Of a DNA stretch of 64,000 nt, positions 1 through 64,000 are shown in pieces. The stretch is taken from NCBI RefSeq assembly GCF_000426645.1, contig NZ_AUFT01000012.1:124001-188000 (forward strand), written 5' to 3'. A model generated the notes under the pieces. The model did not search any database and had not been told where the DNA came from. It was given only the letters and a program-made list of their open reading frames with translations. The DNA comes from Nakamurella lactea DSM 19367 (GTDB lineage: Bacteria; Actinomycetota; Actinomycetes; Mycobacteriales; Nakamurellaceae). Both the position numbers and the translations under genes were made by a program. How positions within the stretch are numbered: the stretch's first letter is position 1; every line of letters begins with the position of its first letter.

Positions 1-105
1 ACTGTGGCAGACCCGAACCGAGTCGGTGAGGTCGGTCCAATCGCGCTGCGTCATCCGGTAACGGTAGCTACTCGGCGACCCCGCCGCGCGCGGCGTCGCC
101 GGCCC
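1..105. other. window edge, no gene recognised
   Basis: This stretch lies downstream of the nitronate monooxygenase stop codon. I see no convincing coding region or RNA gene in it. Confidence 0.4.
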
Positions 106-1092
106 TCAACGTTCGCCCAGGAGTCCAGGTACCCGGGAACGGAGCACGGCCTCGGCTCCCTCGGCCAGTTCGGTGATCACGTCCGCTGCCGGTCGCGCCG
201 CCGTGAGCAGCCCGACGGCCTGCCCGGCCAGGATGGGTGCCAGATCGTAGTTCCCGGAATCGACCGCGTCGGTCACCTGCCGGCGGGCCTCGGCGCCCGG
301 CGGAAGGTGGTCGACCTTGTCGGCCCAGGCGTCGGTGAAGTCGTTGGCGAGCGTGCGCACAGGATAGTCCTGCGGCCAGCCGGGACGGAGAACCTGGTCG
401 AACAGGGGAGACAAGACCGTTTGGTCCACCTCGGCCGCGCGCAGCCGGTCGCGAGCGGCATCGTCGAGCACGGCCTCCTGGCTGAGCAGCAGCGGAGTGC
501 CCACCCGGGCGCCGACGGCCCCGGCGACCAGCACGGCCGCCAGCGCTTCGGGTGTTCCGATGCCGCCGGCCGCCAGCACGGGCACATCGACCTCCTGCCG
601 CAGCCGCTGCAGCAACGGCAGCATGGCGACGGTTCCGGTATGTCCGCCGGCTTCGGTGCCCTGCGCCTCGATCAGGTCGACGCCGGCCGCCACCGCGTCG
701 CGCGCGGCCTGCGGGTTGTGCACCTGCGCCGAGACGACGACACCGGCGGCGTGCAGCAGTTCCACGTCGCCGGGCCGGACCGGGCCGAACGACAGCGACA
801 CCAGCGCCGGCCGCTGCGCGGCAGTCGCCGCCACCAGCTCCGGACGGCCGGGAAGTGCCCAGGCGGTCAGCCCCACCCCGAACGGCAGCGCCCCGTCGTC
901 GCTCGCGATCCGCGCCTCGTCGGCCAGAAACTCGACGGGCACCTGGCTACCGATCCCCAGCATGCCCAGTCCGCCGGCCCGGCTGACGGCCCGGGCGAGC
1001 CGGCCGTGCGCCACTCCGGTCATCGACGCGCTGATCACCGGATGCCGGATGCCCAGCCGCTCGGTCAGCCACGTGTACAGCATGTGCGGCAT
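106..1092 (-). CDS. nitronate monooxygenase (2-nitropropane dioxygenase family)
   Basis: A 328-residue FMN-dependent TIM-barrel enzyme that would oxidise alkyl nitronates, cytoplasmic. The N-terminus has the family signature: IRHPVISASMTGVA followed by an alanine/glycine-rich SRAGGLGMLG phosphate-binding turn. Later come EAQGTEAGGHTG, where the central histidine region is the catalytic neighbourhood, and LAAGGIGTPEALAAVLVAGA near the C-terminus, which binds the FMN phosphate. The ATG at 1092 was chosen because the homologous region begins at once (MPHMLYTWLTERLG); the frame stays open far upstream but without family similarity. It is divergent from the oxidoreductase at 1150 with a 57-bp gap, so the two may share a promoter region. 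Family assignment is firm; the physiological substrate is unknown. Confidence 0.88.
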   Translation of the reverse strand: MPHMLYTWLTERLGIRHPVISASMTGVAHGRLARAVSRAGGLGMLGIGSQVPVEFLADEARIASDDGALPFGVGLTAWALPGRPELVAATAAQRPALVSLSFGPVRPGDVELLHAAGVVVSAQVHNPQAARDAVAAGVDLIEAQGTEAGGHTGTVAMLPLLQRLRQEVDVPVLAAGGIGTPEALAAVLVAGAVGARVGTPLLLSQEAVLDDAARDRLRAAEVDQTVLSPLFDQVLRPGWPQDYPVRTLANDFTDAWADKVDHLPPGAEARRQVTDAVDSGNYDLAPILAGQAVGLLTAARPAADVITELAEGAEAVLRSRVPGLLGER

Positions 1093-1149
1093 CTTAACGG
1101 CGAGCCGTCCGCCCGTTGTTGTTGGCCGGCACTGGCTTAGGTTGATGGG

Positions 1150-2130
1150 GTGGCGAACTACCGGGATGTACCGGCGGAGCCGGGGACCGAGCGAGCCGAG
1201 ACGTCGACCTCGACCCGCGCACTGATCGTCGACCCGTCCGCGGACTCGAACATTGGCTTCGGGGAGGTAGCCACCCCGGTTGCCGGCCCGCATCAGATAC
1301 TCGTCGGAGTGCAGTACGCGGCCTTGAACTACGCGGACCTGAACAACGCCCGTTCGGGACGCGTGCCGGTCGGCGCGCCGCTGGGTCTGGACGCGGCCGG
1401 GATCGTCCTGCGGGGCGCAACGGACGGGTCGGGGCCGCCGCGGCGCAGCCGCGTCGTCCTCTTTGCGGACGGCGCGTTCGCGGAACGGGTCGCCGTCGAC
1501 GTTTCGGCAGTGGCCGAGGTTCCGGACGGTGTCGGACTTGCCGAGGCAGCAGCATTGCCGACGGCGGGCCTGGCCGCGCTCCGCTCGCTGCGCTCCGCCG
1601 GGGTCGGACCCGGCAAGCGGGTGTTGGTGACGGGTGCCTCGGGTGGAGTGGGACGGTACGCCGTGACACTGGCCGCACTGGCCGGGGCGTACGTCGTTGC
1701 TTCGGTCGGCTCTCCGGCGCGCGGCGACGGCCTCGCCGACGCTGGCGCAGACGAGGTGGTGGAGGGCATGGCGGGGATCAACGAACCCGTCGACATCGTC
1801 GTGGAGACGGTCGGTGGTCGCCAGTTGGTCAGGGCCTGGGAACTCCTTGCTGCCGGCGGCAGTCTGCAATCGATCGGGTGGACTTCGGCGGAGCCGGCCG
1901 TCTTCCCTCCCTACGCGACCGTTGGCCCACCCAAGACGCTCACGTCCTACGTCAATGAATTCGACGCCGCCGCCGACCTTGCCCAGTTGGTACGGCTGGT
2001 CGCAGAGGGTGCAGTGGTGCCTGAGATCGGTTGGCGCGGCTCCTGGGAGCGCTTCGACGAGGCAGTCGATGCGCTGCGTGGCCGGCGCGTCGCAGGAAAA
2101 GTGGTATTCCAGCTCAGTTCCCACGCCTGA
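1150..2130 (+). CDS. zinc-type alcohol dehydrogenase-like quinone oxidoreductase (MDR superfamily)
   Basis: A 326-residue medium-chain dehydrogenase/reductase. It has an N-terminal GroES-like domain (ALNYADLNNARSGRVPVGAPLGLDAAGIV) and a Rossmann domain with the glycine motif VTGASGGVGRYAVTLAALAGA near residue 160. I see no cysteine/histidine zinc ligands, so it is the zinc-free quinone oxidoreductase or enoyl-reductase type that uses NADPH. It starts with GTG. It is divergently arranged with the nitronate monooxygenase and ends 44 bp before the convergent serine hydrolase. Substrate cannot be told from sequence. Confidence 0.85.
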   Translation: MANYRDVPAEPGTERAETSTSTRALIVDPSADSNIGFGEVATPVAGPHQILVGVQYAALNYADLNNARSGRVPVGAPLGLDAAGIVLRGATDGSGPPRRSRVVLFADGAFAERVAVDVSAVAEVPDGVGLAEAAALPTAGLAALRSLRSAGVGPGKRVLVTGASGGVGRYAVTLAALAGAYVVASVGSPARGDGLADAGADEVVEGMAGINEPVDIVVETVGGRQLVRAWELLAAGGSLQSIGWTSAEPAVFPPYATVGPPKTLTSYVNEFDAAADLAQLVRLVAEGAVVPEIGWRGSWERFDEAVDALRGRRVAGKVVFQLSSHA

Positions 2131-2173
2131 ACCGGCCAGGGGTCGGCGCCGAGCGTCGGCCTGCGGCTATTGC

Positions 2174-3085
2174 CTACAGGTGGGGAACGATCTCGTCCCA
2201 GATCGCGTCGAGGATGTCGACCGTCGGCCTCTCGTAGTGCGAGGTCACGCTGACACACGCGCGCTGGTGCGGAAAGATGACGCAGAACTGGCCGTACAGG
2301 CCGTCCATCCGCCACGCGTCATCTCGCGCGCAGTGCCAGCAGTGCAGGCCGTAGGAACCCTCGACGCCCTCAAGGTCGGAAGCAATGGACGGGCCGTGCA
2401 TCAGGTCGACGTACTCGGCGGGCACGAGTTGCCGGCCCTGGTGGGCACCTCTGTGCAGCAGGGTGATGCCTAGTCGCGCGATCTCCTCGGTCCGCAGTTG
2501 CAGGCCAAGTGCGCCCATCGAATATCCCAACGGACACCGCAGCCACTGCGGATTCCCGATCTGCAACGGGGTGAACAGTCGCGGCATCAGGAAGTCGCGC
2601 ATGTCCTGGCCGCTGGCGGCGGCGATGATGCGACTGAGCAGGTACGAGTTCGTGCCCCGGTAGGCAAACCAACTCCCGGGCGCGGCATGTGGTGCGGTCG
2701 ACAGGAAGTCCTCGGCCGGATCGCCCGGATGGTCGAAGTCGGGATCATCCCATCGGTAATCGATCCCGGCCGTCATCGTCAGCAGATGACGGATCGTCAT
2801 CTCCTGCACGCCACTGGCGGCGGCGTCGGCGAACTGCGGAAGATGCGACAGCACCCGGTCGTCCAGTTCGAGCAGCCCTTCGGCCTGCGCGATGCCGACC
2901 GCCACCGACGTGAAGGTCTTGGACACCGAGTAGACCTCGCGCCGATCGTCGGAAACCCACCGAAAGGCCACTGGATCGTGGCCTTCCCGGGCTATGTGAA
3001 TGCCCTCAACGCCCAAGTCCCGTTCGGCCACGGCCTGACGAAATCCCAGCAGCCCGATCCCCAACGCATCGTTGCTTGCAGCCAT
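2174..3085 (-). CDS. serine hydrolase, beta-lactamase/class C esterase family
   Basis: A 303-residue penicillin-binding-protein-like hydrolase. The nucleophile motif SxxK is visible as S53-V-S-K56 in EVYSVSKTFTSVA, followed by the usual GLLELDDRVLSHLPQF helix and RHLLTMTAGIDY. The second motif is atypical: FAYRGTNSYLLS has YRG where YxN is usual, although an asparagine follows two residues later. There is no signal peptide, so it is probably a cytoplasmic esterase or peptidase rather than a secreted beta-lactamase. The 56-bp gap to the GH92 stop on the same strand allows co-transcription, but function gives no support for a link. Confidence 0.82.
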   Translation of the reverse strand: MAASNDALGIGLLGFRQAVAERDLGVEGIHIAREGHDPVAFRWVSDDRREVYSVSKTFTSVAVGIAQAEGLLELDDRVLSHLPQFADAAASGVQEMTIRHLLTMTAGIDYRWDDPDFDHPGDPAEDFLSTAPHAAPGSWFAYRGTNSYLLSRIIAAASGQDMRDFLMPRLFTPLQIGNPQWLRCPLGYSMGALGLQLRTEEIARLGITLLHRGAHQGRQLVPAEYVDLMHGPSIASDLEGVEGSYGLHCWHCARDDAWRMDGLYGQFCVIFPHQRACVSVTSHYERPTVDILDAIWDEIVPHL

Positions 3086-3141
3086 GGCGGCACTCTACGG
3101 ACCCGCCGGGAACCGAACCGTCCCGGCAGGTCCGGTAGCCG

Positions 3142-6100
3142 TCAGCCGGTCACCGTCATGCCGCCGACCGCCGGCGACGCGGAGATGACGCCGAACGCGG
3201 TGACGGTGTCGTAGTCGGCCGCCGACCTCGGGACCGGCACCGTCGCCTGCACGGCGCCGTCGGCGCCGGCGGTGGCCGTCACCGCCGTGGCGCCGGCCGC
3301 ATCCACCGCGATCCGCACCTGCTCGCCGGGGGTGAAACCACCGCCGCTGACGGTGATCTCGCCGGCCCGAAGGGCCGTCTGCCGACTGACGGTGAGAGTC
3401 GGCAGGTCCCGCTGGGAGGCCTTGGTGACCCGTACCGTGAGCGGTGCCGACTCGGTGACGCCATCGGTGTCGGTGACCGAGACGGTGGCGGTGAACTCAC
3501 CGAGCTTCGAATACGTGTGGCTGCCGGTCACCGTGTACGAGCCGTCGTCGACGGCGGCAATGGTGCCGACCGAGGCCGCGCTGCGATCGCCCCAGTCGAT
3601 GCTCGCGGTGAAATCGCCGGCAGCGGCGCCGTTCCCGCCGGTGAACGACGCCAGCGTGCCGGTAAACTCCTGGCCCCTGACGGCGGCGGCATCGGCCGGC
3701 GCGGTGACGGTGAGAGCCGGTAGCGGATGGGTGATCGACACGTCGTCGATCCAGCCGCGCAGGTAGCCGTCCGAATGGCCGGCGGTGGCGACCACGTCGC
3801 CGGTGCCGAAGGCCAGCAGCACCTTGTCGACGGTCTTACCGGCCGCCTGCGCCGGGATCGATACCTGCACCGTGGTCCAGGTATCCGGCGTCAGCGCCCC
3901 GCCCTGCTGCTCCGGTTCGAGAGTGGCGCCATTGGAGGCCAGCGCGCCGCTGTCGGACAGCCTGGTCCCGTCGGTGAACAGCAGATCGACGGCCACGTAC
4001 TGACTCGCGTTCTGCACGTAGTCGCCGAACGGGCCGCCGGTGGCTTGCGGCCGCACTGCGTAGGAGAACACGTCGCCGGCGGCGACTCGCTGCCCGGTCT
4101 GCCCGCCGGACAGCAGCACGTTGTCGGCGTGATTGCCGGCCGTCACCGCGCGGGCCGAGTAGATGGTCGCCCAGGTACCGGTGTTGGCATCGCCGCCCTG
4201 GGCCTTGGATTCGGTGCCGCCGATCCCGCAGCAGTACTCGCCGAAGCCGGTGGAATCCAGCCGGACGCTGCCGGCCGGTTGGGGCTGGCCCGGTTCGAAG
4301 CTGGTGGACAGCAGGGTCTTTGCCGGCTTCGCCACCAGCACGGTGAAGGTCAGCGATCCGAGATCGGTCTTGCCGACCGCGTAGTGCACGGTGACGGTGT
4401 GGCTGCCAAGTGGGGTGTTCTTGTCGGCCCGCAACACGATCGGCACCGAGGCTCTGCCGTCAGCCCCGATGGTGATCGACGAGGTCGGGAGGATCGGCGT
4501 CAGACCGTCGCCGGCCGTCACCGTGTAGGTGACCTTCTTCGGTGCCTTGCTGGTGAGCCGGACCACGTCCAGCGTGACCTCCTTACTCAGCCCGCCGGGC
4601 ACCGCGGTGGTGGCCGGCGAGGAAATGCTGGCCGTGTAAGGCTTCTCGCCGTCGCGGTTGGATGGCGACGCGTCGGCCGGACGGGTACCGCGGGCGGTAT
4701 TCGGTGTGGTGGTCAGGGTGAGGTCGACGGTGGTGTTCTTTCTGAGCGCGGCGGCCGACAGGTAGGTCTTGCTGCTGGTCGCACCGTTGACCTTCAGCTT
4801 GTCGATGTACTGGGCGTCCAGTGCGGCGGCCGGCGCAGTGATCTGCAGCCTCTTGCCGGTGCTGCGGGTGACGGTGATCGACGGGAACAGCGGCGCCGCC
4901 ATCGTCAGGTCGGCAGACGACGGATTCTCCGGGTACAGGCCCATCGCGGCGAACACCAGCCAGGAGCTCATTTCGCCGAGATCGTCGTTGCCAGGGATCC
5001 CGTCCGGTCCGCCGGGAACGCCGTCCTTGGTGTCCAGCCAGAGCTGGGAGATGGTCTGCCGCACCGTCTCCTGGGTCTTCCAGGGGGTGCCGGCGTAGTT
5101 GTAGAGCCAGGCGGCGCCGATCGACGGCTCGTTGTCCATGTTGGCGTGGGTGGTGCCGTCCCAGGGGCCGATCAGCACCCAGTTGCCGTCGGCGTCCTTG
5201 AAGAAGCTGTCGAGCCGGGCGTTCACGGCGTCGTTGCCGCCCATCGCGTCGATCAGGCCGGCCGGGTTGTGCTGCACCATCCAGGTGTACTGGGCGCCGG
5301 TGCCCTCGACGAAGCCGGACGAGGAGCCGGGGTCGAAGCCGGAAACCCAACTGCCACTGGCCATCCGGCTCTGGATGTAGCCGCCGCCGTCGGTGGCGTC
5401 CGGGTTGAACTGGTTCTGCCAGGACTGTGACCGGGTGACGAACTCGGTGTACGACTTCTTGTCCTTGAGGTACTTCGCGATGGTGGCCAGCCCGTAGTCG
5501 GCCGCCGCCATCTCCAGCGTCTCGTTCGGGCAACCCCAGGCGTTGCAGCCCTCGGGGTAGAAGTCGTGGCTCAGGAACTGATCGAGCGACGGGCGTTGTC
5601 CGATCACCGCGACGTTCCAGCCGGCACTCGAATAGTCCTGCTGGGTCGGCACTCTGGCCGCCGTGGCGAGGGAGTCGAAGGCGCGCCGGATCGGGAAGTC
5701 GGTGCCGCCGAAGGCCAGGATGCCGGCCAACGCGGCGGCCGACGGATCGCCGACCATCACATGGGTGCCGCCGGTGACGTGCGTCCAGCGGTCCCAGACG
5801 CCGCCGTTCTGGTCGGCCTGGTTGAGCAGCGATGCGGCGATGTCGCTGCCGCGCCGCGGATCCAACAGCGTCAGCAGTTGCACCTGCGAGCGGTAGACGT
5901 CCCAGCCGGAGAAGGTGGTGTACTGCGCCTGCTGGTCGGCGGGGAGCAGGTGTGCCCGGCCGTCGAAGCCGGGGTACTGGCGATTCACGTCGCTCACCAG
6001 GTTCGGGTGCAACAGCGCATGGTAGAGCGCGGTATAGAAGGTGCTGCGCTCGTTGTCGGTGCCGCCGCCGACGGTGATCCGGCCGAGCTCGGCGTTCCAG

Positions 6101-7200
6101 TCCCGTTTGGTGGCCGCGGTGACCTGCTCGAGGGTGCGGCCGGCCGGATTCTCGGCCTGCAGATTGGCTGTCGCGTTCGCGTCCGAGACGTAGGAGATGC
6201 CGACCCTGGCGTTCACCGTTGAACCAGGGGCGAACATCAGGTAGCCGCCGGATCCCTTGCCGGCCGGCGCATATCCGTTGGCCGTGCCGCCATCCGGGTT
6301 CAGTCCGCCGGTGTAGCCGGTGCCGCCTCGCGCTGAGGTGCTGCCGCTGCTGACCGTCCCGTCCTTCCAGGTGCCGACCGCGGCGAACGGCGCATCGAAG
6401 GCGATCGTGTAATGCAGGGTGTAGTAGCTGTGCTGCAGGATGCCGTCGCCGGTGTACGGGCCGCAGAAGTTGCCGCTGGTCACCGAGCCGGAGACGGTGC
6501 GGGCAGCGGGATCGATGGTGACGGCCGCGTCCGAGCTGCCGGCGATCGAGTCCGAACCGCGGATCAGCAGACCGGCGGGCTTGTCGGCGGGGAAGGCGAA
6601 TCTGGCGCTGCCGGTGCGGGCGGTGGCGGCCAGCGACGCGGTGACGCCGGAGTCCAGCGTGACCCGGTAGGAGCCGGGCGATGCCTGCTCCTGATCGTGC
6701 GAGAAGGTGCTGGAGTAGGCGGTGGAGATGCCGCCGGCCGGCAGCGTCGGCGAGCCGGTGACGTCCTGGGTGATAGGCATGATCGGCACGTCGCCGCCGG
6801 CGCCGTTGCACCCGGCGCCGGACAGGTGGGTCAGCGAGAAGCCGGTGATGAAGTCCGTGCCGTACTGGTATCCGCTGGGTGAGGCCCAGCGGACGGTGCC
6901 CTTGCCGGCGTTCGCGCCGGACGTCGGCCCGTAGTAGCGGGACTGGCCGGGGGAGAAGCTGAGCATGCCGAACGGGGCGACCGCGCCGGGGAAGGTGTTG
7001 CCCGCGTTGGCGGTGCCGACCAGCGGGTCGACGTCACTCGCCGGGTCGGTCACCGGAGCGGCCGTCGCGGTGGTGCTCCCCGCGGCGACCAGGACGGCGG
7101 GGGTCGCGGCCGCCGCCTGGGCGGGCAGGCTCAGGGCCAGTGCGGCGGCGACTCCGGCGACCAGCGCGAGACTGGGACGGCGTGACGGACGACGGTGCAT
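3142..7200 (-). CDS. secreted GH92 alpha-1,2-mannosidase with C-terminal accessory beta domains
   Basis: A 1352-residue exported glycoside hydrolase of family GH92, whose members trim alpha-mannosides from glycans or yeast mannan. Residues 1-30 are a signal peptide with a basic start, an alanine/leucine core and AQA cleavage-like residues. The catalytic core runs roughly from 50 to 800, with GH92 hallmarks DPLVGTANAGNTFPGAVAPFG, FSLTHLSGAGCNGAGGDVPI, FSGWDVYRSQ, GGVWDRWTHVTGGTHVMVGD, CPNETLEMAAADYGLA, WDGTTHANMDNEPS and GNDDLGEMSSWLVFAAMGLYP. After the core come Ig-like segments, a jelly-roll carbohydrate-binding-like module (TSFEPGQPQPAGSV to RGWIDDVSI), a PKD-type segment (ASIDWGDRSAASVGT, GSHTYSKLGEFTATVSVTDTD) and a final IPT-like domain. 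It is longer than typical GH92 enzymes because of these modules. A promoter with a palindromic operator lies 55 bp upstream. Confidence 0.93.
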   Translation of the reverse strand: MHRRPSRRPSLALVAGVAAALALSLPAQAAAATPAVLVAAGSTTATAAPVTDPASDVDPLVGTANAGNTFPGAVAPFGMLSFSPGQSRYYGPTSGANAGKGTVRWASPSGYQYGTDFITGFSLTHLSGAGCNGAGGDVPIMPITQDVTGSPTLPAGGISTAYSSTFSHDQEQASPGSYRVTLDSGVTASLAATARTGSARFAFPADKPAGLLIRGSDSIAGSSDAAVTIDPAARTVSGSVTSGNFCGPYTGDGILQHSYYTLHYTIAFDAPFAAVGTWKDGTVSSGSTSARGGTGYTGGLNPDGGTANGYAPAGKGSGGYLMFAPGSTVNARVGISYVSDANATANLQAENPAGRTLEQVTAATKRDWNAELGRITVGGGTDNERSTFYTALYHALLHPNLVSDVNRQYPGFDGRAHLLPADQQAQYTTFSGWDVYRSQVQLLTLLDPRRGSDIAASLLNQADQNGGVWDRWTHVTGGTHVMVGDPSAAALAGILAFGGTDFPIRRAFDSLATAARVPTQQDYSSAGWNVAVIGQRPSLDQFLSHDFYPEGCNAWGCPNETLEMAAADYGLATIAKYLKDKKSYTEFVTRSQSWQNQFNPDATDGGGYIQSRMASGSWVSGFDPGSSSGFVEGTGAQYTWMVQHNPAGLIDAMGGNDAVNARLDSFFKDADGNWVLIGPWDGTTHANMDNEPSIGAAWLYNYAGTPWKTQETVRQTISQLWLDTKDGVPGGPDGIPGNDDLGEMSSWLVFAAMGLYPENPSSADLTMAAPLFPSITVTRSTGKRLQITAPAAALDAQYIDKLKVNGATSSKTYLSAAALRKNTTVDLTLTTTPNTARGTRPADASPSNRDGEKPYTASISSPATTAVPGGLSKEVTLDVVRLTSKAPKKVTYTVTAGDGLTPILPTSSITIGADGRASVPIVLRADKNTPLGSHTVTVHYAVGKTDLGSLTFTVLVAKPAKTLLSTSFEPGQPQPAGSVRLDSTGFGEYCCGIGGTESKAQGGDANTGTWATIYSARAVTAGNHADNVLLSGGQTGQRVAAGDVFSYAVRPQATGGPFGDYVQNASQYVAVDLLFTDGTRLSDSGALASNGATLEPEQQGGALTPDTWTTVQVSIPAQAAGKTVDKVLLAFGTGDVVATAGHSDGYLRGWIDDVSITHPLPALTVTAPADAAAVRGQEFTGTLASFTGGNGAAAGDFTASIDWGDRSAASVGTIAAVDDGSYTVTGSHTYSKLGEFTATVSVTDTDGVTESAPLTVRVTKASQRDLPTLTVSRQTALRAGEITVSGGGFTPGEQVRIAVDAAGATAVTATAGADGAVQATVPVPRSAADYDTVTAFGVISASPAVGGMTVTG

Positions 7201-7254
7201 GGGTGGTTCCTCCCGGTGCCCGAGCCGGCTCCCTTGCCCGCTCCTGGTCCCGGT

Positions 7255-7283
7255 AGTTCACCGTCGTCTGACATCGTTGTCAA
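7255..7283 (-). promoter_or_regulatory. promoter and LacI-type operator for the GH92 mannosidase
   Basis: On the minus strand, TTGACA (7283-7278) is followed after exactly 17 bp by TGAACT (7260-7255), a plausible -35/-10 pair 55 bp upstream of the mannosidase ATG. The -35 box is embedded in a perfect inverted repeat, TGACA-TCGT-TGTCA (7269-7282). Its 5-bp arms around a central CG are typical of LacI-family operators. Inference: the enzyme is repressed until its glycan, or a breakdown product, is present. Confidence 0.6.
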
Positions 7284-7347
7284 GAGGTGATCTGGCGAGC
7301 CGCTGGGGACGACTGCCCTGGGGAGGACCCGCCGGGGCGGCGGATTG

Positions 7348-8394
7348 TCAGCCGGAACGGGCGCGGTCGCGCAGGGAGGTGGGGGAGACGAAGGGCTGCA
7401 GAGGTCCGTCGTCACCGGACTCTTCCGCGTGCCTGGCCACCCCGGCCAGCAGGTCGGCGACCTGGACCCGGGGATCGTCCCGGGAGTCGACCGTCACCAG
7501 ACCGGCCAACGGTGACATCGCCGGCCGCGTCGGCCGGCCCGGTTCCGTCCCGGCCGCCGGTCCGCGACTCTCCGCCAGCACCTGCTTCAGCCGCGTCAGC
7601 CGGTCGGGGGTGAGGGCGCTCTGCTCGTCGTGGATCACCACTACCGACCGGTGCCCAGCACTCCAGAACATGACCGTCTCGGCCAACGCCGGCAGCACCG
7701 GCTCCAACGGTGGCGGGATCGACCGGTCGTCGTGGGTCATCCGGGACACGACGGCCAATACCCGGCCGGGGAGCAGCTCCTCAAGGACACCCGCGGCCGG
7801 CGGCCCGATGCCGCCGGCGAGCAGCGCGTCCCGCGCCTGGAAGAACCGGTCAAGGGCCCGGCGATCCGGCTCCCGCCGTCGTTTGGTCCGGACCAGCTCG
7901 ACAAAGGTCGCCAGGAAGGTATTCCAGTCGGGACCGGCCGAGCCCCGGGCCCGGTACAGCGCGAGTGCGGCCGGACGCTGCTGCTGGGTGAGCCGGGTGC
8001 CGGAGGCGTAGGTCGGCTCGGCCATGAACAGGTCGACGATCCGGGTGACGAGGTAGTACTCCTTCTCGACGACGTGAACGTGTGCCCGGCCGGACAGCGC
8101 CGTCAGCAGCATCGCGAGCACCTGGTCCGCCCTTCGGCCGCGAAGGAGTTGCCGGGACTTGAGTTCGCCCGGTGCGCTCCGCAGGGCGGACCGTACCGCG
8201 GCGATCAGTTCGGCAGCCTCGTCCACCCGCAGATCGACGCTCGCGTGGGTGATCACCGGGATCGACGGATCCAGCAGGTTTCGCCCCGAGAACCCGGATT
8301 CGTCACAGGCGATCTCCACCACCTCGCCGGTCCCGACGTCCACCGGCGGCAATCCGCCCTGCGGAGGCAGCCGCACCTCCGAACGCTCGCCCAT
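7348..8394 (-). CDS. DUF3800-like protein
   Basis: A 348-residue soluble protein. The N-terminal VEIACDESGFSG, the central VVVIHDEQSALTPDRLTRLK and the C-terminal DSRDDPRVQVADLLAG match the three acidic blocks of the DUF3800 family, thought to be an RNase H-like fold whose aspartates could bind a metal. No biochemical role is established. It starts 11 bp after the arginine deiminase stop on the same strand and is probably co-transcribed with it, although no functional link is obvious. DUF3800 genes are often found in accessory or mobile regions. Assignment is from motif memory, not a profile search. Confidence 0.6.
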   Translation of the reverse strand: MGERSEVRLPPQGGLPPVDVGTGEVVEIACDESGFSGRNLLDPSIPVITHASVDLRVDEAAELIAAVRSALRSAPGELKSRQLLRGRRADQVLAMLLTALSGRAHVHVVEKEYYLVTRIVDLFMAEPTYASGTRLTQQQRPAALALYRARGSAGPDWNTFLATFVELVRTKRRREPDRRALDRFFQARDALLAGGIGPPAAGVLEELLPGRVLAVVSRMTHDDRSIPPPLEPVLPALAETVMFWSAGHRSVVVIHDEQSALTPDRLTRLKQVLAESRGPAAGTEPGRPTRPAMSPLAGLVTVDSRDDPRVQVADLLAGVARHAEESGDDGPLQPFVSPTSLRDRARSG

Positions 8395-8405
8395 GCCGGT
8401 GGCCG

Positions 8406-9641
8406 TCAGCCGGGGTCGCGCTTAATCGGGCAGGACATGCACCGGGGGCCGCCGCGGCCGCTGCCGAGTTCGGATCCGGCGATCCGGATCACCTCGATGC
8501 CGGCCCGTTCCAACGCCGCGTTGGTGACCAGGTTCCGCTCGTAGGCCACCGCGACCCGGGGCGCGATGCACAGGGTGTTGTTGCCGTCATCCCACTGTTC
8601 GCGTTCGGCCGTCACCGGATCCAGGCCGGTGGAAATGGTGCGCATCTTCTCGATCCCCAGCGCCGCGGCGGCCGCGGGCAGGAACGGTTCGCGCCGGCTC
8701 ACCCGCAGCTGGGTCTGGGCGCCGTCGGGTGCTGTCACGGTGAAGGCGGTGAGGGTGTCGGCGACGTTCGGATAGATGATCATCGCGTCGACGTCGACCA
8801 TCGTGCAGACGGTGTCCAGGTGCATGGTGGCACGGTCCTGGGCGATCGGCACCACCAACACCGTGTGCGCCAAGCCGGCCTCGAACATGTTGCGGGACAG
8901 CCGCTCGGCCCCGGCCGGGGCGGTCCGCTCGCCGACCCCGATGGCGACGACGCCCGGGCCGAGCAACAGCACGTCGCCACCTTCCAGCGGCTCGAGATCG
9001 TCGTTGTACAGGTGCTCGGTGCCGGCGTACTCCGGGTGATGGCTCCAGATGGCATGGGTCAAGGTCGATTCCCGGTGCCGGGCCGGCATGGTCATCGAGG
9101 TGACGGCCACCCGATCGCGGACCCAGACCGAAGAGTCCCTGGTGAACAACACGTTCGGCAGCGGCGGCACCACGAAGTCCTGGTCGGCCATCAACGCGAA
9201 GGCCAGCCCGGCCCCGTCGGCGAGCTCGGTCCGGGAGATACCGGTGATCAGCGCCGACGTCAGCTCGGCCGGCGACAGCGTTTCCAGGTGGGCGCCGACG
9301 ATGTCGCCGAGATCGGTGCCCAGCTGCGGATCGGTGAGCACCTCGGCGATGGTCAGTTTCCGGGCGTCCGGGGACTCCAACGCCTCGGTGAGCAGGTCGG
9401 TGAGGTAATGGACGGTGACGCCGCGGGTCCGCAATGCCTCGGCGAACGCGTCGTGCTCGTCCTGTGCCCGGCTCACCCACGGCACCCCGTCGAACAGCAG
9501 CCGGTCGTTGTTGCGGGGCGTCAGCCGGGACAGTTCGGCGCCGGGCCGGTGCAGCATGACGGTGCGCAGCCGGCCGACCTCGCTGTCGACGTAGCCCGCG
9601 CTGCCGGCCCGTATTGACGGTGTGCTGGCGTCGGTCGTCAC
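8406..9641 (-). CDS. arcA: arginine deiminase
   Basis: A 411-residue enzyme converting L-arginine to citrulline and ammonia. All catalytic elements are visible: D169 in FTRDSSVW, E220 in [11 protein letters not shown]274 and D276 in [11 protein letters not shown], and nucleophile C401 in [15 protein letters not shown] at 9641 was chosen because it gives the usual family length (about 410) and an N-terminus typical of ADI ([16 protein letters not shown]); the frame is open further upstream but that extension is low-complexity. Ornithine carbamoyltransferase, carbamate kinase and an arginine/ornithine antiporter are not nearby, so a fermentative arc operon is not evident here. It is divergent from the NUDIX gene, 52 bp away. 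Confidence 0.93.
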
Positions 9642-9693
9642 GTCCCGACCATAGCCGCGGCCGGGTCGACCTGCTGCCGCGTACGGTGATCGC

Positions 9694-10497
9694 ATGTCAG
9701 CCGACCCGCGCCCGCCCGATCCGGCGGTGCGGATCCGGCCGGCCGCGACGGTGATGCTGCTCCGCGACGGAGCCGCCGGCCCCGAGGTCTTCGTGTTGCA
9801 GCGGGTGGCGTCGATGGCGTTCGCGGGTGGGATGACGGCCTTCCCCGGCGGTGGGGTCGACGATCGCGACCAGGTGACGCCGGACTGGGCCGGCCCGGCA
9901 CCGGACTGGTGGGCCGACCGGTTCGCGGCCGACTCCGTACTGGCGGCGGCGGTGGTGACGGCCGCGGTCCGCGAGCTGTTCGAGGAGACCGGGGTGCTGC
10001 TCGCCGATCTGCCGCCGGGATCGGCGGCCACCGACCCGGCCGTCCGCGAGGACCTCCGGCGCGGGATCGTCGGCCACCGGACCGGGATCGAGGCCCTGGG
10101 CGCCACGATCCGGGCCGATCTGCTGCGGCCCTGGGCCCGCTGGGTGACGCCGCCCGGTCAGCCCCGCCGCTACGACACCTTCTTCCTGGCCGCCGTCGCG
10201 CCGGCCGGCGCGGAGCCGCAGTTGCTGACCACCGAGGCCGAGATCGGCCGCTGGGTCCGGCCGCAGGACGCGTTGGATGCCGGCCGGAAAGGCGAGATCG
10301 CCCTGATGCCCCCGACGGTGGCGATGCTCTCCGACCTGGCCGCCCTGCCATCCGCGACCGACCTGCTGCAGATCGACCGCCGGGTGCATCCCGCCTCGCC
10401 GCGGGTGATCTCGGCCGAGGGGGAGTCGGTGGTGGTCAGGTTCGGCGACCACGAGTTCGGCGCTCTCGGGATGCCGGTACCGCCGATGACAAGCTGA
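9694..10497 (+). CDS. NUDIX hydrolase (NUDT19-like, with split Nudix box)
   Basis: A 267-residue cytoplasmic pyrophosphohydrolase. The Nudix motif is interrupted: the glycine segment [11 protein letters not shown] is separated by about 30 residues from the catalytic helix [13 protein letters not shown]. This layout is seen in the NUDT19-type CoA-pyrophosphatase branch, so a CoA or acyl-CoA substrate is possible but not shown. The C-terminal part ([31 protein letters not shown]) fits the same branch. Its last 62 bp overlap tail-to-tail with the convergent aminotransferase gene. Confidence 0.85.
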
Positions 10498-11560
10498 TCC
10501 AGCCGCTCAACGCTCCGACGGCGGCTGCCACATCGTCAGCGGAGTTGTTGAGGTGGAACGACAATCGCAGCTTGCCGGCTCGCATGGCCCCGGTAACGCG
10601 GGCATCGGCGACCCGCTGCTCCGCCCCGGGCTGCAGGTCCAGACTGACGATCGCCGACTCGCCCGGCGGCAGACCGACGCCGGCGCGGAACGCGTTGGCC
10701 AGGCCCACCGCATGCTCGTGCAGGGCCGCGGATCCGATGTCCGCCAACAACTCCAGGGACGGGGCCGCGCCGACCCAGCTGTGCCAGGCGGGAGAGATGT
10801 CGTAGCGGCGGGCCGAGGAGGCCAGCCGGAGCGGGCTGCCGTAGATCGACGACCAGCGTTCCTCGCCGGCGTACCAGCCGGCAGCCACCGGCACGATCCG
10901 GTCCATCAGCTCCGGCCGGATGGTCATGAACGCCGTCCCGCGCGGCGCCAGCAGCCACTTGTAGCCGCTGGTCACCGTGACGTCGAAGTCGTTGGTCCGC
11001 AGCGGGTACCAGCCCAGCGACTGGGTGGTGTCGATCAACGACAGACTGTCGTTGGCCGCGCAGGCCGCCGCGATCCCGGGCAGGTCGGCGATCGCCCCGT
11101 CCGCCGACTGCACCGCGGAGACGGCCACCAGGGTGGTGGTCGGTGTGACCGCCCCGGCCAGTTCGGGCAGCGGCACCTCACGCACGGTGAACCGCCGGTG
11201 CGACTGCCGTTGCTGCGCCAGGAACGGGAAGGTCACCGAGGTGAAATCGCCGGTGGCGGTGAGGATCTCGGCGCCGTCCGGCAGCGAAGCCGCAATCGTG
11301 CCGACGAACACCGACGCCTGATTGCCGATCGCCACCCGCTGCACGTCGACCCCGGCCAGCCGGGCGTAGTGCCCGCGCGCCGACTCCACCCACTCGTCGT
11401 AGTCGGGTCCCTGCGCGGTGCCGGCCCGGAACTTCGACCAGGAACCCTGCAACGCCTCCCAGGACGGATCCGGCGGCAGGCCGGCGGTGGCCGTGTTCAG
11501 GTACACCCCGTCCGGGTGGAAGAGCTGCTGCGCCTGCGCCACCGTCCGCACGTCTGCCAT
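10436..11560 (-). CDS. class V aminotransferase (PLP-dependent)
   Basis: A 374-residue PLP enzyme of fold type I, related to cysteine desulfurases and isopenicillin epimerases. The Schiff-base lysine is in VTSGYKWLLAPRGTAFM. The N-terminal FHPDGVYLNTATAGLPP and the Asp region SLIDTTQSLGWYPL fit the family. ATG at 11560 begins the conserved N-terminus (MADVRTVAQAQQLF); the open frame further upstream runs into the transposon flank and is not coding. The mobile element begins only some 40 bp upstream, so the native promoter may have been displaced. Substrate unknown. Confidence 0.86.
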   Translation of the reverse strand: MADVRTVAQAQQLFHPDGVYLNTATAGLPPDPSWEALQGSWSKFRAGTAQGPDYDEWVESARGHYARLAGVDVQRVAIGNQASVFVGTIAASLPDGAEILTATGDFTSVTFPFLAQQRQSHRRFTVREVPLPELAGAVTPTTTLVAVSAVQSADGAIADLPGIAAACAANDSLSLIDTTQSLGWYPLRTNDFDVTVTSGYKWLLAPRGTAFMTIRPELMDRIVPVAAGWYAGEERWSSIYGSPLRLASSARRYDISPAWHSWVGAAPSLELLADIGSAALHEHAVGLANAFRAGVGLPPGESAIVSLDLQPGAEQRVADARVTGAMRAGKLRLSFHLNNSADDVAAAVGALSGWISLSSAVPASRERRTRGRRT

Positions 11561-11597
11561 CAACGCAGGGTACGTGGCGGGCCCGGAACGGCCGGCG

Positions 11598-11966
11598 CTA
11601 CCTCGGGGCCAGGTGGGAGGGCGTTGTCCTTCGGGGCGGCGGTGGATCACCGTTTAGGCCCACGCAGGCTTGCTGGGGCGGGTTCTGGTTGTCGATGTAG
11701 GTGCGAAGGGCGTCCAGTGGTGCGCCGCCGGCAGCGCCGGCGAAGTAGGAGCCGGACCAGAGTTTGTTGGCGGTTGTGGCGCCGGGCCAGGCCAGGGGAC
11801 TCTTGCGCATCAGCCGGCTGGACACACCTTTGAGGGAGTTCACCAGTCGGGCCAGGGCGACCTTCGGCGGGAAGTTGATCAGCGGGTGTACGTGTTCGCC
11901 TTCGCCATTGAACTCGACGAGTTCGCAGTCGAAGTCGGCGCGCAGTTCCCGTATCGGTGCTTCGAG
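11598..11966 (-). pseudogene. tnpA: IS200-type Y1 transposase TnpA, 5'-truncated
   Basis: The open stretch of 122 codons begins straight after an in-frame TGA (11967-11969) and reads APIRELRADFDCELVEFNG, GEGEHVHPLINFPPKVALA, LVNSLKGVSSRLMRK, NKLWSGSYFAGAAGGAP and LRTYIDNQ. This is the C-terminal two thirds of a Y1 (HUH) transposase. The HUH pair is present (H-V-H). The first roughly 45-50 residues, including the usual LVFVTKYR strand, are missing: only about 50 bp separate this fragment from the tnpB start. The C-terminal tail beyond DNQNPP probably reads into flanking DNA. Confidence 0.85.
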
Positions 11967-12014
11967 TCAGGTCGGGGCGGGTTCGGTGTCGGTGGCTGAA
12001 AATATGCTCGGGGG

Positions 12015-13364
12015 GTGGAATCGACCGTGTTGCGCTATCGGTATCGGGCCTATCCCGATGCCAAGCAGCGGCACGCCCTGAGCCGGCTGTTCGGGTGTGT
12101 GCGGGTCGCCGCCAACGACGCCATCGCAGCCCGGCGGGCCGCCTATCGGGCGGGCCAGCCGTACCTGAAATACTCGGAACTGAGCGCCGCCCTCACTCGA
12201 TCGAAGACAACACCAGAACGCGCATACCTGTCCGAGGTCAGCGCGGTGCCGTTGCAGCAGGCCATCGCCGACGTTGATCGCGGATACCGCAACTTCTTCG
12301 CCGGCCTGACGGGCGAACGCCAGGGGCCGAAGATGGGGCCGCCGAAGTTCCGATCCCGACACGACTCACGCCAGTCCGCGTGCTTCACCCGCAACGCCAG
12401 GTTCGCCGTCTCCCGAACCGGGGACCGGGAAGCTGTCGTGCGCCTGCCGAAGATCGGCCCCGTCAAGCTTGTGATGTCCCGGCCGCTGCCATCTACCCCG
12501 GCCAGCGTGACCGTCATCCGCGAGGCCGATGGGCGCACCTACGTCTCATTCGTCGTCGAGGTCACCGAGGACGCGGCGCCGGCCGCGGGACGGGTGTGCG
12601 GCATCGACCCAGGGCTGTCCAGTTTCGCCACCATTGTGACCAGCGACACCGCCACCGGCCAGGAGGCCATCGCCCGGATCGACACCCCGAAGTTCCTGCG
12701 CAGCAAGGCCCGTGCCCTGGCTCGGTCCCAGCGCGCGCTGTCTCGTAAGGAGAAGGGTTCGAAGAACCGCGGCAAGGCCAAGCAACGGGTCGCCGTCCTG
12801 CACCGCAAGGTCAGGCAAACCCGCCTGGATCATGCCCACCGGCAGGCGGCGAAGATCATCGCCGGCCACGACGTGATCGCCGTCGAGGACCTGAACATCA
12901 CGGGGATGGCCAGATCGAATCTGGCCAGGTCCGTTCACGACCAGGCGATGGGCCAGTTCCTGCGGCTGATCACCGAGAAGGCCACCCGACAGGGCCGGAC
13001 CGTGGTGAAGGTCGGCCGGTACTACCCCTCCACCCAGACTTGCTCGTCCTGCCGGCAGATCACCGGCCCCAAAGGTCGAGGAGAACTCCGGGTCCGTCAC
13101 TGGACCTGTGTCGAATGCGGTGTCGCTCACGACCGTGATGTGAATGCCGCCCGCAACATCCTCACCGAGGGATTGCGTCTACTCGCATCCGCGAGCACTC
13201 AACCGACGACGCCGGTGGACAGCCGGAGTCTAAAAACGCCTGCCGCTCACGCGGACGGCCCTCCGGGGCTGTTGGAGACGGGAGAAGACCAGCTGACAAC
13301 GCTGGCATCTGTCGATGAAGCAGGAAGAACCACGGGAGACCGGGACGACGGAGTGGCAGCATGA
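12015..13364 (+). CDS. tnpB: TnpB, RNA-guided transposon-associated nuclease
   Basis: A 449-residue IS605/IS1341-type TnpB, the family ancestral to Cas12. The N-terminal helix-turn-helix region (VLRYRYRAYPDAKQRHALSRLFGC) is complete. The RuvC triad is intact: D198 (GIDPGLSSF), E291 (AVEDLNITGM) and D375 (AHDRDVNAARNI). A zinc ribbon is formed by C343, C346, C365 and C368. The last 60 or so residues are low-complexity, as is usual where the coding region overlaps the omega-RNA. Known family members use this RNA to guide double-strand cleavage next to a transposon-associated motif. It starts with GTG, with no clear ribosome-binding site. With tnpA broken, the gene survives as an apparently intact orphan. 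Confidence 0.93.
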   Translation: MESTVLRYRYRAYPDAKQRHALSRLFGCVRVAANDAIAARRAAYRAGQPYLKYSELSAALTRSKTTPERAYLSEVSAVPLQQAIADVDRGYRNFFAGLTGERQGPKMGPPKFRSRHDSRQSACFTRNARFAVSRTGDREAVVRLPKIGPVKLVMSRPLPSTPASVTVIREADGRTYVSFVVEVTEDAAPAAGRVCGIDPGLSSFATIVTSDTATGQEAIARIDTPKFLRSKARALARSQRALSRKEKGSKNRGKAKQRVAVLHRKVRQTRLDHAHRQAAKIIAGHDVIAVEDLNITGMARSNLARSVHDQAMGQFLRLITEKATRQGRTVVKVGRYYPSTQTCSSCRQITGPKGRGELRVRHWTCVECGVAHDRDVNAARNILTEGLRLLASASTQPTTPVDSRSLKTPAAHADGPPGLLETGEDQLTTLASVDEAGRTTGDRDDGVAA

Positions 13365-13430
13365 CAACCAACCCGACTACCGGCCGAGTGGCTCTCGAAT
13401 CCCCGTCCGTCAAGGCGGGGAGGTGTCAAC
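13200..13430 (+). ncRNA. predicted omega-RNA scaffold of TnpB and element right end
   Basis: The 3' end of tnpB and the following 66 bp form the usual place for the guide scaffold. The terminal hairpin is CCCCG-T-CC-GTCAA-GG-CGGGG (13401-13420), followed by AGGTGTCAAC at 13421-13430, which closely resembles other actinobacterial IS605/IS1341 right ends. The guide would start at 13431 (GTGGCATCGACCGCC). The 5' boundary is not visible from sequence and is given only as an estimate. Confidence 0.55.
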
Positions 13431-13484
13431 GTGGCATCGACCGCCGAACCGGGCCGAGCCCGAACCCGGCCGAGACCGCACCGC

Positions 13485-13512
13485 GGAGAGATCAGCACCG
13501 AGGAGAGATCAG
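13485..13512 (+). repeat. duplicated 11-bp ribosome-binding segment before the MBL gene
   Basis: GGAGAGATCAG occurs twice, at 13485-13495 and 13502-13512, the second copy ending directly at the ATG. Both copies contain a GGAGA Shine-Dalgarno-like core, but only the second is at a useful distance from the start. Confidence 0.6.
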
Positions 13513-14298
13513 ATGGCATTGCCGCCGGTTCCCCCGACCGCGACCACCGAGTTGACCCGCACCGTGCTGGCGCCCAATCCCGGCCCGATGACGCTGGAGG
13601 GCACCAACTCCTACGTGATCGGCCGGCGGGGCGCCGGTGCGGTGATCGTCGATCCCGGTCCGGCCGACGAACGTCATCTGTCGGCGCTCGGTGCGGCCCG
13701 CGACGTGCAGCTGATCCTGATCACCCACCGGCACCCCGACCACACCGAGGGGGCCGCCCGGCTGCACGAGCTGACCGGCGCACCGGTGCGGGCCGCCGAC
13801 CCGGTGCACTGCCACGGCGGCGGCACACCACTGGCCGGCCCGGAACGGATTGAGTCCGCCGGGGTGGTGATCGAGGCGGTGCCGACCCCCGGCCACACCG
13901 ACGACTCGGTCAGCTTCCTGCTGCCGGACGACGGCCCGGGCGGCAGCATGCTGACCGGCGACACCATCCTGGGCCGGGGCACCACGGTGATCGCGCATCC
14001 GGACGGCAGCGTGGCCGACTACCTGCGATCGCTGGATCGACTGCAGGGCTACGGCGCCGCCAGGGTGCTGCCCGCGCACGGCCCGCAGTTGGCGAGCCTG
14101 GAACAGACCTGTCGGGAGTACCGGGACCACCGGCTGCTGCGCCTCGAACAGATCCGCGAGGTGCTGCGCCGGCTCGGCGCCGATGCGACCATCGACCAGG
14201 TGGTCGACGCGGTGTATACAGACACGCCGGCGCAGGTGCGCTTCGCGGCGATGAAATCCGTTGCCGCGCAACTGGAATACCTGCGGAACCAACAGTAG
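13513..14298 (+). CDS. MBL-fold metallo-hydrolase (Rv3677c/LACTB2-like)
   Basis: A 261-residue metallo-beta-lactamase-fold protein. The metal site motif is THRHPDHTEGA (HxHxDH), with GHTDDSVSF and MLTGDTILGRGTT supplying further ligands and LPAHGP the last histidine. The C-terminal helical region (YRDHRLLRLEQIREVL, FAAMKSVAAQLEYL) is the winged-helix tail of the LACTB2/Rv3677c branch, whose human member is an endoribonuclease. The ATG at 13513 follows GGAGAGATCAG directly. The frame is open further 5' but that part lies in the transposon end. The stop overlaps the next gene start by one base (TAGTG). Confidence 0.86.
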   Translation: MALPPVPPTATTELTRTVLAPNPGPMTLEGTNSYVIGRRGAGAVIVDPGPADERHLSALGAARDVQLILITHRHPDHTEGAARLHELTGAPVRAADPVHCHGGGTPLAGPERIESAGVVIEAVPTPGHTDDSVSFLLPDDGPGGSMLTGDTILGRGTTVIAHPDGSVADYLRSLDRLQGYGAARVLPAHGPQLASLEQTCREYRDHRLLRLEQIREVLRRLGADATIDQVVDAVYTDTPAQVRFAAMKSVAAQLEYLRNQQ

Positions 14299-15167
14299 TG
14301 ACCGAGCCAGGGGCGCTCGGGCCGGCGCTGCCGCTACTGGCGTGCCCGCACTGCGGCGCGGCCCTCGCCGGTGTCGACCCCGGCACCGTCGGCTGCCCAC
14401 AGGGACACCGGTTCGACCTGGCCAGGCAGGGCTACCTGCCGCTGCTCGGCGGCCGGTCGCGGACCGACACCGGCGACGACGCCGCGATGGTGGCGGCCAG
14501 GGCAGAGTTCCTCGGCGGCGGGCACTACGCGGCGATCGCCGAGGCCGTCCGCGACGCGGTCCGGCGCGACCGGACACCGGAGCGGCCCGGCGCAGTGCTG
14601 GAGATCGGCGCCGGAACCGCGTACTACCTGGCCCACACCGAACCGCAGGTCGGCATCGCGCTGGATTCGTCCAGGTATGCCGCCCGCCGGGCGGCCAAGG
14701 CGCACCCGCGCGTGGCGTCGGTGCTGGCCGACGCCTGGGCGCCGCTGCCGATCCGCTCGCGGGCGATCGACACCCTGCTGGTGATCTTCGCCCCACGCGA
14801 CGTCGCGGAGCTAGCCCGGGTGCTGCGACCTGGCGGGATCGCCGTCGTCGTCACCCCCGAGCCCGGCCACCTGGCCGAGATCCGCGGCCCGCTGGGAATG
14901 CTGGACATCGACGCCGGCAAGGCGGCGTCGGTGGCCGTCGGTTGGCGGCCCGGTTTCGAGCTGGTCGCCGCCACCGCGGTGACGGCGCAGCTGCGGCTCT
15001 CACCCGCCGACCTGCGTGCCCTGGTCGCGATGGGCCCGACCGCCCGGCATCGGTCCGCCGAGCAGATCGCCGCCGCAGTGGCGGCCCTGCCGGAACCCAC
15101 GGTGGTGACCATGTCGGTGACCGTCAGCCGGTTGCGCCGGAACGCCGAGCACCTCGGACCGGCCTGA
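14298..15167 (+). CDS. RlmA/TlrB-like 23S rRNA (guanine-N1) methyltransferase
   Basis: A 289-residue SAM-dependent methyltransferase. An N-terminal zinc ribbon is formed by C16, C19, C33 and H37 (LACPHCG, CPQGHRFDLARQGYLPLL), which defines the RlmA family acting on G745/G748 of 23S rRNA helix 35. The SAM-binding motif is VLEIGAGTAYYLAHT, with ALDSSRYAARRAAK and LVIFAPRD next. Some relatives (TlrB) give macrolide resistance; which position is methylated here cannot be told. It starts with GTG inside the stop of the MBL gene, so the two are translationally coupled. Confidence 0.85.
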   Translation: MTEPGALGPALPLLACPHCGAALAGVDPGTVGCPQGHRFDLARQGYLPLLGGRSRTDTGDDAAMVAARAEFLGGGHYAAIAEAVRDAVRRDRTPERPGAVLEIGAGTAYYLAHTEPQVGIALDSSRYAARRAAKAHPRVASVLADAWAPLPIRSRAIDTLLVIFAPRDVAELARVLRPGGIAVVVTPEPGHLAEIRGPLGMLDIDAGKAASVAVGWRPGFELVAATAVTAQLRLSPADLRALVAMGPTARHRSAEQIAAAVAALPEPTVVTMSVTVSRLRRNAEHLGPA

Positions 15168-15203
15168 CCTGCGCCCGGCCGCCGCGGCTGGCAGGCTGAA
15201 CGG

Positions 15204-16652
15204 ATGGCACAGCGCAGCGTGAAGAAGACCACCGGCCGCGGCACCGCGTCGTCGGGTCCCCGCGGCGGCGACCGGCAGACCCTGCTGATCCTCGGCGCCA
15301 GTGGCGACCTCACCGGCCGGCTACTGCTGCCCGGGGTGGGCGGGCTGCTGGCCTGCGACCGCGGCAGGGACCTGCTGCTGCTCGGCAGCGGGATGGAGCC
15401 CTGGACCCAGGCGAAGTGGCACAAGCGGGTCACCGACGCCTTCGCCACCCAGCACGCCAAGGGCGCCCTGGTGACCAAGGCGCTCGCCGACACCAGCTAC
15501 ACGCAGGCCGACGTGACGGATCCCGAGCAGCTGAAGATGTTGCTGGACAAGGCGGTCGGCCCGGTGTCCATCTTCTTCGCACTGCCCCCGGCGGTGACGG
15601 CGCTGGCCTGCCAGGCGCTGACGAAGGTCGACCTACCTCGGGACACCCGGCTGGTGATGGAGAAGCCGTTCGGCACCGACGCGGCCAGCGCCGCCAAGCT
15701 GAACGAGCTGGTGCTGCGGCTGGTGCCGGAGGAGAACGTCTTCCGGATCGACCACTTCCTCGGCAAGTCGACGGTGTTGAACCTGCTCGGTTTCCGGTTC
15801 GCCAACCGGCTGTTCGAACCGGTGTTGAACAACCTGCACGTGGCGAAGATGGAGATCGTCTTCGACGAGGACCTCGGCCTGGAGAGCAGGGCCGGCTACT
15901 ACGACGGCGCCGGCGCGCTGGTCGACATGATCCAGTCGCACCTGCTGCAGATCATGACCCTGCTGACGATGGAGGCGCCGCCGACGCTGACGGCCGGGGA
16001 CCTGCGGGACCGGAAGGCGGAGATCCTGCGGGCCACCAGGGTGTGGGCCGACGACCCGGTCGGCTCCAGCCGCCGCGCCCGGTACACCGCCGGCCGGATC
16101 GGCCGGCGAAAACTCGCCGGCTACGCCGCCTCGCCGGGCGTCGACCCGGCCCGCAAGACCGAGACGCTCGCCGAGATGACGGTGGAGGTCAACACCTGGC
16201 GCTGGGCGGGCGTGCCGATCACCCTGCGCAGCGGCAAGGCACTCAGCACCAGGCGCAAGGAGGCGGTCATCACCTTCAAGCCGGCCCCGCGGCTGCCCGA
16301 CGGATTCCACGGCTCACCGCAACCGGAGCGCCTGCACATCGGGTTCGGTCCGGATCAGATGCGGCTGCAGATCAACGTCAACGGCCCCGGCGACCCGATG
16401 GAGCTCGACCCGCACGAGATGGTCGTCGACTTCGGGCCCGGCGAGCTCTCGGCCTACGGCGAGGTGCTCGCCGGGGTGCTGGACAACGATCCCGGGCTGG
16501 CCGTCCGCGGCGACTCGGCGGTCGACTGCTGGCGGGTGGTCGCGCCGGTGCTCAGGGCCTGGAAGGCCGACAAGGTGCCGCTGGACAGCTACCCGGCCGG
16601 CAGCACCGGTCCGCGCAAATGGAAGGAGACGGGCGGCGACCCGCAGGCCTGA
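15204..16652 (+). CDS. zwf: glucose-6-phosphate dehydrogenase
   Basis: A 482-residue G6PDH oxidising glucose 6-phosphate with NADP, the first step of the oxidative pentose phosphate pathway. The Rossmann motif LGASGDLTGRLLLPG lies near residue 30, EKPFG at 153-157 and the substrate-binding RIDHFLGK at 181-188, with phenylalanine in place of the more common tyrosine. The basic, low-complexity first 20 residues are unusual but the ATG is the first in the frame after the previous gene. Usual partners (opcA, tal, gnd, pgl) are not adjacent, so this may be a second, zwf2-like copy. Confidence 0.88.
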   Translation: MAQRSVKKTTGRGTASSGPRGGDRQTLLILGASGDLTGRLLLPGVGGLLACDRGRDLLLLGSGMEPWTQAKWHKRVTDAFATQHAKGALVTKALADTSYTQADVTDPEQLKMLLDKAVGPVSIFFALPPAVTALACQALTKVDLPRDTRLVMEKPFGTDAASAAKLNELVLRLVPEENVFRIDHFLGKSTVLNLLGFRFANRLFEPVLNNLHVAKMEIVFDEDLGLESRAGYYDGAGALVDMIQSHLLQIMTLLTMEAPPTLTAGDLRDRKAEILRATRVWADDPVGSSRRARYTAGRIGRRKLAGYAASPGVDPARKTETLAEMTVEVNTWRWAGVPITLRSGKALSTRRKEAVITFKPAPRLPDGFHGSPQPERLHIGFGPDQMRLQINVNGPGDPMELDPHEMVVDFGPGELSAYGEVLAGVLDNDPGLAVRGDSAVDCWRVVAPVLRAWKADKVPLDSYPAGSTGPRKWKETGGDPQA

Positions 16653-16677
16653 ACCGCGCTGCCGGGCGCCGAGGTGT

Positions 16678-17910
16678 TCAGCCGGCCGGCAGCAGCTCGA
16701 GCCGGTCGGCGACCACCGTGCCCGCCCTGATCACCGTCCGGTCGGTGCCCCGATCCATCAAAGCTGCCGTCACCGAGTCGCCCGGCACCAGCACCAGGTC
16801 CGCCGGGTCGCCGATCGTCAGCCCGGGGCGGTCCGCGATCGAGGTGACCCGCGGGGCCGACGGATCGATCACCGACCGGCCGCCGACGGTGGCCACCGCG
16901 ACGCAGTACTCGATCAGCTCGTCCGGCCGGAAGCCCTGGGTGAACGCGAGCTGCCAGGTCCGGTCCAGCAGGTCGGCGTTGCCGTACGGCGACCAGTAGT
17001 CGCGCATCCCGTCCTGGCCGAGCCCGACCCGTACCCCCGCCTCGGTGAGCCGGCGGATCGGCAGTACCCCGCTGCCGGACGGCGCGACCGTGGCCACCGA
17101 GATGTCCTGCGCGGCCAGCAGTTCGATCAATGCGCCGACGGTGGCGTCGTCGTTGCTGGTGCCCAGCGCGAAGGCGTGCGAGAGCGTCACCCGGCCCTGC
17201 ATACCCAGCGCGGCGGTGCGCTCGGCGATCAGCTCGATGGTGAACGCGCCGAGCGTGCCCCGTTCGTGCAGATGGATGTCGACCGGCACCTGGTACTTCT
17301 CGGCCAGCCCGAAGACCACATCCAGGTGCCGGACCGGATCCCGGTCGAGGCCGCACGGATCCAGCCCACCGATCACGTCGGCGCCGGATCGCAGTGCCTG
17401 CTTGAGCAGCGCCGGCACTCCCGGCTCGAGCAGGATGCCGGCCTGCGGGAATGCCATCACCGTGACCTCGGCCCGATCCCGGTGCTGCTGCTTCGCGGCC
17501 AGCACCGCCTCCAGCCGCTCCAGCCCGCAGTCGGCGTCGACCTGCGCGTAGGACCGGAACCGGGTGCCGCCGCGGGCGATCGCCAGGCCGAGCGCGGTGC
17601 CCGTCCGTTCGGCCATCGAAGTCTCCGCTGCCCGCCAGTTCGCGCGATCGTTGTCGATCAGCTGGCGCAGGGAGGCCGGCGCGTCGGCGGTGCCGGCGGT
17701 GTGCGGCCGGAACGGCAGGCCGAGTCGATTCGAATCCAGGTGAATGTGGGCGTCGGAGAACGAGGGCAGCAGGATCCGGTCTCGACCCTCGACCACGTCG
17801 ACGTTCCTGGCTCCGGCCGAGGAACTCGGCGCAATCGCGGAGATCAGCCCGTCGGTGACGGTGATGTCGCTCGGGTCGCCGCCCCAGGGGCGGGCATCGC
17901 GGATCAGCAT
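16678..17910 (-). CDS. amidohydrolase, cytosine deaminase-like
   Basis: A 410-residue metal-dependent amidohydrolase. Metal-site motifs are SFSDAHIHLDSNR near residue 60, VDIHLHERG, TLSHAFALG and GQDGMRDYWSPYGNAD, the last one being the aspartate motif of the cytosine deaminase/atrazine hydrolase branch. The C-terminal GDPADLVLVPG is the usual return of the small beta domain. Substrate could be cytosine, isoguanine or another cyclic amidine. ATG at 17910 gives the normal family length. It follows crp on the same strand with a 26-bp gap. Confidence 0.82.
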   Translation of the reverse strand: MLIRDARPWGGDPSDITVTDGLISAIAPSSSAGARNVDVVEGRDRILLPSFSDAHIHLDSNRLGLPFRPHTAGTADAPASLRQLIDNDRANWRAAETSMAERTGTALGLAIARGGTRFRSYAQVDADCGLERLEAVLAAKQQHRDRAEVTVMAFPQAGILLEPGVPALLKQALRSGADVIGGLDPCGLDRDPVRHLDVVFGLAEKYQVPVDIHLHERGTLGAFTIELIAERTAALGMQGRVTLSHAFALGTSNDDATVGALIELLAAQDISVATVAPSGSGVLPIRRLTEAGVRVGLGQDGMRDYWSPYGNADLLDRTWQLAFTQGFRPDELIEYCVAVATVGGRSVIDPSAPRVTSIADRPGLTIGDPADLVLVPGDSVTAALMDRGTDRTVIRAGTVVADRLELLPAG

Positions 17911-17936
17911 GACCTGCGGTTCGTCAGCAACGGTCG

Positions 17937-18611
17937 TCAGCGGGCGCGGCGGGACAGCCGTTCGGGATCGAGAATGACGACGGACTTGCCCTCCAGCCGC
18001 AGCCAGCCGCGGTGGCCGAAGTCGGCCAGCGCCTTGTTGACGGTCTCCCGCGACGCACCGACCAGCTGGGCCAGCTCTTCCTGGGTGAGGTCGTGCGTCA
18101 CCCGAAGTTCGCCCTGCTCCTGCTGGCCGAACTGGCGGGCCAGCTGCAGCAGCGCCTTGGCCACCCGGCCGGGCACGTCGGTGAAGATCAGGTCGGCCAG
18201 GTTGTTGTTGGTCCGGCGCAGTCGACGCGCCAGCACCCGCAGCAGCTGCTCGGCGATCTCCGGCCGGCGGGAGATCCACTCGCGCAGATTCGCCCGGTCC
18301 ATGGTGGCCAGCCGGACATCTGTGACGGCGGTCGCCGTCGAGGTGCGGGGACCAGGGTCGAACACGCTCAGCTCGCCGAACATGTCGGACGTGCCCATCA
18401 CCGCGAGCAGGTTCTCCCGGCCGTCGGGGGAGTGCCGGCCGAGCTTCACCTTGCCGGACAGGATCACGTAGAGCCGGTCGCTCAACTCGCCCTCGGTGAA
18501 GATCGCACTGCCCCGCGGATACTCCACCGTCTCGAGCTGCGAGCCGAGGGCGAGCGCCGCATCCGGGTCGACACCCTGGAAGATGCCGGCCTTGGCGAGG
18601 TTCTCCTCCAC
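17937..18611 (-). CDS. crp: cAMP receptor protein (Crp/GlxR-type regulator)
   Basis: A 224-residue global regulator, exactly the length I remember for M. tuberculosis Crp (Rv3676), and nearly collinear with it. It has the cAMP-binding domain with [18 protein letters not shown] (78-95), including R89 and T90, the dimer helix segment [21 protein letters not shown], and a helix-turn-helix around 175-197 ([20 protein letters not shown]). The frame is open 35 codons further to a GTG at 18716, but the GTG at 18611 has a strong AGGAGG five bases upstream and matches the homologue length, so I chose it. Confidence 0.93.
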
Positions 18612-18832
18612 CTGGTCCTCCTGTAGTTCGGCCGCATGGCCGTTCGAGCTGATCCGCCGTGACCCGACGGACCCCGGAGCGGTGCCTGGCGGCGACAGCT
18701 CCGAGGTGTGGGTCACAGTCTAGGCAAACCCGCCGGTCGTGCTTGCCGTTGGGCGCGCAGAATCGCGCGACGAACCTGCAACAGGCGGTGCTCCGGTCCC
18801 GGTCGAGCCGGAATGCGCCCGGGATATCCGGA

Positions 18833-19090
18833 TCAGTGCTGCGGCTCGGCCGGAACCGGGTCCGCATGCTGCGTCGGCCGCGGCCGACGGCGCAGCCGGA
18901 ACAGCGACAACGCCCTGGTCCAGCCCTCGCGGATGAACGTGTTCACCTCGTCCGGCTGGGCCGACTCCAGGAACTCCTCGACCTCGTCCTCGGTCATGGT
19001 GGCCGTCCGCAGCCGGTGCTCGACGCGTTCCATCAGCAGCGCGAAGATCATCAGCAGCAGTGGGATCAGTAACACCAGGAAGACGGTCAT
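18833..19090 (-). CDS. small membrane protein (Rv3675-like position)
   Basis: An 85-residue protein. An N-terminal transmembrane helix (VFLVLLIPLLLMIFALLM) is followed by an acidic segment (MTEDEVEEFLES) and a basic arginine/proline-rich tail. No enzymatic motif is visible. A small membrane protein lies at the same position next to crp and nth in mycobacteria. ATG at 19090 puts the helix at the N-terminus. The 221-bp gap to the crp start on the same strand probably holds the crp promoter. Confidence 0.75.
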   Translation of the reverse strand: MTVFLVLLIPLLLMIFALLMERVEHRLRTATMTEDEVEEFLESAQPDEVNTFIREGWTRALSLFRLRRRPRPTQHADPVPAEPQH

Positions 19091-19206
19091 AGCGACCTCA
19101 TTGTGCACCGTCGGAGCCGCCGCAGCTGACAAGGGGCGGTCGTGGGCGCGTGCAGTCCGGGTCAACCCGTGGGGGCGGCTCAGGCGGCTGTGGCAACCTA
19201 GCTGGC

Positions 19207-19986
19207 ATGGCAGGAACAGCAACCCGGCGGACGCCGATCAAGAAGGCGACGGCGCCGGCGACGCCGCTGGCCAGGACCCGGCGGGCTCGCCGGATCGCCG
19301 CGGAGCTGGCGGTCGAGTTTCCCGAGGCGCCCTGTGAACTCGACTTCGGCACGCCACTGGAGTTGGCGGTCGCCACCGTGCTGTCCGCCCAGAGCACCGA
19401 CGCCAGGGTCAATCTGGTGACCCCGGCGCTGTTCGCCCGGTACCCGGATGCCGCCGCCTACGCGGGCGCCGACCGGGCGGAGCTGGAGACCCTGATCAAG
19501 TCGACCGGGTTCTTCCGCAACAAGACGACAGCGGTGATCGGGTTGGGGCAGGCAGTGGTCGAGCGCTTCGGCGGGGTGCTCCCGGACACCCTCGAGGACC
19601 TGGTGACGCTCCCCGGGATCGGCCGGAAGACGGCGAACGTGGTGCTGGGCAATGCTTTCGGCAAGCCCGGCATCACCGTCGACACCCACCTGGGCCGGCT
19701 GGCCCGACGGTGGGGGCTGACGGAGCACACCGACCCGGTGAAGGTGGAGGCCGAGCTGGCCGAACAGTTGCCGAAGGCCGAGTGGACCCCGTTCTCGAAC
19801 CGGGCGATCTACCACGGTCGCCGGGTCTGCCATGCCAAGAAGCCGGCCTGCGGTGCCTGCTACCTGGCATCGCTGTGCCCGTCCTACGGCACCGGGCCCA
19901 CCGAACCGGCGGCGGCCGCTGCGCTGGTGGTCGGCGCCGAGCGCCCCAGGCTGCTCAAGCTGGTCGGCTTGGACGGTCTCGGGTGA
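19207..19986 (+). CDS. nth: endonuclease III, DNA glycosylase/AP lyase
   Basis: A 259-residue base-excision repair enzyme that removes oxidised pyrimidines. The helix-hairpin-helix [14 protein letters not shown] carries catalytic K141, and ITVDTHLGR carries D159. The [4Fe-4S] cluster ligands are C208, C215, C218 and C224 (Cx6Cx2Cx5C). The basic first 25 residues resemble the extended N-termini of actinobacterial Nth. Its stop overlaps the next gene's GTG (GTGA), forming an nth-NUDIX-marP operon. Confidence 0.95.
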
Positions 19987-20705
19987 CCGATCCTGCGGGG
20001 CCGGCCGGGATCGAGCTGCCCGGTGCGGACACCGCACCGTCGTGGCTGCACCCGCTGATCGAGGCGGTGACGCACCGGCCGTTCCCGCCGCCGCTGTCAG
20101 GCCTGGTCGCGGCGAAAGACGACGGCCGGTCCAGTGCCGTGCTGATTCTGCTCTCCGATGGGGCTGACGGATCCGGGCCCGACGTGTTGTTGACCGAGCG
20201 GGCGGCCGGCCTGCGCGCGCACGGCGGCCAGCCCGCGTTTCCCGGTGGGCACGCCGAGCCGGGGGAGGATCCGGTGGCCACCGCGCTGCGCGAGGCGACC
20301 GAGGAGACGGGCCTCGACCCGGCGTCGGTGCTGCCTTTGCTGCAGGTCACCGAATTGCATCTGGGGTTCTCCGGGAATCGGGTGGTGCCGGTGATCGGCT
20401 ACTGGCGTACCCCTGGTCCGATCGCCGTGGTCGACCCGGCGGAGACCAGCGCCGTGGCCAGGATCCCGATCGCCACTCTCATCGACCCGCACCGCCGCGG
20501 GTCCGTGACGCTGTCGAGCGGTGCGAGGGGGCCGGCGTTCGAGGTGGATTCCATGGTGGTCTGGGGGTTCACCGGCATCCTGCTCGACGCGGTGCTCGAG
20601 TTCGGCGGCTGGAGCCGGCCGTGGACACCGGGCCGCGACCTGACATTGCCGCCGCACGATGCGGCCGCATCGGCGCTCGAGTCGCTACGGAATGCCGACC
20701 GATGA
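19983..20705 (+). CDS. CoA pyrophosphatase, NUDIX family (Rv3672c-like)
   Basis: A 240-residue NUDIX hydrolase. The catalytic box is canonical: [23 protein letters not shown] read as Gx5Ex7REx2EExGL. The preceding [13 protein letters not shown] and following [18 protein letters not shown] match the NUDT7/NudL CoA-diphosphatase branch, which splits CoA into phosphopantetheine and 3',5'-ADP. It starts with a GTG overlapping the nth stop and ends in ATGA overlapping marP. Confidence 0.88.
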
Positions 20706-21889
20706 CCTTCGTCGACGCGATCATCATCGTGCTCCTGATCTGGGCGGCGGTCTCCGGCCTGCGCCAGGGTCTGATCGTCGCCGGGCTGTCGCTGGTCGGC
20801 GCCGTCGCCGGCGCGATCATCGCGCTCCGGCTGGCCCCGTTGCTGATGGACCAGCTGGTCGACTCCGGCGCCAAGGTCGCCATCGGAGTGGCCTGCGCGG
20901 TGGTCGGGGTCGGTCTCGGCGAACTCGGCGGCTCCTGGCTGGGCCGGTCGCTGTCCCGCCGGGTGACCTGGCAACCGGCGGTGGTGGTGGACCGGGTCCT
21001 CGGCTTCGTCGGACACACCCTGGCCGTGCTGCTGGTGACCTGGATGATCGCGGTACCGCTGGGCGCGGCGCCGATCCCGTGGTTGTCGTCGGCGGTGCGC
21101 TCGTCGATGCTGCTGAACAAGATCGACGCGGCGATGCCGAGCCAGGCGCAGCAGATCTCGTCGGCGCTGGGCGCCGCGCTGAGTGACTCGGGGCTGCCGA
21201 CCATCCTGGCACCGCTCGGTCGCACCCCGACCGACAACGTGCCGGCGCCGGACTCGGCACTGGCCGGCAACGCCGCAGTGCAGGCGGCCCGCGGATCGAT
21301 CCTCAAGGTGATGGCCGACGCGCCGCAGTGCAGCCGCGGCATGGAAGGCACCGGGTTCGTGATCGCCGACGACCGGGTGCTGACCAACGCCCACGTGGTC
21401 GCCGGTTCGGCCACCGCGAAGATCCAGTCGGGCAACGGGTGGCTGCCGGCGCAGGTGGTGCTCTACGACCCGGAGACCGACCTGGCCGTACTGCAGGTTC
21501 CCGGATTGGGCCTACCGGCGCTGCCCTTCGACCCGGCGCCGGTGGAGATCGGGTCGGACGCGATCGTCGCTGGTTACCCGCTGAACGGACCGTTCTCCGT
21601 GGAGCCGGCCAGGATCGCCACCCGCTTCCAGCTGCGCGGACCGGACATCTACGGCGCCAGCACGGTGCAGCGCGAGGTGTACACGTTGCGCGCCGTGGTG
21701 CAGCCGGGCAACTCCGGCGGCCCGTTGTTGAACCCGGACGGGACCGTGATCGGAGTGGTCTTCGGCACCGCGCCGGACGTGGCCGGTATCGGCTACGCGC
21801 TCACCGGCGAGCAGGTCCGGCAGGTGCTGGAGGCGGGCAAGACCGATGCGACGGCGGAGCCCACCGGAGCCTGCGTCCCGCACGGCTGA
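20702..21889 (+). CDS. marP: membrane-anchored periplasmic serine protease MarP
   Basis: A 395-residue protease. The first 170 residues form a CvpA-like membrane domain with four transmembrane helices. The chymotrypsin-fold domain has H231 (TNAHVVAG), D260 (DPETDLAVL) and S338 (QPGNSGGPL). Cysteines C210 and C391 sit where the known MarP disulfide lies. In M. tuberculosis MarP (Rv3671c) protects against acid and oxidative stress by activating a peptidoglycan hydrolase; that role is inferred here. The start ATG overlaps the NUDIX stop (ATGA). Confidence 0.94.
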   Translation: MTFVDAIIIVLLIWAAVSGLRQGLIVAGLSLVGAVAGAIIALRLAPLLMDQLVDSGAKVAIGVACAVVGVGLGELGGSWLGRSLSRRVTWQPAVVVDRVLGFVGHTLAVLLVTWMIAVPLGAAPIPWLSSAVRSSMLLNKIDAAMPSQAQQISSALGAALSDSGLPTILAPLGRTPTDNVPAPDSALAGNAAVQAARGSILKVMADAPQCSRGMEGTGFVIADDRVLTNAHVVAGSATAKIQSGNGWLPAQVVLYDPETDLAVLQVPGLGLPALPFDPAPVEIGSDAIVAGYPLNGPFSVEPARIATRFQLRGPDIYGASTVQREVYTLRAVVQPGNSGGPLLNPDGTVIGVVFGTAPDVAGIGYALTGEQVRQVLEAGKTDATAEPTGACVPHG

Positions 21890-21920
21890 CGGGTCGGACC
21901 GCTCGGCGTATCGTGAATAG

Positions 21921-22079
21921 ATGACGACTGCGCTGCTGGTCCTGCTGCTGATCGCCGTCGTCCTCGGCGGCTGCGGCGTCGCACTGGTATTGCGTCATCG
22001 CACCCATCTGCGCCGGGCGGCGGCCGCCCATAAAGCCGCGGCGGACAGACAGCTCAGGCTGCGCCGTCGTGCTGCTTGA
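21921..22079 (+). CDS. small single-pass membrane protein
   Basis: A 52-residue reading frame following marP by 31 bp. It has one hydrophobic helix (ALLVLLLIAVVLGGCGVALVL) followed by a strongly basic tail (RHRTHLRRAAAAHK). I do not recognise it. Its last 26 bp overlap the convergent holin-like gene. Coding potential rests on the hydrophobic/basic pattern only. Confidence 0.45.
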   Translation: MTTALLVLLLIAVVLGGCGVALVLRHRTHLRRAAAAHKAAADRQLRLRRRAA

Positions 22080-22524
22080 CCGCCTCGGTCAGTGACTGTT
22101 TCGTCTGATCGAGGCTGGCGATCGTCCGTTCCGGCTTCTTGACCTTCTTGACCTTCTTGATGCCGAGGAACACGCACGCACCCGCCATCAGCAGCATCAC
22201 CACGAACACGATGACGAAGGCGAGCCAACGCGGCAGCCAGATGTCCAGGATCTCGCCGACCATCAGCCAGAAGAAGAACAACGAGAACAGCCCGATGGCG
22301 CCGGCGGCCACGAAGAACACCCCACCGATCGCGCCCTGCTTCACGGACTGGGTGATCTCGGTCTTTGCCAGCTCGATCTCGGCCCTGACCAGGGTCGACA
22401 TCTGCGTCGACGCGTCCTTGACCAGGGTGCCGATCGACGCCGTCCGGTCCACGTCACGCTCCGCGACCAGCGGGATGTCGTGGCGCTTGGACAGGTCAGG
22501 GTGCGGGGTGCCGGGAGTTGCCAC
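22054..22524 (-). CDS. phage holin superfamily III-like membrane protein (Rv3669-like)
   Basis: A 156-residue protein. A soluble amphipathic start (TASIGTLVKDASTQMSTLVRAEIELAKTEI) precedes two transmembrane helices (GGVFFVAAGAIGLFSLFFFW and LAFVIVFVVMLLMAGACVFL), and a lysine-rich tail follows (KKVKKVKK). This is the layout of the actinobacterial DUF1469/holin-3 family. No lytic role is established. It is convergent with the marP operon. Confidence 0.8.
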   Translation of the reverse strand: MATPGTPHPDLSKRHDIPLVAERDVDRTASIGTLVKDASTQMSTLVRAEIELAKTEITQSVKQGAIGGVFFVAAGAIGLFSLFFFWLMVGEILDIWLPRWLAFVIVFVVMLLMAGACVFLGIKKVKKVKKPERTIASLDQTKQSLTEAVKQHDGAA

Positions 22525-22716
22525 GGTCCCTCCTTCGGTCTTCGATGGCGAGCGGCACGATCGGTCGGCCGCGACTCATGGTGCCACGAGCACCGGCCGG
22601 CTGCTGATCCGGCCGGTCGAACGCGCGGCCGGTGGTCGTGCGGCACGTGGTCGGAGAGGAAGGTTCCGGCCCGACCGGATTGCCGGCAGAGTGACGGTTG
22701 TCGCACGCTGATCGGC

Positions 22717-23793
22717 ATGACCGGATCCCGTAGTGCTGAATTTCTCGGTGCGAACCCCGATCAGCTCAGGGCACTCGGCCGGCAGATCACCCAGGGCGCG
22801 CAGACTCTCGGCGAGATCGGCCGCCGGACCACCGCCCAGCTGACGGCGACGGCCTGGTACGGGCCTGACCGGGACCGGTTCGCCGGCCAGTGGGACGCTT
22901 CGTGCGAACCGGCGCTGACCAGGGTTTCGGCCGCGATGCTGCTGGCCGCGAAGGACCTGGTGGCCCAGGCGGCCGAGCAGGATGCGGCCAGCGGAGCCGC
23001 CGGTTCCGCGCCGGCCGCGCCGGTCGCCTCCTCGGGAGCCGGGCCGGCTCCGTCGGCCCCGACGGAGTCGTCGGAGTCGTCAGCCCCGTCTGCCCAACCG
23101 GCCCCGCCGGCCCCGCCGGCCCCGCCGGAGTCGTCGGCCCAGCCGGCCCCGATGTCGGCCGCGGTCGAGGACCGGTATGGGCACCCGAGCGGTGCGCTGT
23201 CCGCAGCGGAGGAGTCGAACGGGCGCCTCGACACCGTCTCGACCGGGATCGACGATCCGGGTGGAGTGTCGTACGGGACGTTCCAGATCTCCACGCCGAC
23301 GATGCCGGAATACGTGAAGTGGGCGGCCGCCCACGACCCGGCGATCGCCGCCGAGCTGAAGGGTTTGACGCCCGGGTCGGCCGCCTTCAAGACCGAATGG
23401 CAGGCGCTCGCGCAGGCAGATCCCGAGGGATTCGGCAAGTCCCAGTACGACTTCATCGCGCAGACCCACTACCAGCCGGTGGTGCGTTCGGTGGAGGCGG
23501 CCGTCCCCGGGTTCAGCCTGCAGGGGCGATCCCCGGTGGTCGCCGAGGCGATGTGGTCGATGGCGGTACAGCACCGCGGGTTCAGCGTCGGGGTGATGAC
23601 GCACGCGCTGGCCGGCAAGGACGTCGCGGCGATGTCGGATGCTGACCTGGTCACCGCGATGTACGACGAGCGGGGCCGGGACGACGGCCGGGCGCACTTC
23701 CCGAGCAGCCCACCCAACATCCAGCACAACGTCGTCGCCCGCTTCGAGCGGGAGAAGCAGGCCGCCCTCGACCTGCTGGCCGGCGGGCACTGA
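22717..23793 (+). CDS. WXG100-like domain fused to a VgrG-related, lysozyme-like domain
   Basis: A 358-residue protein in three parts. Residues 1-90 are helical with a central W47-Y-G49 turn (TATAWYGPDRDRFAGQWD), as in ESX/type VII WXG100 substrates. Residues 95-148 are a proline/serine/alanine linker. Residues 155-358 hold EESNGRLDTVSTGIDDPGGVSYGTFQIS, a motif of peptidoglycan-hydrolase-like domains in phage and VgrG-related proteins, with E166 as a candidate catalytic acid. There is no signal peptide, which fits type VII secretion. It stands alone, without visible secretion or immunity genes. A secreted cell-wall hydrolase or toxin is my inference. Confidence 0.65.
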   Translation: MTGSRSAEFLGANPDQLRALGRQITQGAQTLGEIGRRTTAQLTATAWYGPDRDRFAGQWDASCEPALTRVSAAMLLAAKDLVAQAAEQDAASGAAGSAPAAPVASSGAGPAPSAPTESSESSAPSAQPAPPAPPAPPESSAQPAPMSAAVEDRYGHPSGALSAAEESNGRLDTVSTGIDDPGGVSYGTFQISTPTMPEYVKWAAAHDPAIAAELKGLTPGSAAFKTEWQALAQADPEGFGKSQYDFIAQTHYQPVVRSVEAAVPGFSLQGRSPVVAEAMWSMAVQHRGFSVGVMTHALAGKDVAAMSDADLVTAMYDERGRDDGRAHFPSSPPNIQHNVVARFEREKQAALDLLAGGH

Positions 23794-24258
23794 CGCTGCC
23801 GTGACAGCGTCCCTTCAGGACGCGCCCCTCGGCATTGACCCAAGGTCGGTCTACACACACCGATGCCGATCGGGGTGCTCCTGGATCGGGCCGGCGACCT
23901 GCTGGAAGACCCGCGCAGGGGCGTATTGGGGATCCAGGTGTCGATCAACACCAGGCCCGGCTGGTCAGGCAGATGCTGTCGGCTGACGGATCGCGGCGGT
24001 GATCAGGCGTTCCATGGCGCGTGTCGGGTCAGCCATGGTCGGTCCAGCGGAAGCCTCGGGCCAAGCGGCCGACGATCTAAGAGAGTGAGCCTCTCGGTTC
24101 CGAACGCCCGACAGGGGCGGGGAGTTGTAACAGGCGGCGGGGCTGGTTCGCAAGCATGGCGATGACCAGGCAGATCCGATTCTGATCGGGTTATGGACTG
24201 ACGGGGACGCGCGCGCTATCGTCACCCTCAAATCGACAGCCGAATTCAGGAGCCGGAG
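23794..24258. other. intergenic region, nothing recognised
   Basis: This 465-bp stretch marks the step from the GC-rich backbone into the lower-GC patch. Short open frames exist, for example on the minus strand around 23965-24231, but none has a ribosome-binding site or recognisable similarity. No tRNA or attachment-site repeat was found. Confidence 0.4.
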
Positions 24259-25610
24259 TTGGGCAAACTCTACCGAGCGGCGATGTGCGGGCTCGCCTTG
24301 ACACTTGCTGCCGCCGTCCTGGTGCCTCCAGCAGTCTCAGCCGAAGCCAGTTCTCGAGACAACGATGCCAGCGCCGACGAGACGAGGGTCGACCCAGCTG
24401 CAGTTGCGATGGCTCATGTACAGTCCATTCCAATCGGGTTGCCGAGTATCGGATCGCAAATCAGTACAAGGTCGAGGACCTGACACAGTCGCTCTTGCTG
24501 TCGTTTCCGGATACTTTCGCGGGTGCATTTATCTCGCAGCAAGGTGACGGCACTGTGCACTTTCTCAGCACGAAGCGGATCGATTTGATGACGGATGCAA
24601 TAGCATCCGGAATGCCGGACGATATTCCATTTGAGGTCGATCTCGTCCAACACGGCTTAATCGAACTAGCAGGCATCAGCCGCAAGATTGACGCTGCTCT
24701 GTCTCCAGTCGTCGGAGTGACCACCTCTGTAGACATTTGGACCAATACAGTTGGAGTAGCTCTATATAAGACCGCAGCTGAACGAAATACGATACAGAAT
24801 GCCCTGGCGGAATCGTACGGCACCGCCGTGTCGTTCGAAGGTTCGGAGGGTCGCGAAAGTGATCCGCGCGAAGAAGAGCTCGCATGCTCAATTCCGACCG
24901 CTTCGGTTCCGATGAGGTGTCAACCACCCACGCGCGGCGGTGTAGACATCGGAAACACTCGTGTCTGTACCCTGGGCTTCAATGTGCGGAGTAATTCTGA
25001 CGGGAAGCCCTACATTCTGACTGCAGGGCACTGCCTGCACGACGAAGGCGGGGCAGGGGCCACTATTAAGGGTTTCACGCCAAGCGGTGGTTCCTACACT
25101 ATCGGCGTAGTCCACAACTGGTTCTCGACCAGTACCCGCGACGACGGTCTCGTTTCCGTAACCAATGGAGCCTCTTTCGGGGGGAACTACCTGTTCGTGG
25201 CGGTGAGCATCGGTCCTTACCCCACCACGCGAAACGAGACTTACGACTTGGCGCCAAATGCCTCTACGAGCGGAGCTCTGGTGGGTCACTACATCTGCAA
25301 GTCGGGGGCGAATGGCGGAACCGGATGCGGAGTCCTGCAGCAAGTTGGGTATACCAACCCTCGAGACGGATAGACCGGTTTCGGGAAGATTGATTTCCCT
25401 GGGAATGACGATGGCTACTACTCGGTTGCCTGCGAGGGCGACAGTGGCGGGCCGGTTTACGTCGCTGGCCGAGCATATGGAATTGTCGCCGAGCGCGGTG
25501 CGTCTGTGGTCGCGCGACAAATGAATGGGGCCAACTGCTACGGCAGCATCTTGTATAGATCTCTTCCTGCTGCTCTGAGTAGCCTAAATGTGAACCTGAA
25601 CATCGCATGA
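24259..25610 (+). pseudogene. secreted trypsin-like (S1) serine protease, broken by a frameshift and an amber codon
   Basis: A TTG start at 24259 has AGGAG six bases upstream and opens a clear signal peptide (MCGLALTLAAAVLVPPAVSA). That frame closes after about 75 codons. The rest of the protein lies one frame over from roughly 24430 on (RVAEYRIANQYKVEDL), with a propeptide-like part and then a chymotrypsin-fold domain: histidine in YILTAGHCLHD and a candidate aspartate in STRDDGLVSV. An in-frame TAG (25371-25373) then cuts it before the catalytic serine motif CEGDSGGPVYV. The frame continues open to a TGA at 25608. Two independent lesions make a pseudogene most likely; sequencing error cannot be excluded. 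Two 60-base lines I counted (24481-24540 and 24721-24780) have 32 and 28 G+C, far below the neighbours, so recent transfer is likely. Confidence 0.8.
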
Positions 25611-25644
25611 AGTAGCCGCCAAGATCGCTGTGACGGACCAGCGA

Positions 25645-26331
25645 CTAAGGGATGACGCTGATATCTACAGGGACACTAGTTGCCCAATGAGCACCGAGAG
25701 TTGCGATTGCGCTGATACGGTACGTCCCGGGCTTGGGTGGTGCGTAGGAGTCGCACGCCGTTTGGACGGGTCCCATCTTGGCCTTGGTTGTCTCGGATGC
25801 ACCGGGCTCGAGCTGAACCTCTCGTTTAAGAGTCAGTTGCTCGTCTGCGAAGGTTGCAACGATCCTGTCAGCCTGGTCCGTGACGACGATCGTCCATCTA
25901 CTACTCCCGACGAGAAGTCCGTTTGACCGGTTAGTCAATCTGACCGTCACGGTAGTCGAGGCAGATAAGCTGAGAGTTGCAGGCCAATTGACAGTATTCA
26001 GTAGGCCGGGAGTACCCGTCTCCGTAGTCCATTGCGTGCCGCACGAGCCTGGGATGGGCACGGGACGTTGGGTGTTGCTGTGGGAAGCAACGCGATCCGT
26101 GCCTTCGCTGTGGAAAACCTGTGCAATCACGATCAGGCCAACGACCAGCGCAATGACCGCGAGTATGGCGAACGGGCCGAAGCGCCGGTTGGAACGCACG
26201 CGACGAGGTGTCGAGCGCGCGCTTTCGACTATTGCGCCTTCGATTCGCACACACAGTTCTGGCGACAGCTCTTCGTCTCCGAAACTATTACGAATCTGAT
26301 CACGTGTACGACGCTCTCTTGGGGTGAGCAC
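25645..26331 (-). CDS. single-pass membrane protein, putative partner of the adjacent sigma factor
   Basis: A 228-residue protein. A short cytoplasmic N-terminus (about 50 residues) is followed by one transmembrane helix (FAILAVIALVVGLIVIAQVF, 54-73) and an external beta-rich domain (about 75-228) with TVTVRLTNRSNG and PGTYRISAIAT, resembling an Ig-like fold. It starts 11 bp after the sigma factor stop, the usual place for an anti-sigma factor. It lacks the zinc-binding HxxxCxxC anti-sigma motif, so the role is inferred from position and topology. Base composition is lower in GC than the backbone. Confidence 0.6.
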   Translation of the reverse strand: MLTPRERRTRDQIRNSFGDEELSPELCVRIEGAIVESARSTPRRVRSNRRFGPFAILAVIALVVGLIVIAQVFHSEGTDRVASHSNTQRPVPIPGSCGTQWTTETGTPGLLNTVNWPATLSLSASTTVTVRLTNRSNGLLVGSSRWTIVVTDQADRIVATFADEQLTLKREVQLEPGASETTKAKMGPVQTACDSYAPPKPGTYRISAIATLGAHWATSVPVDISVIP

Positions 26332-26342
26332 AAGGCGCCTCC

Positions 26343-26822
26343 TTATCTCGGAAAGGGATCGAGTGGGTACAGCCTATTGGCAAGCTGCCGCAGTGTCTGG
26401 TGTGCTATTCGTCGGACAGTACCTGCGGGTATGCCGAGGGTAGCAGCGACATCGGACGACGATTGGTCAAGGAGGTACCGCATCACGAGAACCTGCCTGC
26501 TCTGTTCAGACAGGTCCTTGATCAGATTTTGGAGGTCGGCACTAAGAATTACCTGGTCGGCAGGGTCTGGTGTGATGAATAGGCTTATTTGACGGTGGTC
26601 GGGCTCTCGTGCTTTCCTTCGGTATGCGTCTATGAATCTGTTCGTAAGGGCGCGTCGCGCGTAGGCTGTCTTGCTGCCTTTGATCGAAGACCACCTTGGC
26701 AGCATGGCTACTATCGTGTCTGCAACGAGATCCTCCGCATCCTGCTTATGACCGGTGAGTAACCGGGCTGGGCCGAGTAGCGTTCGGGCAAGTGTCAGCA
26801 ACTCTGGGCCATCTGGCATCAT
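26343..26822 (-). CDS. ECF-type RNA polymerase sigma factor (SigE-family-like)
   Basis: A 159-residue sigma-70 family protein with region 2 (AEDLVADTIVAMLPRW, AYARRALTNRFIDAYRRK) and region 4 (LSEQSRQVLVMRYLLDQSSSDVAATL, then GIPAGTVRRIAHQTLRQL). ATG at 26822 gives a compact ECF length; the frame is open further 5' but the extra residues are atypical. It forms an operon with the membrane protein downstream. One line within the gene (26461-26520) has 33 G+C of 60 by hand count, showing the same low-GC character as the protease remnant. Confidence 0.82.
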   Translation of the reverse strand: MMPDGPELLTLARTLLGPARLLTGHKQDAEDLVADTIVAMLPRWSSIKGSKTAYARRALTNRFIDAYRRKAREPDHRQISLFITPDPADQVILSADLQNLIKDLSEQSRQVLVMRYLLDQSSSDVAATLGIPAGTVRRIAHQTLRQLANRLYPLDPFPR

Positions 26823-27464
26823 GCGTTGCTGGGTCACGGATTGCGCTCTCACACCTAGTTCACGATCGGGGGCCTTGCGATGTTCGCTGCTCAGTGTGCC
26901 GCTGGAAGGGTGGCTTGCGCACATACGACTCATCCGACCTGATGGCGTGGCGGTTTCTGGGCTCTTCGCAGATGGTGCCAAGGGCCTGGCTGACGGGCTG
27001 GACTGGTGCGTGGCGCAGGGTGGGTGTCGAGATCTTCCGATGATGGAGGTTCTGAGAATTCCGGATCGAGCAAGCCCATCTCGTCGGCCTGTCGTTCGGC
27101 GCGGGTCTGGTGTTCGCAGTCTTGCACCGGCACAGCCGGATGGCCCGATCGCCACGCTGAGCGGCTACGCGGCGCTGGGTCGGATCGCTCGCCACCGACG
27201 TGGCCGACCAGCGGCTGGCACGCTCGGTGGAAGCATCGCGGCTCCCGCCAGATGAGTTCGTCGCCGCCCGTCGCGATCGGCAAGGCCCGGGACGACGCCA
27301 TGCCAGGATCCGAGCTCGTCGTACGCACAGGACCCGGTCACGCCAACCCGGTGGAGGCCCCGCCGTCACCACCCGCGAATTGCGCCGGTTCTTGTGCGCG
27401 GTTGATACACCGTCCGCGTGTCCGCACCGCGGGCTGACCACCGACGTCCGTCTGGCCAAGCTCG
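26823..27464. other. intergenic region, possibly degenerate
   Basis: There are 642 bp between the sigma factor and the ATPase operon. Several frames are open on both strands, but none shows family motifs, a ribosome-binding site or natural amino-acid composition that I can support. It may contain remnants of a decayed gene at the edge of the low-GC patch. Confidence 0.35.
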
Positions 27465-28499
27465 TCAGCTGGTGATGGCGACCATGATGTGGCCCTCGTC
27501 GATCCGGTCGACGCCATCGTCCAGCGCCAGCGACAGCGCGGTGTGCGCCGGCAACAGGATGTTGCGGCGGATGTTGGACGGCCACGCCGTGTAGTGCGCG
27601 TACAACACCTCGAGCGCGTCCGGGGTGAACACCTCCGCCACGTCCGGGGTCTCGGCGGCCCTGGCCAACTCCACCCGGCGGGCCAACACCGCGCCGACGG
27701 CTGCGGCGGACGGCACCGCCGGCACCTGGATCGCGTCGGTGAGGAAGCCTTGCGCCGCTTGGTATCCGGGATCCTGCAGGTACTCGGGGTGGACGGCGAT
27801 GACGGCCGCTGCCCCCAGGTCCTCGGCCAGCAGCCGGGGGACGGTGAAGAAGAACTCGCGGCGGACCCTGGCGATCTCCGGCGCCGTAGCGGCCAGCCAG
27901 CGGTCGGTGTCGTCCAGGATCAGGATCGGCACCAATCCGTCGGCGGCCACCAGGTCCAGGATCTGCCGGCCCTGGTCCAGCACCTGTCCCGCGGTCGGCG
28001 CGGGCACGCTGACGGCCCGTTCCAGCTCGTACGCCAGCTCCGGGCCCAGCCCCGCCGACCGCCAGCCGGCGCTGATCCGATGCCGGCGCTGCCCGGTGCC
28101 GCCCGCGGTCGCCCGCTGCTCGAGCTGCTGCGCCGGACGGGACAGCCCCGGGGTGGTGGCCTGCAGCATCCGGCTGATGGTGCGCACCAGGTGCGCGACG
28201 AACTCGGTGCCGTTGCCGGCGACCGTCGCCGGCTCGGGATAGACCGGCACCGGGATCGGGAAGATCCCCTCGACCAGTGGGCCGAGGGTGTAGGCGACGA
28301 CGCTGGACTTGCCCGAGCCGCTGGCCCCCAGCAGGGCGATCCGGTTCCCGGCCCGCAGCCCGGCCAGCAGGGCGTGCTCGACGTTCCGGGCGCCGGACAG
28401 CGTGTCGAACGGGACGTGCATGTCCGAGAGTTCCGCGTGCCGGGGCGCCGGGTCGAACGCACCGTTGTCGCGCAGCAGGTTCAGCAGGTCTTGGCTCAT
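27465..28499 (-). CDS. AAA-type ATPase, second gene of a two-ATPase operon
   Basis: A 344-residue P-loop ATPase. Walker A is GASGSGKSS (K64) and Walker B is VPILILDDTDRW. The C-terminal part (TPDALEVLYAHYTAWPSNIRRNIL) looks like an ORC/AAA lid with a possible sensor arginine. No DNA-binding domain is visible here. It overlaps the upstream ATPase by four bases (ATGA), so the two products are probably made in fixed ratio and may form a complex. I do not recognise the specific family; candidates include ORC1/Cdc6-like or transposition-type ATPases. Confidence 0.72.
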   Translation of the reverse strand: MSQDLLNLLRDNGAFDPAPRHAELSDMHVPFDTLSGARNVEHALLAGLRAGNRIALLGASGSGKSSVVAYTLGPLVEGIFPIPVPVYPEPATVAGNGTEFVAHLVRTISRMLQATTPGLSRPAQQLEQRATAGGTGQRRHRISAGWRSAGLGPELAYELERAVSVPAPTAGQVLDQGRQILDLVAADGLVPILILDDTDRWLAATAPEIARVRREFFFTVPRLLAEDLGAAAVIAVHPEYLQDPGYQAAQGFLTDAIQVPAVPSAAAVGAVLARRVELARAAETPDVAEVFTPDALEVLYAHYTAWPSNIRRNILLPAHTALSLALDDGVDRIDEGHIMVAITS

Positions 28500-29485
28500 G
28501 ATCGACTGAGTCTGGCAGACGCCTCCGACGATGCCGGATCGGTCGGCCGGTAGACCTTGCGCGGGCGGCCGGGGCCGGACCGTTCGTCGGTGGCGGTCAC
28601 CAGCCCGGCCGCCTGGAGTTCCTTGAGCACCTGCACGATCCGCGACCGGGTCCAGCCGAGTCGTTGCTGCAGGACGGGATCGGATGCCGAGGCGCTTCCC
28701 ACCGCTTCCAACTCGGCGGCCAGCATCCGGGCCGGGACCGACATCCCGGCCAAGGTTGCGGCGCTTGTGGCGAGCCGATCGGCGGCTGCCGTTCGCTGCT
28801 CGGGGTCCGCCTGACGAAGTTGCCTAGCCAGGGCGATCAGCCGGCGCGGGTTGCCTTGCGCCACCCGGACCACCGGTTCCGGGTCCCACCCGGACTCGTC
28901 ACCGATCCGCCTGCGCAACAACGCTTCCGACCCGTCGTCCGACAGTGCCGGCAGGTCGATCCGCACCTCGAAGAACACGTCGGCCGGCGGGCGCAGCAGC
29001 AACCCGGCGTGCGCCGACGACACCGTCACCAGCCAGGTCGCCGGCACCGTCCACAGGTCGTCCCGGTAGCGACCGAACAGGTCGACCCCCGCGGCGGGCG
29101 GAACGTCGTCGATCGCGATCACGGGCCGGTCCGGCCCGATCCGACCCCGCAAGGCGGCGATCCGGTCGAGCACCGGATCGGGATCGGCAGCCACCGGGGT
29201 CGGCTGCCTGCCGGTGTCGGCCAGCTTCGCAATAATCCGGTCCAGTAGGTCGGTGGCGTCGGTGACGGCGCCGCCGCCGATCAGCAACGTCGGCCCATCT
29301 TCGGCGGCCAAAGCACGGTGCAGCAGGCTGGTGCGGCCCATTCCGGGCTCGCCGGTGATCGCGCAGTTCAGCCCGCCGGCCAGAGCGCCGGCGATCCGTC
29401 GCAACTCGACCTCACGATCGACGAACAGTTCGCGATCGATCCGGTTGGTCAGCAGCGGCCTGCCGGACAGTCGCGGGGGCCTCAT
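28496..29485 (-). CDS. ATPase with C-terminal winged helix, Walker A lysine replaced by arginine
   Basis: A 329-residue protein. The N-terminal segment FVDREVELRRIAGAL is the typical entry to ORC/STAND-like ATPases. The P-loop reads GEPGMGRTSLL, with R51 where lysine is expected; Walker B is VIAIDDVPPA. The C-terminal 90 residues form a winged helix (DPVLQQRLGWTRSRIVQVLK, AAGLVTATDERSGPGRPRKVY), including an AT-hook-like GRPRK. The arginine suggests weak or absent ATP hydrolysis, leaving catalysis to the downstream partner. The ATG follows a -10-like TAGAAT by only six bases, so the transcript is probably leaderless. Confidence 0.72.
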   Translation of the reverse strand: MRPPRLSGRPLLTNRIDRELFVDREVELRRIAGALAGGLNCAITGEPGMGRTSLLHRALAAEDGPTLLIGGGAVTDATDLLDRIIAKLADTGRQPTPVAADPDPVLDRIAALRGRIGPDRPVIAIDDVPPAAGVDLFGRYRDDLWTVPATWLVTVSSAHAGLLLRPPADVFFEVRIDLPALSDDGSEALLRRRIGDESGWDPEPVVRVAQGNPRRLIALARQLRQADPEQRTAAADRLATSAATLAGMSVPARMLAAELEAVGSASASDPVLQQRLGWTRSRIVQVLKELQAAGLVTATDERSGPGRPRKVYRPTDPASSEASARLSRS

Positions 29486-29491
29486 CTCACA

Positions 29492-29514
29492 ATTCTAACT
29501 GAAAGAAGTGTTAG
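29492..29514 (-). promoter_or_regulatory. predicted leaderless promoter with inverted repeat, ATPase operon
   Basis: On the minus strand TAGAAT (29497-29492) lies six bases before the ATG, as for leaderless actinobacterial transcripts. The inverted repeat CTAAC (29495-29499) / GTTAG (29510-29514), with a 10-bp spacer, overlaps it and would let a repressor block the promoter. The winged-helix ATPase itself is a candidate. Confidence 0.4.
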
Positions 29515-29549
29515 GCGAGCCCGCGGCCTTCGCCCGGCCCCTTCGCCAG

Positions 29550-29609
29550 GATTGGGATGGCAATCGGTGGTTTTGGCAGCACCATAACCACGGATTGCCA
29601 TCCCAATCC
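29550..29609 (-). terminator. long hairpin downstream of acs, probable terminator
   Basis: GGATTGGGATGGCAATC (29550-29566) pairs perfectly with GATTGCCATCCCAATCC (29593-29609). After one mismatch six more pairs extend the stem (GTGGTT/AACCAC), leaving a 13-nt loop. There is no U-tract on either strand, so it may terminate weakly or protect the acs mRNA 3' end. It lies between the acs stop and the ATPase operon promoter. Confidence 0.6.
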
Positions 29610-29637
29610 CGATCCCAATCCCGATCCCAATCCCGAT
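29602..29637 (-). repeat. three tandem 12-bp repeats with G-quadruplex potential
   Basis: CCCAATCCCGAT is repeated exactly three times on the plus strand and followed by CCC. On the minus strand, which is the acs transcript, this gives seven GGG tracts (counting the flanks) separated by three-base ATC/ATT loops. That is an ideal parallel G-quadruplex pattern. The first copy shares bases with the 3' arm of the neighbouring hairpin. Confidence 0.75.
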
Positions 29638-29661
29638 CCCGTCCAGGCCGGACCCGCCGCG

Positions 29662-31650
<1,989 letters not shown>

Positions 31651-31790
31651 GGTCTTCTCCCTGGGAGCACGGCATCGGGCGGGTTCGCACACACCGGCGG
31701 ACGGCCGGGCGTTGGCGTGTTACGAAACTAACCCCGTCGGCATTGCCCGGCCACGGCGGGTCCGGGTGCCGGGATCGATACGGTGACGGC

Positions 31791-32531
31791 ATGTCGGTGA
31801 ACCAACGGGCCGCCGGCGCGGCCGAACTCCTCGCCCTGCCGGGGGTCGCCGACGCCGTCGAGAATGCGCGATCGGCGCTCGCCGCGCTGCATCGTCATCC
31901 GGCGAACCGGCGGGGCTGGCCGAAGACGTCGGCCGCGGCGTCGGTGCGGGCGGCGCGGGCCTCGGCGGCATTGGACGGCGGAGACCCGACGCTGACGGAG
32001 CAGCAGCAGTCGGTCACCGACCCGGTGCTGGCCGGCGCCCTGCGGGTGGCCGCCGCGCTCGGATCGGCCACCGCCGTATGGCAGCGCTCGCCGCTGCAGG
32101 TGCTGGCCCGGTTACACACGCTGGCCGCCGCCGACCTGGTGACCGACCCGGAGACGCTCGGCAGGCCGGTGCGAGCGGCGGACCGGCTCGCCGCGCTGGC
32201 CGGGCTGATCGCCGCCGACGGCGCTCCGGCGCCGATCGTGGTGGCGCTCGCGCACGGTGAGGTGCTGGCCGGCGCGCCCTTCGGCACCGCCGACGGCGTG
32301 GTCGCCAGGGCGGCCGGCCGGTTGGTCGCTGTCACGACCGGCCTGGATCCGCACGGGCTCGGGGTTCCCGAGGTCGCGGAACTACGGGCCGGCGGCCGCT
32401 ATCGCGAGTTGGCCGACGGCTATGCCGATGGGTCGCCGGCGGGGGTTGCCGACTGGGTCGTCGCCAACTGCGAGTGGTTGAGCGCGGGAGCCCGCGAGGG
32501 CGGCTCGATCGCCGCCGCCGCCGCCGACTGA
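31791..32531 (+). CDS. degenerate Fic-like protein (Rv3662c-like position)
   Basis: A 246-residue protein. The N-terminal GWPKTSAAASVRAARASAALDG resembles the inhibitory/SSRIEG-like part of Fic proteins, LARLHTLAA and LGRPVRAADRLAALAGLIA follow, and ALAHGEVLAGAPFGTADGVVARAAGRLV falls where Fic enzymes have HPFxxGNGRxxR. In this protein the catalytic histidine is alanine (A162-P-F) and GNGR is ADGV, so AMP transfer is unlikely. The same position next to ssd is held by a conserved hypothetical protein in mycobacteria. It is divergent from acs (140-bp gap). Confidence 0.6.
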   Translation: MSVNQRAAGAAELLALPGVADAVENARSALAALHRHPANRRGWPKTSAAASVRAARASAALDGGDPTLTEQQQSVTDPVLAGALRVAAALGSATAVWQRSPLQVLARLHTLAAADLVTDPETLGRPVRAADRLAALAGLIAADGAPAPIVVALAHGEVLAGAPFGTADGVVARAAGRLVAVTTGLDPHGLGVPEVAELRAGGRYRELADGYADGSPAGVADWVVANCEWLSAGAREGGSIAAAAAD

Positions 32532-33300
32532 TCGGCCGGCTGACGGGTGCGGTGGCCACGGCGTCCGCTCACGGCCGGTGACCGTCGGCCCGCCCGCCGA
32601 TGCGGAGCCCTCCGAAAGAGTGAATTATCGGAGTTCGGATTGGTTGCTCCGGGACATCGCCTGTTGGCGCCCTGACGGCCCGGGGTCGGGCCGGCGATCC
32701 GTCCGGGCCGACGGCCCTTCGGCGTGTCGCGACGAGCGCCCGGAACGGGCTGACGGACCGGGCGGCGGGAACCGGGATCTGTCGCCCGGACCCGCCGACG
32801 GACCCGGCGGAGATGGAAGACGGCGCCCGATCGTTGCCGATCGGGCGCCGTCAGCGGAAAGTCCCACGGCTAGCAAGCTGCACCGAGTTTCGTCGTCGTT
32901 GCAGGTCGCGGGGTCATTCCCCGCAGGCCTTGACGGCGCACCTTCCGCGGCGTTGGCGGTGAGTGGGTGCCGTTGGTTCCCGCCGGACTCTCCGTGTCGG
33001 GGTGGGCGGAATTTCTCTTCCACTCCGTCCCTGGCCGATCGGGGCTCCGTACCGTCAGTGTTACCCCTGCTCCCCACTGTTGGCAATAACCCGCGGCCGG
33101 GTTTCGCCGCAGGGTCGGTCGGCCGGGTCGGCGACGTCACGGAACGGCGCTCAGGGAATTGCACGAACGGTGGCGCGCACACGGTGATCGTCACCCGGAA
33201 AGCCCAATCAGGACCGGAACAATCCGTGGTCGACGTGCCGGCCCTCGATTTCCGCCAGACTTTTATCCTCCGCGGGGCGTGACGTTTGACGGGGACCCGG
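32532..33300. other. long intergenic region upstream of the 6C RNA
   Basis: No credible gene is seen between the Fic-like gene and the 6C RNA. Open frames on both strands are low-complexity (repeats of Arg/Gly/Pro) and lack ribosome-binding sites. In mycobacteria I recall a HAD phosphatase gene (Rv3661) here, which appears to be absent. The only clear structure is the hairpin at 32819-32852. Confidence 0.5.
32819..32852. terminator. perfect 15-bp hairpin with four-base loop
   Basis: GACGGCGCCCGATCG (32819-32833) and CGATCGGGCGCCGTC (32838-32852) form a perfect stem closed by TTGC. It lies 290 bp after the Fic-like gene stop. No U-run follows on either strand, so intrinsic termination is possible but not certain. 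Confidence 0.5.
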
Positions 33301-33309
33301 GTTACAGTG

Positions 33310-33410
33310 GACAGGTCGGTTTCACCCCCCCCGAAACCGACCACCCGGTTCAGTTCAACCCCCCGGAACTGAACCCCGCGGCCCCCGCCTCCCCCCGGCG
33401 GGGGCCGCCC
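33310..33410 (+). ncRNA. 6C RNA (B11-type actinobacterial small RNA)
   Basis: Three consecutive perfect hairpins have C-only or C-rich loops. Stem 1 is GGTCGGTTTC/GAAACCGACC (33314-33342) with loop A-C8. Stem 2 is GGTTCAGTTC/GAACTGAACC (33347-33375) with six C in the loop. Stem 3 is GCGGCCCCCGCC/GGCGGGGGCCGC (33378-33408) with loop T-C6. Stem-loops carrying at least six cytosines upstream of ssd/Rv3660c are the definition of the 6C motif, known in mycobacteria as B11. A -10-like TACAGT (33303-33308) sits just before. The third stem probably ends the transcript. The loops are thought to pair with G-rich ribosome-binding sites of target mRNAs. Confidence 0.88.
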
Positions 33411-33704
33411 CTATTCCCCGATCGATTCCGCGCCGTTCCGGCGCGGATCGGTCCTGGGCGGAGCGATCCCGGCGGCGCCGGACGATACCGATGTCCTTCT
33501 GACGGGGCGCCGTACGTCCCGGTTCCGATCGATGCCGCGGCCGTCGCCGCAGGGCATCGCGGTACCGGGTTTCGTGCTCGCCGTTGTCCACAGACACCCA
33601 CCGGTCCACAACAGTCGATCGACGACCTCGACGGCGTCGGCCTTGCCGGGTCGACTGGTGTCCGATCCCGCGCCGACGCGGGAACCGGCGAGGGGGCACC
33701 AGGA

Positions 33705-34766
33705 ATGAACGAACCGTTGATCATCACCGACGACCGGCAGATGGCCGAGGACCTGCTCCGACTGGCGGCCGCCGCGGGCGTAGAGGTGCTGACCTGCGCC
33801 ACGGTGGACCGGTCGCAATGGCGGGCCGCCCCGGTGATCGTCATCGACATCGCCCAGGTGCCCGCAGCGGTGGCCGCCGGGCTGCCACGCCGGGATGGCG
33901 TGATCGCGGTGACGCAGGCGGAACCCGCCGCGGATCTGTGGCGGGACTGTGTGTTGCTCGGCGTCCAGCGCACCGTGTCGGTGGTCGAGGCCGAGGAGTT
34001 CCTGGTCGAGACCCTCGGCGGGGCCATCGCCGAACCGGGCAGCGGTGGCCGGGCGATCGCGGTGCTCGGTGCCTGCGGCGGCGCCGGTGCCTCGGTGTTC
34101 GCCACCGCTGTGGCGGTGGCCGCTCACCGGGTCGGCCGGCAGGTCCTGCTGGCCGACTGCGACCGGTGGGGGGCCGGACTGGACGTGGTGCTCGGTGTCG
34201 AGGATGCCGAGGGCGTCCGCTGGTCCGACCTGGCGGCGCCGGCCGGCCGATTGTCGCCGGAGTTGCTGCGCCGGGCACTGCCCGGGCTCGCCCTGTCCCG
34301 CGGCCAGCTGCCGGTGCTGGGGTTCGACCGCGCTGCCGATCGGGAGGTACCGGCCGCGGTCGCCGAGGTGGTGATCGACTCCGCCCGGCGCGCGGGCGAC
34401 CTGACGGTTCTCGACCTGCCTCGGGTGCCGACCGCGGCGTCCGACCGGATCATCGAGATCGCCGACCTGATCGTGCTGGTGGTGCCGGCCGACGTCCGTG
34501 GGTGCTTCGCGGCCCAGCGTCAGGTGGAGCGGCTGCGGTCGTTCGGCGCCTGGGCGGGGGTGGTGGTCCGTGGCCCATCGCCGGGCGGGATCGGCGCCGA
34601 CGACATCGCCCAGGCGCTGCAGCTGCCGTTGCTGGCGCGGGTGCGGCCACAGGCCAGGCTGTTGCAGGACCTGGAGCACGGCCGGCCACCCGGCACCGAT
34701 CCGAAGTCGCCGCTCGGTCGGGCTGCGGCCGCGGTGTTGGCTGCGGTCGAGCCGGTGACCGTATGA
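33705..34766 (+). CDS. ssd: septum-site-determining-like/CpaE-type protein of the tad locus
   Basis: A 353-residue MinD/ParA-superfamily protein. Its N-terminal receiver-like part is followed by a deviant Walker A, GACGGAGASVFATAVA, lacking the usual lysines, then LLADCDRWGAGLDVVLG and LTVLDLPRVPTAASDRI. Such CpaE/Ssd proteins help to place Flp pili or regulate septation (Rv3660c). ATG at 33705 follows a CAGGA. The stop overlaps tadA (ATGA). The 6C RNA ends about 300 bp upstream. Confidence 0.85.
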   Translation: MNEPLIITDDRQMAEDLLRLAAAAGVEVLTCATVDRSQWRAAPVIVIDIAQVPAAVAAGLPRRDGVIAVTQAEPAADLWRDCVLLGVQRTVSVVEAEEFLVETLGGAIAEPGSGGRAIAVLGACGGAGASVFATAVAVAAHRVGRQVLLADCDRWGAGLDVVLGVEDAEGVRWSDLAAPAGRLSPELLRRALPGLALSRGQLPVLGFDRAADREVPAAVAEVVIDSARRAGDLTVLDLPRVPTAASDRIIEIADLIVLVVPADVRGCFAAQRQVERLRSFGAWAGVVVRGPSPGGIGADDIAQALQLPLLARVRPQARLLQDLEHGRPPGTDPKSPLGRAAAAVLAAVEPVTV

Positions 34767-35965
34767 GCACCGCCGAGCTGAACGCGATCGGCACGAAGAC
34801 GGTCGACGGGCTCCCGGCCGGCCTGGTGGAGCGGGTGCAGGCGCGGCTGGCCGACGAACGTGCTGAGCCGACCCCCGCATCGTTGGCCAGGGCGGTCCGC
34901 GGCGAGCAGGCCGGGCTGGTCAGCGACGCCGAGATGCTGCGGCTGCTGCACCTGCTGCAACGGGAGCTGGTCGGGGCCGGCCCGTTGGCCCCGCTGCTGG
35001 CCGACCCGGACACCACCGACGTGGTGGTGAACGGCCCGGATGACGTTCGCGTCGACCGCGGTAACGGTTGGCAGCGGGCGGATGTGCGATTCGCCGACGA
35101 GGCAGCGGTCCAACGGCTGGCCCGGCGGCTGGCCACCTCGGTCGATCGCCGGCTGGACGAGGCCCATCCCTACGTGGACGCCCGGCTCGCCGACGGCACC
35201 CGACTGCACGCGGTGTTGGCGCCGGTCGCCTCGTCCGGCAGTTGCCTGTCGCTGCGGGTGCTCCGACCGGTCCGCCACGACCTCGACCAACTGGCCGCCG
35301 GCGGCGCCCTCCCCGGAATCTGCGAACCGTTGCTGCGAGCGATCATCGAGGCCCGGTTGGCCTTCCTGATCTCCGGCGGCACCGGTTCCGGGAAGACCAC
35401 GCTGCTGTCGGCGATGCTGGCCAAGGTGCCGCCCGGCGAGCGGATCGTCACGGTTGAGGATGCCGAAGAACTGCGTCCGCCGCACCCGCATCTGGTCCGG
35501 CTGGTGGCCAGGCCACCGAACGTCGAGGGCGCCGGTGCGGTCGACCTGCGCGAGCTGGTCCGGCAGGCCCTGCGGATGTGCCCGGACCGGATCGTCGTCG
35601 GTGAGGTCCGCGGCGCGGAGGTGATCGATCTGCTGACCGCGCTGAACACCGGCCACGACGGAGGGGCCGGCACCGTTCACGCCAATACGGTGCGCGACGT
35701 TCCCGCCCGGATGGAGGCGCTCGCGGCGACCGGCGGGGTGCCGCGGGAGGCCCTGCATTCCCAACTGGCCGGAGCGATAGCGGTGGTGCTGCACCTGCGT
35801 CGGGACGACGGCGTGCGTCGGCTCGTCGAGGTCGGGGTGCTGCGGCGGCGGCAGGACGGGCAGGTCCAGCCGGACCCCGCGGTGCTGGAGGGGCTGCCGG
35901 TCGAGCCGGGAGCCTCCCACCTGCGGGAACTCTTGCTGTCCCGCGGGGTGGCACCGCCGTGGTGA
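34763..35965 (+). CDS. tadA: Flp pilus assembly ATPase TadA/CpaF
   Basis: A 400-residue secretion ATPase powering Tad pilus assembly. Walker A is SGGTGSGKTTLLSAML (K211). The Asp box is TVEDAEELRPPHPHL, Walker B is CPDRIVVGEVRGAEVIDLLTALNTGHDGG, and the His box is AGTVHANTVRDVPARMEAL. Length is normal for the actinobacterial form. It overlaps ssd by four bases at its start. Confidence 0.95.
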   Translation: MSTAELNAIGTKTVDGLPAGLVERVQARLADERAEPTPASLARAVRGEQAGLVSDAEMLRLLHLLQRELVGAGPLAPLLADPDTTDVVVNGPDDVRVDRGNGWQRADVRFADEAAVQRLARRLATSVDRRLDEAHPYVDARLADGTRLHAVLAPVASSGSCLSLRVLRPVRHDLDQLAAGGALPGICEPLLRAIIEARLAFLISGGTGSGKTTLLSAMLAKVPPGERIVTVEDAEELRPPHPHLVRLVARPPNVEGAGAVDLRELVRQALRMCPDRIVVGEVRGAEVIDLLTALNTGHDGGAGTVHANTVRDVPARMEALAATGGVPREALHSQLAGAIAVVLHLRRDDGVRRLVEVGVLRRRQDGQVQPDPAVLEGLPVEPGASHLRELLLSRGVAPPW

Positions 35966-36807
35966 TCCCCGGTGCCGGTGCCGGGTCCGGCTGGCCGGAA
36001 CGGCCGGCGGTGGCGGCGGCGCTGCTGTTGGCGGCCGCTGCTGTCGCACTGTGGCCGGAGTCGGGCACCGGTCGGCCGTCACCGCCGGGCCGCCTCGCTG
36101 GCCGCGGCCCGGCCGGCCGGCCGGGTGCCGGCTGGACGCCGATCCTGCCGAGCGCTGTATTGACGGCCGTCGGTGCCGGCGCGCTCGGTTGGTTGTTCGC
36201 CGGGCCGCTGCCGGCGGCGGCAGCCGCCATTGCCGTCGGCACTGCGGTTCGGCTGGTGCGGGACCAACGGGCCGAGCGCCGCCGGGAGCGGGCCTGGAGC
36301 GGCCTGCTGGCAGCGGTCCGGATGCTCGGCCGCGAGCTGCGCAGCGGCGCGCCGCCGCCGGCGGCCGCCGCGGCGACCGCTGCCGCGATCGGCGGCCCGG
36401 CGGGCGAATTGATGTCCGATCTGGCGGCCGCCGGCAGGCTCGGTCTCGACCGTGCGTTACCGGCCAGATCCGGACCGGCCGGTGAGGTGGCTGAGCAGCT
36501 TCGGGCCGGCCTGGTGCTGTCGGCCCGGCACGGGGTGCCGTGGGCCGCGCTGGTCGATGCGATCGCCGGCGACCTGGCCGACCGGGTCAGGGCCGCCGGC
36601 GACCGGTCCGCGCAGGTGGCCGGGCCGCGGTTCTCCGGCTACGTGCTGGCCGCGTTGCCGGCGTTCGGCCTGCTGCTCGGGTCGGGGATGGGCGCGCGGC
36701 CGTTGCAGGTGCTGTTGGGTCCAGCACCCGGCGGGCTGCTGCTGCCGGCCGGGGTCGCGCTGGCCTGCGCCGGATTGCTCTGGTCGGCCAGGATCGTGCG
36801 CCCGTGA
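35959..36807 (+). CDS. tadB: Tad pilus membrane protein TadB-like
   Basis: A 282-residue GspF-type membrane protein. An alanine-rich first helix (AVAAALLLAAAAVALW) and a second (AVLTAVGAGALGWLFAGPL) are followed by a cytoplasmic domain with RERAWSGLLAAVRMLGRELRSGAPPP, and the C-terminus has two helices (FSGYVLAALPAFGLLLG and GLLLPAGVALACAGLLW). The start is one of two tandem GTG codons overlapping the tadA end. It works with TadC as the inner-membrane platform. Confidence 0.85.
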   Translation: MVIPGAGAGSGWPERPAVAAALLLAAAAVALWPESGTGRPSPPGRLAGRGPAGRPGAGWTPILPSAVLTAVGAGALGWLFAGPLPAAAAAIAVGTAVRLVRDQRAERRRERAWSGLLAAVRMLGRELRSGAPPPAAAAATAAAIGGPAGELMSDLAAAGRLGLDRALPARSGPAGEVAEQLRAGLVLSARHGVPWAALVDAIAGDLADRVRAAGDRSAQVAGPRFSGYVLAALPAFGLLLGSGMGARPLQVLLGPAPGGLLLPAGVALACAGLLWSARIVRP

Positions 36808-37607
36808 CGGCGTCCGCCGTCGTCGCCCCGGCGCTGTTCGCGATCGGCTCGGCACTGCTGATCTGGCCGTCGGGTCCGCTTCCAGGGTTCATCGGGGCGA
36901 GCGGCGTGGGTGTCGCGGGACCCGGCCACGGTGCCGGGCCGACGGCCGCCGGCCCGGGCCGATCGGGCCCGGGCGCGCGGCTGGTCACCGGCATCCGCCG
37001 CTGGGCGGCCGCCATCGGGCTGCCGGTGGCGATCGCACTGCTGGCTCCGCGGTGGTGGTGGTGCGGCGTGCTCGGTGCTGTCCCGCTGGCCGTGTATCTC
37101 GCCCGCCGGGCGAACCGCCCCAGTGCCGCCCAGCTGTCCGCGCAACGGCGGGCACTGGCCGGCCGACTGGACCTGGTGGCGGCCTGCCTGCGGTCGGGAC
37201 TGCCGATCGGCTCGGCGCTGGTCGCGGTCGGCGCCACCGGCCCGGCGGCGTCGTCACCGCCGGGTCCTTGGCGCACGCCGATCGAGGTGCTGGACGAGGT
37301 GGCCGCCATGCTGATGGTCGGCGCCGATCCGCAGGCCGCCTGGCGACCGGCCGCCGAGCTGGCCGAGTTGGCATCGGTGGCGGCCGCCGCCTGCCGATCG
37401 GCGGCCGGCGGCACCGCGTTGGCGGCGGCCTTCACCGAACAGGCGGATCAGTTGCGGCGGCAGAACTCCGACGCCGCTGCGACCGCAGCCGGTCGGGCCG
37501 GCGTGCTGATGACCGCACCGTTGGGCGCGTGCTTCCTGCCGGCGTTCCTGTGCCTCGGGCTCGCCCCGGCCGTTGTCGGACTGCTCGACACCCTGCACCT
37601 GTGGTGA
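36804..37607 (+). CDS. tadC: Tad pilus membrane protein TadC-like
   Basis: A 267-residue GspF-type platform protein: RALAGRLDLVAACLRSGLPI is the cytoplasmic helix pair seen in type II secretion F-domain proteins, and the C-terminus has a hydrophobic segment (APLGACFLPAFLCLGLAPAVVGLL). It starts with GTG inside the tadB stop. The proline/glycine-rich stretch after the first helix (GVGVAGPGHGAGPTAAGPG) is unusual. Confidence 0.82.
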   Translation: MTASAVVAPALFAIGSALLIWPSGPLPGFIGASGVGVAGPGHGAGPTAAGPGRSGPGARLVTGIRRWAAAIGLPVAIALLAPRWWWCGVLGAVPLAVYLARRANRPSAAQLSAQRRALAGRLDLVAACLRSGLPIGSALVAVGATGPAASSPPGPWRTPIEVLDEVAAMLMVGADPQAAWRPAAELAELASVAAAACRSAAGGTALAAAFTEQADQLRRQNSDAAATAAGRAGVLMTAPLGACFLPAFLCLGLAPAVVGLLDTLHLW

Positions 37608-37771
37608 TTCCCGGTGCTCGTCGGTGTCCGACGCCCGGAAAGTTGTCCACCCGTCGTCATCGGTCCACAGAACGGGCCGCAGTCGCGGCGCCGGACCGAT
37701 CGTCCCCGGCAGGCTGATCGGCACCAGGTACCGCCGCCGGCGGTGCCGACAATCAGAAAGGGGGAAGGCCT

Positions 37772-37996
37772 GTGGGACAAGACATCCAGTCGCGGATACG
37801 GCATCGGGCAATCGCCTTCGGGCGACTGCTGTGGAGCCGGATCGGACACGACGACCGCGGGATGACGACGGTCGAGTACGCCGTCGGCACGCTGGTCGCC
37901 GCCGCGTTGGCAGCGGTGCTCTACCGGATCGTCACCGGCGATTCGATCGTCGCCGGGCTGACGTCGCTGATCACCCGCGCACTGGGCATCGTGTGA
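37772..37996 (+). CDS. Flp pilin-like small protein (DUF4244)
   Basis: A 74-residue protein. A basic leader (IRHRAIAFGRLLWSRIGHDDRG) ends in G before MTTVEYAVGTLVAAALAAVLY, a class III pilin-like cleavage site and hydrophobic helix with the conserved glutamate five residues in. Processed pilin subunits of this type form Flp fibres. It has its own strong ribosome-binding site (AAAGGGGGAAGG) after a 164-bp gap, as suits a major subunit made in excess. No prepilin peptidase is seen in this window. Confidence 0.85.
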   Translation: MGQDIQSRIRHRAIAFGRLLWSRIGHDDRGMTTVEYAVGTLVAAALAAVLYRIVTGDSIVAGLTSLITRALGIV

Positions 37997-38358
37997 TGCC
38001 CGCCCGGTCCCGGCGGTCCGGCGAACGCGGCTCCGTCACCATCGAGGCAGCCGTCGCGCTGTCCGTCCTGGTGGTGCTGCTGGCGCTGTGCCTGTCCGGG
38101 ATCGGGTGCGCGATCGCCCAGATCCGGTGTGTCGATGCGGCCAGGGAAGCGGCCAGGTTGGCGGCCCGTGGCGATCAGGACCGGGCGGCCGCCGCAGTCG
38201 GGTCGATTGCCCCGGCCGGCGCCGCGCTGTCCGTCAGCGTCGACGGGAACACCGTGACGGCAACGGTTTCGGCGAGCGGGGTCGGTGGGCTGTTGCCGGG
38301 CATCAGGGTGAGCGCCACTGCGGTCGCGGCCAGCGAGGAGGGCGCCGGCGATGGGTGA
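37996..38358 (+). CDS. tadE: TadE-like pseudopilin
   Basis: A 120-residue protein with RGSVTIEAAVALSVLVVLLALCLSGIGC, the TadE-like N-terminal helix with its conserved glutamate, followed by CVDAAREAARLAARGD. Minor pseudopilins of this kind help Flp assembly. The ATG overlaps the stop of the pilin gene by one base. Confidence 0.85.
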   Translation: MPARSRRSGERGSVTIEAAVALSVLVVLLALCLSGIGCAIAQIRCVDAAREAARLAARGDQDRAAAAVGSIAPAGAALSVSVDGNTVTATVSASGVGGLLPGIRVSATAVAASEEGAGDG

Positions 38359-38746
38359 TCTGCGTGGCCGGAAAGCCGCTGACGGCGGCTACGCCACGGT
38401 GCTCACCGCGATCGGTGGCGCGGCGCTGCTGGCGTTGCTGATCATCGCGCTGCAGATCGGCGGTGCCGTGATCGCCCGGCATCGCGCCGAGGGCGCCGCC
38501 GACCTGGCCGCGCTGGCCGGCGCGACCGCGGTCCAGTCCGGGACCGGCTCCGCCTGCCAGCGGGCGGGCGCGATCGCGGCCGCGAACGGTGGCTCGGTGC
38601 TGTCCTGCGAGCTGTCCGGCAGCGATGTGCTGGTGGTGGTCGTGGTGCGGAACCAACTGCTGCCGGCCGTCGGATCGGCGCAGGGCCGGGCGCGGGCGGG
38701 GCCCGTGGTGTCCGGTGAGGGTGAGCGCAGCCCCGGTGGTCGCTGA
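38351..38746 (+). CDS. TadE/TadG-like secreted protein (Rv3654c-like)
   Basis: A 131-residue protein with GGYATVLTAIGGAALLALLIIALQIGGAVIARHRAEGAADLAALAGA, the Rv3654c-type helix and helicase/secretion-neighbourhood motif. It overlaps tadE by eight bases. The C-terminal 40 residues are low-complexity. It ends the tad operon and is convergent with the dehydrogenase. Confidence 0.82.
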   Translation: MGDLRGRKAADGGYATVLTAIGGAALLALLIIALQIGGAVIARHRAEGAADLAALAGATAVQSGTGSACQRAGAIAAANGGSVLSCELSGSDVLVVVVVRNQLLPAVGSAQGRARAGPVVSGEGERSPGGR

Positions 38747-38767
38747 CCGTGGCCGCTATCGCTCGCT

Positions 38768-39781
38768 TCAGCCGGTGACCTGCTGCGGCGCGATCATCGC
38801 CTTCATCGAGGCGGGCTCCTGGCTGGCATTCAGCAGCGCCTCGACGGTCTGATCGAGCCGGAACCGCTGGGTCACCATCGTGGACACATCCACCCGGCCA
38901 CCGGCGATCAGCGAGATCGCGGTCGGCCAGGTGTGCCCGTACCGGTTGACCAGGCCGATGGTCAGCTCGTTCACGTTGAGCCGGGACAGTGCCAGCGTGA
39001 CGTCCTGCTTGGGCATGCCGACCATGGCCGCCCGGCCGTTCGGCCGCAGCCGCCACACACCGTCGGCCAGCGCCGTCGGTGCCCCCGAGCACTCCAGCAA
39101 CACGTCGAAGTCGTTGCGCTCGGACTCGCCCGCCCGCGCCGCCGTGAAGCCGAGCCGAGCGGCGAAATCGATGCGCCAGTCGGAGGTATCGGTGATCGTG
39201 ACGTCAGCGGCGCCGAACGCCCTGGCCGCCTGCGCGGCCATGATGCCGACCGGGCCGGCTCCGGTCACCAGCACGCTGTCGCCCGGCTGCAGTCCGGCGC
39301 GGTGGCACGCCCAGATGCCCACCGACAGTGGCTCGCACAGCGCACCGTCCTCGAACGACATGGTGTCCGGAAGGACGAACAGCTGACGTTCGTCGACGGC
39401 CATGTACTGCTGAAGCGATCCGTCGTACGGCGGGGTGGCGAAGAAGATCAGGTCGGGACACAGGTGGTAGCGGCCGGCCATGCATTCCCGGCAGTCCCGG
39501 CACGGCCGGCCGGGCTCGATCGCCACCCGGTCACCGACCCGGACGCCGGTGACGCCCGTGCCCACCTCGACGACGACCCCGGCGCACTCGTGGCCGAGGA
39601 TGATCGGCCCGTTCACCAGGTAGTCGCCGACGTAGCCGACGGTGAAGTACGCGGTGTCCGATCCGCAGACGCCGACGGCCTCCATCTTCACCACGGCGTC
39701 CCGCGGTCCAGGCGTCGGGTCGCCGACGTCCGAGATCTCGATGGTGCCAAGGGTCGGCATCACTGCGGCATAGTTGGTCAC
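38768..39781 (-). CDS. zinc-dependent alcohol/polyol dehydrogenase
   Basis: A 337-residue medium-chain dehydrogenase of the sorbitol/xylitol branch. Catalytic zinc ligands are in VGVCGSDTAYF and GHECAGVV with the later glutamate of CEPLSVG; the structural zinc loop is CRDCRECMAGRYHLC. The Rossmann motif is VTGAGPVGIMAAQAARAFGA, and the D in VTITDTSDWR suggests NAD. GTG overlaps the LacI stop (GTGA), so it is the last gene of the left arm of the divergent island. It probably oxidises the polyol or sugar taken up by the ABC importer. Confidence 0.88.
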   Translation of the reverse strand: MTNYAAVMPTLGTIEISDVGDPTPGPRDAVVKMEAVGVCGSDTAYFTVGYVGDYLVNGPIILGHECAGVVVEVGTGVTGVRVGDRVAIEPGRPCRDCRECMAGRYHLCPDLIFFATPPYDGSLQQYMAVDERQLFVLPDTMSFEDGALCEPLSVGIWACHRAGLQPGDSVLVTGAGPVGIMAAQAARAFGAADVTITDTSDWRIDFAARLGFTAARAGESERNDFDVLLECSGAPTALADGVWRLRPNGRAAMVGMPKQDVTLALSRLNVNELTIGLVNRYGHTWPTAISLIAGGRVDVSTMVTQRFRLDQTVEALLNASQEPASMKAMIAPQQVTG

Positions 39782-40872
39782 GGCGTCTGGCCTCCGGTGG
39801 CGAGAACGAGCTCGCGTGGCAGCGAGCCTCGGACGATCAGTTCAGGTTCGATGCACAAGGTCTCCGGCGGTTCCTGACTACCGGAGACCTTGTGCAGCAG
39901 TCGCTTCATCGCATGCGCGGCGACCTGCCGGGCCGGCAGCGCCACCGTCGACAGCGGGGGATCGAGGTAGCGGGCGAACGGCTGGTCGCCCCAGCCGATC
40001 ACCATGACATCGATGGGGACCCGCAGACCCTGCGCCCGCAGCGCGGCGTAGAGGCCGAGCGCGAAGTGGTCGTTGCCGAGCACGAAGGCATGGGGGCGGC
40101 GGCCCCGCTCGAACAGGTCGGTGGCGACCCGATGGGCGTCCTCCGCCTGCCACGGCAACCACGGCAGCGCGACGCTCGCCGACCGGCGGGTCGGGATCAG
40201 CACGATGTTGCGGCTGTCGAACGGGACGCCGCGGTCCTGAAGCGCCAGCCGGAACCCGGCGATCCGGTCGCGCACCGTCGAGATCTGCAGATCCTCTTCG
40301 ATGAGGACGACGTCGGTCGCCCCGCGATCGAGCACTGCGTGCGTCGTCATCCGCATTCCCGACACGTTGTCGTTGGCGTAGAGATCCGCGTTCAGATGGG
40401 CGATGTTCCTGCTCACCAGCACCAGTGGCAGACCGGCCCGGGTCAGCCCGTCGTACGCGTGCGAGTCGTTGCTGACCGGAACCGCGAGGATGCCGTCGAC
40501 CCCGGAACGCAGTGCCGCGGCGACCGCAGCCACCTCTCGGTCCTCGGATTCCTCGGACAGCAGCAACAGCAGCGTGTATCCGGCTTCGATCGCGCGTGAC
40601 TCCGCCTCACTGACCAACTCCGCGAAGAACGGATTGAACAGGTTGGTGACGATCATCGCGATGGTCTGGCGTGAACCGAGGACCAGCGATCGGGCGTGGA
40701 TGTTCGGCACGTAGCCGATCCGCTCGGCCTCCGCCTTGATCCGCTGCCTGGTTGCCTCACCGACTCCCGGCCTCTCGTTGAGGGCACGGGAGACGGTGTT
40801 CACCGACAGCCCGACGACCTGTGCGACATCCTTGAGGGTCGTTCGGTGCGGATTGCTACCGACTTCCTGCAC
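39778..40872 (-). CDS. LacI-family transcriptional regulator of the divergent island
   Basis: A 364-residue repressor with the LacI HTH (TLKDVAQVVGLSVNTVSRAL, hinge RIGYVPNIHARSLVLGS) and a periplasmic-binding-protein-like effector domain. It probably binds the palindromic TAnCGnTA elements in the control region at 42222-42482 and releases them on binding the island's sugar-like inducer. It follows gene B1 by 36 bp and is translationally coupled to the dehydrogenase. Confidence 0.9.
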   Translation of the reverse strand: MQEVGSNPHRTTLKDVAQVVGLSVNTVSRALNERPGVGEATRQRIKAEAERIGYVPNIHARSLVLGSRQTIAMIVTNLFNPFFAELVSEAESRAIEAGYTLLLLLSEESEDREVAAVAAALRSGVDGILAVPVSNDSHAYDGLTRAGLPLVLVSRNIAHLNADLYANDNVSGMRMTTHAVLDRGATDVVLIEEDLQISTVRDRIAGFRLALQDRGVPFDSRNIVLIPTRRSASVALPWLPWQAEDAHRVATDLFERGRRPHAFVLGNDHFALGLYAALRAQGLRVPIDVMVIGWGDQPFARYLDPPLSTVALPARQVAAHAMKRLLHKVSGSQEPPETLCIEPELIVRGSLPRELVLATGGQTP

Positions 40873-40908
40873 GACGCGCTCCTACCGTTCGACCGATCCG
40901 CTTCGATG

Positions 40909-41250
40909 TCACTCCTTGAGCTCAAGGTAGATGCGGAGCGACGGAGAACTCTCGCCCGCCACCTTGCTGGTCGTCAGTCGCAGCCAGTGCCCGAACTGCG
41001 CCACGGGGATCGAGACCATTCCGACCGCCTCGGTCTCGCGCGCGGCCACGGACTCGTGGTCGATCCAGCTGATGCCGTCGGGCGAGATCTGCACCTGGAT
41101 CGAGACCCGGCAGCCAGGGGCGGGCCGCAGGAACTGGACGAACCACCTGGCCTCGCCGGCCCAGGCCACTTCGAACGGATCGGTCGAATGGACGGTATCG
41201 AGGTCGACCCCGCGCTCGATGACCGCACTTTGCGATTGTCGCATCGCCAT
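40909..41250 (-). CDS. uncharacterised protein B1 (paired with A1)
   Basis: A 113-residue protein, predicted all-beta, without signal peptide or membrane segment. It shares VSIQVQISPDGISW and IPVAQFGHWLRLT with B2 (LALGVEVSPDGINW and LPVGQFGNWLRLT), at equivalent positions. SPDGxxW and GxWLRL recall sugar-binding or tail-fibre-like beta-sandwich modules, but I cannot name a family. Several start codons are clustered (GTG, GTG, ATG, ATG); I took the ATG at 41250. It directly follows A1 and precedes lacI. Confidence 0.7.
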   Translation of the reverse strand: MAMRQSQSAVIERGVDLDTVHSTDPFEVAWAGEARWFVQFLRPAPGCRVSIQVQISPDGISWIDHESVAARETEAVGMVSIPVAQFGHWLRLTTSKVAGESSPSLRIYLELKE

Positions 41251-41252
41251 GA

Positions 41253-42221
41253 TCACCACCCCGCCGAGATCACGACGGAATCCAGGAACAGGAAGTTGCG
41301 CACACCGCTGACGGTCCTCGCGGAGAAGTAGAAGTTCAGCAGGTTCTCCAGCGACTCGTACTTGTCGGCGTACGGCGGAACGGGCACGCCCCGCAGATCC
41401 ATCACGTCATTGTTGAACTGCAGCTCGACGTTGGAGCGGGTGCTGGTGTCGATCAAGAACCGCAGATAGTGCCAGTTGATCTTGGTCGGCACTTCGTTGT
41501 AGCAGGTCTCGACGCGGTCGTCGGACAGGTACCGCCAGTCGTTCGGGTCGGGGGCGGTGAAGTCGGCGCCGTACTCGTAGTCGTGCACCCCCTCGTGCCG
41601 CTCGTGCGGGGTGGGTTCAGGAACAACCGGATAGGCCCACTTCTGGATCAGGTGTCCGTCGGCATCGGCGTTCACGAAACGCATGACGTTGTGGTACCTG
41701 ACGCCCTCGGTGCACAGGTCCGTGGCCACGGTGAACGATCCGAACTGTGCCTCCGACGGATGCGAGTTCGCGTCCCAGGTGATGTCCCCGAAGGAATTGC
41801 TCTCCTGTTCGGTGCCGGAGAGGTTCGCCTCGGTCTTCCAGGCCAGGTACGCCTCGATCTGCAGCAGGCCGCGACCGCTCATCGTCAGCCGCCGGATGCC
41901 GGTGGCGCTGTGCCCGCGGTGTGCCCGGGTCGCGAGCTTCATCGAGTAGGTGCCGGACATCGCACCGTGCGTGCCGACGTCGAAGAAATTCGCGTTGGAC
42001 AACTGCGGGGGTCGCATGTCCCGAAAGTGTCGGTCCAACGACTCGAGGTCGCCTCGGCCGTTGTAGTTGCCGCCCAGTTCGACCCAGCCGTGCAGGCCGT
42101 CGTTGAAGTCGTCGAACGTGAGGATCCGCCGCAGGGGGTTGAACTTCGACAGCCGGCCGTCGCTGCTGCGCAGCGCACCGCGCAGTGCGTCGGCCAACCC
42201 GCTGATGTCGGTGGTGGTCAC
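41253..42221 (-). CDS. uncharacterised protein A1 (paired with B1)
   Basis: A 322-residue protein, probably cytoplasmic and beta-rich. It shares with A2 the N-terminal FNPLRRILTFDDFNDGLHGW (A2: FNPLARVITYDDFDKGFNGW), GTYSMKLATRA (GTYSLKLTTAP), INWHYLRFLIDT (LNWLYFRLLVDI) and the C-terminal FLFLDSVV (HLFLDSIV). The DDFxDGxxGW start and FLDSVV end resemble jelly-roll carbohydrate-binding modules, but the lack of a signal peptide is odd for that. GTG at 42221 has AGGAG five bases upstream; the longer open frame upstream runs through the control region. No catalytic motif is recognised. Confidence 0.75.
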   Translation of the reverse strand: MTTTDISGLADALRGALRSSDGRLSKFNPLRRILTFDDFNDGLHGWVELGGNYNGRGDLESLDRHFRDMRPPQLSNANFFDVGTHGAMSGTYSMKLATRAHRGHSATGIRRLTMSGRGLLQIEAYLAWKTEANLSGTEQESNSFGDITWDANSHPSEAQFGSFTVATDLCTEGVRYHNVMRFVNADADGHLIQKWAYPVVPEPTPHERHEGVHDYEYGADFTAPDPNDWRYLSDDRVETCYNEVPTKINWHYLRFLIDTSTRSNVELQFNNDVMDLRGVPVPPYADKYESLENLLNFYFSARTVSGVRNFLFLDSVVISAGW

Positions 42222-42482
42222 CGCTGCTCCTAGGAGTGGGTTGCGCGCTGCCGCCGTCGGCATCGTCGCGCTCACATTAGCGTTACCGAAGATCGCCGTC
42301 CAGAGGCGCCGCGCAATTGACAGCACCTTGCGATCCAACGAGGAAGTGCTTGCTGTGAAAGGCACATCGATCTGTTGACATATGACCATCAATGCGACAG
42401 TGTGCATGAACGATAATGTTGCGGGTCGACGGAGATCTCATGCGACGGCGACGGCAACCACGACATCCAGCGGAGGTGCGGG
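42222..42482. promoter_or_regulatory. divergent control region of the A/B-transporter island
   Basis: This 261-bp region lies between the two arms. The minus strand carries AACGCTAATGT (42284-42274), and the plus strand AACGATAATGT (42409-42419), facing the two arms. Each contains TAATGT, a -10-like box, and a TAnCGnTA core (perfect on the left, one mismatch on the right), as LacI operators do. A TTGACA occurs at 42375-42380 but has no well-spaced -10. The GGAGG at 42472-42476, six bases before the GTG, is the transporter ribosome-binding site. Confidence 0.6.
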
Positions 42483-43403
42483 GTGCTCGGCTACGTCGCA
42501 CGACGCCTGTTGCTGGCCGTGTTCGTACTGTGGGGCGCCGTCACCGTCGTGTTCATCGTCGTGCGCCTGGTGCCCGCCGATCCGGCCGTGCTGATCGCCG
42601 GTGAGACCGCGACGCCCGAGCAGATCGCCGCACTGCGGGCGGAGATGGGCCTCGACCGGCCGTTGCTGCTGCAGTACCTGGGGTATCTGGGCAAGGCGGT
42701 GACGGGCAACTTCGGCAACTCCTACACGCAGAACGTCCCGGTGACGCAGCTCATCGGTCAGGTACTGCCGAACACCGTGCTGCTGGCGGTGCTGGCCTGC
42801 GTCTTCGCGGTGATCGTGAGTTTCCCCCTCGGCCTGCTGGCCGCGTTGCGGGTCAACCGATTCAGCGACCGCGCTGTCACCACCCTGTCGCTGTTGACCC
42901 AGTCACTCCCGGGTTTCTGGGTCGGCATCGTGCTCATGCTGGTGTTCTCGCGGAAGCTGAACTGGCTGCCGAGCGCCGGCCTGGACTCGCCGGCGAGTCT
43001 GGTGCTCCCGACGATCACGCTGGCCTTGCCGTTCATCGCGATCCTGGTCCGGATGACCCGCAGCGGCCTGCTCGAAGTGATGGGCGAGGGCTATATCGTC
43101 ACCGCCCGGTCCAAAGGCCTGCCGGAGCGAACGGTGATCTTCCCGCACGCGATCAGGAACGCGACCATCCCGATCATCACCATCGTCGGGCTGGAGTTCG
43201 GCACCCTGCTCGGTGGTGCGGTGATCACCGAGACGGTGTTCTCGTTCCCCGGCATCGGCCGGCTGCTGGTCACCTCGATCCAGGTCCGTGACTACGCGGT
43301 CGTGCAGGCCTGCGTGCTGGTGATCGCCGTGGCGTTCGTGCTGGTCAATCTGATCATCGATCTGCTGTACGGGTACCTCGACCCGAGGGTGAGGCTGTCG
43401 TGA
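42483..43403 (+). CDS. ABC importer permease, DppB type
   Basis: A 306-residue membrane permease with six predicted helices. It opens with the typical LGYVARRLLLAVFVLWGAVTVVFIVVRL, and the EAA-loop region is MTRSGLLEVMGEGYIVTARSKGLP, which contacts the ATPases. It starts with GTG after a strong GGAGG. It is the first gene of the right arm and overlaps dppC by four bases. Dpp/Opp-type importers carry peptides, nickel or sugars; the associated genes here favour a non-peptide substrate. Confidence 0.92.
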   Translation: MLGYVARRLLLAVFVLWGAVTVVFIVVRLVPADPAVLIAGETATPEQIAALRAEMGLDRPLLLQYLGYLGKAVTGNFGNSYTQNVPVTQLIGQVLPNTVLLAVLACVFAVIVSFPLGLLAALRVNRFSDRAVTTLSLLTQSLPGFWVGIVLMLVFSRKLNWLPSAGLDSPASLVLPTITLALPFIAILVRMTRSGLLEVMGEGYIVTARSKGLPERTVIFPHAIRNATIPIITIVGLEFGTLLGGAVITETVFSFPGIGRLLVTSIQVRDYAVVQACVLVIAVAFVLVNLIIDLLYGYLDPRVRLS

Positions 43404-44293
43404 CGACTGCGGCACGGGCCGGCGCGGCCGCGCGCACGATGCGCCGTGCCCGCAGGGCGCGACGGGGGGTCCGGCTGCGGATCGTCATCCCGCTGATCAT
43501 CGTGGCGCTCTACGTCGTCGGGGCGATCCTGGTCCCGATCCTGTATCACTTCGACCCGCTGCACACCGAGCTGCTGTACCGCCTCAAGCCGCCCGGGACG
43601 ACGGTGGCAGATGGGAAGACGGCGATCTTCGGTACCGACCAGGTCGGGCAGGACATGTTCGCCCAGATGATGATGGGTGCCAGGGTGTCACTCACCGTCG
43701 GTGCGCTCACCCTGCTGTTCGCCGGTGTCTTCGGTGTCCTCGTCGGCCTGCTGTCCGGTCACTTCGGAGGCTGGATCGACATGGCCCTGATGCGGATCGC
43801 CGACATCCAGTTGGCCTTCCCGTCCATCCTGTTGGCGATCCTGCTGGCGTCGGTGCTCGGCCAGGGTCTGACGAACATCATCATCGTGCTGTCCATCGCC
43901 AGCTGGGTCGTCTTCGCCCGGGTCACCCGCAGTCAGGTATTGGCGCTGAAGAACCGGGAGTACGTCGATGCGGCCCGGACGCTCGGCGCCGGCCATCTGC
44001 ACCTGATGTTCCGGACCCAACTGCCGGGCTGTCTGGCGCCGATCCTGGTCGTCGCAACGGTGGAGTTCGGCCACGTGATCCTCGCCGAGGCGGCGTTGTC
44101 CTTCCTCGGTGTCGGCGTTCCGCTCGGCGTCCCCAGCCTGGGCAGCTCGATCCAGGCCGGCACCGCCTACCTGACGACGGCCTGGTGGATCTCCACCCTG
44201 CCCGGGATCGCCCTGGCCATCCTGGTACTGGCCACCGGTATCCTCGGCGACGCCCTGCGCGACCGGTTCGACCCGCGGCTGCGGAGCGCCTGA
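43400..44293 (+). CDS. ABC importer permease, DppC type
   Basis: A 297-residue permease. A basic N-terminus (MRRARRARRGVRLR) precedes the first helix; the DppC hallmark FGTDQVGQDMFAQMMMGARVSLTVG is followed by the EAA loop VTRSQVLALKNREYVDAARTLG. The GTG overlaps the DppB stop, and its own stop overlaps the first ATPase by one base. Confidence 0.92.
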   Translation: MTTAARAGAAARTMRRARRARRGVRLRIVIPLIIVALYVVGAILVPILYHFDPLHTELLYRLKPPGTTVADGKTAIFGTDQVGQDMFAQMMMGARVSLTVGALTLLFAGVFGVLVGLLSGHFGGWIDMALMRIADIQLAFPSILLAILLASVLGQGLTNIIIVLSIASWVVFARVTRSQVLALKNREYVDAARTLGAGHLHLMFRTQLPGCLAPILVVATVEFGHVILAEAALSFLGVGVPLGVPSLGSSIQAGTAYLTTAWWISTLPGIALAILVLATGILGDALRDRFDPRLRSA

Positions 44294-45330
44294 TGAGCCA
44301 GTCGACGCCGGTCGCCCTGGAGAAGTCGGTGCCACCGGACGCGCCGCTGTTGAGCGTGCAGAACCTGCAGGTGGAGTTCTCCACCTCCGCCGGAGTGGTG
44401 CGGGCGCTCGACGGGGTCAGCTTCGACGTCCGGCGGGGCGAGACCATCGCCATCCTGGGCGAATCGGGCTCCGGCAAGTCGGTCACCGCCCAGGCGATCA
44501 TGGCGCTGCTACCCAGGCCGGCCGGCTCCATTGTCGGCGGCAGCATTCGCTACGCAGACCGCGATCTGGTCACGCTCCCGGCCAAGGACGTCCGACGCCT
44601 GTGCGGCACCGAGATCGCGATGATCTTCCAGGACCCGCTGAGCTCGCTCAACCCGGTGTTCCGGGTCGGCTGGCAGATCGCCGAGCCGTTCCGGCGGCGC
44701 CTGGGCATCGACAAGCGACAGGCGCTGGCCAAGGCCCTTGAGCTGCTCGACCGGGTCGGCATCCCGGACGCCGAGCGGCGCATCCGTGACTATCCGCACC
44801 AGTTCTCCGGTGGCCAGCGGCAACGCATCATGATCGCGATGGCCATTGCGTTGGAACCGAAACTGCTCATCGCGGACGAGCCGACCACCGCCCTCGACGT
44901 GACCGTGCAGTCACAGGTGATGAAGCTGCTGGCCAACCTGCAGGCCGAGACCGGCATGGGGATGATCCTCATCAGCCACGACCTCGGCGTGGTCGCCGAC
45001 GTCGCCAAGCGGGCCGCGATCATGTACGCCGGCCGCATCGTCGAGGCCGGCACGATCAGGGAGGTCTACGACCATCCCGCCCACCCCTACACCCGGGGGC
45101 TGCTCGAATCGATTCCGTCGACGACGGTCATCGGAGAACGACTTACGCCGATCCCCGGCGGCCCGCCGAACCTGCTCGCGCTGCCGACCGGCTGCGCATT
45201 CCACCCGCGCTGTCCGCACGCGATCGACAGGTGTCGTGACGAGATACCGCAGCTGCGACGACCGGACGGCTGGGAGCCGACCCACGTCGCCGCCTGCTTC
45301 CGGTCGGAGGAGGTGCTCGCCCATGACTGA
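44293..45330 (+). CDS. ABC importer ATPase, DppD/OppD type
   Basis: A 345-residue ATPase with Walker A GESGSGKS, Q-loop IFQDPLSSLNP, signature FSGGQRQRI, Walker B LLIADEPTTALD and H-loop ISHDLGVVAD. The C-terminal oligopeptide/dipeptide domain holds a Cys-rich CAFHPRCPHAIDRC segment that binds an iron-sulfur cluster in some homologues. The start overlaps the dppC stop by one base and the end overlaps dppF by eight. Confidence 0.93.
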   Translation: MSQSTPVALEKSVPPDAPLLSVQNLQVEFSTSAGVVRALDGVSFDVRRGETIAILGESGSGKSVTAQAIMALLPRPAGSIVGGSIRYADRDLVTLPAKDVRRLCGTEIAMIFQDPLSSLNPVFRVGWQIAEPFRRRLGIDKRQALAKALELLDRVGIPDAERRIRDYPHQFSGGQRQRIMIAMAIALEPKLLIADEPTTALDVTVQSQVMKLLANLQAETGMGMILISHDLGVVADVAKRAAIMYAGRIVEAGTIREVYDHPAHPYTRGLLESIPSTTVIGERLTPIPGGPPNLLALPTGCAFHPRCPHAIDRCRDEIPQLRRPDGWEPTHVAACFRSEEVLAHD

Positions 45331-46162
45331 CCGGCCGGCCGGACCGGCACCGTCCCCGGTACTTCGGGTCCAGCACCTGCGGGTCGCCTATCCGATCCGG
45401 TCCTCCGTGATGTTGCGCCGGGTCGGGGAGATCGTCGCCGTCAGCGACGTCACCTTCGACGTCGGGCCGGGTGAGACCGTCGGCCTGGTGGGGGAGTCCG
45501 GGTCCGGCAAGTCGACGATCGCCCGCGCCGTGATCGGACTCGTCGCGGCCACCGCCGGCTCGATCGAGTTCGAGGGCCGCGACATCACCCGGTACGGCCC
45601 GCAGCAGCTCAAGGCCGTCCGCCGGGACATGCAGATGGTCTTTCAGGACCCGTACGCCTCGCTGAACCCCCGGCTGACGGTGCGCGACCAGATCGCCGAG
45701 TGCTGGCGAGTGCATCGCGGGCAGCTGCCGCGCGCGCACTGGACGGACGAGGCGAAGCAGCTGATGGAGCGGGTCGGGCTCAACCCGGACTACAGCGACC
45801 GCTACCCGCATCAGTTCTCCGGCGGTCAGCGGCAACGGATCTGCATCGCCCGCGCGCTCGCTCTGCGGCCGAAGCTGATCATTTGTGACGAGGCCGTCAG
45901 CGCCCTCGATGTGTCGGTCCAGGCGCAGGTGCTCAACCTGCTGGCCGACCTACAGGACGAGTTCGGCCTGTCCTACCTGTTCATCTCGCACGACCTGTCG
46001 GTGATCGAGCACCTCAGCGACAGGGTGTTGGTGCTCAACAAGGGTGAGGTGGTGGAGGAGGGCGCGGTGCGGCAGATCTTCGCCGACCCGCGGGACGCAT
46101 ACACCCGAGCGTTGCTCGCCGCAGTCCCGGTGGTCCGGCCCTGGCTGGAGTCCCCGACATGA
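45323..46162 (+). CDS. ABC importer ATPase, DppF/OppF type
   Basis: A 279-residue ATPase with Walker A GESGSGKS, Q-loop VFQDPYASLNP, FSGGQRQRIC, Walker B LIICDEAVSALD and SHDLSVIEHL. It is shorter than most OppF proteins: the C-terminal Cys-rich domain is lacking, so it ends soon after YTRALLAAVP. It partners the upstream ATPase. The stop overlaps the next gene by four bases. Confidence 0.92.
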   Translation: MTDRPAGPAPSPVLRVQHLRVAYPIRSSVMLRRVGEIVAVSDVTFDVGPGETVGLVGESGSGKSTIARAVIGLVAATAGSIEFEGRDITRYGPQQLKAVRRDMQMVFQDPYASLNPRLTVRDQIAECWRVHRGQLPRAHWTDEAKQLMERVGLNPDYSDRYPHQFSGGQRQRICIARALALRPKLIICDEAVSALDVSVQAQVLNLLADLQDEFGLSYLFISHDLSVIEHLSDRVLVLNKGEVVEEGAVRQIFADPRDAYTRALLAAVPVVRPWLESPT

Positions 46163-46821
46163 GCGGCACCGTCACGATTCATCTTGTCCGCCACGCCGAA
46201 TCGCGGTGGAACGTCGAGGGCCGCTACCAGGGCCAGACCGATTCCGGGCTGACGGATGACGGCGTCCGCCAGGCCGCGGCTCTCGGCGAGGCACTCGCCG
46301 ACCTGGTGCCCGCACCCGACCTGGTGATCTCCAGCGACCTGCCGCGGGCAATGGACACCTGCCGGCCCTACGCTGCCCGGATCGGCGCCAGGGTGGTCAC
46401 CGACCGGGCACTGCGAGAGATCAGCGTCGGTGACTGGTCCGGCCGCACCTTCGGCGAGATCGCCGCCGAGCACCCGGACACGGTCGCCGCGGTCGAGGAC
46501 GGTGTCGACCTGCCGCGTGGCGGAGGCGAGACCTTCGCCCAGACACGCAGCCGGGTCGCCGCGGCGCTGGCCCGCGCGGTCGGGCGGCTGCCCGACGGTG
46601 ACGGGGATCGGGCCATGGTCGCCGTCAGCCACGGCGGGCCGATCCGGGTGGCCGCAGCGGCCGCCCTCGGTCTGCCGTCGCCCGGTCACACCGCATTCTC
46701 CGCACCCGACAACTGCTCCGTCACGTCCATCAGGATCAAACCCGGCGGAGCCCGGGAGTTGTTGCGGTACAACCACACCGTCGCGCCCGCCGGCACCGCC
46801 GACGCTGCGGAGCTCCGATGA
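46159..46821 (+). CDS. histidine phosphatase (phosphoglycerate mutase family)
   Basis: A 220-residue cytoplasmic phosphatase. The catalytic RHG-type motif is LVRHAESRWNVEGRYQGQTD, with RHA replacing RHG. The second histidine is in VAVSHGGPIRV. Fixed within the transporter operon (4-bp overlaps on both sides), it probably acts on a phosphorylated substrate or intermediate of the imported compound rather than in glycolysis. Exact substrate unknown. Confidence 0.85.
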   Translation: MSGTVTIHLVRHAESRWNVEGRYQGQTDSGLTDDGVRQAAALGEALADLVPAPDLVISSDLPRAMDTCRPYAARIGARVVTDRALREISVGDWSGRTFGEIAAEHPDTVAAVEDGVDLPRGGGETFAQTRSRVAAALARAVGRLPDGDGDRAMVAVSHGGPIRVAAAAALGLPSPGHTAFSAPDNCSVTSIRIKPGGARELLRYNHTVAPAGTADAAELR

Positions 46822-47594
46822 CCACCGTCGTCGTCCAGACGCACAACCTGTGGGGCGACACCTGGGCGCAGGAACGCAGCGCCGCCCTCGGCCGGCTGTA
46901 TTGCGCCCGGCCACCCGATCTGTTGGCGACCCAGGAGCTCCGCCCGTGGTCGCGCGACGTGCTGGATGCGGCGATGCCCGATCACGAGAGGGTCGACGAC
47001 GGTTTCCCCGGCTGGCAGCGGCAGTCGAACATCTGGTGGCGAAGCGATCTGTTCGCCCGGGTCGGCCACGGCGCCGAGGACGTCGGGATTCTCGACGCGG
47101 ACGCCCGGTTGTTCTGGGTCAGGCTCCGTCGCGCCGACGGCGGCGGCACACTGCTGATGTCCACCGCCCACCTGTCCTACGCGGGTACCCCGATAGAGCT
47201 GGCATCCGGGGTGAATCAGCGCGTTCCGCAGGCGTTGCGGGTCATTGAAGAGCTGGCCAAGATCGCCGGTGAGGACGAGCCGGTGCTGTTCGCGGTCGAC
47301 ATCAACGACATCGGCGTCCCGCTCTGGACCTTCGGCAACGGCGGATATCTCGACGCCTTCAGCGCATTGGGACGGCACTGCCCGCCCACCCATCCGGTGA
47401 TCCCCAGCGGCTTCGCGGAGACGGTCGGCACCACCAAGTCTCCAGTCGCATCACCGCCGAAGGCGATCGACTGGATCTATTTCCGGGGACCCGTGCGGCC
47501 ACGAGTCGCCGAGGTCATCGAGTACTTCCACCGAGGGGTGTCGCCGAGCGATCACGCCGCGGTGGTCGCGGCGTTCAGCCTTGACCCGCAGTGA
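46818..47594 (+). CDS. endonuclease/exonuclease/phosphatase (EEP) fold hydrolase
   Basis: A 258-residue protein with the EEP order of motifs: VQTHNLWG, LLATQELRPW (metal glutamate), MSTAHLSYAG, LFAVDINDIG in place of GDFN, AIDWIYFRG and a final SPSDHAAVVAAF histidine. Such enzymes cut phosphodiesters or phosphomonoesters, including inositol phosphates and nucleic acids. Its place next to a phosphatase within a transporter operon suggests action on a small phosphoester, not DNA. It overlaps the phosphatase gene by four bases. Confidence 0.78.
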   Translation: MTTVVVQTHNLWGDTWAQERSAALGRLYCARPPDLLATQELRPWSRDVLDAAMPDHERVDDGFPGWQRQSNIWWRSDLFARVGHGAEDVGILDADARLFWVRLRRADGGGTLLMSTAHLSYAGTPIELASGVNQRVPQALRVIEELAKIAGEDEPVLFAVDINDIGVPLWTFGNGGYLDAFSALGRHCPPTHPVIPSGFAETVGTTKSPVASPPKAIDWIYFRGPVRPRVAEVIEYFHRGVSPSDHAAVVAAFSLDPQ

Positions 47595-47639
47595 ATGTCC
47601 ATGGCACGGACCGTGTCACCCGATCGAAGGAGAACTCGC

Positions 47640-49289
47640 ATGAAAGTAGGACGCAAGAGATTCGCGGGCGTCGTGACGGCACTGACGATCGCGGCGTTGG
47701 CCCTCGCGGGCTGCTCCAACAGCGACAGTTCCGGTAGCACCGATACCGGCACCACCGCAGCAGGAAGCGCTACCTCCGAGGGTGCCGGCGCCACCACCAG
47801 TAACGGCGGCTCCGACGCCCAGAGCGCAGCACCGGCCGGCAATGCGCTGCCCGACGATCAACAGAACCTGACGTTCGTGCCGGCCTATGGGTGGGCGGGT
47901 TCCGACATCTCCAAGAACCCGCTGGAGATCGGCGTGAACATGGCGATCTCCCAGGTGCTGGATTCCCTGGTCAAGTTCGACCAGGACATGAAGATCGTGC
48001 CGGGCCTGGCCACCGAGTGGTCGTGGAACACCCCGACCGAGCTGGTTTTCAAGCTCCGCACCGGCGTCACCTTCAGCGACGGGACCCCGTTCACTTCGGC
48101 GGACGTGAAGGGCAGCCTGGAACGGTACATCGCGGCCGAGGGACCGTTGGCCGCCGTGCTGGCGCCGATCGAAAAGATCGAGGCCCCCGACGATGCGACG
48201 GTGAAGATCACCACGAATGCGCCGACCGGCACCCTGGTCGGAGTGTTGTCGATGGTCAAGATCGGCAAGGCCGAGTTCTCGCACACGAAGTCGACGGCCG
48301 CCGACGACGCGTACTGGGCGAAGCCGATCGGCACCGGCCCTTTCGTCATCACCGATTACGTGGCGAACGATCACTTCAGCTTCGCCCGCAACGACAAGTA
48401 CTGGGGTGAGAAGGCGAAACTGAAGACGCTGACGATGAAGCAGATCACCGACGTCAACGCCAAGATCACTGCGCTGTCGAACGACCAGGTCCAGGTGCTC
48501 AACGACCTGACCTACGACCAGTTCGACACCGTGAAGGCGCTGCCCAACGTCACCCTGTCGCAGTTCGACAGCCTGAGCTACTACTTCGTCTGGTTCGAAA
48601 ACTCCCGCAAGCCGCTGGACAACCCGGATGTGCGCCGGGCGATGTGGATGGCGCTGGATCTGCCGACCATCGTGTCCAGCCTCTACGGTGACTCCCGGCA
48701 GACGATGGACTCGTTCTGCCCGTCCACCGCGTTCGGCTGCCTCCCGGCCAAGGACATGCCCACCTACGACCCGGAAGGGGCGAAGAAACTGCTGGCGGAT
48801 GCCGGCTACCCCAACGGGTTCAGCATCGACATGATCTTCAGTCTGGCGAATGCCACCGACAGCGCGCTGGCGCAGACGCTGATCTCGTCCTGGAAGGCCA
48901 TCGGGGTGACGGTCGAGCCGCGCGGTCTGGACTCGGCGACCTGGCTCAAAGAGTTCCAGGCCCTGAACTGGTACATGGACTTCCAGCCGAACCAGACGCT
49001 GACCGGTGACGCGGACTACACGCTCAATCGCCTGTACAGCTGCGTGGCCAAGCGGCTGGGCTACTGCAACCCCGATCTGGACAAGCTGATGACCAAGGCG
49101 CAGCAGTCGAACGACAAGGCCGAGCGACTGAAGCTGTACCAGCAGGTCGTGGACATCATGGCGAAAGACGTTCCGGCCATTCCGCTGTTCCAGACCAAGG
49201 TCAACGTGGCGTACAAGAACAACGTCAAGGGCCTGGTCGTTCCGCCGACCGAGTACATCGACTTCAGCACCGTCTACCTGGCCTCCTGA
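47640..49289 (+). CDS. ABC substrate-binding lipoprotein, DppA/OppA family (SBP_bac_5)
   Basis: A 549-residue extracytoplasmic receptor. The lipoprotein signal (MKVGRKRFAGVVTALTIAAL then ALAGCSNS) puts the lipid anchor on C25. A Ser/Thr/Gly linker follows. The SBP_bac_5 core shows FKLRTGVTFSDGTPFTSADV, then KGSLERYIAAEG and NPDVRRAMWMALDLPTIV. ATG at 47640 is preceded by AAGGAG at a seven-base spacing. It lies sixth in the operon rather than first, unusual for this transporter class, but its own strong ribosome-binding site and the hairpin after its stop may raise its yield. Confidence 0.92.
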   Translation: MKVGRKRFAGVVTALTIAALALAGCSNSDSSGSTDTGTTAAGSATSEGAGATTSNGGSDAQSAAPAGNALPDDQQNLTFVPAYGWAGSDISKNPLEIGVNMAISQVLDSLVKFDQDMKIVPGLATEWSWNTPTELVFKLRTGVTFSDGTPFTSADVKGSLERYIAAEGPLAAVLAPIEKIEAPDDATVKITTNAPTGTLVGVLSMVKIGKAEFSHTKSTAADDAYWAKPIGTGPFVITDYVANDHFSFARNDKYWGEKAKLKTLTMKQITDVNAKITALSNDQVQVLNDLTYDQFDTVKALPNVTLSQFDSLSYYFVWFENSRKPLDNPDVRRAMWMALDLPTIVSSLYGDSRQTMDSFCPSTAFGCLPAKDMPTYDPEGAKKLLADAGYPNGFSIDMIFSLANATDSALAQTLISSWKAIGVTVEPRGLDSATWLKEFQALNWYMDFQPNQTLTGDADYTLNRLYSCVAKRLGYCNPDLDKLMTKAQQSNDKAERLKLYQQVVDIMAKDVPAIPLFQTKVNVAYKNNVKGLVVPPTEYIDFSTVYLAS

Positions 49290-49300
49290 AGTAGCTCCGC

Positions 49301-49337
49301 ACGCCGGGGGCGGCGACCCTGTCTCCGCCCCCGGCGT
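49301..49337 (+). terminator. 13-bp hairpin after the substrate-binding protein gene
   Basis: ACGCCGGGGGCGG (49301-49313) pairs perfectly with CCGCCCCCGGCGT (49325-49337) around an 11-nt loop. No U-tract follows and the operon continues, so it probably protects the upstream mRNA from 3' decay or partly terminates, raising binding protein over the downstream genes. Confidence 0.7.
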
Positions 49338-49358
49338 CCCACCACTGCCGAGAAGGAC

Positions 49359-50291
49359 ATGATGCAACGCATTCTCAGCTATGAGCGTGGCCTCGAGCGG
49401 TTCAACCCGCTGGCCCGTGTGATCACCTACGACGACTTCGACAAGGGCTTCAACGGCTGGTTGGACCTGACGCCGAACTTCGTCTACGACAACTACGAAT
49501 CGTTCGATTCCGCGGTCGACCTGACGAGTTGGGCGCCGGCGATGCTCTCCAGCGCATCGATGCGGTTCGCCTCGTCCCACGGTTCGATGGAGGGCACCTA
49601 CTCGCTCAAGCTCACCACCGCGCCGAACGCAGGTCCGCCGACCGAGCCGCCGGCCGCCGGGTCGATGGGTGTCGCTCTCAAGAGGCTGTCCCGGTTCGGT
49701 GATCCCTCGAAGATCCAGATCGAGGCGTGGTACTCCTACACCCCGGCGCAGGACCGGGTCGGCCTCGGCGAGCAGGACCTGCGTGCGATCGGCTTCTACT
49801 TCGATGTGCAGGACTCGGAGTACCGCTACATGCCGGGTGTCCGATACGTCAACGCCATCGACGGCAAGCCGGTCAAACGCTGGCAGTACTGGAAGGCGTC
49901 CGACGGTGTCACCCGCGCCGACTGGAACTTCGGCGTCGAGGACGGCTGGTGCAAGGTGGGCATCGACAACCTCTGGTACGGGCGCCGCAACCCGGACGGC
50001 TCGTCGGACGGCTACCAGTGGCTTCCCGGCGGCGAACAGGACCTGCTGTACAACGAAAGCCCCGACAAGCTGAACTGGCTGTACTTCCGGCTGCTGGTGG
50101 ACATCGAAAAGCGGGAGTACATCGAACTGCAATCGATGGATACCGTTTTCGACCTGCGCGGGATTTCGCCGACGCTGGTGGAGCGGTACTCCTCGATCGA
50201 CAACCTGATCAATCCGATCTTCTACGTCGAGACGGACACGAACCGCAGCGTCCACCTCTTCCTCGATTCCATCGTCTACTCGACCGAGTGA
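49359..50291 (+). CDS. uncharacterised protein A2 (paired with B2)
   Basis: A 310-residue relative of A1, about the same length and collinear. Conserved blocks are FNPLARVITYDDFDKGFNGW at the N-terminus, GTYSLKLTTAP, a tryptophan/tyrosine-rich middle (VKRWQYWKASDGV, NLWYGRRNPDG), LNWLYFRLLVDI and HLFLDSIV. No signal peptide, no membrane helix, no recognised catalytic motif. ATG at 49359 (a second follows at once) is preceded by AGAAGGA. Identity to A1 is modest, so the two have probably diverged in role rather than being a recent duplication. Confidence 0.75.
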   Translation: MMQRILSYERGLERFNPLARVITYDDFDKGFNGWLDLTPNFVYDNYESFDSAVDLTSWAPAMLSSASMRFASSHGSMEGTYSLKLTTAPNAGPPTEPPAAGSMGVALKRLSRFGDPSKIQIEAWYSYTPAQDRVGLGEQDLRAIGFYFDVQDSEYRYMPGVRYVNAIDGKPVKRWQYWKASDGVTRADWNFGVEDGWCKVGIDNLWYGRRNPDGSSDGYQWLPGGEQDLLYNESPDKLNWLYFRLLVDIEKREYIELQSMDTVFDLRGISPTLVERYSSIDNLINPIFYVETDTNRSVHLFLDSIVYSTE

Positions 50292-50304
50292 GCGGGATAC
50301 GTTC

Positions 50305-50628
50305 ATGCAGAACACGAATACCTCCGTCCTGGCGCGCCGGGTGCGGATCTCCGACGACTACGCCACACTGCCGTACGAGGCGGGTTGGGCGACCGAGGCC
50401 GTCTTCTTCCTGCAGACCGAGGGCGATCACGCCGATCTGGCGCTCGGCGTCGAGGTCTCCCCGGACGGCATCAACTGGCTGCGGCGATCGGCTGCGACCC
50501 TCGCCGCTGCCGATTCGCTCATCGACCTGCCGGTCGGGCAGTTCGGGAACTGGCTGCGGCTGACCGTGTCCGGCGCCAGCGAGCGGCAGCCTGCCCGCAT
50601 CCTCATTCACCTGAACCTCAAGGGGTGA
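50305..50628 (+). CDS. uncharacterised protein B2 (paired with A2)
   Basis: A 107-residue predicted beta-sandwich protein related to B1 through LALGVEVSPDGINW, LPVGQFGNWLRLT and the ILIHLNLKG end (B1: LRIYLELKE). It follows A2 by 13 bp and precedes the FAD oxidoreductase by five, so the order A-B is kept on both arms of the island. Function unknown; a complex between A and B is my inference from their conserved pairing. Confidence 0.7.
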   Translation: MQNTNTSVLARRVRISDDYATLPYEAGWATEAVFFLQTEGDHADLALGVEVSPDGINWLRRSAATLAAADSLIDLPVGQFGNWLRLTVSGASERQPARILIHLNLKG

Positions 50629-50633
50629 CGACG

Positions 50634-52016
50634 ATGCGGCCCGGACCGACCGTCCGTGAGGCCGCCCGCGACCTACCGGTCTTCGCCGCGGTCGACGTCC
50701 TCGTCGTCGGCGGCGGGCCGGCGGGCGTGAGCGCTGCGGTCGGCGCGGCCCGGATGGGTGCGAAAACCCTGCTACTGGAACGCCATGGCTTCCTCGGCGG
50801 TATGTGGACCGCCGGAATGGTGTTGACCCTCGCGGGCTACAACTGCTGGCTCCGCCCGTACGTCCGGGCGGTCGACGGCGTCCCCGGCGAGTGGCTTCGT
50901 CGCGCCGTCAGCCTCGGTGGCGCGGAAGACAACGCCGGTTTCGTGCTCAACAGTGAGCCGGAGGTGATGAAACTCGTCGCGGACGAGTTGCTGGCGGAGG
51001 CCGGCGCCGAGACCCTGTTCCACACCTGGGCCGCCGCCCCCATTGTCCAGGGCGGTGCGGTGGTGGGTCTGTGCATCGAGAACGTCGACGGGCGGTCGGC
51101 CGTGCTGGCCGGAGCCACGGTGGACTGCACGGGTGACGGCGAGGTGTTCGCCCGTGCCGGGAATGCCTGGGAGAAAAGTGATTCGCTGCAGCCGATGACC
51201 ATGCCGTTCCGGATGGTCGGCGCCGCACTCGATCCGGCGATTTCGCACAGTGCTCCACAGTGTGTCCCCATCGGGCCCGAACCGGGGATGCTCGGCGAGC
51301 CCGTTCTTGGCGACCACTCTTCGCGTCGCAACGATGTTCCCTTCGACCCCAGGCTGATGAGGCAGCAGCGCGCCGCCGGGCGGCTGCCCTCCTACGGCGG
51401 ACCGTGGTTCGGCGGGTTGGACAAGGATGTGTTGTGGGTCAACAGCACTCGGCACTACGGCGACGCATCGAACGTTCGCGACCTGACCCGCGCCGAGATC
51501 GAGGGGCGTCGTTCGAGCCGGGCGATCAGCGAGTTCCTGACCAGGACGCCGGGACTGCAGGGAGCCCGGCTGCTGCAGACGAGCACCCAGATCGGTGTTC
51601 GGGAGACCCGGCGACTCGTCGGGAACTACACGATGACGGGTAACGACGTCCGGTCGGGCACGGCCTTCAACGACTCCGTCGCCGTCGGCTGCTGGCCGAT
51701 CGACGTGCACCCGGCGGACGGGGAGGTCGGCATGCACCAGATGTACGTCCCGCTCCCGTACGGCATTCCCTACCGGTCGCTCATTCCGCGGACCGTCGAG
51801 GGGTTGGTGGTCGCTGGTCGATGCATCTCCGTCGACCGTGATGCGCTCGGCTCCACGCGGGTGGGTGCCACCTGCGCTGCCATCGGGCATGCGGCGGGTG
51901 TGGCGGCCGCGCTGGCCGCCGGCGACGGCGTCTCGCCGTCCCGCGTCGACGTGGCGGCGTTGCAGGGTGCGCTCATCGAGCAGGGTGCCATCGTCTCGCC
52001 CGGCCAGGTCGGCTGA
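50634..52016 (+). CDS. FAD-dependent oxidoreductase (FAD_oxidored family)
   Basis: A 460-residue flavoprotein. The dinucleotide motif VLVVGGGPAGVSAAVGAARMGA is followed by LLLERHGFLGGMWTAGMV, a signature of PF12831-type oxidoreductases, and the C-terminal FAD contact is EGLVVAGRCISVDRDALGSTRVGATCAAIGHAAGVAAAL. Members often sit in carbohydrate-catabolic loci, although few have known substrates. ATG at 50634 was chosen with AAGGGG upstream; a GTG three codons earlier overlaps the B2 stop and is an alternative. It ends the right arm. Confidence 0.86.
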   Translation: MRPGPTVREAARDLPVFAAVDVLVVGGGPAGVSAAVGAARMGAKTLLLERHGFLGGMWTAGMVLTLAGYNCWLRPYVRAVDGVPGEWLRRAVSLGGAEDNAGFVLNSEPEVMKLVADELLAEAGAETLFHTWAAAPIVQGGAVVGLCIENVDGRSAVLAGATVDCTGDGEVFARAGNAWEKSDSLQPMTMPFRMVGAALDPAISHSAPQCVPIGPEPGMLGEPVLGDHSSRRNDVPFDPRLMRQQRAAGRLPSYGGPWFGGLDKDVLWVNSTRHYGDASNVRDLTRAEIEGRRSSRAISEFLTRTPGLQGARLLQTSTQIGVRETRRLVGNYTMTGNDVRSGTAFNDSVAVGCWPIDVHPADGEVGMHQMYVPLPYGIPYRSLIPRTVEGLVVAGRCISVDRDALGSTRVGATCAAIGHAAGVAAALAAGDGVSPSRVDVAALQGALIEQGAIVSPGQVG

Positions 52017-52103
52017 CCGGTAGGGCACGGCCCGGGCAGGCCGGCGTCCTGGTGAGCGCGGCGTCCCGGTGGGCCGCTGGTAGCGTCCCGGTCGGGTGGC
52101 CGA

Positions 52104-52132
52104 CAGCGGCGTCGGCCGGCAGCGGCGTCGGC
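52104..52132. repeat. 13-bp direct repeat upstream of the DadA-like gene
   Basis: CAGCGGCGTCGGC occurs at 52104-52116 and 52120-52132, separated by three bases, just before the AAAGGAG ribosome-binding site. It may be a regulator site or simple slippage; nothing decides between them. Confidence 0.5.
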
Positions 52133-52149
52133 ACAGTAAAGGAGCCGGG

Positions 52150-53412
52150 ATGACCGGGAACATCGGCAAGCACACCGGACCGGATCGGGTGGTGGTGATC
52201 GGCGCCGGCATGGTCGGTCTGTCCACCGCCTGGTACCTGCAGGAGCGCGGGGTCGAAACGGTGGTGCTGGACCGCTCCGGGGTGGCCGCCGGCTCCTCCT
52301 GGGGCAACGCCGGCTGGATCTCGCCGGGGTTGTCGATCCCGCTGGCCGAACCCGGCATTCTGCGTTACGGGATCAAGGCGTTGCTGGACAAGGACTCTCC
52401 GCTGTACGTGCCGTTCAAGTTCGACCCGAAACTCTGGCGGTTCATGCTCGGCTTCGCCCGCCGGTGCACGGCCAGGACCTGGCGGCGGACGATGGCCAGC
52501 TACGTCCCGGTGAACCGGATGGCGATCGACGCCTACGACGAACTCGCCGCCGGCGGGGTGCAGTCGCCAACCCACGAGGCACCGATCATGGCGGCGTTCC
52601 GCAAGGCCGTCGACTCACGGGCACTGGTCAAGGAGATCGAGCAGATCCGGGAGGCCGGGCTGGATCTGGAGACCGAATCGATCGACGGTGCTGCGCTGCG
52701 AACCGCGGTGCCGATCGTCGCGCCCGAGGTCGAGATGGCGGTCAAGATCTCCGGCCAGCGGTACATCAATCCCGGCGAGTACGCCGACTCGCTGGCCTCT
52801 GCCGTGCAGGACCGGGGTGGTCAACTGAACACCGGTGCCGCCGTACGAACCATCCGGCATGCCGGCGACGGCTTCGTCGTCGAGCTCTTCGGTGGCGAGC
52901 CGGTCTCCGGTGACGCTGTGGTGCTGGCCACCGGCGCCTGGCTGCCGGAACTGGCCAGACAGTACGGGGTCAAGGTGCCGATGGTGGCCGGCCGCGGCTA
53001 TTCGTTCAGTGTTCCGGTGGCCCAGACGGTTCCGGGTCCGGTGTACTTCCCGCACGAGCGGATGGCCTGCACGCCGCTGGGCGACCGGTTGCGGGTGGCC
53101 GGCACCATGGAGTTCCGTGATGTCGACGCCCCGCTGGATCTCGGCCGGGTCGAATCGATCGTCAGGGCGGGTCGACCTCTGCTCACCGGCGTCGACTGGG
53201 ACGACCGGCACGACGTCTGGGTGGGCGGCCGACCGGTCACCGTTGACAGCCTGCCGTTGGTCGGCGCCACCCGCACGCCGGGCATCTACACGGCCGGTGG
53301 CCACGGCATGTGGGGGATCTCGCTCGGGCCGCTGACCGGCAAGCTACTGGCCGAACAGATCGTCACCGGGGTGACGCCTGATCCGCTGCGCCCGTTCGAT
53401 CCGCTGCGCTGA
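52150..53412 (+). CDS. D-amino-acid dehydrogenase-like FAD oxidoreductase (DadA/DAO family)
   Basis: A 420-residue flavoenzyme with the Rossmann motif VVVIGAGMVGLSTAWYLQERG, the DadA-like SSWGNAGWISPGLSIPLAEPG, the middle YINPGEYADSLASAVQDRGG and the C-terminal TVDSLPLVGATRTPGIYTAGGHGMWGI. It would deaminate a D-amino acid or related amine, passing electrons to the respiratory chain. ATG at 52150 has AAAGGAG upstream. It lies 133 bp after the FAD oxidoreductase of the island and is probably a separate unit. The last 50 bp overlap the convergent helicase gene. Confidence 0.85.
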   Translation: MTGNIGKHTGPDRVVVIGAGMVGLSTAWYLQERGVETVVLDRSGVAAGSSWGNAGWISPGLSIPLAEPGILRYGIKALLDKDSPLYVPFKFDPKLWRFMLGFARRCTARTWRRTMASYVPVNRMAIDAYDELAAGGVQSPTHEAPIMAAFRKAVDSRALVKEIEQIREAGLDLETESIDGAALRTAVPIVAPEVEMAVKISGQRYINPGEYADSLASAVQDRGGQLNTGAAVRTIRHAGDGFVVELFGGEPVSGDAVVLATGAWLPELARQYGVKVPMVAGRGYSFSVPVAQTVPGPVYFPHERMACTPLGDRLRVAGTMEFRDVDAPLDLGRVESIVRAGRPLLTGVDWDDRHDVWVGGRPVTVDSLPLVGATRTPGIYTAGGHGMWGISLGPLTGKLLAEQIVTGVTPDPLRPFDPLR

Positions 53413-55771
53413 GCTCACCGGCGCCGATGGCGGCCAACACCAGGTCCAGCACCAGCACCGCCCCGTCCTTGAACAGCGGGTGGTTTCCGTTGCCGCACTT
53501 GGGCGATTGCACGCACGAAGGGCATCCCGAGCGGCACCGGCAGCCGGCCACCGCGTCCCGCACCGCGGTCAGCCACTGCGTCATCACCGCGAACCCGCGG
53601 TCGGCGAAGCCGGCGCCGCCGGCGAACCCGTCGTAGACGATCACCGTCGCCGCTCCGGTGTCCGGATGCAGGTTCGTCGACAGACCGCCGATGTCCCAGC
53701 GGTCGCAACCGGCGAACAGCGGCAGCAGGCCGATCGCCGCATGCTCGGCCGCATGCAGTGCCCCGGCCGCCGCAGCCTCCGGAATGCCATGCGCGGCAAG
53801 GCGTTCGGCTTCGATCGTGTACCACACTGCGCGGGTGTCGAGGACCTGCTCCGGCAGGTCCAACTCGATCATGTCGATCAGTTCACCGCGGGGCCGGCGT
53901 CGGACGTAGCCGACCACCTGCTCGGTCACCCTGACCGGCCCGAGTGCCAGCGTCACCCCGCCGGGGAACTGCCGCCGCCGCGCGCCGTCCAACAGTTCGA
54001 CGCTGGAGATCGACCGGGCCGAGGTGGTCCAGTCCGGCTTGTCCGCCGTCACCAACGCCACCCCCTGCTCGAGGTCGAGGTCGTCGACCACGTAGCTGTC
54101 GCCGCGGTGCAGGTGCACCGCCCCGGGGTGCACCCCGGCCGGCGCCCTGGCGCCGTCGACGGTGCCGAGCATCCGGCCGGTCGCCGACTCGACGATCGCC
54201 ACCTGATGTCCACCGCCGCCGCGCAGGTCCACCTCGCCCGCCGGATGTCCGGGCAGCACGTGGTACCAGCCCTGTGAACGCACCCGCAACAGCTTGTCCC
54301 GCACCAGATCTGCGAGCACTTCGCGAACATGAGCCGGGTCACCGAACAACGGGAGGTCGTCCTCGGTCAGCCGGAGCTCGGCCGCGGCGCAGCGCAGGTG
54401 CGGACCGAGGATGTACGGGTTCTGCGGGTCGGTGACGGCGGCTTCGACCGGTTTGCCGAAGACGGCGTCCGGGTGGTGCACCAGGTAGCTGTCCAGCGGA
54501 TCGTCCCTGGCCACGAAGACCACCAGTGCCTGCGGCGCCCGCTCGCCGCCGCGCCCGGCCCGGCCGGCCTGCTGCCACAGCGAGGCCAGCGTTCCCGGGT
54601 AGCCGGCCAGCAGGGCAGCATCCAGTCCGGAGATGTCGATGCCGAGTTCCAAGGCATTGGTCGAGGCGACACCGAGCAGATCGCCGGTGCCCAAAGCCTT
54701 CTCCAGCGCACGACGCTCCTCGGGCAGGTAGCCGCCCCGATAGGCGGCGACCCGGCCGGACAGCTCGGGGTCGGTGCGCTCGAGTCGGTGGGCGGCGGAC
54801 AGAGCGACCTGTTCGCTGGCCTGTCGGGAGCGGACGAACGCCAACGTCCTGGCGCCGGCCGCCACCAGATCGGCCAGCATCCGGGCGGTCTCGTTCGGCG
54901 CCGAACGCCGGACCGGGCCGCCGTTCTCGCCGCGACCACCTCCACCTCCACCGTCGCCGAGCGAGGCGGTGTCGTCATCGGAGAGCAGTGGGGGTTCCCA
55001 GAGGACGAAGCGGCGGCCGGCCCTTGGCGCGGCGTCATCGGTCACCGCGGTGACGTCCGCACCGATCAGCGCGGCGGCCGCGGCAGCGGGATCTGCGGCG
55101 GTGGCCGACGCCAGTACGAACACCGGGTCCGACCCGTAACTCCTGGCGATCCGCCGCAGTCGCCGGATCACCAGCGACACATGGGATCCGAACACCCCGC
55201 GGTAGGCATGGCATTCGTCGATCACCACCACGGAGAGTCGGCGGAGCAGCCGGGCCCAGCGGTAGTGGGCGGGCAGCACCCCGCGATGCAGCATGTCCGG
55301 GTTGGTCAGCACCAGCCGGGCGTGCTCGCGGACCCAGTCCCGCTCGTCGAGCGGGGTGTCGCCGTCGTAGACCGCGGGCCGGACGCCGGGCAGCCCGAGT
55401 CCCTCGATCGAGGCGAACTGGTCGGCGGCCAGCGCCTTGGTCGGCGACAGGTACAGCACGCCGGCACGGGGATCGGCCAGCAGCCGGGCCAGCGCCGGCA
55501 GTTGGAACGCCAGCGACTTGCCGGAGGCGGTGCCGGTGGCGATCACCGTGTGCCGGCCCGCCCAGGCCAGCTCGGCCGACTGCGCCTGGTGCGCCCACGG
55601 CCGGTCGATGCCGCGCTCCAGCAGCGCCCGGCGCAGCAGCTCCGGTGTCCAGTCCGGCCAGTCGACCGCCAGCCCGGCCATGGCCGGAATCTCCTCGACA
55701 TGGGTGACGGGCTCCTGCCAGGCGGGTACCGAGCGCAGCAGCACGCTCAGCAGATCCCGGTCGTCCGTCAT
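53363..55771 (-). CDS. DEAD/DEAH-box helicase with DUF1998 (MrfA/Rv3649-like)
   Basis: An 802-residue superfamily 2 helicase. Walker A is ATGTASGKSLAFQLP, motif II is VVIDECHAYRG, motif III ASATAADP, and motifs V-VI are STNALELGIDISGLDA and WQQAGRAGRGG. The C-terminal DUF1998 region ends with a zinc-binding cluster of four cysteines, CRCRSGCPSCVQSPKC. MrfA of Bacillus, with the same layout, repairs mitomycin damage. A glycine-rich insert (DGGGGGGRGENGG) follows motif III. ATG at 55771 begins the conserved MTDDRDLLSVL. Position near topA matches mycobacteria. Confidence 0.92.
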   Translation of the reverse strand: MTDDRDLLSVLLRSVPAWQEPVTHVEEIPAMAGLAVDWPDWTPELLRRALLERGIDRPWAHQAQSAELAWAGRHTVIATGTASGKSLAFQLPALARLLADPRAGVLYLSPTKALAADQFASIEGLGLPGVRPAVYDGDTPLDERDWVREHARLVLTNPDMLHRGVLPAHYRWARLLRRLSVVVIDECHAYRGVFGSHVSLVIRRLRRIARSYGSDPVFVLASATAADPAAAAAALIGADVTAVTDDAAPRAGRRFVLWEPPLLSDDDTASLGDGGGGGGRGENGGPVRRSAPNETARMLADLVAAGARTLAFVRSRQASEQVALSAAHRLERTDPELSGRVAAYRGGYLPEERRALEKALGTGDLLGVASTNALELGIDISGLDAALLAGYPGTLASLWQQAGRAGRGGERAPQALVVFVARDDPLDSYLVHHPDAVFGKPVEAAVTDPQNPYILGPHLRCAAAELRLTEDDLPLFGDPAHVREVLADLVRDKLLRVRSQGWYHVLPGHPAGEVDLRGGGGHQVAIVESATGRMLGTVDGARAPAGVHPGAVHLHRGDSYVVDDLDLEQGVALVTADKPDWTTSARSISSVELLDGARRRQFPGGVTLALGPVRVTEQVVGYVRRRPRGELIDMIELDLPEQVLDTRAVWYTIEAERLAAHGIPEAAAAGALHAAEHAAIGLLPLFAGCDRWDIGGLSTNLHPDTGAATVIVYDGFAGGAGFADRGFAVMTQWLTAVRDAVAGCRCRSGCPSCVQSPKCGNGNHPLFKDGAVLVLDLVLAAIGAGELSAADRTGAADQASPR

Positions 55772-55805
55772 TCCTGCATTCTCCCCGCCGCCTCCGACCG
55801 TCCCG

Positions 55806-55904
55806 GCGCTTATCAACATCGCATGCGCTTGCCAACTGGACGATTCTGGGACGGGCGTGACGGAAGTGCACTATTTCGCAAGCGCGTGAGAAGTTGATAA
55901 GCGC
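55806..55904. repeat. 27-bp inverted repeat in the helicase-xylulokinase divergent region
   Basis: The left arm GCGCTTATCAAC-N7-GCGCTTGC (55806-55832) recurs inverted on the right (55878-55904); 24 of 27 positions pair, with 45 bp between. Each arm also repeats GCGCTT within itself. It lies between two divergent genes, so a pair of operator sites is likely; a 99-bp mini-transposon remnant is an alternative. Confidence 0.65.
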
Positions 55905-55932
55905 GATCGGGGGGCGTGCAAGGATCGGCGGC

Positions 55933-57348
55933 ATGACGGGATCGACAGTGGTCGGAGTGGACTCGTCCACCCAGTCCTGCAAGGTGCTGGTCTGTGACGC
56001 GGAGACCGGCCGGGTGCTGCGGTCCGGCCGGGCGGACCACCCGCAGACCCTCGAGGCGGCGCCGGGCCAGTGGTGGCAGGCCTTCGAGTCGGCCTCGGAC
56101 GGACTGCTGGACGGTGCGTCGGCGATCGCGGTGGCCGCCCAACAACACGGCATGGTCACGCTCGACGCCGACGACCGGGTGGTCCGTGACGCCCTGCTGT
56201 GGAACGACCTGCGTTCGGCCGCCGACACCGCCGACCTGATCGACGAGCTCGGCGCGGCCGAGTGGGCCGCAGCCGTCGGTAGCGTCCCGGCGGCCAGTTT
56301 CACCGTCACCAAACTGCGCTGGTTGGCCCGCAACGAGCCGGCCAACGCCGCCCGGGTCGCGCAGGTCATGCTGCCGCACGACTGGCTGACCTGGCAGCTG
56401 TCCCGCAGCGGCGACCCGGCCGCGGACGCGGTGACCGACCGCGGCGACGCCTCCGGCACCGGCTACTTCTCCCCGGCCACCGGTTGCTACCGGCTCGACC
56501 TGCTGGAGCGGGCGTTCGGCGGCGCCCCGCGGCTGCCCCGGCTGGCCGACCCCGGCGAGCAGGTCGGTCGGACCTCGTCCGGCGCGCTGGTCGGACCCGG
56601 CACCGGCGACAACATGGGCGCGGCCCTCGGGCTGGGCGCCGGACCCGGTGACGTCGTGCTGTCGCTGGGTACCAGCGGCACCGTTTTCGGGGTGGCCGAC
56701 GAGCCGTGTGCCGACGCGACGGGGTACGTCAGCGGATTTGCCGACGCCACCGGCCGGTTCCTGCCGCTGGTCTGCACGCTGAACGCCGCCAGGGTGCTGA
56801 CCTCGACCGCGGCCATGCTCGGCACCGATCTGGCCGGCCTCGACGAACTGGCACTGCGCGCCGAACCCGGTGCCGGCGGGCTCACCATGCTGCCGTACCT
56901 GGACGGCGAACGCACCCCGAACCTGCCCGACGCCACCGGATCGCTGCACGGCCTGACCCGCGCCGCAATGACCCCGGAGAACCTGGCCAGGGCCGCCGTC
57001 GAGGGCATGCTGTGCAGCCTGGCCGACGGCCTCGATGCGCTGACGGCGACCGGCTTCCGCGCCCGCCGGCTGCTGGTGATCGGCGGCGCCTCGGCGTCCC
57101 GTGCGGTCCGGGCCTCGCTGGCCGAGCTGTTCGGCCTGCCGGTGGCGCTGCCGGACCCGGCCGAGTACGTCGCGCTGGGCGCCGCCCGGCAGGCCGCTTG
57201 GGTGCTGGCCGGCGGCCGGCCCGACGCGCTGCCGGATTGGCCGGTGGCCGCGACGGCGTTGCCCGACCCGTCGGCAGCCGACCTGGAGCGTGGCCAGGCG
57301 GTGCGTGCCAGGTACGCGGCCATCCGGCTGGCCACCTACGGGGTCTGA
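55933..57348 (+). CDS. xylB: xylulokinase
   Basis: A 471-residue FGGY-family sugar kinase that would phosphorylate D-xylulose. ATPase-fold motifs are VVGVDSSTQSCKVLVCD at the N-terminus, VAAQQHGMVTLD with the catalytic aspartate region DALLWNDLRS, GTGDNMGAALGLGAGPGDVVLSLGTSGTVF in the second domain and LLVIGGASASRAVRASLAELF near the C-terminus. A xylose isomerase or transporter is not adjacent. It starts 162 bp from the divergent helicase, with the long inverted repeat between. Confidence 0.9.
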   Translation: MTGSTVVGVDSSTQSCKVLVCDAETGRVLRSGRADHPQTLEAAPGQWWQAFESASDGLLDGASAIAVAAQQHGMVTLDADDRVVRDALLWNDLRSAADTADLIDELGAAEWAAAVGSVPAASFTVTKLRWLARNEPANAARVAQVMLPHDWLTWQLSRSGDPAADAVTDRGDASGTGYFSPATGCYRLDLLERAFGGAPRLPRLADPGEQVGRTSSGALVGPGTGDNMGAALGLGAGPGDVVLSLGTSGTVFGVADEPCADATGYVSGFADATGRFLPLVCTLNAARVLTSTAAMLGTDLAGLDELALRAEPGAGGLTMLPYLDGERTPNLPDATGSLHGLTRAAMTPENLARAAVEGMLCSLADGLDALTATGFRARRLLVIGGASASRAVRASLAELFGLPVALPDPAEYVALGAARQAAWVLAGGRPDALPDWPVAATALPDPSAADLERGQAVRARYAAIRLATYGV

Positions 57349-57412
57349 GGCACACCGGAATTGTCCGGGCATACCGGTGAAATCGGCCGACATCTGCCGC
57401 CCCGCGCACCAA

Positions 57413-57436
57413 GCACCGGCTCCGGTGCCTTAGGGT
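57413..57436 (+). promoter_or_regulatory. inverted repeat and -10-like box upstream of hppA
   Basis: GCACCGG-CT-CCGGTGC (57413-57428) is a perfect 7-bp palindrome directly before a TAGGGT -10-like hexamer (57431-57436), 120 bp upstream of the pyrophosphatase start. It could be an operator overlapping the -35 region. No clear -35 is seen. Confidence 0.35.
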
Positions 57437-57555
57437 GACGCCAGCGCGCCGGTCTTCGCTCCGGCGTGCGCTCATGTGTCGACCAGCGCCGGTCCGCCTT
57501 TCGCCGCGTACCGGTGCGTCGAGCCCCTGACGAGCACAACACGGTAGGAGAGCCC

Positions 57556-59865
<2,310 letters not shown>

Positions 59866-59882
59866 CCCGCCGACCGCTGGAC

Positions 59883-59935
59883 GAGGCCCACCTCACACCC
59901 GCCGACCCGGATGGTGTGAGGTGGGCCTCTTTCGT
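59883..59935 (+). terminator. rho-independent terminator of hppA
   Basis: GAGGCCCACCTCACACC (59883-59899) pairs perfectly with GGTGTGAGGTGGGCCTC (59913-59929), loop 13 nt, followed by TTTCGTT. This is the clearest intrinsic terminator in the window. Confidence 0.88.
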
Positions 59936-60088
59936 TCCCGAATCTCCCTGGACTTCGGCGGAACCGGTCGGGGCGGCGGCGCGTCATTGTTAGCGTCAGT
60001 GAGTCGGAGTGCGAGGCACGCCGGCCCCGATCGGCGCAGGGGCCCGATCGGAAACTGCGGCAGATGCCGCGAGAAGGGACCTCAACAG

Positions 60089-60871
60089 ATGAAGCGCACC
60101 ACAGCGCTGACCGCGTTCGTTGCGGCAGGTGTTCTGCTCTTGGCCGGTTGCGGCAGCGATGCCGGCACCGCCACTCCGGTCAGCGATACCGCTGCCGCGA
60201 TCTCCAGCCAGGACGCCGGAACCTCGGCTGCCGGGACCTCGGACGCCGGCTCGGATGCGGGCACGTCGCCCGCCGAGTCCTCGGCTGACGAATCGTCCGC
60301 CGACGAGTCCGCGGATGCCGGGACCTCGGACGCCGGCACCTCGGACGCCGGGACCGATGCGGGCAGCTCCGACGGCGCCTCCTCGGACGCCGGAACCACC
60401 ATCGGCTCCAACGGCGACCTCGATGAGGGCACCACCGCCTGGTTCAGCACCTTCTGCGAAGGCATGGCGCCGGTCGCCGACCTGAAGGATCTGCAGAGCA
60501 AGATCGACATGTCCGACCCGAAGAAGACGTTCACCACGCTGGCCGACGCGATGACCAAGATGGGTGGCGCCTTCACCACCTCGGCCGCCAGCCTGAAGGA
60601 CATCCCGGCGCCGACCTTCGACGGCGGCGACGAGTTCGCCTCCAAGATCGTCACGTCGTTCGCAACGCTGGGCCCGAAGTTCACCGAGTTGGGTAAGCAG
60701 TTCGCTGCGGCCGACCCCAACGACCCGGCGTCGATGTCCGGTCTGGCGAGCATCGGCACCGATCTGCAGGATGCGACCAAGCCGCTGCAGGAGATGCAGA
60801 ACCTGAAGATCGACTCGGCCACCCAGGCCGCGATCGCGCAGATCCCGGCCTGCAAGGCACTCAACGGCTGA
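60089..60871 (+). CDS. lipoprotein with Ser/Asp/Ala-rich linker, first of a related pair
   Basis: A 260-residue lipoprotein. The signal peptide (MKRTTALTAFVAAGVLLLAGC) places the lipid on C21. Residues 25-110 form a repetitive acidic linker made of AGTSDAGSDAGTS-like units, as cell-wall-spanning stalks have. The C-terminal domain (about 115-260) has two cysteines, TFCEGMAPVADLK and QIPACKALNG, probably forming a disulfide, and is mainly helical. The next gene has the same layout. No family recognised. Confidence 0.75.
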   Translation: MKRTTALTAFVAAGVLLLAGCGSDAGTATPVSDTAAAISSQDAGTSAAGTSDAGSDAGTSPAESSADESSADESADAGTSDAGTSDAGTDAGSSDGASSDAGTTIGSNGDLDEGTTAWFSTFCEGMAPVADLKDLQSKIDMSDPKKTFTTLADAMTKMGGAFTTSAASLKDIPAPTFDGGDEFASKIVTSFATLGPKFTELGKQFAAADPNDPASMSGLASIGTDLQDATKPLQEMQNLKIDSATQAAIAQIPACKALNG

Positions 60872-60897
60872 TCGCACGCCCAGCAGACCACGTACAG

Positions 60898-60927
60898 CGG
60901 CCGGCACCCGGACAGGGTTGCCGGCCG
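60898..60927 (+). terminator. hairpin after the first lipoprotein gene
   Basis: CGGCCGGCA (60898-60906) pairs with TGCCGGCCG (60919-60927) across a 12-nt loop, followed by TTGTGCTG. It is a weak candidate terminator between the two lipoprotein genes. Confidence 0.45.
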
Positions 60928-61048
60928 TTGTGCTGTCCGGCGCCGGTCCCCAAGGTGGCGTCCGCAGCCGCCCGGTCTCGGTACCGTGGTGCTGATCGAT
61001 CCCGCCGACCCGGCGGCGCCGCGCCCGCAGAAACGTCATGAGGTCCCG

Positions 61049-61891
61049 ATGTCCCGCACCCGCAGAGGCACCAGCAGTGCCACCGTCAGACGCAGTGCCA
61101 CCGTCAGCCACAGTGCCACCGTCAGACGCAGTGCCACCGTCAGACGCACCCGCAGCGCGGTGTTGGCAGCCGCGCTGGCCGCGGCCCTCTCGCTGACCCT
61201 GGCCGCCTGCTCCGACAACGACCAGGGCGCGCAGAGCGGCAACTCCACCGGCAGCACCGCAGCGCCCGCCGGCCCGAGCAGCGCGGGCAGCTCGGGCGGT
61301 CAGGCCCCGACCAGCGGTTCCGGCGCGGCGGCATCCTCGGACGACACCGCGGCGACCGCGATACCGACCACCTCGGAGTCGCCGTCCAGTCGCAAGCCGC
61401 AGCCGACACCGAGCACCCCGAAGCCCAGTGGCACCGGGGTGGTCGGCTCCTTCTCCGCCACCGACACCAAGTGGTTCGACTCGATGTGCGCCGGGCTGGC
61501 GAACAAGCCACGCGAGCAGTTCGGCAAGCTCACCGGCGACCTGGAGACCCAGAAGGCGGCCGCGGCGAAGTTGCTCACCGATCAGGCGGACCGGTTGGAC
61601 CAGGCCGTCGCCGCCCTCAAGTCGCTGCCGGCGCCGACCGTCTCCGGCGGCAGCAAGCTGGCCGCGGCCGTCGTCGCGGCGTTTCCGAAGAGCGCCGACG
61701 CGGCCAGGGCCGGAGCCGGTCCGATCGCGGCGGCCGGCAGTGACGACGCCCTGCAGGGCGCCTTCGAACAGGCCCTGGACGCGATGAACGAGGCGAACGC
61801 GCCGCTGGACGCCTTCGACGAGATGATGGGCGCACCGGCGATGGTGGCCCAGCTGAAGAAGGTCCCGAGCTGCGCCCCGCTGGTGGGCTGA
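61049..61891 (+). CDS. lipoprotein, second of the pair, with repeated basic n-region
   Basis: A 280-residue lipoprotein. Before the hydrophobic core (SAVLAAALAAALSLTLAAC, lipid on C54) lies an unusually long n-region of about 35 residues containing four copies of a hexapeptide, SATVRR/SATVSH, coded by exact 18-bp DNA repeats. After a Ser/Gly/Pro linker, the folded domain (about 135-280) has cysteines in DSMCAGLANK and VPSCAPLVG, as in the upstream paralogue (FCEGMA, IPACKALNG). A shorter start is not obvious within the frame. Function unknown. Confidence 0.7.
   Translation: MSRTRRGTSSATVRRSATVSHSATVRRSATVRRTRSAVLAAALAAALSLTLAACSDNDQGAQSGNSTGSTAAPAGPSSAGSSGGQAPTSGSGAAASSDDTAATAIPTTSESPSSRKPQPTPSTPKPSGTGVVGSFSATDTKWFDSMCAGLANKPREQFGKLTGDLETQKAAAAKLLTDQADRLDQAVAALKSLPAPTVSGGSKLAAAVVAAFPKSADAARAGAGPIAAAGSDDALQGAFEQALDAMNEANAPLDAFDEMMGAPAMVAQLKKVPSCAPLVG
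61076..61147 (+). repeat. four tandem 18-bp repeats in the lipoprotein signal region
   Basis: AGTGCCACCGTCAGACGC is repeated four times (61076, 61094, 61112, 61130). The second copy ends in CCAC in place of ACGC, otherwise the copies are identical. It keeps the reading frame, so copy number can vary without breaking the gene. Confidence 0.85.
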
Positions 61892-61937
61892 ACCGCTGCG
61901 GCACCAGACACCTGCCGAGCCGGATACGGTGCGTGGC

Positions 61938-62558
61938 GTGGGACAGCTCTCGTTCTTCGCGGCCGACGTCGCCGACCCGACCCTGGACGGCCTGGGCGGG
62001 CTGCTGGCCGCCCATGGCCAGATCACCAGGAACGCCGACGGCAGCCGGCTGTCCATCCTGCTGCTGGACGCCTGGCGGGCCGACGCGATCCGCGCGGAGT
62101 TCGACCGGCGCGCAGTGAACTCGAGCGTCCGTCGGGGGTCGGCCCCTGACCCCGACCCGCAGGCCAGGGCCGCCGGAGCCACGGTGCCGTCATTCCTGGT
62201 GCGCAGCGAGCGGTCAGCGGAACTCGACGCACTCGCCGCCGCCTGGACCCGCGGCGCGGTGAAGACCGCGGCCGCGTTCCCCACCCCGCCGGGCGGCCTG
62301 CTCCGCTGCTGGGCGCTGGCCGCCGGCCGGGCCGATCCGTCCGGCTACCTGCTCGGCACCGACCCGCACGCCGGCCACACCTATCCGCGGCTGGCCGCCT
62401 CGCTGTCTGCCATCGGTCTGACCGCGGCCGTGCTCGGCAGCAGGGGCGGCGGACCCGGCATGCGTATTGTCGGCAGGCGGCGGCTGGATCGGCTCGCCGA
62501 ACTGCTCGGTGAGCCACCGGTCGGAGCGCCGCCGGACGCATTCCCGACGGGCCGCTGA
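61938..62558 (+). CDS. conserved hypothetical protein upstream of topA (Rv3647c-like)
   Basis: A 206-residue soluble protein, with GQLSFFAADVADPTLDGLGGLLAAHGQI at the start and GPGMRIVGRRRLDRLAELLGEPP at the end. A conserved actinobacterial protein of similar size lies before topA in mycobacteria; its function is unknown to me. GTG at 61938 was chosen; another GTG three codons earlier is possible. No enzymatic motif is visible. Confidence 0.75.
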   Translation: MGQLSFFAADVADPTLDGLGGLLAAHGQITRNADGSRLSILLLDAWRADAIRAEFDRRAVNSSVRRGSAPDPDPQARAAGATVPSFLVRSERSAELDALAAAWTRGAVKTAAAFPTPPGGLLRCWALAAGRADPSGYLLGTDPHAGHTYPRLAASLSAIGLTAAVLGSRGGGPGMRIVGRRRLDRLAELLGEPPVGAPPDAFPTGR

Positions 62559-62678
62559 ATCCACCGGACGAACCGGCGTGGCATCATGCGCCGAAACGGG
62601 CATCGTCGCGTGGGACAGCCGTTCGAATGCTCGACAGCGCTCGACAGCGGACAGAACAAGAAGGAAACGTGAGTATTG

Positions 62679-64000
62679 ATGGCAGGTCGTAAGGGATCGG
62701 ACGGGAACACCCGGCTGGTCGTCGTCGAGTCCCCGAACAAGGCGAAGACCATCGCCGGCTACCTCGGCGACGGATACGTCGTCGAGTCGTCGATCGGGCA
62801 CATCCGCGACCTGCCGCGCGGCGCCGCCGACGTACCGGCCAAATACAAGGGCCAGCCGTGGGCACGGCTCGGCGTCGACACGGACCACGATTTCGAGCCG
62901 CTGTACGTGGTGTCGCCGGACAAGAAGGCCCAGGTCGCCAAGCTCAAGGCGCTGCTGGCCGACGCCTCCGAGCTCTACCTGGCCACAGATGAGGACCGCG
63001 AGGGCGAGGCCATCGCCTGGCACCTGCTGGAGACGCTGCAGCCCAAGGTTCCGGTCAAGCGGATGGTCTTCCACGAGATCACCAGGGCCGCGATCCAGGC
63101 AGCGGTGGACAACCCGCGCGAGATCGACGACAACATGGTCGACGCCCAGGAGACCCGCCGCATCCTCGACCGGCTGTACGGCTACGAGGTCTCTCCGGTG
63201 CTGTGGAAGAAGGTGATGCCGAAGCTGTCCGCCGGGCGGGTGCAGTCGGTGGCCACCAGGATCATCGTGGAGCGGGAGCGGGCCAGGATGGCCTTCCGCG
63301 CCGGCACCTACTGGGGCATCGACGCCCAGTTCGCCCAGCAGGGCAACGACAGCACGTTCACTGCGGCGCTGGCAACGGTGGACGGCCGCCGGCTGGCGGT
63401 CGGTCGGGACTTCGACGAGACCACCGGGCAGATCAAGGCATCCGCCGACGTGCTGCTGCTCGACTCCGACGGCGCCGCCACCCTGGCGGCCGGCCTGGCC
63501 GGCGGGACCGCGAACGTCACCTCGGTCGAGGAGAAGCCGTACACCCGGCGGCCGTACCCGCCGTTCATGACCTCGACGCTGCAGCAGGAGGCGGGCCGCA
63601 AACTCGGCTTCTCCACCGAGCGGACCATGCGGACCGCGCAGCGGCTGTACGAGAACGGCTACATCACCTACATGCGGACCGACTCGACCACGCTGTCGCA
63701 GACGGCGCTGGACGCGGCCAGGGCGCAGGCCCGCGAGCTGTACGGACCGGAGAACGTGCCGTCGGCGCCGCGGCAGTACACCAAGAAGGTGAAGAACGCC
63801 CAGGAGGCGCACGAGGCGATCCGGCCGTCCGGCGAGAGCTTCCGCACCCCTGGCGAGGTCGCGAAGTCGCTGTCCGGCGACGAGTTCCGGCTCTACGAGC
63901 TGATCTGGCGGCGGACCGTTGCCTCCCAGATGGTCGACGCCAAAGGGCTGACGCTGCAGGTCAGGATCGCCGCCAGGACAACCCCGGCTGAGGGAGGGGC
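62679..64000 (+). CDS. topA: DNA topoisomerase I, 5' part (cut by window edge)
   Basis: The first 440 codons of a type IA topoisomerase that relaxes negative supercoils. The Toprim domain shows VVVESPNKAKTIAGYLG and ELYLATDEDREGEAIAWHLLE with its DxDxE metal site. Active-site Y331 is in ENGYITYMRTDSTTLS. EVSPVLWKKVMPKLSAGRVQSVA is the strand-binding helix. ATG at 62679 opens MAGRKGSDGNTRL. The C-terminal zinc or basic tail lies beyond the window. Confidence 0.96.
   Translation, partial: MAGRKGSDGNTRLVVVESPNKAKTIAGYLGDGYVVESSIGHIRDLPRGAADVPAKYKGQPWARLGVDTDHDFEPLYVVSPDKKAQVAKLKALLADASELYLATDEDREGEAIAWHLLETLQPKVPVKRMVFHEITRAAIQAAVDNPREIDDNMVDAQETRRILDRLYGYEVSPVLWKKVMPKLSAGRVQSVATRIIVERERARMAFRAGTYWGIDAQFAQQGNDSTFTAALATVDGRRLAVGRDFDETTGQIKASADVLLLDSDGAATLAAGLAGGTANVTSVEEKPYTRRPYPPFMTSTLQQEAGRKLGFSTERTMRTAQRLYENGYITYMRTDSTTLSQTALDAARAQARELYGPENVPSAPRQYTKKVKNAQEAHEAIRPSGESFRTPGEVAKSLSGDEFRLYELIWRRTVASQMVDAKGLTLQVRIAARTTPAEGG

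Follow-up and report, generated by a model that had tools for sequence, protein, structure and literature searches.

The window analyzed here, the whole stretch of 64,000 nucleotides from Nakamurella lactea DSM 19367, contains two copies of a gene pair, A and B, that constitutes a real, widespread, and unstudied module. Our best explanation, to which we assign a probability of about one half, is that A and B together form a single carbohydrate-active enzyme of the cytoplasm, with A as its catalytic and B as its accessory part, acting on an imported sugar. The original prediction had placed one pair on each of two divergent arms of an island, and this was confirmed by the coordinates and by alignment of the copies: A1 (41253..42221, minus strand, 322 aa) and B1 (40909..41259, minus strand) are located on the left arm, and A2 (49359..50291, plus strand) and B2 (50305..50628, plus strand) on the right arm, the two A proteins being 29% identical (E 6e-37) and the two B proteins 35% identical (E 1e-22). 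The start of A1 was set at the GTG at 42221, picked by the length of its homologues (around 320 aa), and a longer frame extends to 42407. A1 and A2 are members of DUF6772 (PF20562), scoring 393.1 bits (for the longer frame, 41253-42407) and 310.2 bits against a cut-off of 27, and covering positions 3-284 and 3-283, respectively, of the 284-position profile. B1 and B2 barely belong to DUF6385 (PF19912), with 27.7 and 29.5 bits against a cut-off of 26.8, and three proteobacterial B genes that were scanned score below it. Both are curated Pfam families without an assigned function, and no mention of either was found in the literature searched. The earlier statement that no family function covers A and B thus holds as regards function, but not as regards families, and the Pfam search matched no known enzyme or phage-structural family. 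What is new with respect to the Pfam entries is the fixed pairing of A with B and its genomic setting. A phage-structural origin of the pair was rejected, since the PHROGs matches were weak and concerned only families without a known function (best E 0.0076), and since viral contigs yielded no confirmed relative and phage records none either.

The pairing and order of the two genes are conserved, as had been proposed: in 36 A-bearing genomes, 54 of the 56 B genes come immediately after an A gene, and in the remaining two cases a gene for an FAD-dependent oxidoreductase (FAD_oxidored) is located between A and B. Pairs occur in records titled Actinobacteria, Chloroflexi, Spirochaetes, Chitinophaga, Latescibacterota, Proteobacteria, and others, many of them metagenome assemblies. 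Nor are the pairs far from transporters, which were found near 63 of 74 related loci (16 Dpp, 37 CUT1, and 18 of other types, these groups overlapping; none called at 11). Since the transporter type varies among the 74 loci, A-B is not tied to Dpp importers; the pairs recur beside transporters of several types and, in part of the loci, beside FAD_oxidored. FAD_oxidored was called in 27 of the 74 loci and not in 47, being frequent rather than universal, and a LacI-type sugar-responsive regulator in 34; since the neighbor labels came from HMMs built from clusters of these same loci, and since the gene caller, a simple longest-frame script, dropped some overlapping genes (e.g., FAD_oxidored in L023), "not called" in these counts is no proof of absence. 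Beside A, FAD_oxidored is enriched, with at least 18 copies (a lower bound, counted by hand from printed coordinates) against about 1 expected from the share that 58 stretches, each of about 21 kb, have in about 198 Mb; the total, 163 copies summed per genome, is possibly low, at most 36 candidates having been scored per genome. A Pfam tally over 68 neighbor proteins, out of 247 chosen unlabeled ones, revealed no dominant enzyme. Sialidase-like BNR genes were called in nine loci and an alpha-amylase in L040, and one GH4 protein was among the 68 scanned; given such glycosidase-type genes, another enzyme could cleave the glycoside in some loci. The neighbors differ too much for a single substrate to be named.

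In the window, profile matches confirmed that a complete Dpp/Opp-type importer lies between the two pairs. It comprises permeases B (42483..43403; PF00528, PF19300) and C (43400..44293; PF00528), the oligopeptide-type ATPases D (44290..45330; PF00005, PF08352) and F (45323..46162; PF00005, 126.4 bits), both with starts chosen by us, and an SBP_bac_5 substrate-binding protein (47595..49289; PF00496 match at C9:171991-173046; NCBIfam models below cut-off), all on the plus strand; the oligo_HPY tail of ATPase F matches in part and under the cut-off (PF08352, 24 bits versus 27.1). Dpp genes are common in this genome, in which SBP_bac_5 has 32 places. A histidine phosphatase (46159..46821, plus strand; PF00300, 177.7 bits; RHAE and SHGG motifs) and an EEP-superfamily hydrolase, possibly a phosphodiesterase (46818..47594, plus strand; PF03372, 26.3 bits against a cut-off of 24.5; QE, DxN, and SDH motifs), had been described as lying around the pairs, but they are actually between them, inside the importer operon. 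Both genes keep recognizable motifs and are predicted to encode hydrolases; no solved relative of the EEP protein was found. The two oxidoreductases do flank the pairs: FAD_oxidored (50634..52016, plus strand; PF12831, 356 bits), whose listed solved matches span little besides its FAD-binding part, directly follows B2, and the left arm ends with a LacI-family repressor (39778..40872, minus strand; PF00356, PF13377) and a zinc-dependent alcohol/sugar dehydrogenase (38768..39781, minus strand; ADH_N and ADH_zinc_N in Pfam), for which the best NCBIfam models, threonine and scyllo-inosose dehydrogenase, were both under cut-off. The importer together with the FAD and zinc enzymes supports the proposed setting of uptake and oxidation. 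Dpp islands with two pairs are also present in Tessaracoccus, Homoserinibacter, Pseudolysinimonas, and Microbacterium, and have a LacI-type operator in common. All A and B genes of the genome, two of each, are inside this island, and the A gene was absent from all 16 other genomes of the genus. With regard to horizontal transfer, GC content across 40-52 kb is 64-69%, compared with 69-76% in the flanking DNA shown, and no tRNA was found in the window.

The model of A2 (pLDDT 90.1) consists of strands and only two short helices, being all but wholly beta, and is predicted to adopt the concanavalin-A-like lectin/glucanase fold, a jelly roll that can be aligned with it over most of the domain. Its top structural matches were lectin carbohydrate-recognition domains, with low Foldseek TM-scores of about 0.3-0.4 and non-catalytic lectins in most rows; families absent from these fold-match lists are not thereby excluded. 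A sequence search of A2 against solved structures gave nothing meaningful. The model of B2 (pLDDT 95.9) is a beta sandwich, with carbohydrate-binding modules lower among its structural matches. The predicted fold is shared with concanavalin-A-like lectins, glucanases, and alginate lyases, from which A differs in having the partner gene B and in lacking an export-type N-terminus and, in A1 and A2, a GH16 motif. The catalytic motif of GH16 glycoside hydrolases, ExDx(x)E, is present in neither A1 nor A2; of 79 A proteins, 4 have it, at scattered positions. Export-type N-termini were missing from A and B in a simple hydrophobicity test, a crude one that also passes the FAD_oxidored and DAO proteins of the window and misses 5 of 16 SBP5 and 10 of 19 SBP1 proteins. 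Across many phyla, more than 12 polar or charged residues of A are invariant.

On the enzyme reading, the jelly roll of A would carry the active site and the small sandwich of B would stabilize A or complete its pocket, a physical A-B complex being plausible. The best reading of the pathway step is that A-B works next to the oxidation or dehydration of the sugar, and cleavage of a glycosidic bond, by hydrolysis or elimination, is our preferred reaction. In the island, the LacI repressor would control two divergent operons. A sugar conjugate would enter through the importer and may lose phosphate to the EEP hydrolase and the histidine phosphatase, its oxidation would fall to the FAD and zinc enzymes, and A1-B1 and A2-B2 would each cleave or rearrange a different portion, or a different isomer, of the substrate; we infer the order of these steps. 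Against an enzyme stand a fold common to non-catalytic lectins, the missing GH16 motif, and the loci in which FAD_oxidored was uncalled. The tight A-B linkage, mostly in sugar-uptake settings, points to a step of carbohydrate catabolism missed by present annotation, and once one member is solved, it would be possible to predict substrates for many sugar operons that are still unassigned.

The Dpp form of the island might import a sugar phosphodiester in the style of agrocinopine, with A-B processing the freed sugars, which is compatible with the enzyme reading and which we consider possible, if rather unlikely. The histidine phosphatase and EEP genes come after the ATPase genes and before the binding protein gene both here and in L021, L025, L036, and L125 (L123 has EEP), but they were not called in L013, L022, L121, and L122, which have Dpp and A-B. 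For the binding protein, AccA is among the solved relatives, although the closest is 5u4o. AccA imports agrocinopine according to PMC4526662 and PMC7356202, and that uptake shares with the island an SBP_bac_5-type binding protein and a phosphodiesterase (here putative) for the imported sugar phosphodiester; A, B, and FAD_oxidored are extra in this island. The sialidase-like neighbor genes of nine loci led us to consider sialic acid, or a related nonulosonic acid, as what the pathway handles, a reading that we regard as improbable. By eye, the sialidase-site residues (three Arg, one Glu, and one Tyr) have conserved counterparts in the Jiangella BNR copy, and in Chitinophaga (scanned in L038) a sodium symporter carries a fused NanM domain. 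Sialic acid as a general substrate was nevertheless downgraded, on the grounds that the five Chitinophaga BNR copies have Phe at the first Arg, that 65 of the 74 loci are without a BNR call, and that none of the five BNR_2 places in this genome is on the contig of the island. This genome also carries NanE as a separate gene, close to other Dpp-type genes, and nothing relevant was found in the literature on sialic acid importers.

Two further alternatives concern the chemistry of A-B itself, one a narrower and the other a neighboring form of the enzyme reading. In the narrower one, FAD_oxidored (or an SDR or the zinc dehydrogenase) would make a ring ketone, and A-B, a keto-glycoside eliminase with a jelly-roll catalyst, would expel the aglycone or a second sugar. 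The enrichment of FAD_oxidored beside A and a PF06439 3-keto-disaccharide hydrolase directly behind A-B in Chitinophaga L040 favor this, as does the parallel of oxidoreductase plus large and small subunits with CarA-CarB-CarC, the two-subunit eliminases being CarB-CarC and DgpB-DgpC. There is a precedent in the heterodimeric C-glycoside eliminase, in which a large and a small subunit act after a sugar oxidoreductase, but the large subunit described in PMC10628242 is a TIM barrel with Mn, a fold that the strands of the A2 model do not form, and no metal site was identified. With FAD_oxidored also uncalled in 47 loci, an eliminase appears unlikely. Oxidation precedes cleavage in 3-keto-glycoside pathways with DUF1080 hydrolases too, whose genes are near sugar dehydrogenases (PMC9007349), but A showed no profile match to the single DUF1080/PF06439 protein tried (hhalign probability 0.1), and PF06439 was absent from the Pfam matches of A1 and A2, which were listed up to an E of 1. 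A more far-reaching and rather unlikely extension of the enzyme reading is a new two-subunit class of carbohydrate-cleaving enzyme, with an intracellular jelly-roll catalyst and an obligate beta-sandwich partner, cleaving oxidized (keto) glycosides from interchangeable importers and evolved independently of the TIM-barrel eliminases. The neighboring form, also doubtful, places A-B in a non-phosphorylating oxidative route, where it would act on a free sugar or sugar acid as a mutarotase, epimerase, lactonase, or hydratase. Three proteobacterial plasmid records have an operon made up of MR_MLE dehydratase, sugar permeases, A, B, and SDR, which resembles an aldonate-type route, and no lactonase is among the genes listed within 9 kb; a Rhizobium record, however, has an SMP-30 lactonase besides A-B, which would make a plain lactonase superfluous in that case, and the fold gives no pointer to any of these chemistries. 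Finally, the lectin domains that match A best and the carbohydrate-binding modules farther down the match lists of B would fit a non-catalytic sugar-binding pair, either a lectin-like sensor or a cytoplasmic carrier of imported sugar. We consider this quite unlikely, as the invariant residues of A seem more than a lectin site needs and a LacI-type regulator responsive to sugar is already called in 34 loci.

As for regulation, the proposal that the island is LacI-controlled gained support from a LacI-type operator, repression by this particular LacI being presumed. An operator-like site was found by pattern match between A1 and the importer operon (42403..42420, plus strand), the sole match in the window at up to three mismatches and with 0 in 100 shuffles. 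Five sister islands carry similar sites, an occurrence that is partly by construction because the pattern was derived from the intergenic regions of these same islands. Toward A1 lies a 12-mer (ACATTAGCGTTA, 42274..42285) that is common, at up to one mismatch, to four of five sister islands and may be a second half of the operator. Over the 74 loci, the pattern gave nine sites versus one in one shuffle; seven were in sister islands, one of them within the called start of permease B in L013, and another, inside a SusC gene, is probably due to chance. The ninth site lies at the A1 start of L015, a locus that was not used in drawing the pattern.

The original prediction had placed two adjacent pairs of uncharacterised genes, A and B, on the two LacI-linked arms of the island, and all four genes were confirmed: B1 (40909-41259) and A1 (41253-42221) on the minus strand, reading leftward, and A2 (49359-50291) and B2 (50305-50628) on the plus strand, reading rightward. 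The A proteins belong to DUF6772 (A1, 393 bits; A2, 310 bits; Pfam cut-off, 27), and the B proteins match DUF6385 with scores barely above the cut-off of 26.8 (B1, 27.7 bits; B2, 29.5 bits). By pairwise alignment, A1 and A2 share 29% identity (E 6e-37), and B1 and B2 35% (E 1e-22). Pfam gives no function for either family, the four proteins had no NCBIfam matches at E up to 1, and DUF6772, DUF6385, PF20562, and PF19912 went unmentioned in the papers searched. Outward from the divergent promoter, the left arm contains A1, B1, LacI, and a zinc dehydrogenase, and the right arm starts with two permeases and two ATPases, continues through a histidine phosphatase, an EEP hydrolase, and an SBP_bac_5 protein, and ends with A2, B2, and an FAD-dependent oxidoreductase (FAD_oxidored). 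With the chosen gene starts, each gene in the stretch running from the first permease through the EEP hydrolase shares 4 to 8 bases with the next. An FGGY-family sugar kinase is encoded about 3.9 kb past the island (55894-57348); a Sphingomonas locus (L033) likewise has an FGGY kinase gene upstream of its A-B pair.

The pairing of A and B is real. In 74 loci of public genomes, taken from the best 80 of 256 confirmed relatives, 88 A frames were found, four of which stop at a contig edge. B lies directly downstream on the same strand in 77 of the other 84. Three of the seven exceptions (L021, L025, and L036) have an FAD_oxidored gene between A and B, one (L050) is an overlong A frame with B behind its A-like part, and L043, L046, and L063 each contain one A without B directly behind. 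The Curtobacterium frame of L050 (9965-13585) stays open beyond the usual A end, to a length of 1206 aa, and B is inside it in another frame. Whole-genome analysis covered 36 genomes, 35 of relatives plus that of N. lactea (37 loci were submitted; the genome of L025 was left out and two loci share one genome). It gave 58 A and 56 B matches in a set picked for carrying A, so that B without A could exist elsewhere. Fifty-four of the 56 B matches follow A at a distance of 7 to 60 bases, and the remaining two (in G404 and G416) at about 1.4 kb, with FAD_oxidored in between. A and B counts are equal in 35 genomes, the exception being G405, with two extra A fragments of one broken copy. This broken third A (contig C1, 808492-809411; two fragments, one internal stop) lies near the intact Pseudolysinimonas pair.

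The A-B module is rare and patchy: N. lactea was the only genome with either family in a 396-genome sample of the phylum, and A was absent from all 16 other genomes of the genus. A whole-genome search of N. lactea found two A and two B genes, both pairs being inside the island. The two-pair layout, in which B1-A1 diverges from a Dpp operon whose last genes are A2, B2, and FAD_oxidored, was also seen in Tessaracoccus (L013), Homoserinibacter (L021), Pseudolysinimonas (L022, where LacI was not called), and Microbacterium (L025 and L036); the last three genes of the operon vary in order among these five sister islands. At least two A genes are present in 13 of the 74 loci. Since L121, L122, L123, and L125 contain A1-type pairs beside Dpp genes and no second pair, the island of N. 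lactea joins two separately existing modules. Between its arms lies an operator-like, LacI-like palindrome (42403-42420), whose pattern occurs once in the window and never in 100 shuffles. Similar sites occur in all five sister islands, the pattern being derived from these same intergenic regions of the window and sister islands; L015, which was unused in that derivation, has an independent site at its A1 start. A match within the SusC gene of L038 is probably due to chance.

Neighbours in the 74 loci were labelled with profiles built from neighbour clusters, identities being taken from representatives. A transporter is present in 63 loci, a raw count within each locus's DNA to be read in the light of SBP_bac_5 being common (32 places in N. 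lactea alone). The kinds overlap: 16 Dpp-type, 37 CUT1 sugar-type, and 18 SusCD, sodium symporter, or MFS. Seven of the 11 loci without a called transporter span under 12 kb and four about 21 kb. LacI-like genes were called in 34 loci and FAD_oxidored in 27; MR_MLE dehydratases (14 loci), sulfatases (13), and sialidase-like BNR genes (nine) were less frequent. At least 18 of 163 FAD_oxidored copies in the 36 genomes (about 198 Mb) lie within 10 kb of A, versus about one expected by area. Glycosidase-type genes other than BNR were an alpha-amylase in L040 and one GH4 among 68 neighbour proteins scanned. Five Chitinophaga loci show the order SusC, SusD, sialidase-like, NanM-symporter, A, B, with the upstream SusC and SusD not called in L039 and the NanM-symporter fusion scanned in L038. 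In plasmid records (four annotated of seven matches), a GntR-family regulator, MR_MLE dehydratase, A, and B have sugar permeases nearby; in three, permeases and an SDR are in the same gene run as A-B, whereas the fourth has its permeases on the opposite strand, together with an SMP-30 lactonase and a KR-domain gene. The theme common to A-B loci is sugar uptake plus oxidation or dehydration, with no single substrate.

A-B is a genuine, conserved, and unstudied module. We read it as a two-subunit enzyme that would process sugars in the cytoplasm, with catalysis by A. As a first guess, A-B would cleave a glycosidic bond, a reaction favoured because no known glycosidase was seen in the window's island or in the four plasmid loci read. 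Action on a free sugar or sugar acid comes close behind glycosidic-bond cleavage, and a lectin role may also be considered. Work on two-subunit eliminases (PMC10628242) and DUF1080 (PMC9007349) served for comparison. For the Dpp form of the island, the EEP and histidine phosphatase genes, whose products in the window show recognisable motifs, hint at a phosphodiester substrate, with agrocinopine uptake as the proposed parallel; another sugar phosphodiester is the subject of PMC12807533. The chemistry of A-B is directly open to testing.

Several other features were observed near A-B. Five loci with Chloroflexi or Anaerolineae titles (L078, L079, L081, L084, and L086) share a block in which a CUT1 importer and the A-B pair are joined by a long FAD_oxidored and a dioxygenase of the PhyH type, accompanied by sulfatase genes. 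In Chitinophaga chungangae, a PF06439 3-keto-disaccharide hydrolase (L040, 11293-11970) is encoded directly downstream of A-B. A sialidase-like BNR subfamily occurs just upstream of A-B or its symporter in Chitinophaga and actinobacterial records (L038-L042, L030, L031, L032, and L058); the five Chitinophaga copies have Phe at what we take to be the place of the first Arg of the sialidase triad. Elsewhere in N. lactea (L130; contig C15, 90000-109000), a further Dpp-type binding protein and ATPases are encoded close to a separate NanE gene, apparently forming an independent locus for an amino sugar or sialic acid.
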